A stretch of DNA of 33,439 nt, taken from the NCBI GenBank assembly GCA_014361245.1, contig JACIWB010000011.1, positions 1 to 33,439 of the forward strand. The letters run 5' to 3'. The translations under genes were made by a program, and so were the position numbers. Below the pieces are notes generated by a model that did no database searches, had not been told where the DNA came from, and saw only the letters and a program-made list of their open reading frames with translations. Below are positions 1 through 33,439 of this stretch, piece by piece. Within the stretch, counting starts at the first letter, position 1. Each line of letters begins with the position of its first letter. This stretch comes from Thermoplasmatales archaeon. GTDB taxonomy: Archaea; Thermoplasmatota; E2; UBA202; JdFR-43.

Positions 1-495
1 CGTCATCCTCTCTATTTTTTTATTGCCAATGGTTCTCTTTGCTTTCTCTACCAATGGCTCCACAGCAATATGCACTTTAATCCATCCTTTCCTCCCTCCA
101 TTTATGACGCATCCATTCTCCTCTGTTGGGGACTTTCATCCCTGTAAAATCAAGAGCAATTATCACGTCATTGCCAATGTCTTGTAAAGGAAGATCAATA
201 TGCATCTTTTGCAATCTTTTGCATATGGTTGAGTAGTCAGCTGCCTTCAGCTTTGGATATATTCAGGGAGCTTTCTCAAAAATCCTTCCATCTGGCGAAA
301 TGGAAGAAAAGCGATGTGAATGAAATCAAGGAATATCATGAAAGATTCTGGAAATTTATATGGTCTTCCTCTCTTTTTATAATTCATTTCATCAAGTTCT
401 TTATTCCATGTTTCCATAAAATCCAGAGAAATGTACATTTCTTCTCTCCTCACCATTTGCTCATTATATTCTTTCCAATTTCTCTCGTCTGGCAT
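1..495 (-). pseudogene. decayed IS5-type transposase, 3' part outside the window
   Basis: Read leftward from the ATG at 495, the first 82 codons resemble the N-terminal region of IS5-group DDE transposases. The frame then hits a stop just after PEYIQS near 250. Continuity resumes one frame over as PKLKAADYSTICKRLQ and runs through IALDFTGMKVPNRGEW, where the D of ALD would be the first catalytic acid. That frame is lost again near 91-98, and a third frame continues with KVHIAVEPLVEKAKRT to the window edge. Two single-base-scale frameshifts make it a pseudogene. The catalytic core beyond the first Asp lies outside the window. Assembly error at both sites is possible but less likely than decay. 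The family assignment comes from recalled motifs, not a search. Confidence 0.8.
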
Positions 496-557
496 CCTTA
501 TCTCTTCTTATAGAAATGCTGCAAAAATAAAAAATTTTACGATTTATTCAACACAGC
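1..557 (-). mobile_element. remnant of an IS5-like insertion sequence
   Basis: The broken transposase lies 177 bp from the uL3 start. About 50-60 bp upstream of its ATG is the minus-strand string GCTGTGTTGAATAAA (543-557), of the kind found at the ends of IS5/IS1182-like elements. It is a plausible but unproven terminal repeat. The other end is outside the window, so no repeat pair or target duplication can be shown. Confidence 0.5.
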
Positions 558-633
558 ATAATTTTTGCCATATTTACATAAAAGGTTGAGCATTCAAAAA
601 TACTGCAGCATCGATAAATTTTTATCCAACAAT

Positions 634-641
634 TTTATATA
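634..641 (+). promoter_or_regulatory. TATA box of the ribosomal operon
   Basis: TTTATATA is centred about 34 bp before the uL3 ATG. That predicts a start site near 662 and a leader of about ten bases. It is the only strong TATA element between the IS remnant and uL3, so it probably drives the whole operon. Confidence 0.7.
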
Positions 642-671
642 TCTCCTCCCATATTTGGGTAAGGCGTTAAA

Positions 672-1637
672 ATGTCCCAGCATAGCAAACCAAGGCGTGG
701 ATCAATGGGCTATTCGCCCCGCAAAAGAGTTAGCTCAGAAAAGCAAGTAGTAAGAAGCTGGAGTGGGGAGGGCATACTAGGTTTTGCTGGTTATAAAGTG
801 GGAATGAGCCATGTTATGCTTGTTGATTACCGTCCAACTTCCCTTACCTCTGGGCAGGAAGTTATGGTTCCAGTTACAATTGTTGAAACTCCTCCGATGA
901 AGGTTGTTGGAATTAGATTTTATGAATCAATGCCTTATGGAATGAGAAGCATAGGCGAGATTTGGAGTGATAATTTGCAGGAATTGGATGAAGTTATTTG
1001 CCTGCCGAAGAAAAAAGAAAAGAAGGAATATGGCAACTATGATGAATTGCGCATAATTGCACATACACAGCCATACAAAGTGACAGGTATTCCAAAGAAA
1101 AAGCCGGAGCTTTTTGAAATTGGATTAGGCGGAGAGCTAAAAGAAAAGCAAGCTCTAGCAGAAAGCCTTCTCGGTAAGGAAATAAGTATCAAGGATGTTT
1201 TTAAGGAAGGAGAAATGGTAGATGTAATAGGGGTTACAAAAGGAAAAGGATTTCAGGGTCATATAAAGAGATGGGGTGTTAAATTATTAGCCCACAAAAA
1301 CAGCAAACACCGCAGAATGATAGGCACACTTGGTCCATGGCTTTCATGGGTGCGCCCTTCTGTGCCTCAGGCTGGGCAGATGGGCTTTCACAGGAGAACA
1401 GAATACAATAAGAGAATTCTTAAGATAGGTGAGAAGCCAGAGGAAATAAATCCATCAGGTGGTTTCATTCGCTATGGGCTTGTTAGAAATGAGCATGTTA
1501 TATTGCATGGAAGCATTGTTGGGCCAGAGAAAAGGCTTGTTTTTATGAGAAAGGCAATTCGCTATCACGCTGGAATAAAGGTTGAAAAACCACAGATTGC
1601 ATATGTATCCACTACAAGCAGGCAGGGTGTAAGATGA
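672..1637 (+). CDS. rpl3: large ribosomal subunit protein uL3
   Basis: This is a structural protein of the large subunit that reaches toward the peptidyl-transferase centre. The N-terminus MSQHSKPRRGSMGYSPRKR is the usual archaeal/eukaryotic uL3 start and fixes the ATG at 672. The VTKGKGFQGHIKRW block is at about residues 189-202, followed by the loop HRRMIGTLGPW and the MGFHRRTEYNKR region. At 321 residues it is of ordinary archaeal length. It is the first gene of the operon, and its stop overlaps the uL4 start as ATGA, so the two are translationally coupled. Confidence 0.97.
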   Translation: MSQHSKPRRGSMGYSPRKRVSSEKQVVRSWSGEGILGFAGYKVGMSHVMLVDYRPTSLTSGQEVMVPVTIVETPPMKVVGIRFYESMPYGMRSIGEIWSDNLQELDEVICLPKKKEKKEYGNYDELRIIAHTQPYKVTGIPKKKPELFEIGLGGELKEKQALAESLLGKEISIKDVFKEGEMVDVIGVTKGKGFQGHIKRWGVKLLAHKNSKHRRMIGTLGPWLSWVRPSVPQAGQMGFHRRTEYNKRILKIGEKPEEINPSGGFIRYGLVRNEHVILHGSIVGPEKRLVFMRKAIRYHAGIKVEKPQIAYVSTTSRQGVR

Positions 1638-2392
1638 AAGCGAATGTTTATGGTATAGATGGTGAGATAAAGGAAGAAATTGAGTTGCCAAATTGCTTCT
1701 CTTTTGATTATCGCCCTGATTTAATAAGGAAGGCATTCAACATCATCCGCAGTAATGCCCGCCAGCCATATGGAACAAATAAAAGAGCAGGGCATTATGT
1801 TGCTGAATCATTCGGGCCAGGGCGCGGCATATCACGCACACCTCGCATTGCATCTGGCAGAGGGGCTTTTGCTCCCCAGACTGTAAAAGGAAGGGAGGCG
1901 CATCCTCCAAAAGTAGAGAAAATATGGAAAAGAAAAATCAATAGAAAGGAAATGCTTCTTGCTCGCCTTTCAGCAATTTCAGCAACTGCAAATGAAGAAA
2001 TTGTTAAGGAAAGGGGACATAAATTCAATACATCCTTGCCCATAGTTATGGATGATGAATTTAATGAAATTACCAAAACAAAGGATATAATATCTTTATT
2101 CAAAAAAATAGGAATTATTGATGATGTTGTGAGGGCAAAAGAAGGAAGGCATATAAGGGCTGGAATAGGAAAGTTAAGGGGAAGGAAATACAGGAAGCCA
2201 AAATCAATTCTCATTGTTACGGACAAAAAGGAAAAAATTAAAAAAACCGCTAATAATTTAGCTGGTGTGGATGTCGTAAGCGTTGATGAACTGAATGTAG
2301 CACATCTTGCTCCTGGAGGGCAGGCGGGCAGGCTGGCGGTTTATACAAAAGGAGCGATAATGAAACTTGGTGAGAAATATGAATCCATATGA
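1634..2392 (+). CDS. rpl4: large ribosomal subunit protein uL4
   Basis: This large-subunit protein has a long loop that lines the exit tunnel. The loop signature is clear: NARQPYGTNKRAGHYVAESF followed by GPGRGISRTPR and GRGAFAPQTVKGREAHPP at about residues 36-95. The C-terminal globular part ends with HLAPGGQAGRLAVYTKGAI, as in archaeal uL4. Its 252 residues are typical. It overlaps uL3 by four bases at the start and uL23 by 14 bases at the end. Confidence 0.97.
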   Translation: MKANVYGIDGEIKEEIELPNCFSFDYRPDLIRKAFNIIRSNARQPYGTNKRAGHYVAESFGPGRGISRTPRIASGRGAFAPQTVKGREAHPPKVEKIWKRKINRKEMLLARLSAISATANEEIVKERGHKFNTSLPIVMDDEFNEITKTKDIISLFKKIGIIDDVVRAKEGRHIRAGIGKLRGRKYRKPKSILIVTDKKEKIKKTANNLAGVDVVSVDELNVAHLAPGGQAGRLAVYTKGAIMKLGEKYESI

Positions 2393-2636
2393 GATAATAA
2401 AGCATCCATACATAACTGAAAAGACAATGGCTCTTATGGAGAAAAATAATTCCTTGCAATTCATTGCCAGAATTGATGCAAATAAGAGGCAGATAAAGGA
2501 AGCTATTGAAAAAATGTTTGAGGTTAAGGTGGAGAGTGTTAATACAAGAATAACAAGGAAAGGAAAGGTAGCAACTGTAAAGTTAAAACCGGAATATAAG
2601 GCGGAAGATATCGCCACGAGGATTGGAGCATTGTGA
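2379..2636 (+). CDS. rpl23: large ribosomal subunit protein uL23
   Basis: This tunnel-exit protein is a docking point for SRP and the Sec translocon. The family N-terminus NPYEIIKHPYITEKTM and the VESVNTRITRKGK loop are visible. I place the start at the ATG at 2379, giving 85 residues, rather than the in-frame TTG at 2367. GGTGA at 2369-2373 is spaced correctly for 2379, and archaeal uL23 begins just before the HPxxTEK motif. The start lies inside the end of uL4. Confidence 0.95.
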   Translation: MNPYEIIKHPYITEKTMALMEKNNSLQFIARIDANKRQIKEAIEKMFEVKVESVNTRITRKGKVATVKLKPEYKAEDIATRIGAL

Positions 2637-2644
2637 GGTGAAAA

Positions 2645-3346
2645 ATGGGTAAAAGATTAAGGTTACAAAGGCGTGGAAGGGGAAGCATCTGGGAAAGCCC
2701 ATCATTCAAGCATAAGGGACCGGTAGCATATCCTTCATTTGGGGAATATGAAGGGGTAATTGAAGATATAATTCATAATCCTGGTTCAACCGCTCCTCTT
2801 GCAATAGTAAGGTTGAATGATGGAAGAGAAATAAAGATGGTTGCATATGAAGGAGCAATTGTTGGAGAAAAAATAAAGTTTACGGGAGAGAGTATTTTTA
2901 AGGCTGGAAATGTGCTTCCTCTTGCTTCAATTCCACAGGGAGCTCCTATTTATAATATAGAAGGAATGCCTGGTGATGGAGGTAAATTTGTCAGAAGCGC
3001 TGGCTCCTATGCAACAATAATATCACATGAAAAAGATTTTGTAATAGTGCGCCTTCCATCAGGAAAGGATAAGAGATTTTTGCCGCAGTGCAGAGCCACG
3101 GTTGGGCTGGCGGCTGGCGGTGGGAGGGAAGAGAAGCCGATACTGAAGGCGGGCAAGAAATATCATATGTTCCGCAGTAGGGCAAAACTATGGCCAATTG
3201 TAAGTGGTGTTGCAATGAATCCAGTTAATCACCCGCACGGAGGAGGGAGCCATCAGCATGTCGGAAGGCCAAAAACTGTAGCAAGGGGAGCACCGCCTGG
3301 AAGGAAAGTGGGTTCAATATCTGCGAGAAGAACTGGTAAAAGGTGA
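2645..3346 (+). CDS. rpl2: large ribosomal subunit protein uL2
   Basis: This is a primary 23S rRNA-binding protein needed for subunit association and the peptidyl-transferase centre. It starts MGKRLRLQRRGRGS, typical of archaea, and carries the conserved C-terminal block HPHGGGSHQHVGRPKTVARG with the functionally important His, near residues 196-215. Its 233 residues are close to the archaeal norm. GAGGTG lies just upstream of the ATG, eight bases after uL23. Confidence 0.97.
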   Translation: MGKRLRLQRRGRGSIWESPSFKHKGPVAYPSFGEYEGVIEDIIHNPGSTAPLAIVRLNDGREIKMVAYEGAIVGEKIKFTGESIFKAGNVLPLASIPQGAPIYNIEGMPGDGGKFVRSAGSYATIISHEKDFVIVRLPSGKDKRFLPQCRATVGLAAGGGREEKPILKAGKKYHMFRSRAKLWPIVSGVAMNPVNHPHGGGSHQHVGRPKTVARGAPPGRKVGSISARRTGKR

Positions 3347-3350
3347 GTGA

Positions 3351-3767
3351 ATGGTTAAAAGAAAAAAAATTGAAATTACAAGTAAAAAAGAATTCCTTTA
3401 CAGAGGGATTAAAGTCGATGAGCTTATGAAAATGAGTATTGAGGATATATTGCCCTATTTGCCATCAAGAGTAAGGAGAAGTTTGAAGCGTGGTCTTACA
3501 CCTCGCCAGTACAGGTTTATTCAGAGGCTCAGGAAAACCGAAAAAGGAAAAATTATAAGGACACATCTACGGGACATGATTATACTTCCAGAATTTGTTG
3601 GGCATACGATTGCAGTGCATAATGGAAAAGAATTTTTACCAGTAAATATTAAACCAGAAATGATAGGTCATTATCTTGGAGAGTTTGCAATGACAAGGAA
3701 GGAAGTAAAGCACAGCGGGCCAGGTGTTGGTGCAACACGCTCTTCAAAATATCTGCCATTGAAGTGA
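3351..3767 (+). CDS. rps19: small ribosomal subunit protein uS19
   Basis: This protein of the 30S head contacts uS13 and the A-site tRNA region. Archaeal features are the [15 protein letters not shown] stretch and the core [20 protein letters not shown] followed by HNGKEF and [12 protein letters not shown]. The end [14 protein letters not shown] is characteristic. Its 138 residues are normal. GGTGAG precedes the ATG with good spacing, and only four bases separate it from uL2. Confidence 0.97.
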
Positions 3768-3771
3768 GAAA

Positions 3772-4212
3772 ATGAAATATTCACTTGAGTTAGACCCGGA
3801 AAAAACTGCGAAGGCATATGGAAGGGAGCTATACTGCTCTCCAAAGCATTGTGAAAACATAGCAAGAGCCATAAAGGGAATGAAGTTGAGCGAAGCAAAG
3901 AAATTCTTGAATGATGTAATTCAGCATAAAAGGGCTTTGCCATTGAAAACACATAATAGAAATCGCCCGCATCATCATAGAGTTGGACCTGGTGCTTATC
4001 CTGAGAAAGCATGCAAAATGATTCTTGAAGTCATTAAAAATGCTGAAAATAATGCGGAATATAAGGGACTAAATGTTGAAAATATGTATATAGCTCATAT
4101 CTCTACATATAAGGGAAGAGAAATAAAGGGATTTATGCCTCGCGCCATGGGAAGGGCGACTGACTGGAATGAACAGACAACAAATGTTGAAATAATAATT
4201 TCAGAGGAGTAA
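3772..4212 (+). CDS. rpl22: large ribosomal subunit protein uL22
   Basis: This tunnel protein has a beta-hairpin that reaches into the exit channel. The archaeal N-terminus KYSLELDPEKTAKAYGREL, the SPKHCENIARAIKGM helix and the AHISTYKGREIKGFMPRAMG hairpin region are present, followed by the nucleic-acid-binding end. Its 146 residues are typical. It starts four bases after uS19 and ends one base before the uS3 ATG. Confidence 0.96.
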   Translation: MKYSLELDPEKTAKAYGRELYCSPKHCENIARAIKGMKLSEAKKFLNDVIQHKRALPLKTHNRNRPHHHRVGPGAYPEKACKMILEVIKNAENNAEYKGLNVENMYIAHISTYKGREIKGFMPRAMGRATDWNEQTTNVEIIISEE

Positions 4213-4213
4213 A

Positions 4214-5113
4214 ATGGCTATTGAAAGAAAATTTGTTGAGGAAAGTCAAAAAAGAGTTCTGCTGAAGGAATTCATAAAAAAAGAATGCGAGCGCGCCGGC
4301 TTTGGGGGAGTTAAAATTCAGCGCATACCTATGGGAACATTGATAACACTGCAGGTTGAAAGACCAGGATTAATCATAGGAAGAGGAGGAAAAAGAATAA
4401 ATGAAGTTACAAACATTATCAAGGAAAAATTTGGTGTTGAAAATCCACAAATTGAAATAGAAGATATAGGAGGGAAGGCTCTCCTTAATGCCACTCTGAT
4501 GGCTCAAAAAGTTGCTGACTCGCTTGAAAGAGGATGGCACTTTCGCAGAGTTGGTCATTCTACGGTTAGGAGGGTTGTTGAGGCGGGGGCAAGAGGTTGT
4601 CAGGTTGTTATATCTGGTAAGCTAACTGGAGAGAGACATAGATCAGAAAAATTCACCCTTGGTTATGTAAAATACTGCGGTGAGGTTGCAAAGCGGGTTA
4701 TGGATGAAGCAATTGCGGATGCGAAAACAAAGCCTGGCATAATAGGGGTTAAGGTAAGGTTGATGAAACCAGATGTTGAATTACCCGATATTGTAAAAAT
4801 AGTTGAGGAAGGAAGAGAAATTTTGAAGAGGGAAATGGAAGCAGCAAAGGCTGAGAGAGAGGAAAAACTTGAGAAGCTGGAGAAAATAGATATTATGAAT
4901 TTGCCTGAAATACCATCAAATGTTATTGCTTCATTGAAGAAATCGGGAATAAGGAATGCTCGTGAGCTTTATGAAATGGACATAAATGACCTTATTGAGA
5001 TTAAGGGGATTGGTATAAAAAGGGCTGAAAGAATTAAGGAAATACTAAAGGAGGTGCTTGAAAAAGATGAAGGCGAGAGAAATAAGGAAAATGAACAGGG
5101 AAGAGAGAATTAA
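4214..5113 (+). CDS. rps3: small ribosomal subunit protein uS3 with a C-terminal helix-hairpin-helix extension
   Basis: This 30S protein lies at the mRNA entry channel. The KH-type domain is near residues 17-90, with the GLIIGRGGKRINEV loop. The uS3 C-terminal domain follows, with RRVGHSTVRRVVEAGARGC and KLTGERHRSEKF. The core ends near residue 205. It continues through a charged helix (about 195-226) into a compact segment (about 228-285) that contains LIEIKGIGIKRAERIKEIL, a helix-hairpin-helix signature with its GxG hairpin. The total of 299 residues is far longer than the core family. GAGGAG precedes the ATG. The last 47 bases overlap uL29. The extension may bind rRNA, but that is inference. 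Confidence 0.95.
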   Translation: MAIERKFVEESQKRVLLKEFIKKECERAGFGGVKIQRIPMGTLITLQVERPGLIIGRGGKRINEVTNIIKEKFGVENPQIEIEDIGGKALLNATLMAQKVADSLERGWHFRRVGHSTVRRVVEAGARGCQVVISGKLTGERHRSEKFTLGYVKYCGEVAKRVMDEAIADAKTKPGIIGVKVRLMKPDVELPDIVKIVEEGREILKREMEAAKAEREEKLEKLEKIDIMNLPEIPSNVIASLKKSGIRNARELYEMDINDLIEIKGIGIKRAERIKEILKEVLEKDEGERNKENEQGREN

Positions 5114-5261
5114 AAAGCTGGGTGAATTGAGGAATGAATTGATGGAAGAATATGGCAAATCCTCTATGGGCGGCTCGTCGCCGTCGCCTGGAAGGATAAA
5201 ATATCTCCGTAAAAGCATAGCAAGGTTGCTCACAATTATGAGGGAGGAAGGAGATATATAA
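5067..5261 (+). CDS. rpl29: large ribosomal subunit protein uL29
   Basis: This small two-helix protein sits near the tunnel exit beside uL23. The 64 residues begin MKAREIRKMNREE, as in archaeal uL29, and include the conserved RKSIARLLTI helix. I chose the ATG at 5067, not the in-frame TTG at 5058. The Shine-Dalgarno GGAGGTG at 5050-5056 is about ten bases before the ATG but touches the TTG. The gene begins inside uS3, a 47-base overlap created by the uS3 extension, so the uL29 ribosome-binding site lies in the uS3 coding sequence. Confidence 0.95.
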   Translation: MKAREIRKMNREERIKKLGELRNELMEEYGKSSMGGSSPSPGRIKYLRKSIARLLTIMREEGDI

Positions 5262-5554
5262 TGGAGATATGCAAAGTTTGTGGTTTGCCTAAGGAACTTT
5301 GTGTTTGTGAAAAAATTGCGAGGGAGGGAAAGGAAATAAAGATATATACGGAAAAAAGAAGGTATGGAAAGGTTGTTACAATTATAGGGGGGCTTGACTC
5401 AAGTGTTGATATTGCAGAACTTGCAAAAGAGCTTAAGAAATGCTGTGCATGCGGGGGAACAGTTAAAAATAATCTTGTAGAACTGCAGGGTGAGCACAAG
5501 GAGAAGGCAAAAAAGAAACTCGAAGAAATGGGGTTCAATGTTGTGGTGGAATGA
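5261..5554 (+). CDS. sui1: translation initiation factor aIF1 (SUI1 family)
   Basis: This is the archaeal homologue of eIF1, which monitors start-codon selection on the small subunit. An N-terminal CxxC..CxC cluster (VCGLPKELCVCEK, possible zinc site) is followed by the SUI1 fold: RRYGKVVTIIGGLDSSVDI, the second Cys pair KKCCACGGTVKN and the ending LEEMGFNVV. Its 97 residues are typical. The ATG shares one base with the uL29 stop. Encoding an initiation factor here, between uL29 and Rnp1, is the usual archaeal order. Confidence 0.95.
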   Translation: MEICKVCGLPKELCVCEKIAREGKEIKIYTEKRRYGKVVTIIGGLDSSVDIAELAKELKKCCACGGTVKNNLVELQGEHKEKAKKKLEEMGFNVVVE

Positions 5555-5796
5555 AAAAATTTTTAAAGTCTGAATTTATTGGGTTGCCTGTAAAAATAGT
5601 TGAATGCACTGATAAAAGCCTTGAAAAAGTTGAAGGAAAAATAATAGATGAGACGAAAAATATGTTCGTAATAGAAACAAAAAATGGGATAAAAAAGGTT
5701 GCAAAACGCATTGCAAAATTTGAAATAGGTGGAAATATTATCGATGGGGAAAAAATAGCATATGCTCCTCATGAAAGAATAAGGAGGATAAAATGA
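5551..5796 (+). CDS. rnp1: ribonuclease P protein component 1 (Rnp1, Rpp29 family)
   Basis: This is a protein subunit of archaeal RNase P, which matures the 5' ends of tRNAs with the RNase P RNA. Eighty-one residues form an Sm-like barrel: [20 protein letters not shown], then [15 protein letters not shown], then [12 protein letters not shown]. It is at the short end for the family, with almost no N-terminal extension. It overlaps aIF1 and uS17 by four bases at each end (ATGA both times), so the stoichiometry is probably set by coupling. Confidence 0.93.
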
Positions 5797-6104
5797 TAGG
5801 AATAGATGTTAAAGAGCCAGAAAAGGAATGCGATGATATAAATTGCCCGTTTCATGGTCATCTAAAGGTGAGAGGGATAATTTTAAAAGGAAAAATTGTT
5901 TCAAAAGCGATGCAGAGAACGGTTGTTGTTGAAAGAGAGAGATTTCACTATGTTCCAAAATATGAGAGATATGAAAAGAGGACAAGCAGGCATAAAGCAC
6001 ATTTGCCACCCTGCATAGATGTTGAAAAAGGTGATGAAGTAGTTATAATGGAATGTCGTCCTTTAAGTAAGACAAAGCACTTTGTTGTGGTGGGGAAAAG
6101 ATGA
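5793..6104 (+). CDS. rps17: small ribosomal subunit protein uS17
   Basis: This OB-fold protein binds 16S rRNA early in 30S assembly. The archaeal-type N-terminal extension [16 protein letters not shown] is followed by the OB core [20 protein letters not shown] and the loop [20 protein letters not shown]. The conserved end is [13 protein letters not shown]. Its 103 residues are normal. It overlaps Rnp1 and uL14 by four bases each. Confidence 0.96.
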
Positions 6105-6499
6105 AAGGAGTAGCTGCAAAAATAACCCGTGGCCTGCCAACAGGGGCGGAGCTTGAATGTGCCGACAATACTGGGGCGCAGGTAGTGGAGATAGTGGCTG
6201 TTAAGGGACTTAAAACAGTTCACAGGAGATATCCTTCCGCTGGTGTTGGCGACATGGTTTTTGTGACGGTTAAGAAAGGAAAGACGGAGTTGAAGAGGCA
6301 GATTTTTCCAGCAATAATAATAAGGCAGCGCATGCCATACAGGCGCCCCGATGGAACTAGAGTTCAGTTTGAAGATAATGCGGCTGTAATAGTGAGCCCG
6401 CAGGGGGAAATGAAAGGTTCGGCAATTAAAGGAGCGGTTGCGAGAGAGGCAGCTGAAAGATGGCCTCGTGTAGCTGCTGCATCCGCAATTATTGTGTGA
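6101..6499 (+). CDS. rpl14: large ribosomal subunit protein uL14
   Basis: This is a large-subunit interface protein. The signature [16 protein letters not shown] is near residues 19-34, followed by [13 protein letters not shown] and [20 protein letters not shown]. The end is the conserved [20 protein letters not shown]. Its 132 residues are typical of archaea. The ATG overlaps the uS17 stop, and the uL24 ATG follows after four bases. Confidence 0.97.
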
Positions 6500-6503
6500 G
6501 AAT

Positions 6504-6971
6504 ATGAGCAAGCAACCAAGAAAACAGAGGAAAAGATTTTATAATGCCCCTTTGCACCTGAAGAGGAAATTTTTATCCGCCCATCTCGCAAGTGATATAA
6601 TGGTTAGATACAGGAGGAGAAGCATACCAGTTGTAAAGGGGGATATGGTAAAAATAATGAGGGGCGATTTTGCGGGGCAAACAGGAAAGGTAAGGAAAGT
6701 AAATGTTAGAGAAGGAACTGTTGAAATAGAAGGAATTACAATTACAAAGGCGGATGGTAAAAAAGTTTCCCGCCCGATTCATGCATCAAACCTTCTAATC
6801 ACAAAACTCAATCTTGCTGATCCTTGGAGGAGAAGGAAAATCGGTGAAAAGTTATCTGAAGAAGAAAAAATGATGATTGAGAAGGAGGCAGAAGAAACAA
6901 AAGAGAAAATTGAGGAAATAAAGGAGGAAGCAAAAGAAGAAACAAAGGAGGGAGTAAATGAGTCATCTTAA
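6504..6971 (+). CDS. rpl24: large ribosomal subunit protein uL24 with an acidic C-terminal tail
   Basis: This assembly-initiating 23S-binding protein has a KOW motif. Archaeal features are the start MSKQPRKQRKRFYNAPLHLK and the KOW core VKGDMVKIMRGDFAGQTGKV. I start it at the ATG at 6504, giving 155 residues. The upstream in-frame TTG at 6492 would overlap uL14 and add an unconserved MCEN. After about residue 117 the protein turns into a Glu/Lys-rich, probably coiled tail of some 38 residues that is not part of the core family. The end overlaps the eS4 start by 14 bases. Confidence 0.95.
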   Translation: MSKQPRKQRKRFYNAPLHLKRKFLSAHLASDIMVRYRRRSIPVVKGDMVKIMRGDFAGQTGKVRKVNVREGTVEIEGITITKADGKKVSRPIHASNLLITKLNLADPWRRRKIGEKLSEEEKMMIEKEAEETKEKIEEIKEEAKEETKEGVNESS

Positions 6972-7665
6972 AAGGTTGCCAGCCCCCCGCTCCTGGCAGA
7001 TTGAAAGGAAAGTGGCGAAATGGGCGGTGAAGCCGTCGCCTGGCACCCATGGCACGGAGGAGGCAATTCCATTATTAAATGTAATAAGAGATTATCTATC
7101 GCTTGCTGATAATGCAAGGGAAGCAAAGAAATTAATATCGGGAAGGGAGATACTTGTCGATGGGAAGGCAAGAACTGATTACAGATTTCCATGCGGGCTC
7201 ATGGATGTAGTAACCATAGTTCCTACAAATGAAAGCTACAGGGTTTTAATTGATTCAAGAGGTATTTTAAGGCTTGTTAAGATAGATGAGGAAGCAGCAA
7301 AATGGAAGCTTTGCAGGATAGAAAACAAAACAACTATAAGAGGGGGAAAGACGCAGTTAAATCTGCACGATGGGAGAAATATTATTGTAAATGAGGATAA
7401 ATACAAGACAGGGGATGCTTTAAAAATATCAATTCCAAAGCAGGAAATAATTGAGCACATTCCATTGCAACCTGGTTATCTTTCATTGATAACTGGCGGA
7501 AGCCATACAGGGAAAATAGGAAAAATAAAAAAAGTAATAGTTACAAAAAGCCCGTTGCCAAATATTGTTGAACTGGATGATTTTTCAACCATAAAGGAAT
7601 ATGTTTTTCCTGTTGGAAAAGATGAGCCATTGATAACTCTTCCGCAGGTGAGCATATATGGATAA
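6958..7665 (+). CDS. rps4e: small ribosomal subunit protein eS4
   Basis: This ribosomal protein is confined to archaea and eukaryotes. It opens MSHLKRLPAPRSWQIERKVA with the W-V-KPSPGTH segment, then an S4-type RNA-binding region (AKKLISGREILVDGKARTD). The central eS4 domain and a KOW stretch (ITGGSHTGKIGKIKKV) near residues 177-192 follow. Its 235 residues are normal. The ATG lies within the acidic tail of uL24, and the end overlaps uL5 by eight bases. Confidence 0.97.
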   Translation: MSHLKRLPAPRSWQIERKVAKWAVKPSPGTHGTEEAIPLLNVIRDYLSLADNAREAKKLISGREILVDGKARTDYRFPCGLMDVVTIVPTNESYRVLIDSRGILRLVKIDEEAAKWKLCRIENKTTIRGGKTQLNLHDGRNIIVNEDKYKTGDALKISIPKQEIIEHIPLQPGYLSLITGGSHTGKIGKIKKVIVTKSPLPNIVELDDFSTIKEYVFPVGKDEPLITLPQVSIYG

Positions 7666-8167
7666 TCCAATGCGTGCTATAAAAATAGAAAAAGTTGTTG
7701 TAAATATGGGCGTGGGCGAAGGAGGAGAAAAGCTTAAGAAAGCGGAGCAGGTGATGGAACAGCTCACAAAGCAGAAGCCCGTAAAAACAATTGCAAAAAG
7801 GACAAATCGTGACTTTGGAATTAAAAAAGGCATGCCAATCGGGTGCAAAGTAACTCTTAGGAAGGATAAAGCAATAGATTTTCTTAAAAAGGCATTGTGG
7901 GTTCGTGATTATAAGCTACCTAAATGGTCATTTTCTGAAGGAACTGTATCATTTGGAATAAAAGAGCATACTGAATTTGAAGGAATGAAATATCAACCAG
8001 AAATAGGCATATTTGGATTGGATGTATGCATTACATTTGAAAGAAATGGATACAGGGTTAAGAGAAGAAAAATTGCAAAAAGCAAGTTGCCAGAAAGGGA
8101 AAAGATAAAAAGCAATGAAATAATTGATTATATGAAAAAAGAATTTAATGTAGAGGTAATAGAATGA
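7658..8167 (+). CDS. rpl5: large ribosomal subunit protein uL5
   Basis: This protein of the central protuberance binds 5S rRNA and contacts the P-site tRNA. The N-terminal [20 protein letters not shown] and the [20 protein letters not shown] stretch identify it. The C-terminal [19 protein letters not shown] is archaeal in type. AGGTGAG at 7646-7652 sits six bases before the ATG at 7658, which favours it over the ATG at 7670. Its 169 residues are typical. The stop overlaps the uS14 ATG. Confidence 0.96.
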
Positions 8168-8319
8168 AGATAAAGGAAAGGCAGAAAAAATACGGGCGTA
8201 TCGATGGCTGCAACAGATGCGGGCGCAAGCGCGGAATAATAAGGAGATATGGAATGCATCTCTGCAGGCAGTGCTTCAGAGAGATTGCAGAGGAAATGGG
8301 ATTTAAGAAGTTCAGCTGA
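8164..8319 (+). CDS. rps14: small ribosomal subunit protein uS14, zinc-binding form
   Basis: A 51-codon gene reads [20 protein letters not shown] onward. It has two CxxC pairs (C16/C19 and C34/C37) that form the zinc site of the archaeal/C+ type uS14, and the conserved [17 protein letters not shown] end. Its role is in the 30S head near uS3 and uS10. The ATG overlaps the uL5 stop as ATGA. It is the last gene of the operon here; no uS8 follows, and the next gene is on the other strand starting at the very next base. Confidence 0.96.
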
Positions 8320-8796
8320 TTATTTTTCATCCATTTTTTCCAGGTATTCCAGAAGCATTCCAAGTGCTGCATTGCAGAAATTCTGCTTGTTTTCAATTCT
8401 GTTTCCCTTGAATAAAAATCTTCTTACTTCAGTTGTTTTTGGAGTTGCAAGAGCAACATAAACAAGCCCGACTGGCTTTTCTTGCGTTCCACCTGTTGGG
8501 CCAGCTATACCTGTTGTTGCTATTGCTATGTCTGCTCCTATGGCTTTTCTTGCGCCCTCCGCCATTTCGCGGGCTGTTTGCTCTGAAACCGCGCCATATT
8601 TTCTTAGAGTTTCTTCTTTTACGCCAAGTATTTTAACCTTTACTTCGTTGCTATAAGCCACAACTCCTCCTTTAAAATATTCTGAGCTTCCAGAAATGTT
8701 TGTAAGGGTGTGGGCTATTAAGCCAGATGTGCATGATTCAGCTGTTGCAACCCATAATTTTTTATTTTTAAGCAGTTCAGCGATTTTTTCAATCAT
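8320..8796 (-). CDS. pncC: CinA C-terminal domain protein, probable nicotinamide-nucleotide amidase
   Basis: The family deamidates nicotinamide mononucleotide to nicotinate mononucleotide, recycling pyridine nucleotides in the cytosol. The start motif VATAESCTSGLIAHTLTNI (residues 16-34), then SEYFKGGVVAYSNEVK, and the ADIAIATTGIAGPTGGTQEK loop are diagnostic. Its 158 residues match the stand-alone domain; the N-terminal MoCF-like half of full CinA is absent. It converges with uS14 with no bases between the stop codons. Upstream, 24 AT-rich bases separate it from NikR; they could hold its own TATA element. The enzymatic role is inferred from the family. Confidence 0.88.
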   Translation of the reverse strand: MIEKIAELLKNKKLWVATAESCTSGLIAHTLTNISGSSEYFKGGVVAYSNEVKVKILGVKEETLRKYGAVSEQTAREMAEGARKAIGADIAIATTGIAGPTGGTQEKPVGLVYVALATPKTTEVRRFLFKGNRIENKQNFCNAALGMLLEYLEKMDEK

Positions 8797-8820
8797 GATA
8801 ATAAATAGATTATATTTATT

Positions 8821-9216
8821 TTATGTTGATGTTACAAGGTGCGAGGATATAACTCCCTTTATCGCAGCCAATTTGTTTAAAAGTTTTTTTATATCCCTTG
8901 CCCTTCCTCTTACAGCAATTATTTCAAGGCATTTTTCCTCGCTTAAATGAACATGCATTGTTGCATTTATAATATCATTGTATTCGTGCTGTGCCTGAGT
9001 GAGCAACTCGCTTGTAGAGGGGCTGTGAATATATGTAAATACTATTGCTCCAGCAATTTCTCCTTTTTCCTTCAGAAATTTATGAGATGTAATAAATTCA
9101 TGTATTGCAGATGAAATTGCATTGCTCCTGTTTTTATACCCCATTTCCTTACAAATTTCATCAAATTTTTTTAATAAGTCGCCTGGCAAAGTTGCACTAA
9201 TTCGAATTTTTTTCAT
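8821..9216 (-). CDS. nikR: NikR, nickel-responsive transcriptional regulator
   Basis: A ribbon-helix-helix DNA-binding domain (residues 1-45, KIRISATLPGDLLKKFDEIC) precedes an ACT-like metal-sensing domain. All four high-affinity nickel ligands of the family can be placed: H77 in QAQHEYND, H88 and H90 in ATMHVHL, and C96 in EEKCLEI. At 131 residues it is of normal length and probably tetrameric. In other organisms NikR controls nickel uptake, but no nickel transporter or nickel enzyme lies in this window. Its ATG overlaps the end of the upstream disulfide oxidoreductase (ATGA), so the two are co-expressed. Confidence 0.92.
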   Translation of the reverse strand: MKKIRISATLPGDLLKKFDEICKEMGYKNRSNAISSAIHEFITSHKFLKEKGEIAGAIVFTYIHSPSTSELLTQAQHEYNDIINATMHVHLSEEKCLEIIAVRGRARDIKKLLNKLAAIKGVISSHLVTST

Positions 9217-9854
9217 ATTGCTTTCCTTATTTCATTCAACAAATGCTCCTCTCTTACCGAACCAACTATTTCTATTTTATCATTTATAACTGTCTTAGGC
9301 ACACCCATAACATTGTATTTATGGGCTAAATGAGGAAACTCAACAATTTCTATCATATCAGCTGTTATATTTTCATTTTCTATTGCCATCTGGTGGGCAA
9401 GATGCGTCATTGATGGGCAGTATGGGCATGTTGGAGTAACAAATACCTGCAAGTGCAACTTTTTATTTATTTTTCTTATCTCTTCCTTTGTTTCTTCCTT
9501 TAAATTGCTTCTTCCCCTGGAAACGGATATTATGTCTTCAATTAATGCAGAAAACTCATAGCCAGATGGAATTCCAAAAAATCTTACTCCATATTCTTTT
9601 TCTCCAAAAAGCAGAATTGCTGGTATCTTATCAACTTTATATTTTTCTGCAATTTCTTTTTCCTTATTGAATTCATGTATTTCAAGCTTTATTTTATTGC
9701 TCAATTCCTTCAATTCTTCAAGGATTTCTCTTGTTTCCTTGCAGAACTGGCATTCAAAATCTTGAGTAAAATAAACAACTTTTACATCTTTTTCCATTTC
9801 CCTTTCAAATTTTTCCTTAATATAGTTTTTATCGCTTTTGTTTATAATCGCCAT
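9213..9854 (-). CDS. pdo: protein disulfide oxidoreductase with two thioredoxin folds
   Basis: Two tandem thioredoxin/glutaredoxin-like folds make this a PDO-type protein, used by many thermophiles for cytosolic disulfide exchange. The first active site is CQFC (C35-C38) and the second is CPYC (C143-C146). Each half has its cis-proline region (VDKIPAILLF and VMGVPKTVI). The 213-residue length fits. It is the first gene of a leftward pair with NikR. A minus-strand TTTAAATA at 9872-9879, about 22 bases upstream of the ATG, suggests a leaderless transcript. It may be a reductase for another partner rather than an oxidant. Confidence 0.88.
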   Translation of the reverse strand: MAIINKSDKNYIKEKFEREMEKDVKVVYFTQDFECQFCKETREILEELKELSNKIKLEIHEFNKEKEIAEKYKVDKIPAILLFGEKEYGVRFFGIPSGYEFSALIEDIISVSRGRSNLKEETKEEIRKINKKLHLQVFVTPTCPYCPSMTHLAHQMAIENENITADMIEIVEFPHLAHKYNVMGVPKTVINDKIEIVGSVREEHLLNEIRKAI

Positions 9855-9925
9855 AAAGATAAAGGAAAATTTATTTAAAAATTTTCGTGCAAAAAGTTTT
9901 TTTGTATTTCTGCTTAATTATTTAA
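9855..9925. promoter_or_regulatory. divergent promoter region between the PDO and NreA genes
   Basis: These 71 AT-rich bases separate two divergent genes. The leftward side has TTTAAATA (9872-9879, minus strand) at leaderless spacing from the PDO start. The rightward side has only a weak T-rich element near 9896-9906. No clear palindrome suggesting a NikR operator was seen. Confidence 0.5.
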
Positions 9926-11188
9926 ATGAAATCAAAGCCAAAAGGTTTTGTTAATCTTGAAGAAAACATATGCATAAGATGTAGAGGAGCAAAATTGCTT
10001 TGCGGTAAAAAAAGCTGTCCTGTTTTGCTTAAATATTATAAGAGCATTGAAGTAAAGCCACTTATTGAAAAAAATATTATATATGGTTCATCTCCTCCAT
10101 CAATTTTTGTTGGCAGGGCTGGCTATCCAAAAGTTTTTGCTGGCCCAATGGTTCCGCCCTTTGAAGGAGATACCTCCCCCATGGATGCTCCAGAACTATG
10201 GCATAACAAAAGCATAGAGGAAATTGTTGATTTCAGGATGAAGCTTATAAGAGGAAAATATCTCATGAATGTTTTTGATGTAAATGAAAAGATTGCAGGC
10301 TATCTTCAGGAAATTGCAATGGCTCACAAGCCAGTTGATATGGAAGTAGAATTTGAAAAAAAACCTCATGGAAAAATAGAATTGTATGATGATTTACCTC
10401 CTCATGGGCCTTCTGCTCCAATAAAAAAAATATGGATTGAAAATCCCAAGGTAAATCCAAAAATAGAAAAAGTTTATAATGATGAAATGAAGGCAAAGGA
10501 AGCTGTTTTATGGCTTTATAATGAAGGAGTTTTTGTCTCAGCAATTCAGCGGGCTCTTTCTGCTGGCCTGCTTGGCTTGAATAGGAGGCTTGTGCCTACT
10601 AGATGGGGAATAACTGCTGTTGATGATATGATTGGGAAGGAAATTCTGGAGGAAGTTAAGAGCAAGGCGTGGATAAATGAATACAGAGTTTATTTTACAA
10701 AGAGCTTGGATAACCTGTGGGTTGTTTTTATGTATCCCTCCTGCTGGCAGTATGAGTTAATTGAAGCATGGTATCCTAACACCGCTTGGAATCCAGCTGG
10801 GAAGAGGATAGTTATGTATGGCGACCATGAATATTTTTATGGGCGAAGTAGCTATGCAAGCATAGGTGGTTGCTATTATGCGGCGCGCCTTGCAAGCGCA
10901 GAATTGCTGAGGAAAGAAGGAAAGCAGGCGGGCGTAATTGTAATGAGGGAGATCCATCCTGGGTATATTATGCCTGTTGGGGTATGGAATGTTCGAGAGA
11001 ATGTGCGCTCTGCTTTAAGGAAAGAAGCAAGAAAGTTCAGCGAGATTAAAGAAGCAATTCTTTTTATTTCCTCATTGCTTCATATTCCTATGAAAAAATG
11101 GATTGAAAGCAGTGAGTTGCTTAAAAATTTGCTCATGCAAAGAAGGCTTGATGAATATGGAAATATATTGCAAAAGTGCCCTGACTAA
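9926..11188 (+). CDS. nreA: archaeal DNA repair protein NreA
   Basis: NreA proteins are archaeal factors implicated in repair of DNA damage such as mitomycin C lesions, and they contact PCNA. The N-terminal zinc-like cluster is C16-x2-C19-x6-C26-x4-C31. The NreA core follows: FVGRAGYPKVFAGPMVPP, RGKYLMNVFDVNEKIAGYLQ, RRLVPTRWGITAVDDMIGKE and REIHPGYIMPVGVWNVREN. Its 420 residues are of family length. Near the C-terminus QRRLDEYG resembles the PCNA-interaction box of this family. The gene overlaps the next, a radical SAM gene, by some 30 bases. Confidence 0.93.
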   Translation: MKSKPKGFVNLEENICIRCRGAKLLCGKKSCPVLLKYYKSIEVKPLIEKNIIYGSSPPSIFVGRAGYPKVFAGPMVPPFEGDTSPMDAPELWHNKSIEEIVDFRMKLIRGKYLMNVFDVNEKIAGYLQEIAMAHKPVDMEVEFEKKPHGKIELYDDLPPHGPSAPIKKIWIENPKVNPKIEKVYNDEMKAKEAVLWLYNEGVFVSAIQRALSAGLLGLNRRLVPTRWGITAVDDMIGKEILEEVKSKAWINEYRVYFTKSLDNLWVVFMYPSCWQYELIEAWYPNTAWNPAGKRIVMYGDHEYFYGRSSYASIGGCYYAARLASAELLRKEGKQAGVIVMREIHPGYIMPVGVWNVRENVRSALRKEARKFSEIKEAILFISSLLHIPMKKWIESSELLKNLLMQRRLDEYGNILQKCPD

Positions 11189-11897
11189 ATCAAAACTACC
11201 AGGTATAGATTATTCCCTCAATCCCTATCTTGGCTGCTCCTTTTCCTGCTCATATTGCTATGTTCCATATTTATTTAGAATGAAAAAAGAAGAATGGAAA
11301 AATGTGAAAGCAAAGGTAAATATGCCATCTCTGCTAAGAAAGGAGTTGAGAAAAAAAGAAAAGGGAATAGTTGGAATTTCCTCTTCAACAGATGCATATC
11401 AGCCATATGAAAGAAAATATGAAATAACGAGAAAATGCATTCAATTGCTTGCTGAATATGGATGGAAAATAGATATTTTAACAAAATCCGATTTAATTCT
11501 TCGAGACATAGACATAATTAAAAAAAGCAATGCTAAAATAGGAGTAACAATAACAACATTCAACGAAGATGTCCTCTCCATCTGGGAGCCATACGCCAGC
11601 AAGCCGCAAAGCAGGCTTGAAGCAATTAAAAAATTTTCTGATGCGGGCTTATTTACATATATTTTTTTTGGGCCAGTTTTTCCATTTATGAAGGATGAAG
11701 AAATTAAATACTGCGTTGAGGAATTTGTAAATTCTGGGGTGAAAGAAGTAATTGTTGATTCGTTGCATATAAAGCAGGGAATGCTCCATGAAATTGAAAG
11801 AATTTTTCCAGGAATAAGCAAGGGTAAATATGATGAGATATTTAAAAAAGTAAAAAATTTTGCAAAAGGAAAAGTAGAAGTAATAAGGGCATGGTAA
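11157..11897 (+). CDS. radical SAM protein related to spore photoproduct lyase (SplB-like)
   Basis: The radical SAM cluster motif CSFSCSYC (CxxxCxxC) lies in the context LNPYLGCSFSCSYCY, with the family start CKSALTKSKLPGIDYSLNPY. The block SSSTDAYQPYERKYEITRKC is typical of the SplB-like/Rv2578c group. I start at the ATG at 11157; an ATG at 11151 is equally possible, and a much earlier in-frame ATG at 11103 would overlap NreA by 86 bases. The protein has 246 residues. The substrate is unknown; the overlap with nreA hints at DNA metabolism, which is inference only. Confidence 0.85.
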   Translation: MEIYCKSALTKSKLPGIDYSLNPYLGCSFSCSYCYVPYLFRMKKEEWKNVKAKVNMPSLLRKELRKKEKGIVGISSSTDAYQPYERKYEITRKCIQLLAEYGWKIDILTKSDLILRDIDIIKKSNAKIGVTITTFNEDVLSIWEPYASKPQSRLEAIKKFSDAGLFTYIFFGPVFPFMKDEEIKYCVEEFVNSGVKEVIVDSLHIKQGMLHEIERIFPGISKGKYDEIFKKVKNFAKGKVEVIRAW

Positions 11898-11906
11898 AGC
11901 GAAAGA

Positions 11907-11914
11907 TTATATAA
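11907..11914 (+). promoter_or_regulatory. TATA box of the 179-residue secreted protein
   Basis: TTATATAA is centred about 24 bp before the ATG at 11934, the spacing expected for a leaderless archaeal transcript. Confidence 0.65.
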
Positions 11915-11933
11915 TTTAAATCATTAATTTTTG

Positions 11934-12473
11934 ATGAAGATTATTGCTTTATTTGTTGCTGGATTGTTTCTTCTATCATTTGCTGGAGCCAAAAAAGAAA
12001 AATTTGAAGACGAGAAAATTTTTAGCTGGTTTATTTCATCGGTTCCATATGGTAGCGTAGATATTGACAGGGGCAAAGAAGCATTTATGAGATATTCCTT
12101 CTATTTCGTAACAGCCCATTATATATGGCAGGAAGGTTTTCATGCTGATGGGATAATATTTCATTTCCCGAATATATATGATGGAAAGGAGCATTGGGCA
12201 AATTTAACTGGTTATGTAGAAATTAAATTCCTTGATGGGGAATATTACAGAAATGATAATTATAATGTTACCACTCACTGGTGGGGCTCGCCTGGCTTCA
12301 CCTATTACTACATAAAAGTTATTTTTTCCCGAAAAATTGAGTTTATTCATCTTTGCCTTGATTATACTGAGGATGATGAGCATATAAGAACAATTGATAG
12401 AACATTTTACGGGAGATGGAACACATATTATGGAGAGAATATTTTCGGCGAAATGATGGAAACATTTATATAG
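11934..12473 (+). CDS. secreted protein of unknown function
   Basis: I do not recognise this protein. An N-terminal signal peptide is clear: MKIIALFVAGLFLLSFAGA, with cleavage likely after residue 19 or so. The mature 160 residues are rich in Tyr, Trp, Phe and acidic residues, with alternating patterns that suggest a beta-sandwich, and have no second membrane segment. I start at the ATG at 11934 because an ATG beside a well-spaced TATA box is preferred to the in-frame TTG at 11931. It is the first gene of the exported-protein island. Its stop codon overlaps the TATA box of the next gene. Confidence 0.75.
   Translation: MKIIALFVAGLFLLSFAGAKKEKFEDEKIFSWFISSVPYGSVDIDRGKEAFMRYSFYFVTAHYIWQEGFHADGIIFHFPNIYDGKEHWANLTGYVEIKFLDGEYYRNDNYNVTTHWWGSPGFTYYYIKVIFSRKIEFIHLCLDYTEDDEHIRTIDRTFYGRWNTYYGENIFGEMMETFI
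12465..12472 (+). promoter_or_regulatory. TATA box of the 124-residue secreted protein, inside the upstream gene's end
   Basis: TTTATATA is centred about 24 bp before the ATG at 12493. It includes most of the TAG stop codon of the preceding gene, so this gene probably has its own leaderless transcript. Confidence 0.65.
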
Positions 12474-12492
12474 CAATAATCATGATATTGTT

Positions 12493-12867
12493 ATGGAAGG
12501 AAAACATTTCCTTGTTGGGATTATAACTGCATTGATATTTGGAATAGCTTTAACTGGAGCAACTTCAATGCAATTTAATCCTTCACCCTTGCCAATAAAA
12601 GTTTTCATATCTGGTGGAGTTGGATGCAAAATGGCGGTAATAAATGATGGAAGCGAAACAATTACAGCAAGATGGAGCGTTACATACTGGAATATGGGGT
12701 ATCATAACATGGAAGGAACTTTTGATGTCCCTCCAAATTCAGCTGTTGAGAAAACATTTCCTGTTTTTTCAATTTTCTCTCCAATAACCGCAAGCATCAC
12801 CGCAGGCAATGAAGGGCTTACAAAAAATGGCTTTGTATTCCTATTCTTTGTAGTATTTCCAGATTAG
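12493..12867 (+). CDS. small secreted beta-domain protein, relative of a surface-protein C-terminal module
   Basis: An N-terminal hydrophobic signal (about residues 6-24, FLVGIITALIFGIALTGA) is followed by one domain of about 100 residues. That domain lines up by eye with the C-terminal module of the exported protein at 20342-22003. Both contain ISGGxGxK, then IxNxG with a Trp-Ser pair ten or more residues later, a GT..PxxS/T stretch, and an ending GFV-x(3-4)-FV. The function is unknown; the fold is probably CARDB- or Ig-like. There is no anchor beyond the signal, so it is released or bound to another surface protein. Confidence 0.75.
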   Translation: MEGKHFLVGIITALIFGIALTGATSMQFNPSPLPIKVFISGGVGCKMAVINDGSETITARWSVTYWNMGYHNMEGTFDVPPNSAVEKTFPVFSIFSPITASITAGNEGLTKNGFVFLFFVVFPD

Positions 12868-12898
12868 AAAATTTTGCAAACAATTTGCAAACAAAAAA

Positions 12899-12908
12899 TT
12901 AAAATATT
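12899..12908 (+). promoter_or_regulatory. TATA-like element of the papain-family protease gene
   Basis: TTAAAATATT is centred about 23 bp before the ATG at 12927, consistent with a leaderless transcript. The match is weaker than at neighbouring genes. Confidence 0.5.
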
Positions 12909-12926
12909 GCCTAATTTATTTCCTTC

Positions 12927-14876
12927 ATGAATAGCTACGGGAGGCTTTTATTTGCTCTTTCAGTTGGAATAATGGTAGCTGGATTTTCCTCAATTTTTCA
13001 GGGTAGAGGAAATGAATATTCAATTGAGCGTGGTTTGGGATGCATACCAGAGAATATAACCCCCGATAATAACATAAACTTCCTAAATCTTGCACCTCCT
13101 TCTTGGGACTGGAGAAGTCAGGGAATAGTTACTTCTGTTAAAAATCAAGGAGGATGCGGTTCATGTGTTGCTTTTGCCTGCATAGGGGTTTTTGAAGCGG
13201 TTATAAAATGGAAAACTGGTTTAACAACAGATTTAAGCGAGGCACATCTATTTTTCTGTGGGGGAGGAATTTGTGATTGGGGATGGTACATAAGTGCTGG
13301 AATGAATTACTTAAAAAATTATGGTGTGAGCGATGAAAGTTGCTTCCCTTATGATGGAGCAATTTATGGAAACCAGTTGCCATGCAATCCTTGCCAAGGA
13401 TGGGAGGAAAATGCATTTAAGATAGATTCATGGGGTGTTGTAAGCGGTAGAGAAAATATAAAGAATACAATTTATAATTATGGACCAGTTGCAGTTGATT
13501 TTGCTGTTTATGAAGATTTTTATTATGAGTATCCAAATCCGAGCAGATGGCCAAATGATGTATATTATCATCAATATGGCGACCCTGTTGGAGGGCATGC
13601 GGTTGCGATTGTTGGATATGATGACAGCGGGCAATACTGGATTTGCAAAAACAGCTGGGGAACAGGATGGGGCTTGCAGGGCTATTTCAAAATAAAATAT
13701 GGAGAATGTGGCATAGATGATACTGCCTATTATATTACATATAATCCCAATCTTATTGCAAGTGCGGGTGGGCCATATAAAGGCAAGCCAGGAGAGAGTT
13801 TGCAATTTTATGGTTCAGCATATGGTGGAGTAAAGCCATATAATTGGACATGGGACTTTGGAGACGGAAATAAAAGCTATGAGCAAAATCCAAGACATGC
13901 ATATAGTAAAGCTGGCAATTATAATGTGAAATTAACTGTAAGGGATGCCCAAGGAAAAACAGCAAGCTCAACAACAACTGCAACAATAAATACTCCCCCT
14001 GCAAAGCCAACCATAAAGGGACCAAATGGAGGAAGGAAGAATGTTCAATATACTTTTTATGCGGTTTCATATGACGGAGATGGAGATAAGATAAAATATA
14101 TAGTTAATTGGGGAGATGGAACTTCATCTGAAACTGGATTTATGCGCTCTGGAGAAAATGCGATTTTAACCCATGCATGGAAGAAGGAAGGAAAATATAA
14201 CATAAAGATTGAGGCGGAGGATGAAAGAGGAGGAAAGAGCGATGCTTCAAACTATTATATTGAAATAGGGCAGAAGGAGGCGCCAAATTCACCAACAAAT
14301 CCTTACCCGCCAGATGGAGCAACCGCTGTTCCATTAAATGTTATGCTTTCATGGGAATGCTACGACCCTGACAATGACACATTATATTATTCAATATATT
14401 TGGATGGAGAGAAAATTGCTGAAAACTTAACTGAAAATAAATATCAGTTGCGCAACCTTGAACCATTTAAGGAATATTCATGGGAAGTCCATGTTGTTGA
14501 TAGCGATGGCTCAACTTCACAAAGCCCAACATGGTATTTCAGAACAAAAGATATTACATCTCCAAATTTAAGCATTCTTGAACCAAAGGAAAAATATCTT
14601 TATATTGGGGGCTTTTCAATGCCTTTCTTTAAAACAATTTACATTGGAAAAATAAAAGTTATTGTAAATGCAAGCGATGAGCAGAGCGGAATGCAAAAAG
14701 TTGAATTTTATGTTGATGGAAAACTTGAAGAAACAATATATGAAGAGCCATATGAATGGATATGGAATGAAGACACACTTTACGATTTGCATATTCTTGA
14801 AGTAATTGCATATGATAATGAAGGAAATTATGCAAAGGATAGCATCCAGGCGGTTGTTTTAAATTTCTTCCCATAA
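12927..14876 (+). CDS. secreted papain-family (C1A) cysteine protease with PKD and Fn3-like domains
   Basis: An N-terminal hydrophobic segment (residues 7-24) directs export. The C1A catalytic domain spans about residues 56-272. It has oxyanion Q74 and nucleophile C80 in KNQGGCGSCVAF, H224 in GGHAVAIVGY and N242 in CKNSWGTGWG. The residue after the nucleophile is Val where papains usually have Trp. A classic propeptide is not obvious; only about 30 residues separate signal and catalytic domain. Then come a PKD domain (about 278-357, WTWDFGDGNKSYEQNPRHAY), a second PKD-like domain (about 360-447), an Fn3-like domain (about 450-542) and an Ig-like module (about 545-649). Role: probably extracellular proteolysis of proteins for nutrition. 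Confidence 0.92.
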   Translation: MNSYGRLLFALSVGIMVAGFSSIFQGRGNEYSIERGLGCIPENITPDNNINFLNLAPPSWDWRSQGIVTSVKNQGGCGSCVAFACIGVFEAVIKWKTGLTTDLSEAHLFFCGGGICDWGWYISAGMNYLKNYGVSDESCFPYDGAIYGNQLPCNPCQGWEENAFKIDSWGVVSGRENIKNTIYNYGPVAVDFAVYEDFYYEYPNPSRWPNDVYYHQYGDPVGGHAVAIVGYDDSGQYWICKNSWGTGWGLQGYFKIKYGECGIDDTAYYITYNPNLIASAGGPYKGKPGESLQFYGSAYGGVKPYNWTWDFGDGNKSYEQNPRHAYSKAGNYNVKLTVRDAQGKTASSTTTATINTPPAKPTIKGPNGGRKNVQYTFYAVSYDGDGDKIKYIVNWGDGTSSETGFMRSGENAILTHAWKKEGKYNIKIEAEDERGGKSDASNYYIEIGQKEAPNSPTNPYPPDGATAVPLNVMLSWECYDPDNDTLYYSIYLDGEKIAENLTENKYQLRNLEPFKEYSWEVHVVDSDGSTSQSPTWYFRTKDITSPNLSILEPKEKYLYIGGFSMPFFKTIYIGKIKVIVNASDEQSGMQKVEFYVDGKLEETIYEEPYEWIWNEDTLYDLHILEVIAYDNEGNYAKDSIQAVVLNFFP

Positions 14877-14892
14877 ACTTTTTGGGAAAAAA

Positions 14893-14900
14893 TTTATATA
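14893..14900 (+). promoter_or_regulatory. TATA box of the 1497-residue surface protein
   Basis: TTTATATA is centred about 35 bp before the ATG at 14932. That leaves a leader of about ten bases carrying GGAGG (14921-14925), six bases from the ATG. This contrasts with the leaderless genes just upstream. Confidence 0.7.
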
Positions 14901-14931
14901 CTCTTTTCTATTATATGGCTGGAGGCAGAAA

Positions 14932-17900
14932 ATGACCGAAAAAAAATATAGGTTGGTAATAAGCGTGTTTGTAGCGATAGCGATGATAACAACAACAATA
15001 CCAATGGCAATAATAGCAGTTCCACCACCATCTGATAGCCAAGAGGCAATTTTTGAGCCAACTCCACCAACACCAGGCTACCAGGGACCAAATGCTCAAA
15101 TAGTATTTGAGGAAACATTTGATGCAGACCTTGGAGCATTTACCGCAACAGATGATTCTGGAGATGGAGCATGGGCATGGGATGGCACAGAAGAAGCGGC
15201 AATGTGGGCAGACGGAGGACAAACTGATGATGAAGATGACACTCTTTCAGCAGATATAGCTCTACCACAAATTGACACCACATGCAATGCCTTGACACTG
15301 CAATTTGACTACTGGGGAGAAGGCGGAGTATTTGAAGTTCTTGCAGACACAGATTTATTGGGAACATTTACAGCAACAGCTCTTGCAACAGCAGATATTG
15401 ATTTAACCGCATATCAAGGAACAACAATAACATTAACCTTCCATGTTGATGCCACTGAAACAAGAACAATATTTATTGACAATGTTGTAATTGCACAGAA
15501 CCCAACAACAGATATAATAATAAATGGAATTGAAGGCATGGAAGATGGAGGAAGATACAACACATTCCCGAAGTGGATAGATGTTAATGTAACAAATGGA
15601 GGAACAGAGCCAATAACAGGAGCGGATTTCCACTTGCAAATCTATAAGGAAGTTCCATTTGAACCAATAGTTTATAAGTGCTGGGACATGGAAACATGCT
15701 TCCTGCTAACATGGGATGTATTCAGCTGGGATGGAGACCAGGCATCATGGTATTGGACAGAAAAGAGAAGCTACAGCCCAACACACAGCTATCACAGCCA
15801 GCCAGATTATCTTGATACATATGAAGCAGATTCATTTGATAGCTTGGTTTTGCATGACTATTTTGCAATCCCAACAACAATAGAAGTAGATGGACACACA
15901 CAACCAGTAACAGGAGCATATCTTACATTCTGGCACTGGTGTGAGGGCGAGTTTGATGGAACAAATCCAATTGACTATGGAGTAGTAAGTATTGAGACAG
16001 CTGTTCCGCCACCACCAAGCGCAATTGTTGGAGGACCATATTATGATACAAATGGAGAATGGGTGCAGGAGACAATAGATATATCTGCTTGGATTGGAGA
16101 GAGCATAAAGATTAACTTCACATGGATAAGCGATGAATATCTGAACTTTGAGGGATGGTATATAGATGATGTATGCATTGAATTGCAGGTTGGAAGTGAT
16201 CAGCCATTAATATTCCAGGGCTATAGTTATGAAGATTTTGAAGCGGGAGAAACAAGAACATTTAGCTTCCCAATTCAATGGACAATTGAAGAGCCAGGAA
16301 CATATTATATCCAGGTTTATACTGACTATGAAGATTGCAACCCACTTGGAAATGAAATCAACTGGACAATATGGTTCGGAGATGTATGCGATGGAGAAAT
16401 AACAGATATAGTTGTTCCACCATCAGTTCAGATGCCCAATACATATTGTGATGGAGTAGCACATGAAGAAATGAACTGGGTTATAGTTCCAATAGATGTA
16501 ACAGTTCATAACAATGGAACACTTGTTGAAGATATACCAGTTGAAGTAACCGCACGCCACAAGATAACAGAAAATCTGTGGAAGGATGATGTTGAGAGCG
16601 GAGACCTTGGATATACATATGTAGTATGGGGTGGAGATAACCTGTGGAATATAGTTGATGCAGATTTCTATAGCCCATTCCATTCATGGCACTTTGGAGA
16701 TACAGCAACACACTATCCAGCGGGAGTAAATGCTGGATTTATGATTGTTCCAGAGGGCGAGGTAGATTGGGCTGATTTGAAGAACTATGCTGATGCAGAT
16801 ATAGTTATAAAGGCAAAATGGGACTTCAGAGGAACAGATATGGCGGTTCCAGTTTTAATAGATGGAACCACATGGTACTTCTTCATTGGCAGGAGCGTGC
16901 ATTTAACTGGAAACTCTGGAGGATGGCAGGAAGTAAGATTTAGCAACCTGCTTGCTGGATATGTTAGCTATTTGGGATTGAACAACATTTTTGAATTGCC
17001 AGAGGCATATGGATTTACAAACTTCAGAGGATTCGCATTGGGTATATGTGGTCCAGGGCTGGCTCCAACAGTTGGAGGCGGAGCGGGATTATACATTGAT
17101 GATATCCTTGTTTACAAGAGCTATGCGGGAGAAGTAGTATGGAGTGATACACTTGTAGCAGAGGATTTAGAGCCATGCCATAGCGAGGTTTTGCACTTTG
17201 AATGGAATACAACAGAATACTGCGATTATATTATAACTGCAACAGTTAAACTTGACTGCGATATGGATCCAACAAATGATGAAATGGGCGCACCAACAAG
17301 AATATGGAAGCAAATATATGAGCCAGATACATGGGAGAAGTGGGAGCAGGAAGACAATACATATGGATTGCCAGATCACTGGCATATTGTAGAGGAATGC
17401 TCAATTTGCCCAGATGACCACAAGTGGTGGAATGGAGATGAGGCAACGGGAATATATCCAAATGAAGTTGATGAAGTCCTTGTAATAAACAGAACATTCG
17501 ACTTTACAGGATTGACAGAAGCATATATCAGCTTTGAAACATATTACTATATAGAAGCAGGATATGACTATGGATATGTTGAAGTGAGCAATGACTGCGG
17601 AGATACATGGTTCAGATTGGCAACTTATACAGGAAATACTGGAGGAGCATGGGTAACTGAAACACTTGATTTAATTCCAGGAACAACAATATTGTATAGC
17701 GAATATACAGATTTCTCATTTGTAATGCCAATAGATTTCTTCACAGACAAGATGCATTTCCGCTTCAGATTTGTATCAGATGAATTGTCAGCAGAGAAAG
17801 GATGGTTCATTGATGATGTTGTAGTTGGAAGCGGAGCAGATATATTCTTCTTCGATGACATGGAAGATGCAACATTCAGTGCGGATGCATGGTATCATAT

Positions 17901-19425
17901 GGCAACTTATGCAAGATGCCACTGGCATGAAGAAGATGAGTTTGGAGTACCATATCCTGGTCCGGATGATGTTGCATTCTGGAACGGAGAACCAAGAAAT
18001 GTAATTGGCTCTGGAACATTGTATAGATTTGGAAACTATCCACCAATAGGAACCGCAATAAGCTTTGGTGCATGGACATATACAAAATTGAGTCCAGACC
18101 ATGGCTCATGGAATTACTGGTATGGAGTATGGGGAGAGAGAACATACTGGGCACAGGGCTATGCTGGAGAATGGCAGGAAATGTATCGCAACTATACAGT
18201 TGATTTCTCAGCGGTTCCACTAGGAGCAACAATAACATTCTATTTGGATGCAATTGCATATGATTCAACAACAAGCTACTGGCTTGAAGTAAGTGGCGAT
18301 AGCACATCGCAGATATTCGAGATACCAGGAGACGATAGCGGTAATTTGGTGCTATTCACATTTGATTTATCAGCATTTGCAGGAATGTCAGATGTATTGC
18401 TTGCATTCCATGTAAATCATACAACAACAAGTGGACAAGAAGAATTTACACTATGGGATGGATGGATAGACGCAGAAGCACCAATATGGCCATATGGCAA
18501 ATACTACAACAATGTTGATGAGAAATTGATATTCTACTTTGACTTAACACATGCATATGAAGCATTCCTTGAGTGGGACCAGAACTACAGCTTTGCAGAT
18601 AGCTATCCAGATGACTATGGACTTGTTGAGATATGGACTGGAAGCGAATGGAAGACACTATTCATAGTGCAGGGCAACAGCGGTGGTGGCTGGGGACACA
18701 TGAAACTTGACATAAGTGACTATGTTGGCGGAAGCGAACTTACAAAGATAAGATTTAGATTTATAAGCAATGATGCGAATGTTGATTATGGATGGCTCAT
18801 TGACAATATAAGCATACAGGGTAAGATTGACTATAAGAACCCAACAGCATCAGCAACATTAAGCCCAGCAACACCAAATGGATGCAATGGCTGGTATAAG
18901 ACAGGAGTAACAGTAACATTAACAGCAACAGATAATGTAAAGGTAGCAAAGATATACTACCGCATTGATGGCGGAACCTGGAAAGTATACACTGCACCAT
19001 TCACAGTTGATGTTGATGGAAGCCACACAATTGATTACTATGCAGAAGATGAAGTTGGAAACACATCACCAGTTGGAACAGTGAGCTTCAAGATAGATAA
19101 GACAGCACCAACAGTTACAATAACAGCCCCACAGGCAGGATACATCTACTTGATGGGAAGACAACTCTTCAAGAACCCACTCGGTGGAACAGTAATCATC
19201 GGAGGAATCAACTTTGAAGCAACTGCAAGCGATGCAATGAGCGGAATTGACTATGTAACATTTAACATAAATGGCTACTCCTATGATGATGCAAGCGCAC
19301 CATACAAGATATGGTGGCACAAGTTCGACTTGATGCCAACAAAGTATACATTGACAGTTTCAGCATACGACGAAGCATGCAATAAAGCAGCTGACCAGAC
19401 ACTAAGCTTTACACACTGGCTATAA
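14932..19425 (+). CDS. 1497-residue modular secreted surface protein
   Basis: A signal peptide (about residues 8-30) is followed by a very long acidic, Trp/Tyr/Thr-rich ectodomain. Five segments end with a related strand motif: TIFIDNVVIA (about residue 179), GWYIDDVCIE (408), LYIDDILVY (719), GWFIDDVVVG (957) and GWLIDNISIQ (1287). These are typical of the last strands of MAM-like jelly-roll domains found in bacterial and archaeal exoproteins. CARDB-like spacers lie between them (for example ITDIVVPPSVQ onward). Near 1303-1390 an Ig-like domain (YYRIDGGTWKVYTAPFTVDV) precedes a final module (1395-1497) shared with the protease upstream. No C-terminal membrane anchor is visible. Uniform use of ACA, GCA and GGA suggests high expression. 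It could be an S-layer-type protein or adhesin; no enzymatic motif was recognised. Confidence 0.85.
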   Translation: MTEKKYRLVISVFVAIAMITTTIPMAIIAVPPPSDSQEAIFEPTPPTPGYQGPNAQIVFEETFDADLGAFTATDDSGDGAWAWDGTEEAAMWADGGQTDDEDDTLSADIALPQIDTTCNALTLQFDYWGEGGVFEVLADTDLLGTFTATALATADIDLTAYQGTTITLTFHVDATETRTIFIDNVVIAQNPTTDIIINGIEGMEDGGRYNTFPKWIDVNVTNGGTEPITGADFHLQIYKEVPFEPIVYKCWDMETCFLLTWDVFSWDGDQASWYWTEKRSYSPTHSYHSQPDYLDTYEADSFDSLVLHDYFAIPTTIEVDGHTQPVTGAYLTFWHWCEGEFDGTNPIDYGVVSIETAVPPPPSAIVGGPYYDTNGEWVQETIDISAWIGESIKINFTWISDEYLNFEGWYIDDVCIELQVGSDQPLIFQGYSYEDFEAGETRTFSFPIQWTIEEPGTYYIQVYTDYEDCNPLGNEINWTIWFGDVCDGEITDIVVPPSVQMPNTYCDGVAHEEMNWVIVPIDVTVHNNGTLVEDIPVEVTARHKITENLWKDDVESGDLGYTYVVWGGDNLWNIVDADFYSPFHSWHFGDTATHYPAGVNAGFMIVPEGEVDWADLKNYADADIVIKAKWDFRGTDMAVPVLIDGTTWYFFIGRSVHLTGNSGGWQEVRFSNLLAGYVSYLGLNNIFELPEAYGFTNFRGFALGICGPGLAPTVGGGAGLYIDDILVYKSYAGEVVWSDTLVAEDLEPCHSEVLHFEWNTTEYCDYIITATVKLDCDMDPTNDEMGAPTRIWKQIYEPDTWEKWEQEDNTYGLPDHWHIVEECSICPDDHKWWNGDEATGIYPNEVDEVLVINRTFDFTGLTEAYISFETYYYIEAGYDYGYVEVSNDCGDTWFRLATYTGNTGGAWVTETLDLIPGTTILYSEYTDFSFVMPIDFFTDKMHFRFRFVSDELSAEKGWFIDDVVVGSGADIFFFDDMEDATFSADAWYHMATYARCHWHEEDEFGVPYPGPDDVAFWNGEPRNVIGSGTLYRFGNYPPIGTAISFGAWTYTKLSPDHGSWNYWYGVWGERTYWAQGYAGEWQEMYRNYTVDFSAVPLGATITFYLDAIAYDSTTSYWLEVSGDSTSQIFEIPGDDSGNLVLFTFDLSAFAGMSDVLLAFHVNHTTTSGQEEFTLWDGWIDAEAPIWPYGKYYNNVDEKLIFYFDLTHAYEAFLEWDQNYSFADSYPDDYGLVEIWTGSEWKTLFIVQGNSGGGWGHMKLDISDYVGGSELTKIRFRFISNDANVDYGWLIDNISIQGKIDYKNPTASATLSPATPNGCNGWYKTGVTVTLTATDNVKVAKIYYRIDGGTWKVYTAPFTVDVDGSHTIDYYAEDEVGNTSPVGTVSFKIDKTAPTVTITAPQAGYIYLMGRQLFKNPLGGTVIIGGINFEATASDAMSGIDYVTFNINGYSYDDASAPYKIWWHKFDLMPTKYTLTVSAYDEACNKAADQTLSFTHWL

Positions 19426-19427
19426 AG

Positions 19428-19450
19428 CCAACCCTCTTTCCCTTTTTTTA
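19428..19450 (+). terminator. pyrimidine-rich terminator after the surface protein
   Basis: CCAACCCTCTTTCCCTTTTTTTA begins two bases after the stop and ends in a run of seven T. Archaeal RNA polymerase stops at such T-runs. A closely similar tract follows the stop at 22003. Further T-runs at 19451-19500 could serve the opposite-strand genes as well. Confidence 0.6.
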
Positions 19451-19482
19451 TAATTTTTAAAAATTTTGGGTTTTTATAAATT

Positions 19483-19866
19483 TTATAAATTTTTTCCAAT
19501 TTCAATAACTTCATCAAGGCATGAAAGAAGTTTTGCCATTTCTTTCAATTCCTCTTCACTTATTGTATAATATTCATGAGCAATTAAATTCCTTAAAAAT
19601 ATTAGTTTTTTGATGCATTCAAATGTGTTTTTACTTATCATCTTCTCTTTATAAAGAAATTCAAATGTTTCTTTATAGCTTGAAGGGAAACCAAGATTTT
19701 TCTCAGAAACTATTGTTTCGCCAAGCTCTATCGCAGAATTAACTGCTTGAAAGCATTCCATTGCAAGAGAATTGAAAACTAAATAGTTAGATAAATCCAT
19801 TTTTGAAAGCTCCTCCGCCTTTTTCCTGTGTCTTTCAATCCTTGATAAAATTGATGCGATTCTCAT
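19483..19866 (-). CDS. hepT: HepT-family HEPN toxin (DUF86)
   Basis: This 127-residue all-helical HEPN protein is the predicted RNase toxin of a HepT-MntA pair. The catalytic motif R-x4-H-x-Y is present as RNLIAHEYY: R92, H97, Y99. In studied systems the partner MntA adds AMP to the motif tyrosine to silence the toxin. Other family features are SRIERHRKKAEEL at the start and LVFNSLAMECFQAVNSAIEL in the middle. Its ATG overlaps the MntA stop (ATGA). The pair is an insertion in the exported-protein island and reads against it. Confidence 0.9.
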   Translation of the reverse strand: MRIASILSRIERHRKKAEELSKMDLSNYLVFNSLAMECFQAVNSAIELGETIVSEKNLGFPSSYKETFEFLYKEKMISKNTFECIKKLIFLRNLIAHEYYTISEEELKEMAKLLSCLDEVIEIGKNL

Positions 19867-20228
19867 TCCAATATCATCCTTTTCATTCTTTCATATGAAG
19901 GAGCCATTTCTAAATAATCTCTTAGAACTTTTTTCTTTACTTCAGCAAATTTTCCCTCATTTCCAACATATAGCACTTTTCCATATTTTAAAACTTCAAA
20001 TTGAATATATAATGGCAATCTAAAAAATGGCACAACTTCTATGAGGCGAGAGGAAAGGCAGCTTATTTCTTCTTCTAAGCCATCTGCTATTACAGCAATA
20101 TCTATATCAGAAATTGGTTTTTCTTTACCTTTTGCATATGAGCCAAAGAGGATTATTGCTATAACTTCTTTATAATTTTTTAAATCCTCAACAATTTTTT
20201 CAATTCCTTCCACGCTTATATATACCAA
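19863..20228 (-). CDS. mntA: MntA-family minimal nucleotidyltransferase antitoxin
   Basis: This is a nucleotidyltransferase of the antitoxin type. The motif GS-x10-D-x-D is complete: GSYAKGKEKPISDIDIAV, with G29, S30, D41 and D43 in the longer numbering. A third acid is expected in the later strand region (LYIQFEVLKYG). As given, the start is a TTG at 20228. A GTG at 20213 is a good alternative, because a minus-strand TATA element at about 20236-20245 is then 26 bases upstream of a leaderless start. It is coupled to hepT downstream. Expected role: AMPylation and neutralisation of HepT. Confidence 0.88.
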   Translation of the reverse strand: MVYISVEGIEKIVEDLKNYKEVIAIILFGSYAKGKEKPISDIDIAVIADGLEEEISCLSSRLIEVVPFFRLPLYIQFEVLKYGKVLYVGNEGKFAEVKKKVLRDYLEMAPSYERMKRMILE

Positions 20229-20235
20229 ACAAGTT

Positions 20236-20245
20236 TATAAGCATA
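20236..20245 (-). promoter_or_regulatory. TATA-like element of the mntA-hepT pair
   Basis: On the minus strand this reads GCTTATAAAC. Its distance fits a transcript beginning at the GTG at 20213 and fits the TTG at 20228 less well. Confidence 0.45.
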
Positions 20246-20302
20246 CCTTTTATTTTTGATGAAAACTTTATTCATTTACATAATCTTTCATCAAAAAATT
20301 TA

Positions 20303-20331
20303 TTTATACCTTATTAATTTACTTTTGGAGG
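20303..20331 (+). promoter_or_regulatory. TATA element and GGAGG ribosome-binding site of the BNR-like protein
   Basis: TTTATA is at 20303-20308 and GGAGG at 20327-20331. GGAGG touches the ATG at 20333 (one base apart) but is ten bases from the ATG at 20342, which favours the later start. The TATA box, short leader and GGAGGC arrangement matches that before the giant surface protein. Confidence 0.55.
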
Positions 20332-20341
20332 CATGATAAAA

Positions 20342-22003
20342 ATGAAAGGAAAAAAAATGTTGGCAACACTTCTGGCAACAATAGTGGTTGCTGGAGCGAT
20401 TTTTGTAAGCGGGGCAAAAAACAATGGCTCAATAAAAATCAACGAATCAGAAAAAATAACGGTAGATAGGGCAACGATAACAGCAAATAAGGAGCTTTGC
20501 ACTGAATTAAAAACATTGGAAAAGAAAATTATTCCACTGCCACTTGCTGATATACCTGTGACTGCGGGCGAGACAGATGAATCACATCCAGCAATTGCAA
20601 GCGATGGAGTTGGAAATATATGGCTTGCATTTGAAGGCGATTTAAGGCAAACAGGCGAGTATAATGTATGGTTTACTTATGGAACAGAAGGAGGAGCTAC
20701 ATGGGCTGAAAATGCTGTTGCCTGGAACATAGAAAGCCCGCCAGAAAGACCATCTCTTGACTACTGGGGAGGAACAAGATTTTTCGGAACAATGGTTCCA
20801 AGCCCGTATGATGCGGATGGTGGAGCCCTTTATCTACTATCATGTGAGGACCCAACAAACTTTGATACATATACTGCTGTATACTGGACAGTTAATGATT
20901 TGGGAGCGGGATATTATGGCTTTGTTGATGTTGATATAGCATGTGATAATGCTCTTGAGAACTGGGCATATGGTGGTATATCAATGCTCGGAGAGCATGG
21001 TCGTGGAGGAGAAAGATTAACCAAAACACCTATGTTTTCATATCAATGCACTGAAGCAGGAGTTGCATGGTTCTATTATTTCAGCAGCGCAGATGACCCC
21101 TTCAAAATTGAAAATGGACAATCAACAGCATTTGATATTGACCCAGTAACACATCTTGCCTATCCAGTATGGAATTACTTAAATGCTGAAACTGGTGTTC
21201 TTGACATATTCTTCTATATATTTGACTTTGGAAAATGGGATGAGTATCAGGGGTATCCAATTCATCCTGATGTTGGAGGTGGTTTCATAAATACAACAGG
21301 AATAAATGACATGAACATAGATATTTCTGCATACAATAACAATATAATAATTGTTTCGCAAACAGACGAATATGGTAGCCAGGATATAACATGCTACTAT
21401 TCTACAGATGGACTTCAGACAGTAAATAAAGTTATGATAGCAAATACAGGGGATAATGAAATGTATCCAAGAGTGATGCATATCGGAGAAAATTCCGCAA
21501 TATGTATATTTGTAAAGAATGGAAATCTCTACTATACACAAACTGAGGATGGAGGAGCAACATGGTCACAGCCAACAAAGATTAATGATGTTGATGGAAG
21601 CGTTGCAGAGGAATATGATACCGCAGATATGTGTAAAGCGGGTGCAATATGGATGGACAACAGAAACGGAAATTATGATTTATTCTTCGATACTGTTGGA
21701 GCATTCCCGATAGTGGGCATTCAGAGTATTTCAGGTGGATTTGGGGCAAAAGTAACAATAGCAAATATTGGAAATGCACCAGCTAAAAATGTTGCATGGA
21801 GCATTGATTTAGAAGGAGGACTTGTTTTGCTTGGAAAGCACAAGGAAGGAACAATTTCAGAAATTCAACCAGGAACAAGCACAACAGTAAGCACTGGGCT
21901 TGTGCTCGGAATTGGAAAAGTGAATATAAAAGCGAGGGCAGGAGAAGCTTCAGCTACCGCAAGTGGCTTCGTGCTCGGCCCGTTTGTGCTGGGCGTGAGC
22001 TAA
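20342..22003 (+). CDS. secreted BNR/sialidase-like repeat protein with a C-terminal beta module
   Basis: A signal peptide (about residues 6-24, LATLLATIVVAGAIFVSG) is followed by a beta-rich ectodomain. Sialidase-type Asp-box/BNR-like strands are visible: SHPAIASDGVGNIWLAFEGD, TYGTEGGATWAENAV, CYYSTDGLQTV and TEDGGATWSQPTKIND. They point to a propeller in the middle of the protein. No sialidase catalytic set was identified, so enzymatic activity is not claimed. The last 95 residues form a separate module beginning VGIQSISGGFGAKVTIANIG and ending FVLGPFVLGVS, similar to the stand-alone protein at 12493-12867. I start at 20342 on ribosome-binding-site spacing; 20333 is the alternative. Confidence 0.8.
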   Translation: MKGKKMLATLLATIVVAGAIFVSGAKNNGSIKINESEKITVDRATITANKELCTELKTLEKKIIPLPLADIPVTAGETDESHPAIASDGVGNIWLAFEGDLRQTGEYNVWFTYGTEGGATWAENAVAWNIESPPERPSLDYWGGTRFFGTMVPSPYDADGGALYLLSCEDPTNFDTYTAVYWTVNDLGAGYYGFVDVDIACDNALENWAYGGISMLGEHGRGGERLTKTPMFSYQCTEAGVAWFYYFSSADDPFKIENGQSTAFDIDPVTHLAYPVWNYLNAETGVLDIFFYIFDFGKWDEYQGYPIHPDVGGGFINTTGINDMNIDISAYNNNIIIVSQTDEYGSQDITCYYSTDGLQTVNKVMIANTGDNEMYPRVMHIGENSAICIFVKNGNLYYTQTEDGGATWSQPTKINDVDGSVAEEYDTADMCKAGAIWMDNRNGNYDLFFDTVGAFPIVGIQSISGGFGAKVTIANIGNAPAKNVAWSIDLEGGLVLLGKHKEGTISEIQPGTSTTVSTGLVLGIGKVNIKARAGEASATASGFVLGPFVLGVS

Positions 22004-22020
22004 CCTCTTCCCCTTTTTTA
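22004..22020 (+). terminator. pyrimidine-rich terminator after the BNR-like protein
   Basis: CCTCTTCCCCTTTTTTA follows the stop codon directly and resembles the tract at 19428-19450. Both carry CCTCTT(T)CCC followed by six or seven T. Confidence 0.6.
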
Positions 22021-22029
22021 TTTAAAAAT

Positions 22030-22038
22030 ATTTATATC
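22030..22038 (+). promoter_or_regulatory. TATA box of thiDN
   Basis: ATTTATATC is centred 21 bp before the ATG at 22055, near leaderless spacing. It supports 22055 as the start over the TTG at 22043. Confidence 0.55.
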
Positions 22039-22054
22039 TTTTTTGTTTAATATT

Positions 22055-23365
22055 ATGCGAGTTGCATTAACAGTTGCGGGAAGTGATAGTGGTGGAGGAG
22101 CTGGCTTGCAGGCTGATTTGAAAACATTTTCAGTTTTTTATGTTCATGGGGTTTGTGCTGTAACTGGAATAACAGTTCAAGCCTCAAAAATAGAGGAAAT
22201 TTATGATTTGCCACCATCGCTTATAAAAAAGCAGATTGAAACCCTTGCTAATGATTTAAAAATAAATTCAGCAAAAACTGGAATGCTCAGGAAAAGCGAG
22301 ATAATAAAGGCGGTTGCAGATGTTCTTTCAAAATATGATTTTCCTCTGGTTGCAGACCCTGTTATTCTTTCAAAAAGCGGTTACGAACTGCTTAGAGAAG
22401 ATGCAATAGATGACTTCATAGATTTTATTTTTCCCATCTCATATCTTATCACTCCCAACAGGTATGAAGCGGAGAAGATGAGCGGAATAAAAATAAAAAG
22501 TAAAAAAGATGTAGAAAAAGCTATAAAAATTTTGAAGAAAAAGGGAGCAAATTCAATTTTGATAAAGGGAGGGCATTTCCCGAATAAAACAGATTATCTT
22601 TACCATGAAGGAAAAATTTTTGAATACAGGGGAAGAAATATAGAGGGGTGTGGGCATGGCACAGGTTGCAGTTTTTCAGCAGCAATTACTGCAAATCTTG
22701 CAAAGGGAATTGAACTTAGAGAAAGCGTAAGAATAGCAAAGAATTTTATAGAAACAGCAATAAAGTATGGGGATAAAGCTGGAAAGATATGTCCAGTTAA
22801 TCAGATTTCATGGATTGCTAAAGATGCGGAAAGATGGAGAGCTTATGAAGAATTAAATTTTTGGTTGAATGAACTTTTAAAGGAAAAAATTTATGATTTA
22901 ATTCCCGAAGTTGGAACAAATTTTGCATATGCACTGCCAAAAATTTTTTTGAAAGATGAAAAAGATATTCTTGCTGTTGAAGGAAGAATAATAAAAGCAG
23001 GAAAAAAACTGAGGGCTGGCGAAATAAAATTTGGTGCATCAAGGCATCTTGCAAAAGCAATAATGAAGGCAATAGAATATGATGAAAATATAAGATGTGC
23101 AATAAATCTGAAATATGATGAAAATTTAGTCAGGAAGGCAAAAAAAATTCAAAATGTATCTTCATATGACAGGCGGGAGGAGCCAGAAGAAATAAAAAAT
23201 AAGGAAGGAAAAAGCATTTCATGGGGAACTGAAATTGCAATAAAAAAAGCTGGAAAAGTGCCAGATTTAATTTTTCATAAAGGAGATATTGGAAAGGAAG
23301 CAATGATAACGATTTTAGGAAAAAACCCGAAAGAAGTTATTGAAAAATTAAGGAAAATAATCTAA
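22055..23365 (+). CDS. thiDN: ThiD-ThiN fusion: HMP-phosphate kinase and thiamine-phosphate synthase
   Basis: This is a bifunctional thiamine biosynthesis enzyme. The N-terminal ThiD half (about residues 1-255) is a ribokinase-fold kinase that phosphorylates hydroxymethylpyrimidine (phosphate). It has VAGSDSGGGAGLQADLKTF, KTGMLRKSE, VADPVILSKSG and the anion hole GCGHGTGCSFSAAI. The C-terminal ThiN half (about 260-436) replaces ThiE in archaea and joins the pyrimidine and thiazole moieties. It has IPEVGTNFAYALP, IKFGASRHLAKAI and SWGTEIAIKKAGKVPDLIFH. The 436-residue length suits the fusion. I prefer the ATG at 22055. Its stop abuts the convergent herA stop. Confidence 0.93.
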   Translation: MRVALTVAGSDSGGGAGLQADLKTFSVFYVHGVCAVTGITVQASKIEEIYDLPPSLIKKQIETLANDLKINSAKTGMLRKSEIIKAVADVLSKYDFPLVADPVILSKSGYELLREDAIDDFIDFIFPISYLITPNRYEAEKMSGIKIKSKKDVEKAIKILKKKGANSILIKGGHFPNKTDYLYHEGKIFEYRGRNIEGCGHGTGCSFSAAITANLAKGIELRESVRIAKNFIETAIKYGDKAGKICPVNQISWIAKDAERWRAYEELNFWLNELLKEKIYDLIPEVGTNFAYALPKIFLKDEKDILAVEGRIIKAGKKLRAGEIKFGASRHLAKAIMKAIEYDENIRCAINLKYDENLVRKAKKIQNVSSYDRREEPEEIKNKEGKSISWGTEIAIKKAGKVPDLIFHKGDIGKEAMITILGKNPKEVIEKLRKII

Positions 23366-24712
23366 TCACTTTCCTCCGTGTCTTGTTTCCCTTGTCCTTA
23401 TCTCAACAAATATGGGGCAGGCAAGGGGCATGCCGGCGACAATCGCCACACCTATGGGAAGCGTTTGAATTTCATTTGAAGAAGAGGAATCAAGTCCTTC
23501 AACACTTGATGTTATTGCTTTAAGGTCATTTGGATTTGTTGTTTTAAGTATTATATGGGTATTGCATTGGGAAATAACATTTTTATCTATTCTTGCGGGG
23601 CGCTGTGTTAAAATAGCAAGTCCAATGCCAAATTTTCTTCCTTCTGAAGCTATATTTTTTATTATACTGCTTGCGATGCTTTTCCCCTGCCCCCTTTCTG
23701 GGCAATACCTATGGGCTTCTTCAATAACTACAAGCAATGGAGGAATTGAATTATTTTTTCTTTCTTCAAATATTCTTGTTAGCAATATTGAAACAAGCAT
23801 TTCCTGAATATAAGGAGGCACACCCCTCATATTTATTATAGAACATTTCCCCTTTTTTACAATTTCATCTAATGGAGTGTAGTATTTTGAGAAAATGCCC
23901 ATCGCCATTATCTGCTCCATTTGATTTATCAGTCCCCATTTTGCACTGCTTTTTGCCTCCTTTATTTCTTCGAGAATGTCCTCCATTGTATATATTCTTT
24001 TTTCGCTTGCATTTTTCCATGCTTCATATAGCAATCCTTTTTGGATTTGAGTTGCTTCTGGAAATAAATAAAGCAAATCCTGAAATGATAAATTTACCTC
24101 ATCAAGCAGAAGAGGAATTGCTTCCCTGTTGTTACTGCATACAGGAGAATATTCAAAAACATTTTTTGCATAGCTTTTTGGGCTAACTTCAAATTTACTC
24201 ATCGCATTTATTTCCTCAAAATTTGGATGGCGCAGGGAAGTATATTCTCCGTGTGGGTCTATTATCAGAATAGCATCCCCTTTTTTTATAAATTCTTCTA
24301 TAATCACTCCCATTGTATAGCTTTTTCCACTTCCACTTTTTGCAAGTATGCATATATGCTTCTGAATAAGTGTTTCTGGAGAAAGAAAAACCTTAATATT
24401 CATGTCCTTAAGAATTCCTATATAAATTCCTTCATTTTCTATTCCAATTATTTTTTTTATTGTTTCTTCATCCGCCCTATAAACCTTTTCACCCACGCTG
24501 AAAGGAGTTCTTACCATATACCTCTCTTCGGTTGAGCCAATTATATTTGCTTTTGCAAATGTCCCATCGCTTCTATTAAAAATTTCCCATATCTGTGACA
24601 AAATTTTATTCTCATGGAAAACACAAACATAATCAAGCTTCTTTATTTCTTTAATTGCTTTAAATATAAAATAGGAAGTAGTGCCCTCTACTATTTCACC
24701 AATTTCCTCCAT
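23366..24712 (-). CDS. herA: HerA-family DNA translocase/ATPase
   Basis: HerA is a hexameric FtsK-like ATPase that works with NurA, and usually Mre11-Rad50, in DNA end processing. The N-terminal barrel (about residues 1-100) is followed by a RecA-like core. The core has Walker A AKSGSGKSYT (124-133), IIDPHGEYTSL, Walker B LLVVIEEAHRYCPE (326-339) and the arginine-finger region EGRKFGIGLAILTQRPARID. Its 448 residues are normal to slightly short. No nurA, mre11 or rad50 lies in the window. It is the last gene of the leftward operon, and its ATG overlaps the stop of the PAC2 gene by one base. Confidence 0.88.
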   Translation of the reverse strand: MEEIGEIVEGTTSYFIFKAIKEIKKLDYVCVFHENKILSQIWEIFNRSDGTFAKANIIGSTEERYMVRTPFSVGEKVYRADEETIKKIIGIENEGIYIGILKDMNIKVFLSPETLIQKHICILAKSGSGKSYTMGVIIEEFIKKGDAILIIDPHGEYTSLRHPNFEEINAMSKFEVSPKSYAKNVFEYSPVCSNNREAIPLLLDEVNLSFQDLLYLFPEATQIQKGLLYEAWKNASEKRIYTMEDILEEIKEAKSSAKWGLINQMEQIMAMGIFSKYYTPLDEIVKKGKCSIINMRGVPPYIQEMLVSILLTRIFEERKNNSIPPLLVVIEEAHRYCPERGQGKSIASSIIKNIASEGRKFGIGLAILTQRPARIDKNVISQCNTHIILKTTNPNDLKAITSSVEGLDSSSSNEIQTLPIGVAIVAGMPLACPIFVEIRTRETRHGGK

Positions 24713-25482
24713 TATCCTATATACCTCAAATCTTCCCTTTCACCCTTCTCCTTCTCAATCATCGACTTCTCAATACTCTTTATTCTTTCAGTAATCTTTT
24801 TTAATTCATCAGCCTTCTTATCCAGACTTGCAAGACTTATTTTCAATCCAAGAATTTTTGTAAGGACACTTGCAACCTCTCTCGCAGAATTCGGGTCAAC
24901 AATATATCCAGATGTCTCTCCCATAAGACACGCTCCTTTCATCCCCCTCATTTTTCCAAGTCCAAGAAGCAAGCCAGAAGCACCCACTATCCCTCCCCCC
25001 TCCTCATCTTTAAATATAACTCCATGCTTCTTAAGCTCTTCAACAATCTCAATGTCTGTTGCAGCCCCAGTTACGCGGGGGCGCTCCACTTCCATGCCGA
25101 GCCCATACCCCCCAAGCGTAAAAATCATTTTAACCCCAAATTCCTCCGCCACATCAATTATTTTTTCCGCAAGCATATACTGCCCGCGAGGCGAGAGCGC
25201 CTGATAATCACCTGTAAGAATAATTAAATCTATTTTTCCTTTCCAGTAAAAGAATTCATTTTTTACAAGCCTTACCACTCCATTTGAGCCAATTATAACC
25301 TGCGGTGGAAAATCTGTAGAGTATAGCTCCGCAAACTTCTTTGCCTTTATTTCCTCTATGAGATGCTCCGCCGCTATTTTTCCAACATTTCCTATTCCTG
25401 GCAAACCCTCAATCAGTATAGGATTCTTTAGCTGAGGTTTTTCCAGGTATATTACTTTTACTTCCTCAAATTTTTTTGCCAT
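24712..25482 (-). CDS. PAC2-family protein (proteasome assembly chaperone-like)
   Basis: The signature LIEGLPGIGNVGKIAAEHLI (about residues 22-41) and the later LLLGLGKMRGMKGACLMGET belong to the PAC2/DUF75 family. The eukaryotic members chaperone 20S proteasome assembly, while archaeal members remain poorly assigned. A C-terminal charged helix (about 215-250) may form a coiled coil. Its 256 residues are typical. GGAGG precedes the ATG, and the first 17 bases overlap the end of nop10. The PAC2-Nop10-aIF2-alpha-eS27-eL44 order is a recurring archaeal neighbourhood. Confidence 0.88.
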   Translation of the reverse strand: MAKKFEEVKVIYLEKPQLKNPILIEGLPGIGNVGKIAAEHLIEEIKAKKFAELYSTDFPPQVIIGSNGVVRLVKNEFFYWKGKIDLIILTGDYQALSPRGQYMLAEKIIDVAEEFGVKMIFTLGGYGLGMEVERPRVTGAATDIEIVEELKKHGVIFKDEEGGGIVGASGLLLGLGKMRGMKGACLMGETSGYIVDPNSAREVASVLTKILGLKISLASLDKKADELKKITERIKSIEKSMIEKEKGEREDLRYIG

Positions 25483-25627
25483 ATTTTTCCTCCTTTAACA
25501 TTCTCCTGTATTTTCCATATCTATCCTGGGGGGAGAAGCGGGGCGGCTCCTTTTTTTGCGTCTCTGAATTGCAAACTGGACAGTATTTTTTAAGGGTATA
25601 TCTATTGCATTTCTGGCAGTATTTCAT
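25466..25627 (-). CDS. nop10: Nop10, H/ACA RNP protein
   Basis: A 53-codon gene begins [20 protein letters not shown]. It has two CxxC pairs (C4/C7 and C16/C19), a zinc ribbon, followed by the Nop10 linker TQKKEPPRFSPQDRYGKYRR. Nop10 is a core protein of the H/ACA pseudouridylation complex with Cbf5, Gar1 and L7Ae. The ATG overlaps the aIF2-alpha stop as ATGA, and the TGA lies inside the PAC2 gene. Confidence 0.95.
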   Translation of the reverse strand: MKYCQKCNRYTLKKYCPVCNSETQKKEPPRFSPQDRYGKYRRMLKEEKYGKKI

Positions 25628-26397
25628 TTCATTTCCCTTATGAATTTTCCATCCCCTTTATGTTTTTTTATGTATTCAATTGCTTTATTTACATTTTCCT
25701 TCAATTTTTTTTCTGCAATTTTGTATTCAGGTGCGACAACTTCAATTCTATATAGCGGGGCGGATATATACTTTACTCTAATTTTCAGCTCATTTTCCTC
25801 CTCTATTTTTTCAAGGGCTTTTTTGATATGTTTTATTCCATCACTGGCAGGGCATGTCAGTTCAACATATCCATTTATTTCAATAAAAGGAATTATTATG
25901 TTTTGTTTTGCAATTTCTATAAATGCATCAACCCAGTATTCATCGAACTCTTTTCTGAACTTCTTTTCGTTTTTAACTGCGTCTTCAAAAGCTTTATAGA
26001 GTGTATTATACTTCTTCAGCAATTTTTCCTCAACCTCCACATATAATTCATCGAAATTTTTACCTATTTTATCCGCAACTATCTCAAGCAATTTTTTTGC
26101 CTTCTGCTCATTTTTCCATTGCTCTATTTTTTCCTTTTTTTGATGTTCTGTAACTCTTTTCAATGATAAATCAACATACCCCTTAGAAGAATCAACATTC
26201 ATTACCCTGCAGACTATCCTTTGCCCTTCCCTTACATATTCTCTTATATTTTTAACCCATCCAGAAGCCACTTCTTTTATATGCAAAAAACCCTTCTTAT
26301 CAGGATATTCCTCAAGCTTTACAAAAGCTCCAAATCCTTTTGCCTGCGTTACCGTACATATAACCAAATCCCCTTTTTCAGGTAAATCCTTTGCCAT
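25624..26397 (-). CDS. eif2a: translation initiation factor aIF2 alpha subunit
   Basis: This subunit of the heterotrimer delivers initiator tRNA. The N-terminal S1/OB domain (about residues 1-82) has [40 protein letters not shown] and [16 protein letters not shown] helical domain (about 90-170) and the alpha-beta C-terminal domain that binds aIF2-gamma (about 175-257) follow. Its 257 residues are normal for archaea. It overlaps eS27 by 20 bases at the start and nop10 by four at the end. The region matching the eukaryotic regulatory serine was not examined further. Confidence 0.95.
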
Positions 26398-26563
26398 ATT
26401 TTAGCTCCGCTACTATTTCACCCTTCACTTTAGCTTTTCCTCCAGTAGGTGTTGCTAATATGCTCCCGCAAACCTGGCACTGCACATTCATGCTCGCCTT
26501 GCTGAATACTATCTGCACATTACCACAGTCCTTACACCTAACTTTATAAAAGCTGGATGGCAT
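26378..26563 (-). CDS. rps27e: small ribosomal subunit protein eS27
   Basis: This 61-residue zinc-ribbon ribosomal protein reads [20 protein letters not shown], with the pairs CKDC and CQVC, then [17 protein letters not shown] start at the ATG at 26563 because GAGG lies five bases before it. The GTG at 26569 would give two extra residues and overlaps the eL44 stop. It lies between eL44 and aIF2-alpha, the standard archaeal order. Confidence 0.95.
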
Positions 26564-26565
26564 AT

Positions 26566-26844
26566 TCACCTCTTTATTTCAAATTTTTTAGCCCTTATGC
26601 CTTTTTTCTGGTGAGCTTTTCCGCATTCCTTACATCTGTAGCGGAGATGAACTCTTTTTGTTGGCTTTTCCCTTCCCTCTGGCTTCGGGCGGGGATAGCC
26701 CCTGTAACCCGCTGTAACTCTTCTGAATCTTCTCTGCCCCCATTTTAACTCAGATGCTTTCTTTTTCTTAACTCTTTCTATAGCATGCTCTGTATGATGT
26801 TTGCAGTAGGGGCAGTATGTCTTTATTATTGCAGGTCTAATCAT
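26566..26844 (-). CDS. rpl44e: large ribosomal subunit protein eL44 (L44e)
   Basis: This E-site large-subunit protein has 92 residues with a zinc site from CPYC near residue 11 and CKEC near residue 72. The basic middle [19 protein letters not shown] is characteristic. It is the first gene of the leftward operon eL44-eS27-aIF2-alpha-Nop10-PAC2-HerA. Its ATG at 26844 is 25 bases from a strong TATA box, so the operon transcript is probably leaderless. Confidence 0.96.
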
Positions 26845-26865
26845 GATGGTGTAATAGGAAATAAT

Positions 26866-26873
26866 ATATAAAA
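26866..26873 (-). promoter_or_regulatory. TATA box of the eL44-HerA operon
   Basis: On the minus strand TTTATATA is centred about 25 bp before the eL44 ATG. It is the only strong promoter seen for six overlapping genes. It lies just before the end of the HMG-CoA reductase gene. Confidence 0.7.
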
Positions 26874-26877
26874 ATGT

Positions 26878-28119
26878 TTATATTCCTTTCCTTATCTCCT
26901 CAATAATTTCCTTTGCCCTATCCATCCTTATTTTTCCTTCCTCCACCATCCTTTTTGCAACAATATCTATTTCCTCTCCTTTTGCTCCAGCCATTATCGC
27001 TATATTCTGGGCATGAAGTTTCATATGCCCCGCCTGTATTCCTTTCGTTGAAAGAGCATAAATTGCCGCAAAATTCTGAGCCAGCCCAACAGCCGCCATT
27101 ACTTCCGCAAGCTCCTTTGCTGTTTTTATACCCATTATCTTAAGACATATTTTTGCCATAGGATGTACTTTTGTTGCCCCTCCAACTGTTCCAACTGCAA
27201 GCGGAAGCTTTATTCTTCCATGCAGGTCTCCATTTTCATTTTTCTCCCATATTGTTAGTGGTTTATATCCCTGCATGCATGCATACGCATGCGCCCCCGC
27301 CTCTATTGCCCGCCAGTCATTTCCTGTTGCTATTGCAACCGCATCTATCCCGTTCATTACTCCTTTATTGTGTGTTGCAGCCCTGAAAGGATCGAGATAT
27401 GCAAACTCGTATGCCTTCAAAACTTTATCAATTGCATCTCCTATTTCCTCTTTTTTATAAGTTACTTCTGCTTCAGCAAGCCTATAGACAGCAAGGTTTG
27501 ATATTATTCTAAGCAGTGCCTTTCCACCGCTTATTTTCTCAATTAGAGGGGCGGTTGCTTCAGCCATCGTATTTACAGCATTTGCTCCCATTGCATCCCT
27601 AACATCAACAAGCAGATGAACAACAAGCATATCATTGCTCAGCCATCTAACCTCAACATCCCTTGCACCTCCTCCGAATTCAACAAGCACTTTATCCTGA
27701 GCATTTGCAAGCTCTATTATATCTTCCTTCCTTTCCATTATTTTCTCCACAGCATCCCTGCAGGGATTCAAAATCTGTATCTGACCTATCATTACTGGCT
27801 TGCTTGCTTTCGCTTTAAATCCCTCAGGGCGCGCCATCCTCGCAGCATTTGAAGCAGCAGCAACAACAGATGTTTCTTCAATAGCCATTGGAATTAGCAT
27901 TTCTTTTCCATTTATTATAAAATTTGTTGCAATCCCCAGAGGAATTTGCATGCATCCAACCGCATTTTCAATCATTCTGTTTGCTATATCCTTTGGAAGA
28001 GCATTGAAAGAAATTAGCTGATTTGCCTCTTCTTCAGTAAGCCCTGCAAATTCCTTAACAATTTTAACTCTTTCTTCCATACCCATTTTATAAAACCCAG
28101 ATATGCGGGACGATTTCAT
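26878..28119 (-). CDS. hmgA: HMG-CoA reductase, class II type
   Basis: The enzyme reduces HMG-CoA to mevalonate, the entry to archaeal isoprenoid lipids. Class II features are SRISGFYKMGMEER at the start, NAVGCMQIPLGIATNF and EETSVVAAASNAARMA, with the catalytic Glu near residue 82. The remaining catalytic residues are K252 in HNKG, D268 in ATGNDWR and H365 in QAGHMKLH. Its 413 residues match class II rather than the class I enzyme of most archaea. Class II is the bacterial form, which is known in Archaeoglobus and Thermoplasma relatives and is usually explained by transfer. A TATA box 24 bp upstream fits a leaderless transcript. Confidence 0.93.
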   Translation of the reverse strand: MKSSRISGFYKMGMEERVKIVKEFAGLTEEEANQLISFNALPKDIANRMIENAVGCMQIPLGIATNFIINGKEMLIPMAIEETSVVAAASNAARMARPEGFKAKASKPVMIGQIQILNPCRDAVEKIMERKEDIIELANAQDKVLVEFGGGARDVEVRWLSNDMLVVHLLVDVRDAMGANAVNTMAEATAPLIEKISGGKALLRIISNLAVYRLAEAEVTYKKEEIGDAIDKVLKAYEFAYLDPFRAATHNKGVMNGIDAVAIATGNDWRAIEAGAHAYACMQGYKPLTIWEKNENGDLHGRIKLPLAVGTVGGATKVHPMAKICLKIMGIKTAKELAEVMAAVGLAQNFAAIYALSTKGIQAGHMKLHAQNIAIMAGAKGEEIDIVAKRMVEEGKIRMDRAKEIIEEIRKGI

Positions 28120-28139
28120 AAAAAAACAATTTTATTTCG

Positions 28140-28168
28140 GTATAAATAATTAACCGACAATTTTATAT
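28140..28168. promoter_or_regulatory. divergent promoters for HMG-CoA reductase and sec61-beta
   Basis: ATTTATAC on the minus strand (28140-28147) is 24 bp before the HMG-CoA reductase ATG. TTTTATAT on the plus strand (28161-28168) is 25 bp before the sec61-beta ATG. Both are at leaderless spacing. The two boxes are only 13 bases apart, so the two promoters may interfere with each other. Confidence 0.65.
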
Positions 28169-28189
28169 CTACCTTTTATTTATCTGAAT

Positions 28190-28348
28190 ATGGCAAAGAA
28201 AAGGAGCGGCTTCCAGTCTGCTGCTGGCTTGGTGAGATACTTTGAGGAAGAAAAAACTGGTTTAAAAATTGATCCAAGATTCATAGTTGTTTTTTCAATT
28301 CTTACCGTTGCTGTTGTTGTGATAGTTAAGCATCTCTTTCCCGTCTAA
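28190..28348 (+). CDS. secG: preprotein translocase subunit Sec61-beta
   Basis: A 52-residue tail-anchored protein begins MAKKRSGFQSAAGLVRYFEE, the usual archaeal Sec61-beta start. The IDPRFIVVFSILTVAVVVIV segment (residues 27-46) is the single membrane helix. It is a non-essential subunit of the SecYE channel. The stop codon shares its last A with the ATG of the following GTPase, so the two are coupled. Confidence 0.93.
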   Translation: MAKKRSGFQSAAGLVRYFEEEKTGLKIDPRFIVVFSILTVAVVVIVKHLFPV

Positions 28349-29043
28349 TGTATGTTTTCATTCTCGGTCCAGCAGGCGCAGGCAAAACAAGCATAGCAAA
28401 AAGCCTTTCTGGATACGGGATTTTAATAAATCTTGATGCCGCAACACCCTGCAATGCGGATGTTGATATAAGGAAATGGGTCAAAGTAGAGGAAATTCAA
28501 AAAAATTATTCTCTTGGAATAAACGGGGCTCTTTTAAAGAGTATGGAAATAATAAGCAACATGGATGAATGGTTTGTAAAAGATAAAAGTAAAATTAAAA
28601 TTGTGGACACACCGGGGCAACTTGATATTTTTCTATATCATGACTATGGAATAAAAATAGTTAAGAAAGCATCTGAAAATGACATTGTTTCATCTGTTTT
28701 TGTTGTTGATGCAAATGAAGTTCTTTCAATTGAAAATTATCTTGCAATGCTTGCTTTAAATGCGATTATAAATTTGCGCCTTTCAGTTCCATCAATAACC
28801 ATCATAAATAAAATTGATATGGTTGATGCCAAGCGAATAAAAAAATTTTTTGATAGAAAATATTTGAAAAATGAGACAAAAAAAGGAGATGCAGTTGTTT
28901 CTCTTGCCTCTGGATTGATTGATTATATAGAATATACAAGCATTTATTCCCGTCCAATTTTTACTTCTGTAAAAACTGGAGAAGGAATAAAAGAATTATA
29001 TGATGCAATTCATGAAGTCCAATGTTCATGCGGCGAGTTATAA
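28348..29043 (+). CDS. GPN-loop-type GTPase (XAB1/Gpn1 family) with a changed GPN motif
   Basis: This is a homodimeric GTPase related to eukaryotic Gpn1-3, which help assemble RNA polymerase; the archaeal role is not settled. The P-loop is GPAGAGKTS (residues 7-15), then INLDAATPCNADVDIR, DTPGQ (switch II) and NKID (G4). At residues 57-62 the segment expected to read GPNGAL reads GINGAL. The Pro to Ile change is in the motif that names the family. Its 231 residues are typical, if slightly short. The start follows from the one-base overlap with sec61-beta. The C-terminus holds CSCGEL, a cysteine pair of unknown role. Confidence 0.87.
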   Translation: MYVFILGPAGAGKTSIAKSLSGYGILINLDAATPCNADVDIRKWVKVEEIQKNYSLGINGALLKSMEIISNMDEWFVKDKSKIKIVDTPGQLDIFLYHDYGIKIVKKASENDIVSSVFVVDANEVLSIENYLAMLALNAIINLRLSVPSITIINKIDMVDAKRIKKFFDRKYLKNETKKGDAVVSLASGLIDYIEYTSIYSRPIFTSVKTGEGIKELYDAIHEVQCSCGEL

Positions 29044-29067
29044 TTTATTTTATGATTGAACCATACA

Positions 29068-29075
29068 TTTTATAA
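29068..29075 (+). promoter_or_regulatory. TATA box of the PKD surface protein
   Basis: TTTTATAA is centred about 26 bp before the ATG at 29098, at leaderless spacing. Confidence 0.65.
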
Positions 29076-29097
29076 ATAAAAAAACATTTCTCTCAGC

Positions 29098-31395
29098 ATG
29101 AAGAAAACAGCAATATGCATTGCAGGAATTTTGCTTGTTTCCTTATTCACCATACAGGGGAGGGCAAATGCTAATGGCGGGGAAATTTCTGGAGTTGCAT
29201 TTGCAAGTGATGGAAACATAATTACTGTCGGCTATTTGCTCGAGAATGAGAAATATGTAATGACCGTTGAAAAATACGACAGCCAGAATGGATACTTAAT
29301 TTGGAGCAAGAAATTCAGCACATATTCACAAAATATCGGAAAGGCGGTTGTTGTGGATGCCAGCGGAAACATTTATGCGGGGGCGGTGGCTGGAGGAGGG
29401 GTTGCGGGAATTGAAATTCCATCAACTGATTACTTAATTGTTAAATATGATAAGAATGGAAATGAAATATGGAATAAGACATATAATAATGGATTTGCTG
29501 ATTTTTTAATGGATATGGCGATAGATGAAGATAATAATGTTTATGCAACTGGAATGACTCTTTATCTCAATATTGGAAATCAAAGTCTATCAAATATTGA
29601 TTTCTGGACAATAAAAATTGGGGGAGATGGAAATATAATCAGGCAGGATAAATATGATGAGGAAATGGATGCAGCTTTTGGTATAGATATTAAAGGAAAT
29701 AAAGTTATTGTTGCTGGAACTGTGCAGAAAGGGGAGGAGCAGAGTAAATATTGTGCGGTTATCTATAATAAGGATTTGGTTCTGACTTCAACCATATATT
29801 ATGAAATCGGAATATGTTCTGCTTCGGATGTTGCGATTTTCAATGATGGAAGCTTTGCTGTTACTGGAAGCAAGAATGACGATATATTAACAATTATTTA
29901 TGATAGCAATGGAAATAAGAAAAAAGAGTTTTCTGAAGGAGGAAGCAAGAAGGATGACGCACTTGCAATTTCATCAGATGGAAGCAATTTTGTTATAGGG
30001 GGTTATACAACAACAGAGAATATTCAAAAGAAATGGTATATTGCAAAATACAGCCAGAATTCAAAATTATGGGATTTAAAGGATATAGAGGGAGAGATAA
30101 AAAGAGTTGCAATTGATAATGAAGGAAATGTATATGCGGTTGGTTATAAATTGCAGGGAGGAAATGAAATTCCATGTATAAGAAAATATTCATCCGATGG
30201 AAATTTCATATGGGAGGGAAAATTGGGAGAGCCATCCCAGCCCTTAAAGGCTGATTTCAGATGGCTTCCAACAAATCCAACAAGAGCGGATATGGTGAAT
30301 TTTTATGATGCATCTACTGGGGGTATAAATTCATGGGAATGGGACTTCGGTGATGGAAGTTTTAGTTATGAAAAAAATCCAAAACATAAATACAGCACAA
30401 CTGGAAGATTTTATGTAACTTTGAGGATTAGAGGCGCAGGCGGAGAGGCGAATGTAACAAAAGAAATTTATATCTCAAATGCCCTTCCTTTTGCAGATTT
30501 CGATTGGAACCCAAAAAATCCTGTGGAAAAAGTAAATATTACCTTTAATGCTTCTTCAAGCTATGATTTGGATGGCTACATAGTTAATTATACCTGGAAT
30601 TTTGGAGATGGAAGCATTGCTTATGGAAAAGAAGTTATACATGCCTATAACAGCAAAGGAAATTATACAGTCAATTTAACAGTATTGGATAATGACAGGG
30701 GTGAAAAGAGAATTTCAAAATTAATTATGGTGGGCGAGAGTGGCGCTTCTCCACCCTTTGCAATTTTTACAATTAAAGAAAAAGCAGGAAAGGGAGAATT
30801 CGTATTAATTGATGGAAGTGGGAGTTATGATAACGGCACCATTGTCAAATATATATGGGATTTTGGAGATGAAACAAATATGACAACAACTCAGCCGTAT
30901 GTGCAGCATGCATGGTATAAAGACGGCGAATATAAGGTTACACTCATAGTTGAAGATGATGAAGGATATCAATCATCATATTCAAGGGTTATAGTTGTAG
31001 GTGGTTTGCCTGAGTTAACAATTGTTGCTCCAGATGAAATTTCATGCGAGAAGAATAAAGAAAAATCCTTCAAAATCAATATTTCCTCCATCAATCAATC
31101 TCTATTTTACTTGAACTTTTCTTTTGAAATTGAGGGAGATATTGAGGTAAATCCACAAATAAATAACTTTAACATTTCTGCTGGTGATACAAAAGAGATT
31201 GAAATAAAAGTTATTGCAAATGAAAAAGGAAAGATAAAGATAAAATTGATTGGAAAAGATATAGAAAATGATATTGATGTTGGAAGCAATGAAGCAATTG
31301 TTTCTGTTAATTTATCTGAGAAGACACCTTCCTTTGAGCTTTTTGCATTTATACTTGCAATAATTGCCATTATACTTATAAGAAGAAAGAAATGA
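29098..31395 (+). CDS. cell-surface protein with beta-propeller repeats, three PKD domains and a C-terminal anchor
   Basis: A signal peptide (residues 5-24) leads to about 350 residues of propeller-like repeats of the SBBP type: AVVVDASGNIYAGAV, YDKNGNEIWNKTYNNGFADF, MAIDEDNNVYATGM and VAIDNEGNVYAVGYK. Three PKD domains follow at about 382-458, 459-543 and 544-635, each with the WxFGD strand (WEWDFGDGSFSYEKNPKHKY, WNFGDGS, WDFGDET). A final beta region (about 640-740) precedes the tail SFELFAFILAIIAIILIRRKK. That tail is a hydrophobic helix with basic end, preceded by TP-S-F, which resembles the PGF-CTERM signals of archaeosortase substrates. It is coupled to the A24 peptidase by an ATGA overlap. 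No enzymatic function was recognised. Confidence 0.87.
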   Translation: MKKTAICIAGILLVSLFTIQGRANANGGEISGVAFASDGNIITVGYLLENEKYVMTVEKYDSQNGYLIWSKKFSTYSQNIGKAVVVDASGNIYAGAVAGGGVAGIEIPSTDYLIVKYDKNGNEIWNKTYNNGFADFLMDMAIDEDNNVYATGMTLYLNIGNQSLSNIDFWTIKIGGDGNIIRQDKYDEEMDAAFGIDIKGNKVIVAGTVQKGEEQSKYCAVIYNKDLVLTSTIYYEIGICSASDVAIFNDGSFAVTGSKNDDILTIIYDSNGNKKKEFSEGGSKKDDALAISSDGSNFVIGGYTTTENIQKKWYIAKYSQNSKLWDLKDIEGEIKRVAIDNEGNVYAVGYKLQGGNEIPCIRKYSSDGNFIWEGKLGEPSQPLKADFRWLPTNPTRADMVNFYDASTGGINSWEWDFGDGSFSYEKNPKHKYSTTGRFYVTLRIRGAGGEANVTKEIYISNALPFADFDWNPKNPVEKVNITFNASSSYDLDGYIVNYTWNFGDGSIAYGKEVIHAYNSKGNYTVNLTVLDNDRGEKRISKLIMVGESGASPPFAIFTIKEKAGKGEFVLIDGSGSYDNGTIVKYIWDFGDETNMTTTQPYVQHAWYKDGEYKVTLIVEDDEGYQSSYSRVIVVGGLPELTIVAPDEISCEKNKEKSFKINISSINQSLFYLNFSFEIEGDIEVNPQINNFNISAGDTKEIEIKVIANEKGKIKIKLIGKDIENDIDVGSNEAIVSVNLSEKTPSFELFAFILAIIAIILIRRKK

Positions 31396-32021
31396 TAGAG
31401 GTAGCGAGGTTTTTTATAGGATTTGCAGTGCTTGCCTATGCTTCATATACAGACATAAAAACAAGGGAAGCAAGCAATTTTTTGTGGATTTTAATGGCAC
31501 TTCTTGGAATTATTTTTCTATTTTCATATAAACCAGATGATTTTTTTAAGATTATTATATCACTCTCCCTTTCATTTTTAATTGGAATATTGCTATATTT
31601 TTCTGGCATGGGAGGAGCGGATGTAAAAGCAATCTGGGCTATATCACTTCTCCGCCCTCTCTCAGATGATATTTTTTTCATTTTTCCAGTTAGTGTGCTT
31701 ATAAATTCTCTCTTTCTTGTTTTACCTCTCCCACTGATTTTCTTTGCATATAATGCTTACAGGAAAAATCTTGAATTTCCTTACTGCTTTTTTGGATATA
31801 AAACTAAAGCAAGCATTGCAAAAAATAGTTTTGTATGGGCAATGGAAAAAGATGGTAAAAAAAGTATAAGCCCCCAGAAAGATGTCGATTTATCTTCTTA
31901 CGGCGACAGGAAAATATGGGTTACGCCACAACTACCATTCCTTCTATTTATATTTTTTGGTTATATAACCGCATTTATATTTGGAAATTTTCTATTCGCC
32001 ATCTTTTCTTTCTTTGAGTAA
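31392..32021 (+). CDS. A24-family prepilin/preflagellin peptidase
   Basis: This is a membrane aspartic protease that cleaves class III signal peptides of type IV pilin-like proteins. The first catalytic Asp is D21 in YTDIKTREASN, after a membrane helix. The second is D77 in GMGGADVKAIWA, the archaeal form of the GxGD motif. Several hydrophobic helices follow (about 30-46, 53-70, 84-120 and 190-208), with a long cytoplasmic loop between about 120 and 185. At 209 residues it is within range. It overlaps the upstream surface-protein gene by four bases. No pilin gene lies in the window. The last 30 bases overlap the convergent response-regulator gene. Confidence 0.85.
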   Translation: MIEVARFFIGFAVLAYASYTDIKTREASNFLWILMALLGIIFLFSYKPDDFFKIIISLSLSFLIGILLYFSGMGGADVKAIWAISLLRPLSDDIFFIFPVSVLINSLFLVLPLPLIFFAYNAYRKNLEFPYCFFGYKTKASIAKNSFVWAMEKDGKKSISPQKDVDLSSYGDRKIWVTPQLPFLLFIFFGYITAFIFGNFLFAIFSFFE

Positions 32022-32609
32022 CCTCTCTATCTCCTCAGCCCTTTTTTTCATTGCATTAATAAATCTTTTCTGGCTTGTAACAACATTCTTTAATGATTGT
32101 TTAAATTCCTCAGTCGCACAGTCAATAATAACTTCAATTAGCCTCGTATGCCTGTTTATTGATTTAACTATCTTTAAATATTCCTCTGCAATTTCCTCTC
32201 CAACCTTATTTTTCAATTCCTCATAAATCTCTTCCGCTTCCTTTTCCTTTTTGAAAATATCCTCTATTTTTTTTTGCAATATTTTTTTTGTAAATGGCTT
32301 AACTATATAATTTTCTATTTTATCTATTGGCTTATCTTTTGTATCCAAGGGGGTGAGAGGAAGGGCGGTGAGCATTGAAACTGGTATATCTTTTAATTTT
32401 TCATCCTCCTTTAATTTTTTTAGTGTTTCCCATCCGTCCATCTCAGGCATCATTATATCAAGAAGAATTAAATCAGGTTTTTCCTTTCTTGCTTTTTCAA
32501 TGCACTCCTTTCCGCTATATGCTTTTATTATCCTGTATTTTTCTCTGAGCATATTTTCTACAAGCTCAACAATCTCCTTTTCATCATCAACAACAAGTAT
32601 TTTCCTCAT
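31992..32609 (-). CDS. response regulator with a helical C-terminal domain
   Basis: The receiver domain (residues 1-118) has the acidic pair D8/D9 in VVDDEKE, the phosphoacceptor D51 in LILLDIMMPEMDGWE, T81 in MLTALP and K104 in IVKPFT. All key positions are intact. The remaining 85 residues are charged and helical (EEIYEELKNKVGEEIAEEYL onward), without a DNA-binding motif, so the output is probably protein-protein. No histidine kinase is adjacent. The ATG overlaps the stop of the upstream AAA-type ATPase gene, and its 3' end overlaps the A24 peptidase gene. Confidence 0.88.
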   Translation of the reverse strand: MRKILVVDDEKEIVELVENMLREKYRIIKAYSGKECIEKARKEKPDLILLDIMMPEMDGWETLKKLKEDEKLKDIPVSMLTALPLTPLDTKDKPIDKIENYIVKPFTKKILQKKIEDIFKKEKEAEEIYEELKNKVGEEIAEEYLKIVKSINRHTRLIEVIIDCATEEFKQSLKNVVTSQKRFINAMKKRAEEIERLLKERKDGE

Positions 32610-33256
32610 TTGAGCGCCTCCTGAAGCTTTACAAGCACCTCCCTTATAGTGCTGGACGATTCTATTATATCCTTCACAAGCTGTTTCCCGAAAGGCTGGA
32701 ACTCCTCGCCCCCGCCCGCCTCTATCCTCTTTCTTACCATTTCCATCATTACATCCATAGGAGGCATTTCGAGGAAAATTTTTTCTATTTCTCTTTCCTT
32801 TAGATAATCCCTAATTCCATCGATAAATTCCACGGATGAAAATATTATTGATAGATTTAACCCTTCATCCAGTTTGCTTAGCAAATATTTAAAAATATTT
32901 TCATCTTTAACATATTCAACTTCATCTATCATTACTATCGTGGGTCTTTCAGAATATTTCCTTCTGTAGAATAGTCTTGAAAAAAACGATGCCCTAGTTT
33001 CCTTCTCTATCTTTTCTTTAAAACTTTCAAAGTTTATTTCTCCTCCATGAAAATATATTGCCTTTACCTTGTATAGCGGGGCAAATTGATTTATCCATAG
33101 CAGAAAAGTTGTTTTTCCAATTCCTGTTTTACCAAGGAGCCAGAAACAACTGCTTTTACTCCCCAATGCCTTTAATATGATTTTTCTTGCTTCATCCTTA
33201 TAAACCATGAAATTCGGATTTGGCTCATTCGGGTTCAAAAACAATTCTTCTGGCAT
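32606..33256 (-). CDS. AAA-type ATPase of the Orc1/Cdc6-like or MNS-like group
   Basis: A 216-residue P-loop ATPase has Walker A LLGKTGIGKTT (residues 40-50), Walker B IVMIDEVEY (107-115), a sensor-1-like strand NLSIIFSSVEFI and a C-terminal helical lid (about 165-216). The N-terminus includes NFMVYKDEARKIILKAL, which resembles the lead-in of Orc/Cdc6-type AAA proteins. The winged helix of true Orc1/Cdc6 is missing, so it is unlikely to be an origin-binding initiator. It is the first gene of a two-gene unit with the response regulator; the pairing suggests a signalling ATPase. Function unknown. Confidence 0.78.
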   Translation of the reverse strand: MPEELFLNPNEPNPNFMVYKDEARKIILKALGSKSSCFWLLGKTGIGKTTFLLWINQFAPLYKVKAIYFHGGEINFESFKEKIEKETRASFFSRLFYRRKYSERPTIVMIDEVEYVKDENIFKYLLSKLDEGLNLSIIFSSVEFIDGIRDYLKEREIEKIFLEMPPMDVMMEMVRKRIEAGGGEEFQPFGKQLVKDIIESSSTIREVLVKLQEALK

Positions 33257-33275
33257 CTCAAATAAATATTTTTAA

Positions 33276-33283
33276 AATATATA
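33276..33283 (-). promoter_or_regulatory. TATA box of the ATPase and response-regulator pair
   Basis: On the minus strand TATATATT is centred about 24 bp before the ATG at 33256, at leaderless spacing. Confidence 0.55.
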
Positions 33284-33303
33284 TTTCTTCTGCTTTTATT
33301 CGG

Positions 33304-33425
33304 GTGCTGTTAACGGCAGATACAGATTTACCGTTTTTAAATCTGTATTTTGTTATTGTGAGAGCTCAGCAATAACAAATTTTTCAACAAAATAGTTTGT
33401 GTTTTGCGGTTGTTATTCCGTAAAA
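33304..33425. other. four consecutive inverted repeats without an ORF
   Basis: Four potential hairpins follow one another. GCTG/CGGC around TTAA lies at 33306-33317 and is short, with one G-T pair. ATACAGATTTA and TAAATCTGTAT (33320-33330 and 33338-33348) form a perfect 11-bp stem with a 7-base loop. TTTGTTATTG and CAATAACAAA (33349-33358 and 33370-33379) form a 10-bp stem, with an inner TGAG/CTCA. TTTTGCGG and CCGTAAAA (33402-33409 and 33418-33425) form 8 bp with one G-T pair. The strand is unknown. It could be a small structured RNA, the hairpin end of a mobile element or a protein-binding region; it does not fit a tRNA. Confidence 0.5.
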
Positions 33426-33439
33426 ATGCATGATCGATT

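Follow-up and report, generated by a model that had tools for sequence, protein, structure and literature searches.

The uS3 gene discussed here lies on a contig of a Thermoplasmatales archaeon (JACIWB010000011.1), positions 1–33,439 of which are called the window below. Its product runs well past the end of the conserved uS3 core, and the question raised by this locus is what the additional C-terminal segment is, how it is distributed among relatives, and what it could do on the ribosome. Helix-hairpin-helix (HhH) domains are usually at home in DNA-repair and transcription proteins, and HhH folds serve as protein contacts too. Ribosomal proteins extended by additional domains already exist, including eL32 with an HhH, and uS3 with an HhH (uS3-HhH) adds to this known kind. 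In the titles and abstracts found in the open literature, most subscription papers being beyond reach, an HhH on uS3 is not described. Its occurrence makes lineage-specific additions to the ribosome concrete and testable, and it bears on a possible physical contact of archaeal ribosomes with incoming mRNA, nascent transcripts, or DNA.

The uS3 core and its C-terminal domain

The protein is identified as archaeal uS3 by curated models (NF003219, 273.8 bits with a cut-off of 147; TIGR01008, 245.6 bits with a cut-off of 150.25), and the source genome, 98.96% complete, contains a single copy, with PF00189 matching at one place. The core is intact and ends at approximately residue 195–205. Since the TIGR01008 equivalog model stops at residue 198, NF003219 at residue 220, and the alignment with archaeal PDB uS3 chains at residues 186–217, about 80–100 residues of the window uS3 are additional. 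This agrees with the earlier sequence-only reading, in which the core ended near residue 205 of a protein of 299 residues. The features of the region are collected in Table 1.

Table 1. Features of the uS3 gene and of the adjoining uL29 gene, in window coordinates.
Feature	Position	Strand	Basis
uS3 gene, 299 aa + stop	4214–5113	+	PF00189 at 88.1 bits, PF07650 at 45.4 bits; each exceeds its cut-off
Archaeal uS3 core, residues 1–195	4214–4798	+	TIGR01008 match 3–198; alignment of 43 sequences
Charged linker, residues ~198–225, predicted long helix	4805–4888	+	Helix 198–224 (full model), 203–224 (tail model); variable in relatives
Predicted (HhH)2 domain, residues 227–282	4892–5059	+	HHH_5 above cut-off; profile boundaries 227–282; model and structural neighbors
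Hairpin 1, residues 231–235 (PEIPS), GxG gone	4904–4918	+	GxG in 0/13 distinct family domains versus 15/15 in family f4
Hairpin 2, residues 264–270 (KGIGIKR), canonical	5003–5023	+	GxG 13/13 and K269 13/13 in family
GGAGGTG, Shine–Dalgarno-like for uL29, within uS3 HhH codons	5050–5056	+	Read from sequence
Post-HhH tail and uS3 stop, mostly shared with uL29	5060–5113	+	Low model confidence; synonymous changes 16/155 over residues 274–294
uL29 gene, start 47 bases within uS3	5067–5261	+	ATG 5067; distance counted to end of uS3 stop codon

Canonical archaeal uS3 proteins, as seen in the structures from Pyrococcus, Thermococcus, and Methanosarcina, share the core of ~200 residues (41–47% identity at Foldseek ranks 1–9, all archaeal) but have no HhH. 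The uS3 of Methanosarcina acetivorans is 318 residues long, but its match ends at query residue 217 (the structure library contains 186 of its residues), and it was not among the best 60 of 169 HhH-profile matches. The claim that the HhH is foreign to canonical uS3 and lineage-specific therefore holds, as none is found in the solved archaeal uS3 chains.

The tail matches the Pfam family HHH_5 over residues 239–280 with 32.9 bits (34.2 bits for the tail alone; cut-off 27). A model of the full-length protein (mean pLDDT 66.5) gave uS3 cores among the Foldseek matches listed; as it was uninformative for the tail, the latter was modeled alone with AlphaFold2. The resulting model comprises five helices (mean pLDDT 76.9; 10-residue blocks of 78–88 over residues 211–280), and its structural neighbors are the N-domains of RAD51/Dmc1/RadA, the NusA C-terminal repeat, and the C-terminal domain (CTD) of the RNA polymerase α subunit, with VIA Z scores of 8.9–10.8. 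One example is 8xbw_L (Z 10.1, rmsd 1.2 Å, 60 residues aligned), while Foldseek E-values were no better than 0.012 for this short domain. As modeled, the uS3 tail folds as a tandem (HhH)2, preceded by the charged linker. Both the charged helix and the HhH signature KGIGIKRAERI noted earlier are thus recovered, the signature (residues 264–274) being hairpin 2 of a domain with two hairpins; a predicted structure without an HhH fold, named beforehand as a refuting outcome, did not occur.

In hairpin 2, the GxG is G265-I-G267, and G265, G267, K269, and A271 are nearly invariant among the aligned relatives. Hairpin 1 of the window uS3 reads E232-I-P234 in place of GxG; in most relatives both hairpins carry the motif (e.g., PGIGPS and GIG). 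The first hairpin is degenerate also in family f8, and f11 is without GxG in either hairpin. A GxG in hairpin 1 is no strict requirement for a tandem HhH, several XPF-type and LigA domains being without one GxG.

Each of the known domains resembles the tail in part. The Pfam model of the bacterial RNA polymerase α CTD, which has the same fold, passes on residues 217–280 (26.5 vs. 23.8 bits), but the host protein is uS3, and the full-length rpoA model reaches 23.1 bits against a cut-off of 227.8. The RadA/RAD51 N-terminal domain has the (HhH)2 fold in common with the tail, but the GxG is missing from hairpin 2 in RadA (5/5 sampled) and from hairpin 1 in the window's uS3 family. The NusA C-terminal repeats show the same fold as well, 6flq and 6x7k scoring Z 9.2 with the tail model. 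Within the source genome, HHH_5 also matches proteins that, named from their sequences, we take to be RadA, PolX, LigA, Hel308, and an XPF-type nuclease, all of them DNA-binding proteins, with a presumed FEN1 below the cut-off; two further matches (L205, L211) lie outside this set.

Distribution, origin, and the counterpart on eL32

A search of the phylum Thermoplasmatota covered 389 genomes, 370 of which gave a match. Within the window's class 75 genomes matched, and as the match in G157 (E 7.6e-4) is not uS3, 74 uS3 genes were considered. The HhH is present in 68 of these by hand count (40 read as sequence and 28 called by a tblastn span to query residue 274 or further), absent from three (G149 of family f5, G073, and G211; families f5, f6, and f9), and uncallable in three (G228 is masked; G060 and G237 run off the contig end). 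All same-family genomes with a uS3 carry the domain (14/14, hand count), as does family f4 (42/42, hand count), and the uS3 of a same-genus genome is 90% identical over the full 299 residues. Absence from close relatives through a frameshift, the other refuting outcome named beforehand, thus did not occur. A frameshift or misassembly joining uS3 to an unrelated ORF is ruled out as the source of the tail by these relatives, and we give it practically no credence. The assembly G163 contains two uS3 copies with similar scores (C79, C45), possibly a strain mixture.

Beyond the class, 74 of the 295 matching genomes were read, and with four of them open at the contig end, 70 genes were readable. Six of these have uS3-HhH, all in four related families (f12, f23, f29, f31) and all above the HHH_5 cut-off (43.5–60.1 bits); the other 64 are without it. 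The calls are bimodal, with no tail between E 1e-6 and 1 when a profile built from the positives is used. Named public records, labeled Thermoplasmata/Thermoplasmatota (several kinds) or unplaced Euryarchaeota/archaea, comprise 44 with uS3-HhH and 36 without (n = 80); several contigs are common to this set and the genome set, and the two counts are not additive. Outside the phylum, the comparison consisted of one haloarchaeal uS3 and the PDB chains. Most genomes sampled from the class have inherited the domain, a folded addition of the nucleic-acid-binding type to a ribosomal protein that is universal and lies at the side of mRNA entry. A similar gain may have happened again in another part of the phylum, and eL32 bears domains of this kind as well. 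L252 and L262, proteins with tandem HhH2 repeats (two or three), were also observed in genomes with uS3-HhH (G031, G001).

The HhH domain is conserved and under purifying selection. In all eight pairs tested, pN was below pS for core, linker, and HhH alike, and dN/dS of the HhH was 0.03–0.17 in the seven pairs where it was computable, with lower values for the core; values for the post-HhH stretch, at most 12 codons long, are unreliable.

On a tree of the uS3 core (105 rows), HhH presence takes three changes, in the main clade, a second clade, and f8. From the 120 sequences read, the near-copy L006 and the masked-tail L033 were dropped, as were those open at the contig end (L042, L057, L076, L087, L092, L094) and those with long branches, all without HhH (L050, L095, L096, L098, L104, L118, L121); with L006 and L033 alone removed, the count rises to five. 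A single uS3-HhH clade is not rejected by the AU test (p 0.44 with f8, 0.60 without). These trees make two or more origins possible, and the HhH of the extra-class families may perhaps be a second acquisition. A tree of the HhH domain itself (55 columns) places the class-type uS3 HhH together with f8 (support 87; a single PolX row, long and probably stray, falls into this group) and apart from eL32, RadA, and the second uS3 clade, the separation of the uS3 types being weak. Two possible sources were considered and set aside: the HhH of eL32 from the same gene cluster is not grouped with the tail by the domain tree, although 55 columns are too few to decide, and for a recent copy of another HhH gene the only other match was an XPF-type nuclease tail (31% over ~85 residues), too weak for a donor.

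A profile of 60 uS3 tails, searched against PDB sequences, matched the N-termini of haloarchaeal eL32 best (6.7e-13), followed by NusA, Topo V, LigA, the α CTD, and RadA. Given this top match, eL32 was examined in 30 genomes, 29 of which matched. HHH_5 is above the cut-off in six scanned representatives (f4, f7, f11, f12, f29, f31) and below it in f25, with no Pfam match in f38; by sequence reading, the domain is absent from eL32 in f1, f2, and f8 and in families without uS3-HhH (f5, f6, f9, f15, f19, f32, f36). In f24 and f34, eL32 has instead an N-terminal SAP domain, non-homologous to HhH (59.6 and 53.3 bits; L239:1225–1836 and L237:1468–2142). Counted by family, eL32-HhH occurs in 6/9 with uS3-HhH and 0/11 without (Fisher p 0.002, families not being independent; f23, with no eL32 match, is outside the count), and this co-occurrence is a lead only. 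The presence of HhH or SAP on eL32 suggests repeated recruitment of nucleic-acid-binding modules to Thermoplasmatota ribosomes.

Haloarchaeal eL32 resembles the window uS3 in that a homologous HhH extends a ribosomal protein encoded in the same gene cluster (54.5 bits with HHH_5 in Natronorubrum bangense), but it belongs to the large subunit and its HhH is N-terminal. The window HhH is C-terminal to uS3 and thus falls outside the eL32-type extension. The Natronorubrum uS3 has an acidic tail and no HhH. No eL32 chain was found among the best 50 of each of two structural searches with the tail model; in the Haloarcula 50S structure, where we take 1s72_Y to be eL32, its N-terminus is presumably not modeled, which would fit the missing matches but is no proof.

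Several observations on eL32 stand apart. An N-terminal HhH2 was seen on the eL32 of relatives (L231, L221, L220, L234, L240, L227), and in L225 (G184; ~2178, minus strand) an in-frame stop lies inside the eL32 HhH, with HhH sequence on both sides, which may be due to sequencing error, decay, or recoding. The eL32 of the window genome (L222) is short and without HhH. In the window, the run of ribosomal genes stops after a uL5-like ORF (7658–8167), with minus-strand ORFs beyond (8145–9854); as eL32 is on a separate contig (C13), the S10/spc cluster seems to be broken there.

Possible role on the ribosome

Published work places uS3 in the lining of the mRNA entry and helicase region (PMC11274626; PMC8116511). 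Judging from the conserved hairpin and the modeled fold, the chances appear about even that the (HhH)2 is a tethered module for nucleic-acid backbones outside the 30S subunit. The charged, variable linker would tether it near the uS3-lined mRNA entry, where hairpin 2 (G265-I-G267-x-K269) could grip the backbone. The likeliest substrate would be RNA close to the entry site, either incoming mRNA or nearby rRNA, bound weakly and without sequence specificity, and a domain on such a linker would most likely behave as a mobile gripping arm. The net charge of the domain is ~0 (family mean +0.5; −9 in f31), so that strong binding is not predicted; together with the decayed hairpin 1, this near-neutrality points to weak or one-sided binding and keeps a protein-docking role possible.

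Such docking, as known for many SAM/HhH-fold domains, would recruit a partner to the 30S head, such as an RNA polymerase subunit or a factor of translation or RNA processing. A near-neutral domain whose first hairpin has decayed throughout the family speaks for it, as do structural neighbors such as the RAD51 N-lobe with bound histone H4 tail and the α CTD with Spx or CAP, but the GxG-x-K of hairpin 2 is kept in 13/13 family domains and most others, and we regard it as rather unlikely. Somewhat less probable still is that the HhH docks on rRNA and forms a fixed structural piece of the 30S head specific to the lineage: the predicted long linker helix of the window's family could orient the domain, but linker length and composition differ strongly by family, from short and K/E-rich to long and Pro/Ala- or acid-rich. 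That the tail is a dispensable appendage on its way to loss would agree with its absence from three families of the class, f5 (G149), f6, and f9, and with the decayed hairpin 1 in f1, f8, and f11; the constancy of the domain in the window's family and in f4, and a pN well under pS, make this highly improbable.

The uS3 domain may also be seen together with eL32. In several Thermoplasmatota, both subunits carry modules of the DNA-binding type (HhH on uS3; HhH or SAP on eL32), which could conceivably anchor translating ribosomes on nascent transcripts or on chromosomal DNA, a speculative idea that we consider quite unlikely. If true, it would mean archaeal transcription–translation coupling via the ribosomal proteins themselves, with the window's family keeping the uS3 module alone.

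The overlap with uL29

The 47-base overlap between uS3 and uL29 stands as first read, but the suggestion that the HhH forces it does not: the domain ends at 5059, before the uL29 ATG. Within the window's family the two genes share 32–47 bases; among the remaining HhH carriers read, the value is −16 to +17, and several relatives without HhH have 35–80. The overlap stems from the short post-HhH tail, not from the HhH.

Synonymous changes drop toward the 3′ end of uS3, from 44/166 at residues 253–273 to 16/155 at residues 274–294, as expected because the uL29 start region and reading frame overlap there; the conserved codons of hairpin 2 among family members may accordingly not be wholly protein-driven. 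Fewer synonymous changes were seen across the last ~40 uS3 codons (4970–5113), with an onset ahead of the uL29 overlap, a pattern that may reflect translation coupling or an initiation structure for uL29.

Follow-up and report, generated by a model that had tools for sequence, protein, structure and literature searches.

A mostly C-terminal Ig-like module of exported archaeal proteins and its free-standing form, a candidate surface-retention tag

Described systems nearest to the module

The CARDB domain (PF07705; E-set Ig-like, with the structures 2kl6 and 3idu of PF1109) occurs in exported archaeal proteins as an Ig-like beta-sandwich some 100 residues long; both CARDB-domain proteins and proteins with a single CARDB domain, the latter grouped as arCOG02532, are common in archaea (PMC8416519). 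The VARTIG genes of Thermococcales (PMC8416519), which are clustered and hypervariable, encode small CARDB-like Ig proteins that end in DNNxxxGG and correspond to the C-terminal part of a larger, exported Ig protein. In Bacteroidota, many exported enzymes end in the T9SS C-terminal domain, an Ig-like beta-sandwich; T9SS genes are reported to be missing from archaea (PMC11285876), and an MBG-D C25 peptidase was earlier annotated with a Por sorting domain (PMC6461988). Archaeosortase/PGF-CTERM tails, made up of a short motif, a single membrane helix and then basic residues, are C-terminal elements of many exported archaeal proteins.

The module described here is encoded in a window of 33,439 nucleotides (the whole stretch analysed, from a Thermoplasmatales archaeon) both as a free-standing gene and as the C-terminal part of a larger BNR-like exported protein. 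It resembles CARDB in its size, fold and occurrence in exported archaeal proteins, and this likeness is seen in weak but repeated profile matches, in a TM-score of 0.62 and in the E-set fold of the confident models. However, unlike CARDB, the module is single, mostly C-terminal and class-restricted, and ends in a conserved hydrophobic strand. For a small Ig protein that corresponds to the end of a large one, the VARTIG set comes closest as a precedent, but the module copies are scattered over the genome and carried by unrelated enzymes, and the DNNxxxGG motif is present in none of 168 module tails. Further, a VARTIG-type cluster is absent, as the free gene is separated from the fused one by 7.5 kb with unrelated genes in the window and by about 24 kb in genome G064. 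With the T9SS domain, the module shares its cargo in part (C25 and M14 peptidases) and the importance of the C-terminus itself. However, sequence similarity, PorV and an outer membrane are all lacking, and an N-terminal position is also possible: Por secretion tail models gave no match among the NCBIfam/Pfam results for 14 modules, and the PorV family, the T9SS component searched, was found in 0 of 8 genomes. The module is not a T9SS domain. In contrast to an archaeosortase tail, it folds as a domain and has no helix, and the window genome has both kinds of element. Archaeosortase was considered as a specific partner of the module and rejected, since its gene is also present in module-less genomes. 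The window genome has one archaeosortase gene, and a 765-aa PKD protein (29098-31395) ends in TPSFELFAFILAIIAIILIRRKK, in appearance an archaeosortase-type tail. In genome G072 (L217 4708-6534), a free gene lies less than 1 kb from the archaeosortase gene, and on contig C45 of G047 a fused module gene is close to one; this closeness may be due to chance.

The free-standing protein and the tail of the BNR-like protein

The free-standing gene is an intact open reading frame on the + strand (12493-12867), as stated in the earlier note. The 124 residues that it encodes, described there as the mature protein, are the length of the precursor; a putative signal peptide (approximately 12493-12564, +), recognized from its lysine, hydrophobic stretch and small residues, ends near LTGA/TSMQF as read from the sequence, and the mature protein would be about 100 residues long. 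The Ig-like module of the free type covers positions 12592-12864 (+) and is matched by the free-lineage profile with an E-value of 2.3e-34, the window sequence itself being part of that profile. The fused form is located in a 556-aa BNR-like exported protein (20333-22003, +; BNR_2 E-value 3.3e-5, under the curated cut-off), of which it makes up the last 97 residues (21710-22000, +, in frame; the start at 21706 proposed earlier is out of frame).

The proposal that these two segments align is borne out. Residues 39-121 of the free protein align in BLASTP with residues 466-553 of the BNR-like protein, 24 of 89 positions being identical (27%), with an E-value of 4e-5, which becomes 0.006 when adjusted for composition. 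The score of the local alignment is 67, compared with a mean of 25.8 (SD 4.4) for shuffled sequences, and was reached in none of 5000 shuffles. The motifs named earlier, viz. ISGGxGxK, an IxNxG-like stretch, WS, EGTxxxxP and GFVxxxFV, are all present, and in the profile check a profile of the free forms finds the fused ones and vice versa. The two are homologous, chance similarity being ruled out by the shuffles and by the recurrence of the module across genomes. As had been claimed, one gene makes the module free and another fuses it; the fused arrangement is found in many genes.

AlphaFold2 models of the fused module (mean pLDDT 94.2, pTM 0.84) and of the free module (mean pLDDT 93.4, pTM 0.81) have the same strand order and predict the same Ig-like beta-sandwich for both, although the alignment used for the free model includes fused modules and the two predictions are thus partly dependent. 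Neither of the two checks proposed in the earlier note, by profile and by predicted structure, spoke against the relationship. Among 50 listed structures, the top whole-domain match of the fused module is the CARDB domain of PF1109 (2kl6; TM 0.62, rmsd 2.7), and the free form resembles Ig-like domains generally; the best structural E-value (3.5e-4) is for an archaeal type IV pilus subunit, 8fk7, with a TM-score of only 0.45. At the sequence level, 9 of 14 diverse modules match CARDB with E-values of 0.01 or lower (best 1.3e-5). The fused module of the window (E-value 1.8e-4) scores 22.1 bits, below the curated cut-off of 22.7, and the free protein of the window has no CARDB match. A sequence search of the PDB gave nothing significant (2l0d at an E-value of 0.7 only). 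As modelled, the fold is not new but Ig-like, with CARDB nearest. Of the earlier suggestion of an undescribed secreted domain family, what stands is that the class-wide family is real and is not represented by a dedicated model in either Pfam or NCBIfam. No description of it was found in the open-access literature, a coverage that leaves out most subscription journals.

The last strand sets the module apart. Most other strands show an alternation of polar and apolar residues, whereas in the terminal 8-10 residues both faces are hydrophobic, with a minimum-face value of 2.6 compared to 1.25 or less elsewhere, and this strand is the domain's extreme in 95 of 123 sequences. The tails consist of 8-12 hydrophobic residues and are predicted to form a strand, not a helix. 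The hydrophobic end is common to the free proteins, where it is preceded by a common [RK]xG motif; in the window protein it corresponds to GFVFLFFVVFPD (12829-12864, +), which aligns with the GFVLGPFVLG end of fused modules. Such a strand may serve as a docking surface.

The orthologue of the free protein in the other genome of the genus is 62-63% identical. In comparison with that genome, the free gene has a dN/dS of 0.31 versus 0.10-0.18 for its neighbours; it is thus under purifying selection, yet evolving faster than they are. A TATA-like box, TTTATATA (12465-12472, +), is situated 21-28 bases 5' of the ATG, and since a similar box precedes the orthologue, a putative promoter function and a separate transcript of the free gene are suggested. 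The gene order around the free gene is identical in both genomes. The free gene is followed by a papain-like protease gene (12927-14876), whose product has PKD and Ig domains, and by the gene for a 1497-aa MAM/Ig protein. Directly upstream, an exported-looking 180-aa protein (11931-12473), 78% identical in the sister genome, has no family match. The C1 protease (14589-14873) and the 1497-aa protein (19141-19398) end in another shared Ig-like domain, of the Big_7 type, which has 27 matches in the window genome and 27 in its sister, compared to two complete fused copies of the present module; these exported proteins may have in it a C-terminal element of a second kind.

Distribution, lineages and partner proteins

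Using a profile, the fused module was detected in 71 of 80 genomes of the window genome's class of Thermoplasmatota (68 of 80 by single-sequence search), whereas none of 310 genomes sampled from the rest of the phylum had it, the contig scan having used strict patterns that distant copies elsewhere could escape. The named relatives are uncultured Thermoplasmatota assemblies, and NCBI files UBA202 under unclassified Methanobacteriota. The number of copies per genome ranges from 1 to about 59, the window genome having only three or four fused ones. A viral origin was also considered; one scan of viral contigs with the fused-module alignment found no module.

The earlier note had called the free protein a copy of the module of the BNR-like protein, which the phylogeny does not support. 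In a tree of 56 sequences, built on 99 columns and unsure in its details, 14 free proteins, including that of the window, form one clade (support 99/96) present in all 200 bootstrap trees. Thus the window gene appears from the tree to belong to an old, separate free-standing lineage, and a recent copy of the neighbour's tail receives no support. Four other free proteins nest among the fused modules and may represent later detachments; a single clade of all 18 free proteins is not rejected (p-AU 0.12). Within the class, 14 of the 80 genomes have strong free-lineage genes, and no matches to this lineage were found outside it. The window genome also encodes a 581-aa beta-helix protein with a free-type C-terminus. 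In three genomes of one genus (L209, L211 and L222), the free gene adjoins a conserved 1043-aa gene, probably encoding valyl-tRNA synthetase, and this conserved place argues against recent copying.

The module occurs as a single copy in 184 of 187 module sequences, a set in which some entries, from overlapping loci, are truncated forms of a single protein. Where the stop is known, it lies within 30 residues of the C-terminus in 170 of 179 sequences and within 5 residues in 144. Nine cases are not C-terminal, two of them due to assembly gaps and one a very weak match. However, there are real exceptions, in which the module is placed behind the signal peptide or inside the protein, viz. in SBP_bac_5 proteins, a glucose/sorbosone dehydrogenase and arylsulfotransferases, and a strictly C-terminal signal is contradicted by these N-terminal modules. 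The partners are unrelated exported proteins, including gingipain-like C25, M14, S8, C1 and M28 peptidases and FG-GAP and BNR propellers; the Pfam domains in 58 hosts from two genomes were PKD (15), C25 (7), FG-GAP (5), M14 and PQQ (3 each), and S8, C1 and M28 (2 each). In two genomes, signal-like N-termini are present in 41 of 44 and 26 of 31 module proteins, and internal membrane helices in only 2 of these 75. A lipobox was found in only 3 of 146 module proteins, and lipoprotein anchoring was therefore rejected. By a strict pattern, 19 of 30 peptide-binding proteins of these genomes have an SGC-type lipid-anchor cysteine, whereas the SBP_bac_5 proteins L251 and L254 lack the SGC cysteine seen in related proteins and carry the module at that position. 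A peptide-binding protein of an ABC transporter would be expected to remain at the cell, and the replacement of the anchor cysteine by the module, although seen in two proteins only, thus supports retention. Another peptide-binding group (L231 and L232) has neither lipobox nor module; its members carry a C-terminal extension of 90 residues with a hydrophobic end, possibly a retention element of another kind.

Possible function and significance of the module

Based on these observations, the best reading, to which we would give an even chance, is that this domain of CARDB-like fold acts as a surface-retention tag specific to the class; of the earlier proposal of a sorting or assembly element, the sorting side is kept, here as sorting or anchoring. 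The host proteins would be exported via their signal peptides, the Ig-like domain would fold outside the cell, and its last strand would dock on a common envelope partner, such as an S-layer or membrane component, so that the enzyme would be retained there. The free soluble form encoded in the window would most likely use this docking site too, whether as subunit, cap or competitor. The retention, the docking and this role of the free form are what we infer from several features: the scarcity of any other anchor (internal helices or lipoboxes) in exported module proteins, unrelated partners that are mainly peptidases and propellers, restriction to the class (71/80 versus 0/310), single-copy C-terminal use, a last strand hydrophobic on both faces, and the two SBP_bac_5 proteins with a module instead of an anchor cysteine. 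However, the last argument involves just two proteins, and the L231 and L232 group has neither anchor; an N-terminal module also works, so that recognition of a C-terminal signal by sorting machinery is not required; the window genome has few fused copies; and the hydrophobic strand could instead pack on a neighbouring domain.

The module could alternatively be an ordinary CARDB-type accessory Ig domain binding carbohydrate, peptide or another cell, its C-terminal place being mere habit. This we consider rather unlikely, although the CARDB matches in 9 of 14 modules, the PF1109 domain as nearest whole-domain structure and the frequency of CARDB and single-CARDB proteins in archaea (PMC8416519) agree with it, because the module occurs once per protein and nearly always last, its partners (transporter-binding proteins and propellers included) have no common substrate, and the doubly hydrophobic strand would form a contact surface unlike a sugar site. 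A secretion or sorting signal recognized and cut by a dedicated protease or sortase, similar to that of T9SS, would account for the place, the overall fold class, the C25/M14 cargo overlapping that of T9SS domains and the conserved extreme C-terminus; it is nevertheless improbable in view of the missing T9SS profile matches and PorV, the occurrence of archaeosortase in module-less genomes and the N-terminal modules, which do not fit a C-terminal cut. It is likewise improbable that the module is an assembly element whose free and fused forms pair via the hydrophobic edge strand into a surface polymer or complex. The fold and end strand common to both forms and the pilus subunit 8fk7 as best structural E-value point in this direction, but with free-lineage genes in 14 of 80 genomes compared to 71 of 80 for the module, the free form is not needed everywhere.

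If the module is a surface-retention tag, it may also account for the bacterial Por sorting domain assigned to such a peptidase, and archaea would offer a straightforward, testable example of surface tagging by a folded domain, possibly without a covalent link. The way in which these archaea retain protein-degrading enzymes near the cell in sediment bears on their ecology, and a recognizable tag would allow the surface proteins of uncultured genomes to be listed from sequence alone. More tentatively, and with the odds somewhat against it, a whole class of Thermoplasmatota could have its own surface-display system parallel to archaeosortase, consisting of a folded Ig-like tag with a hydrophobic end strand, which can be acquired at either end of an exported protein, a dedicated envelope receptor, and free tags serving as partners or regulators.
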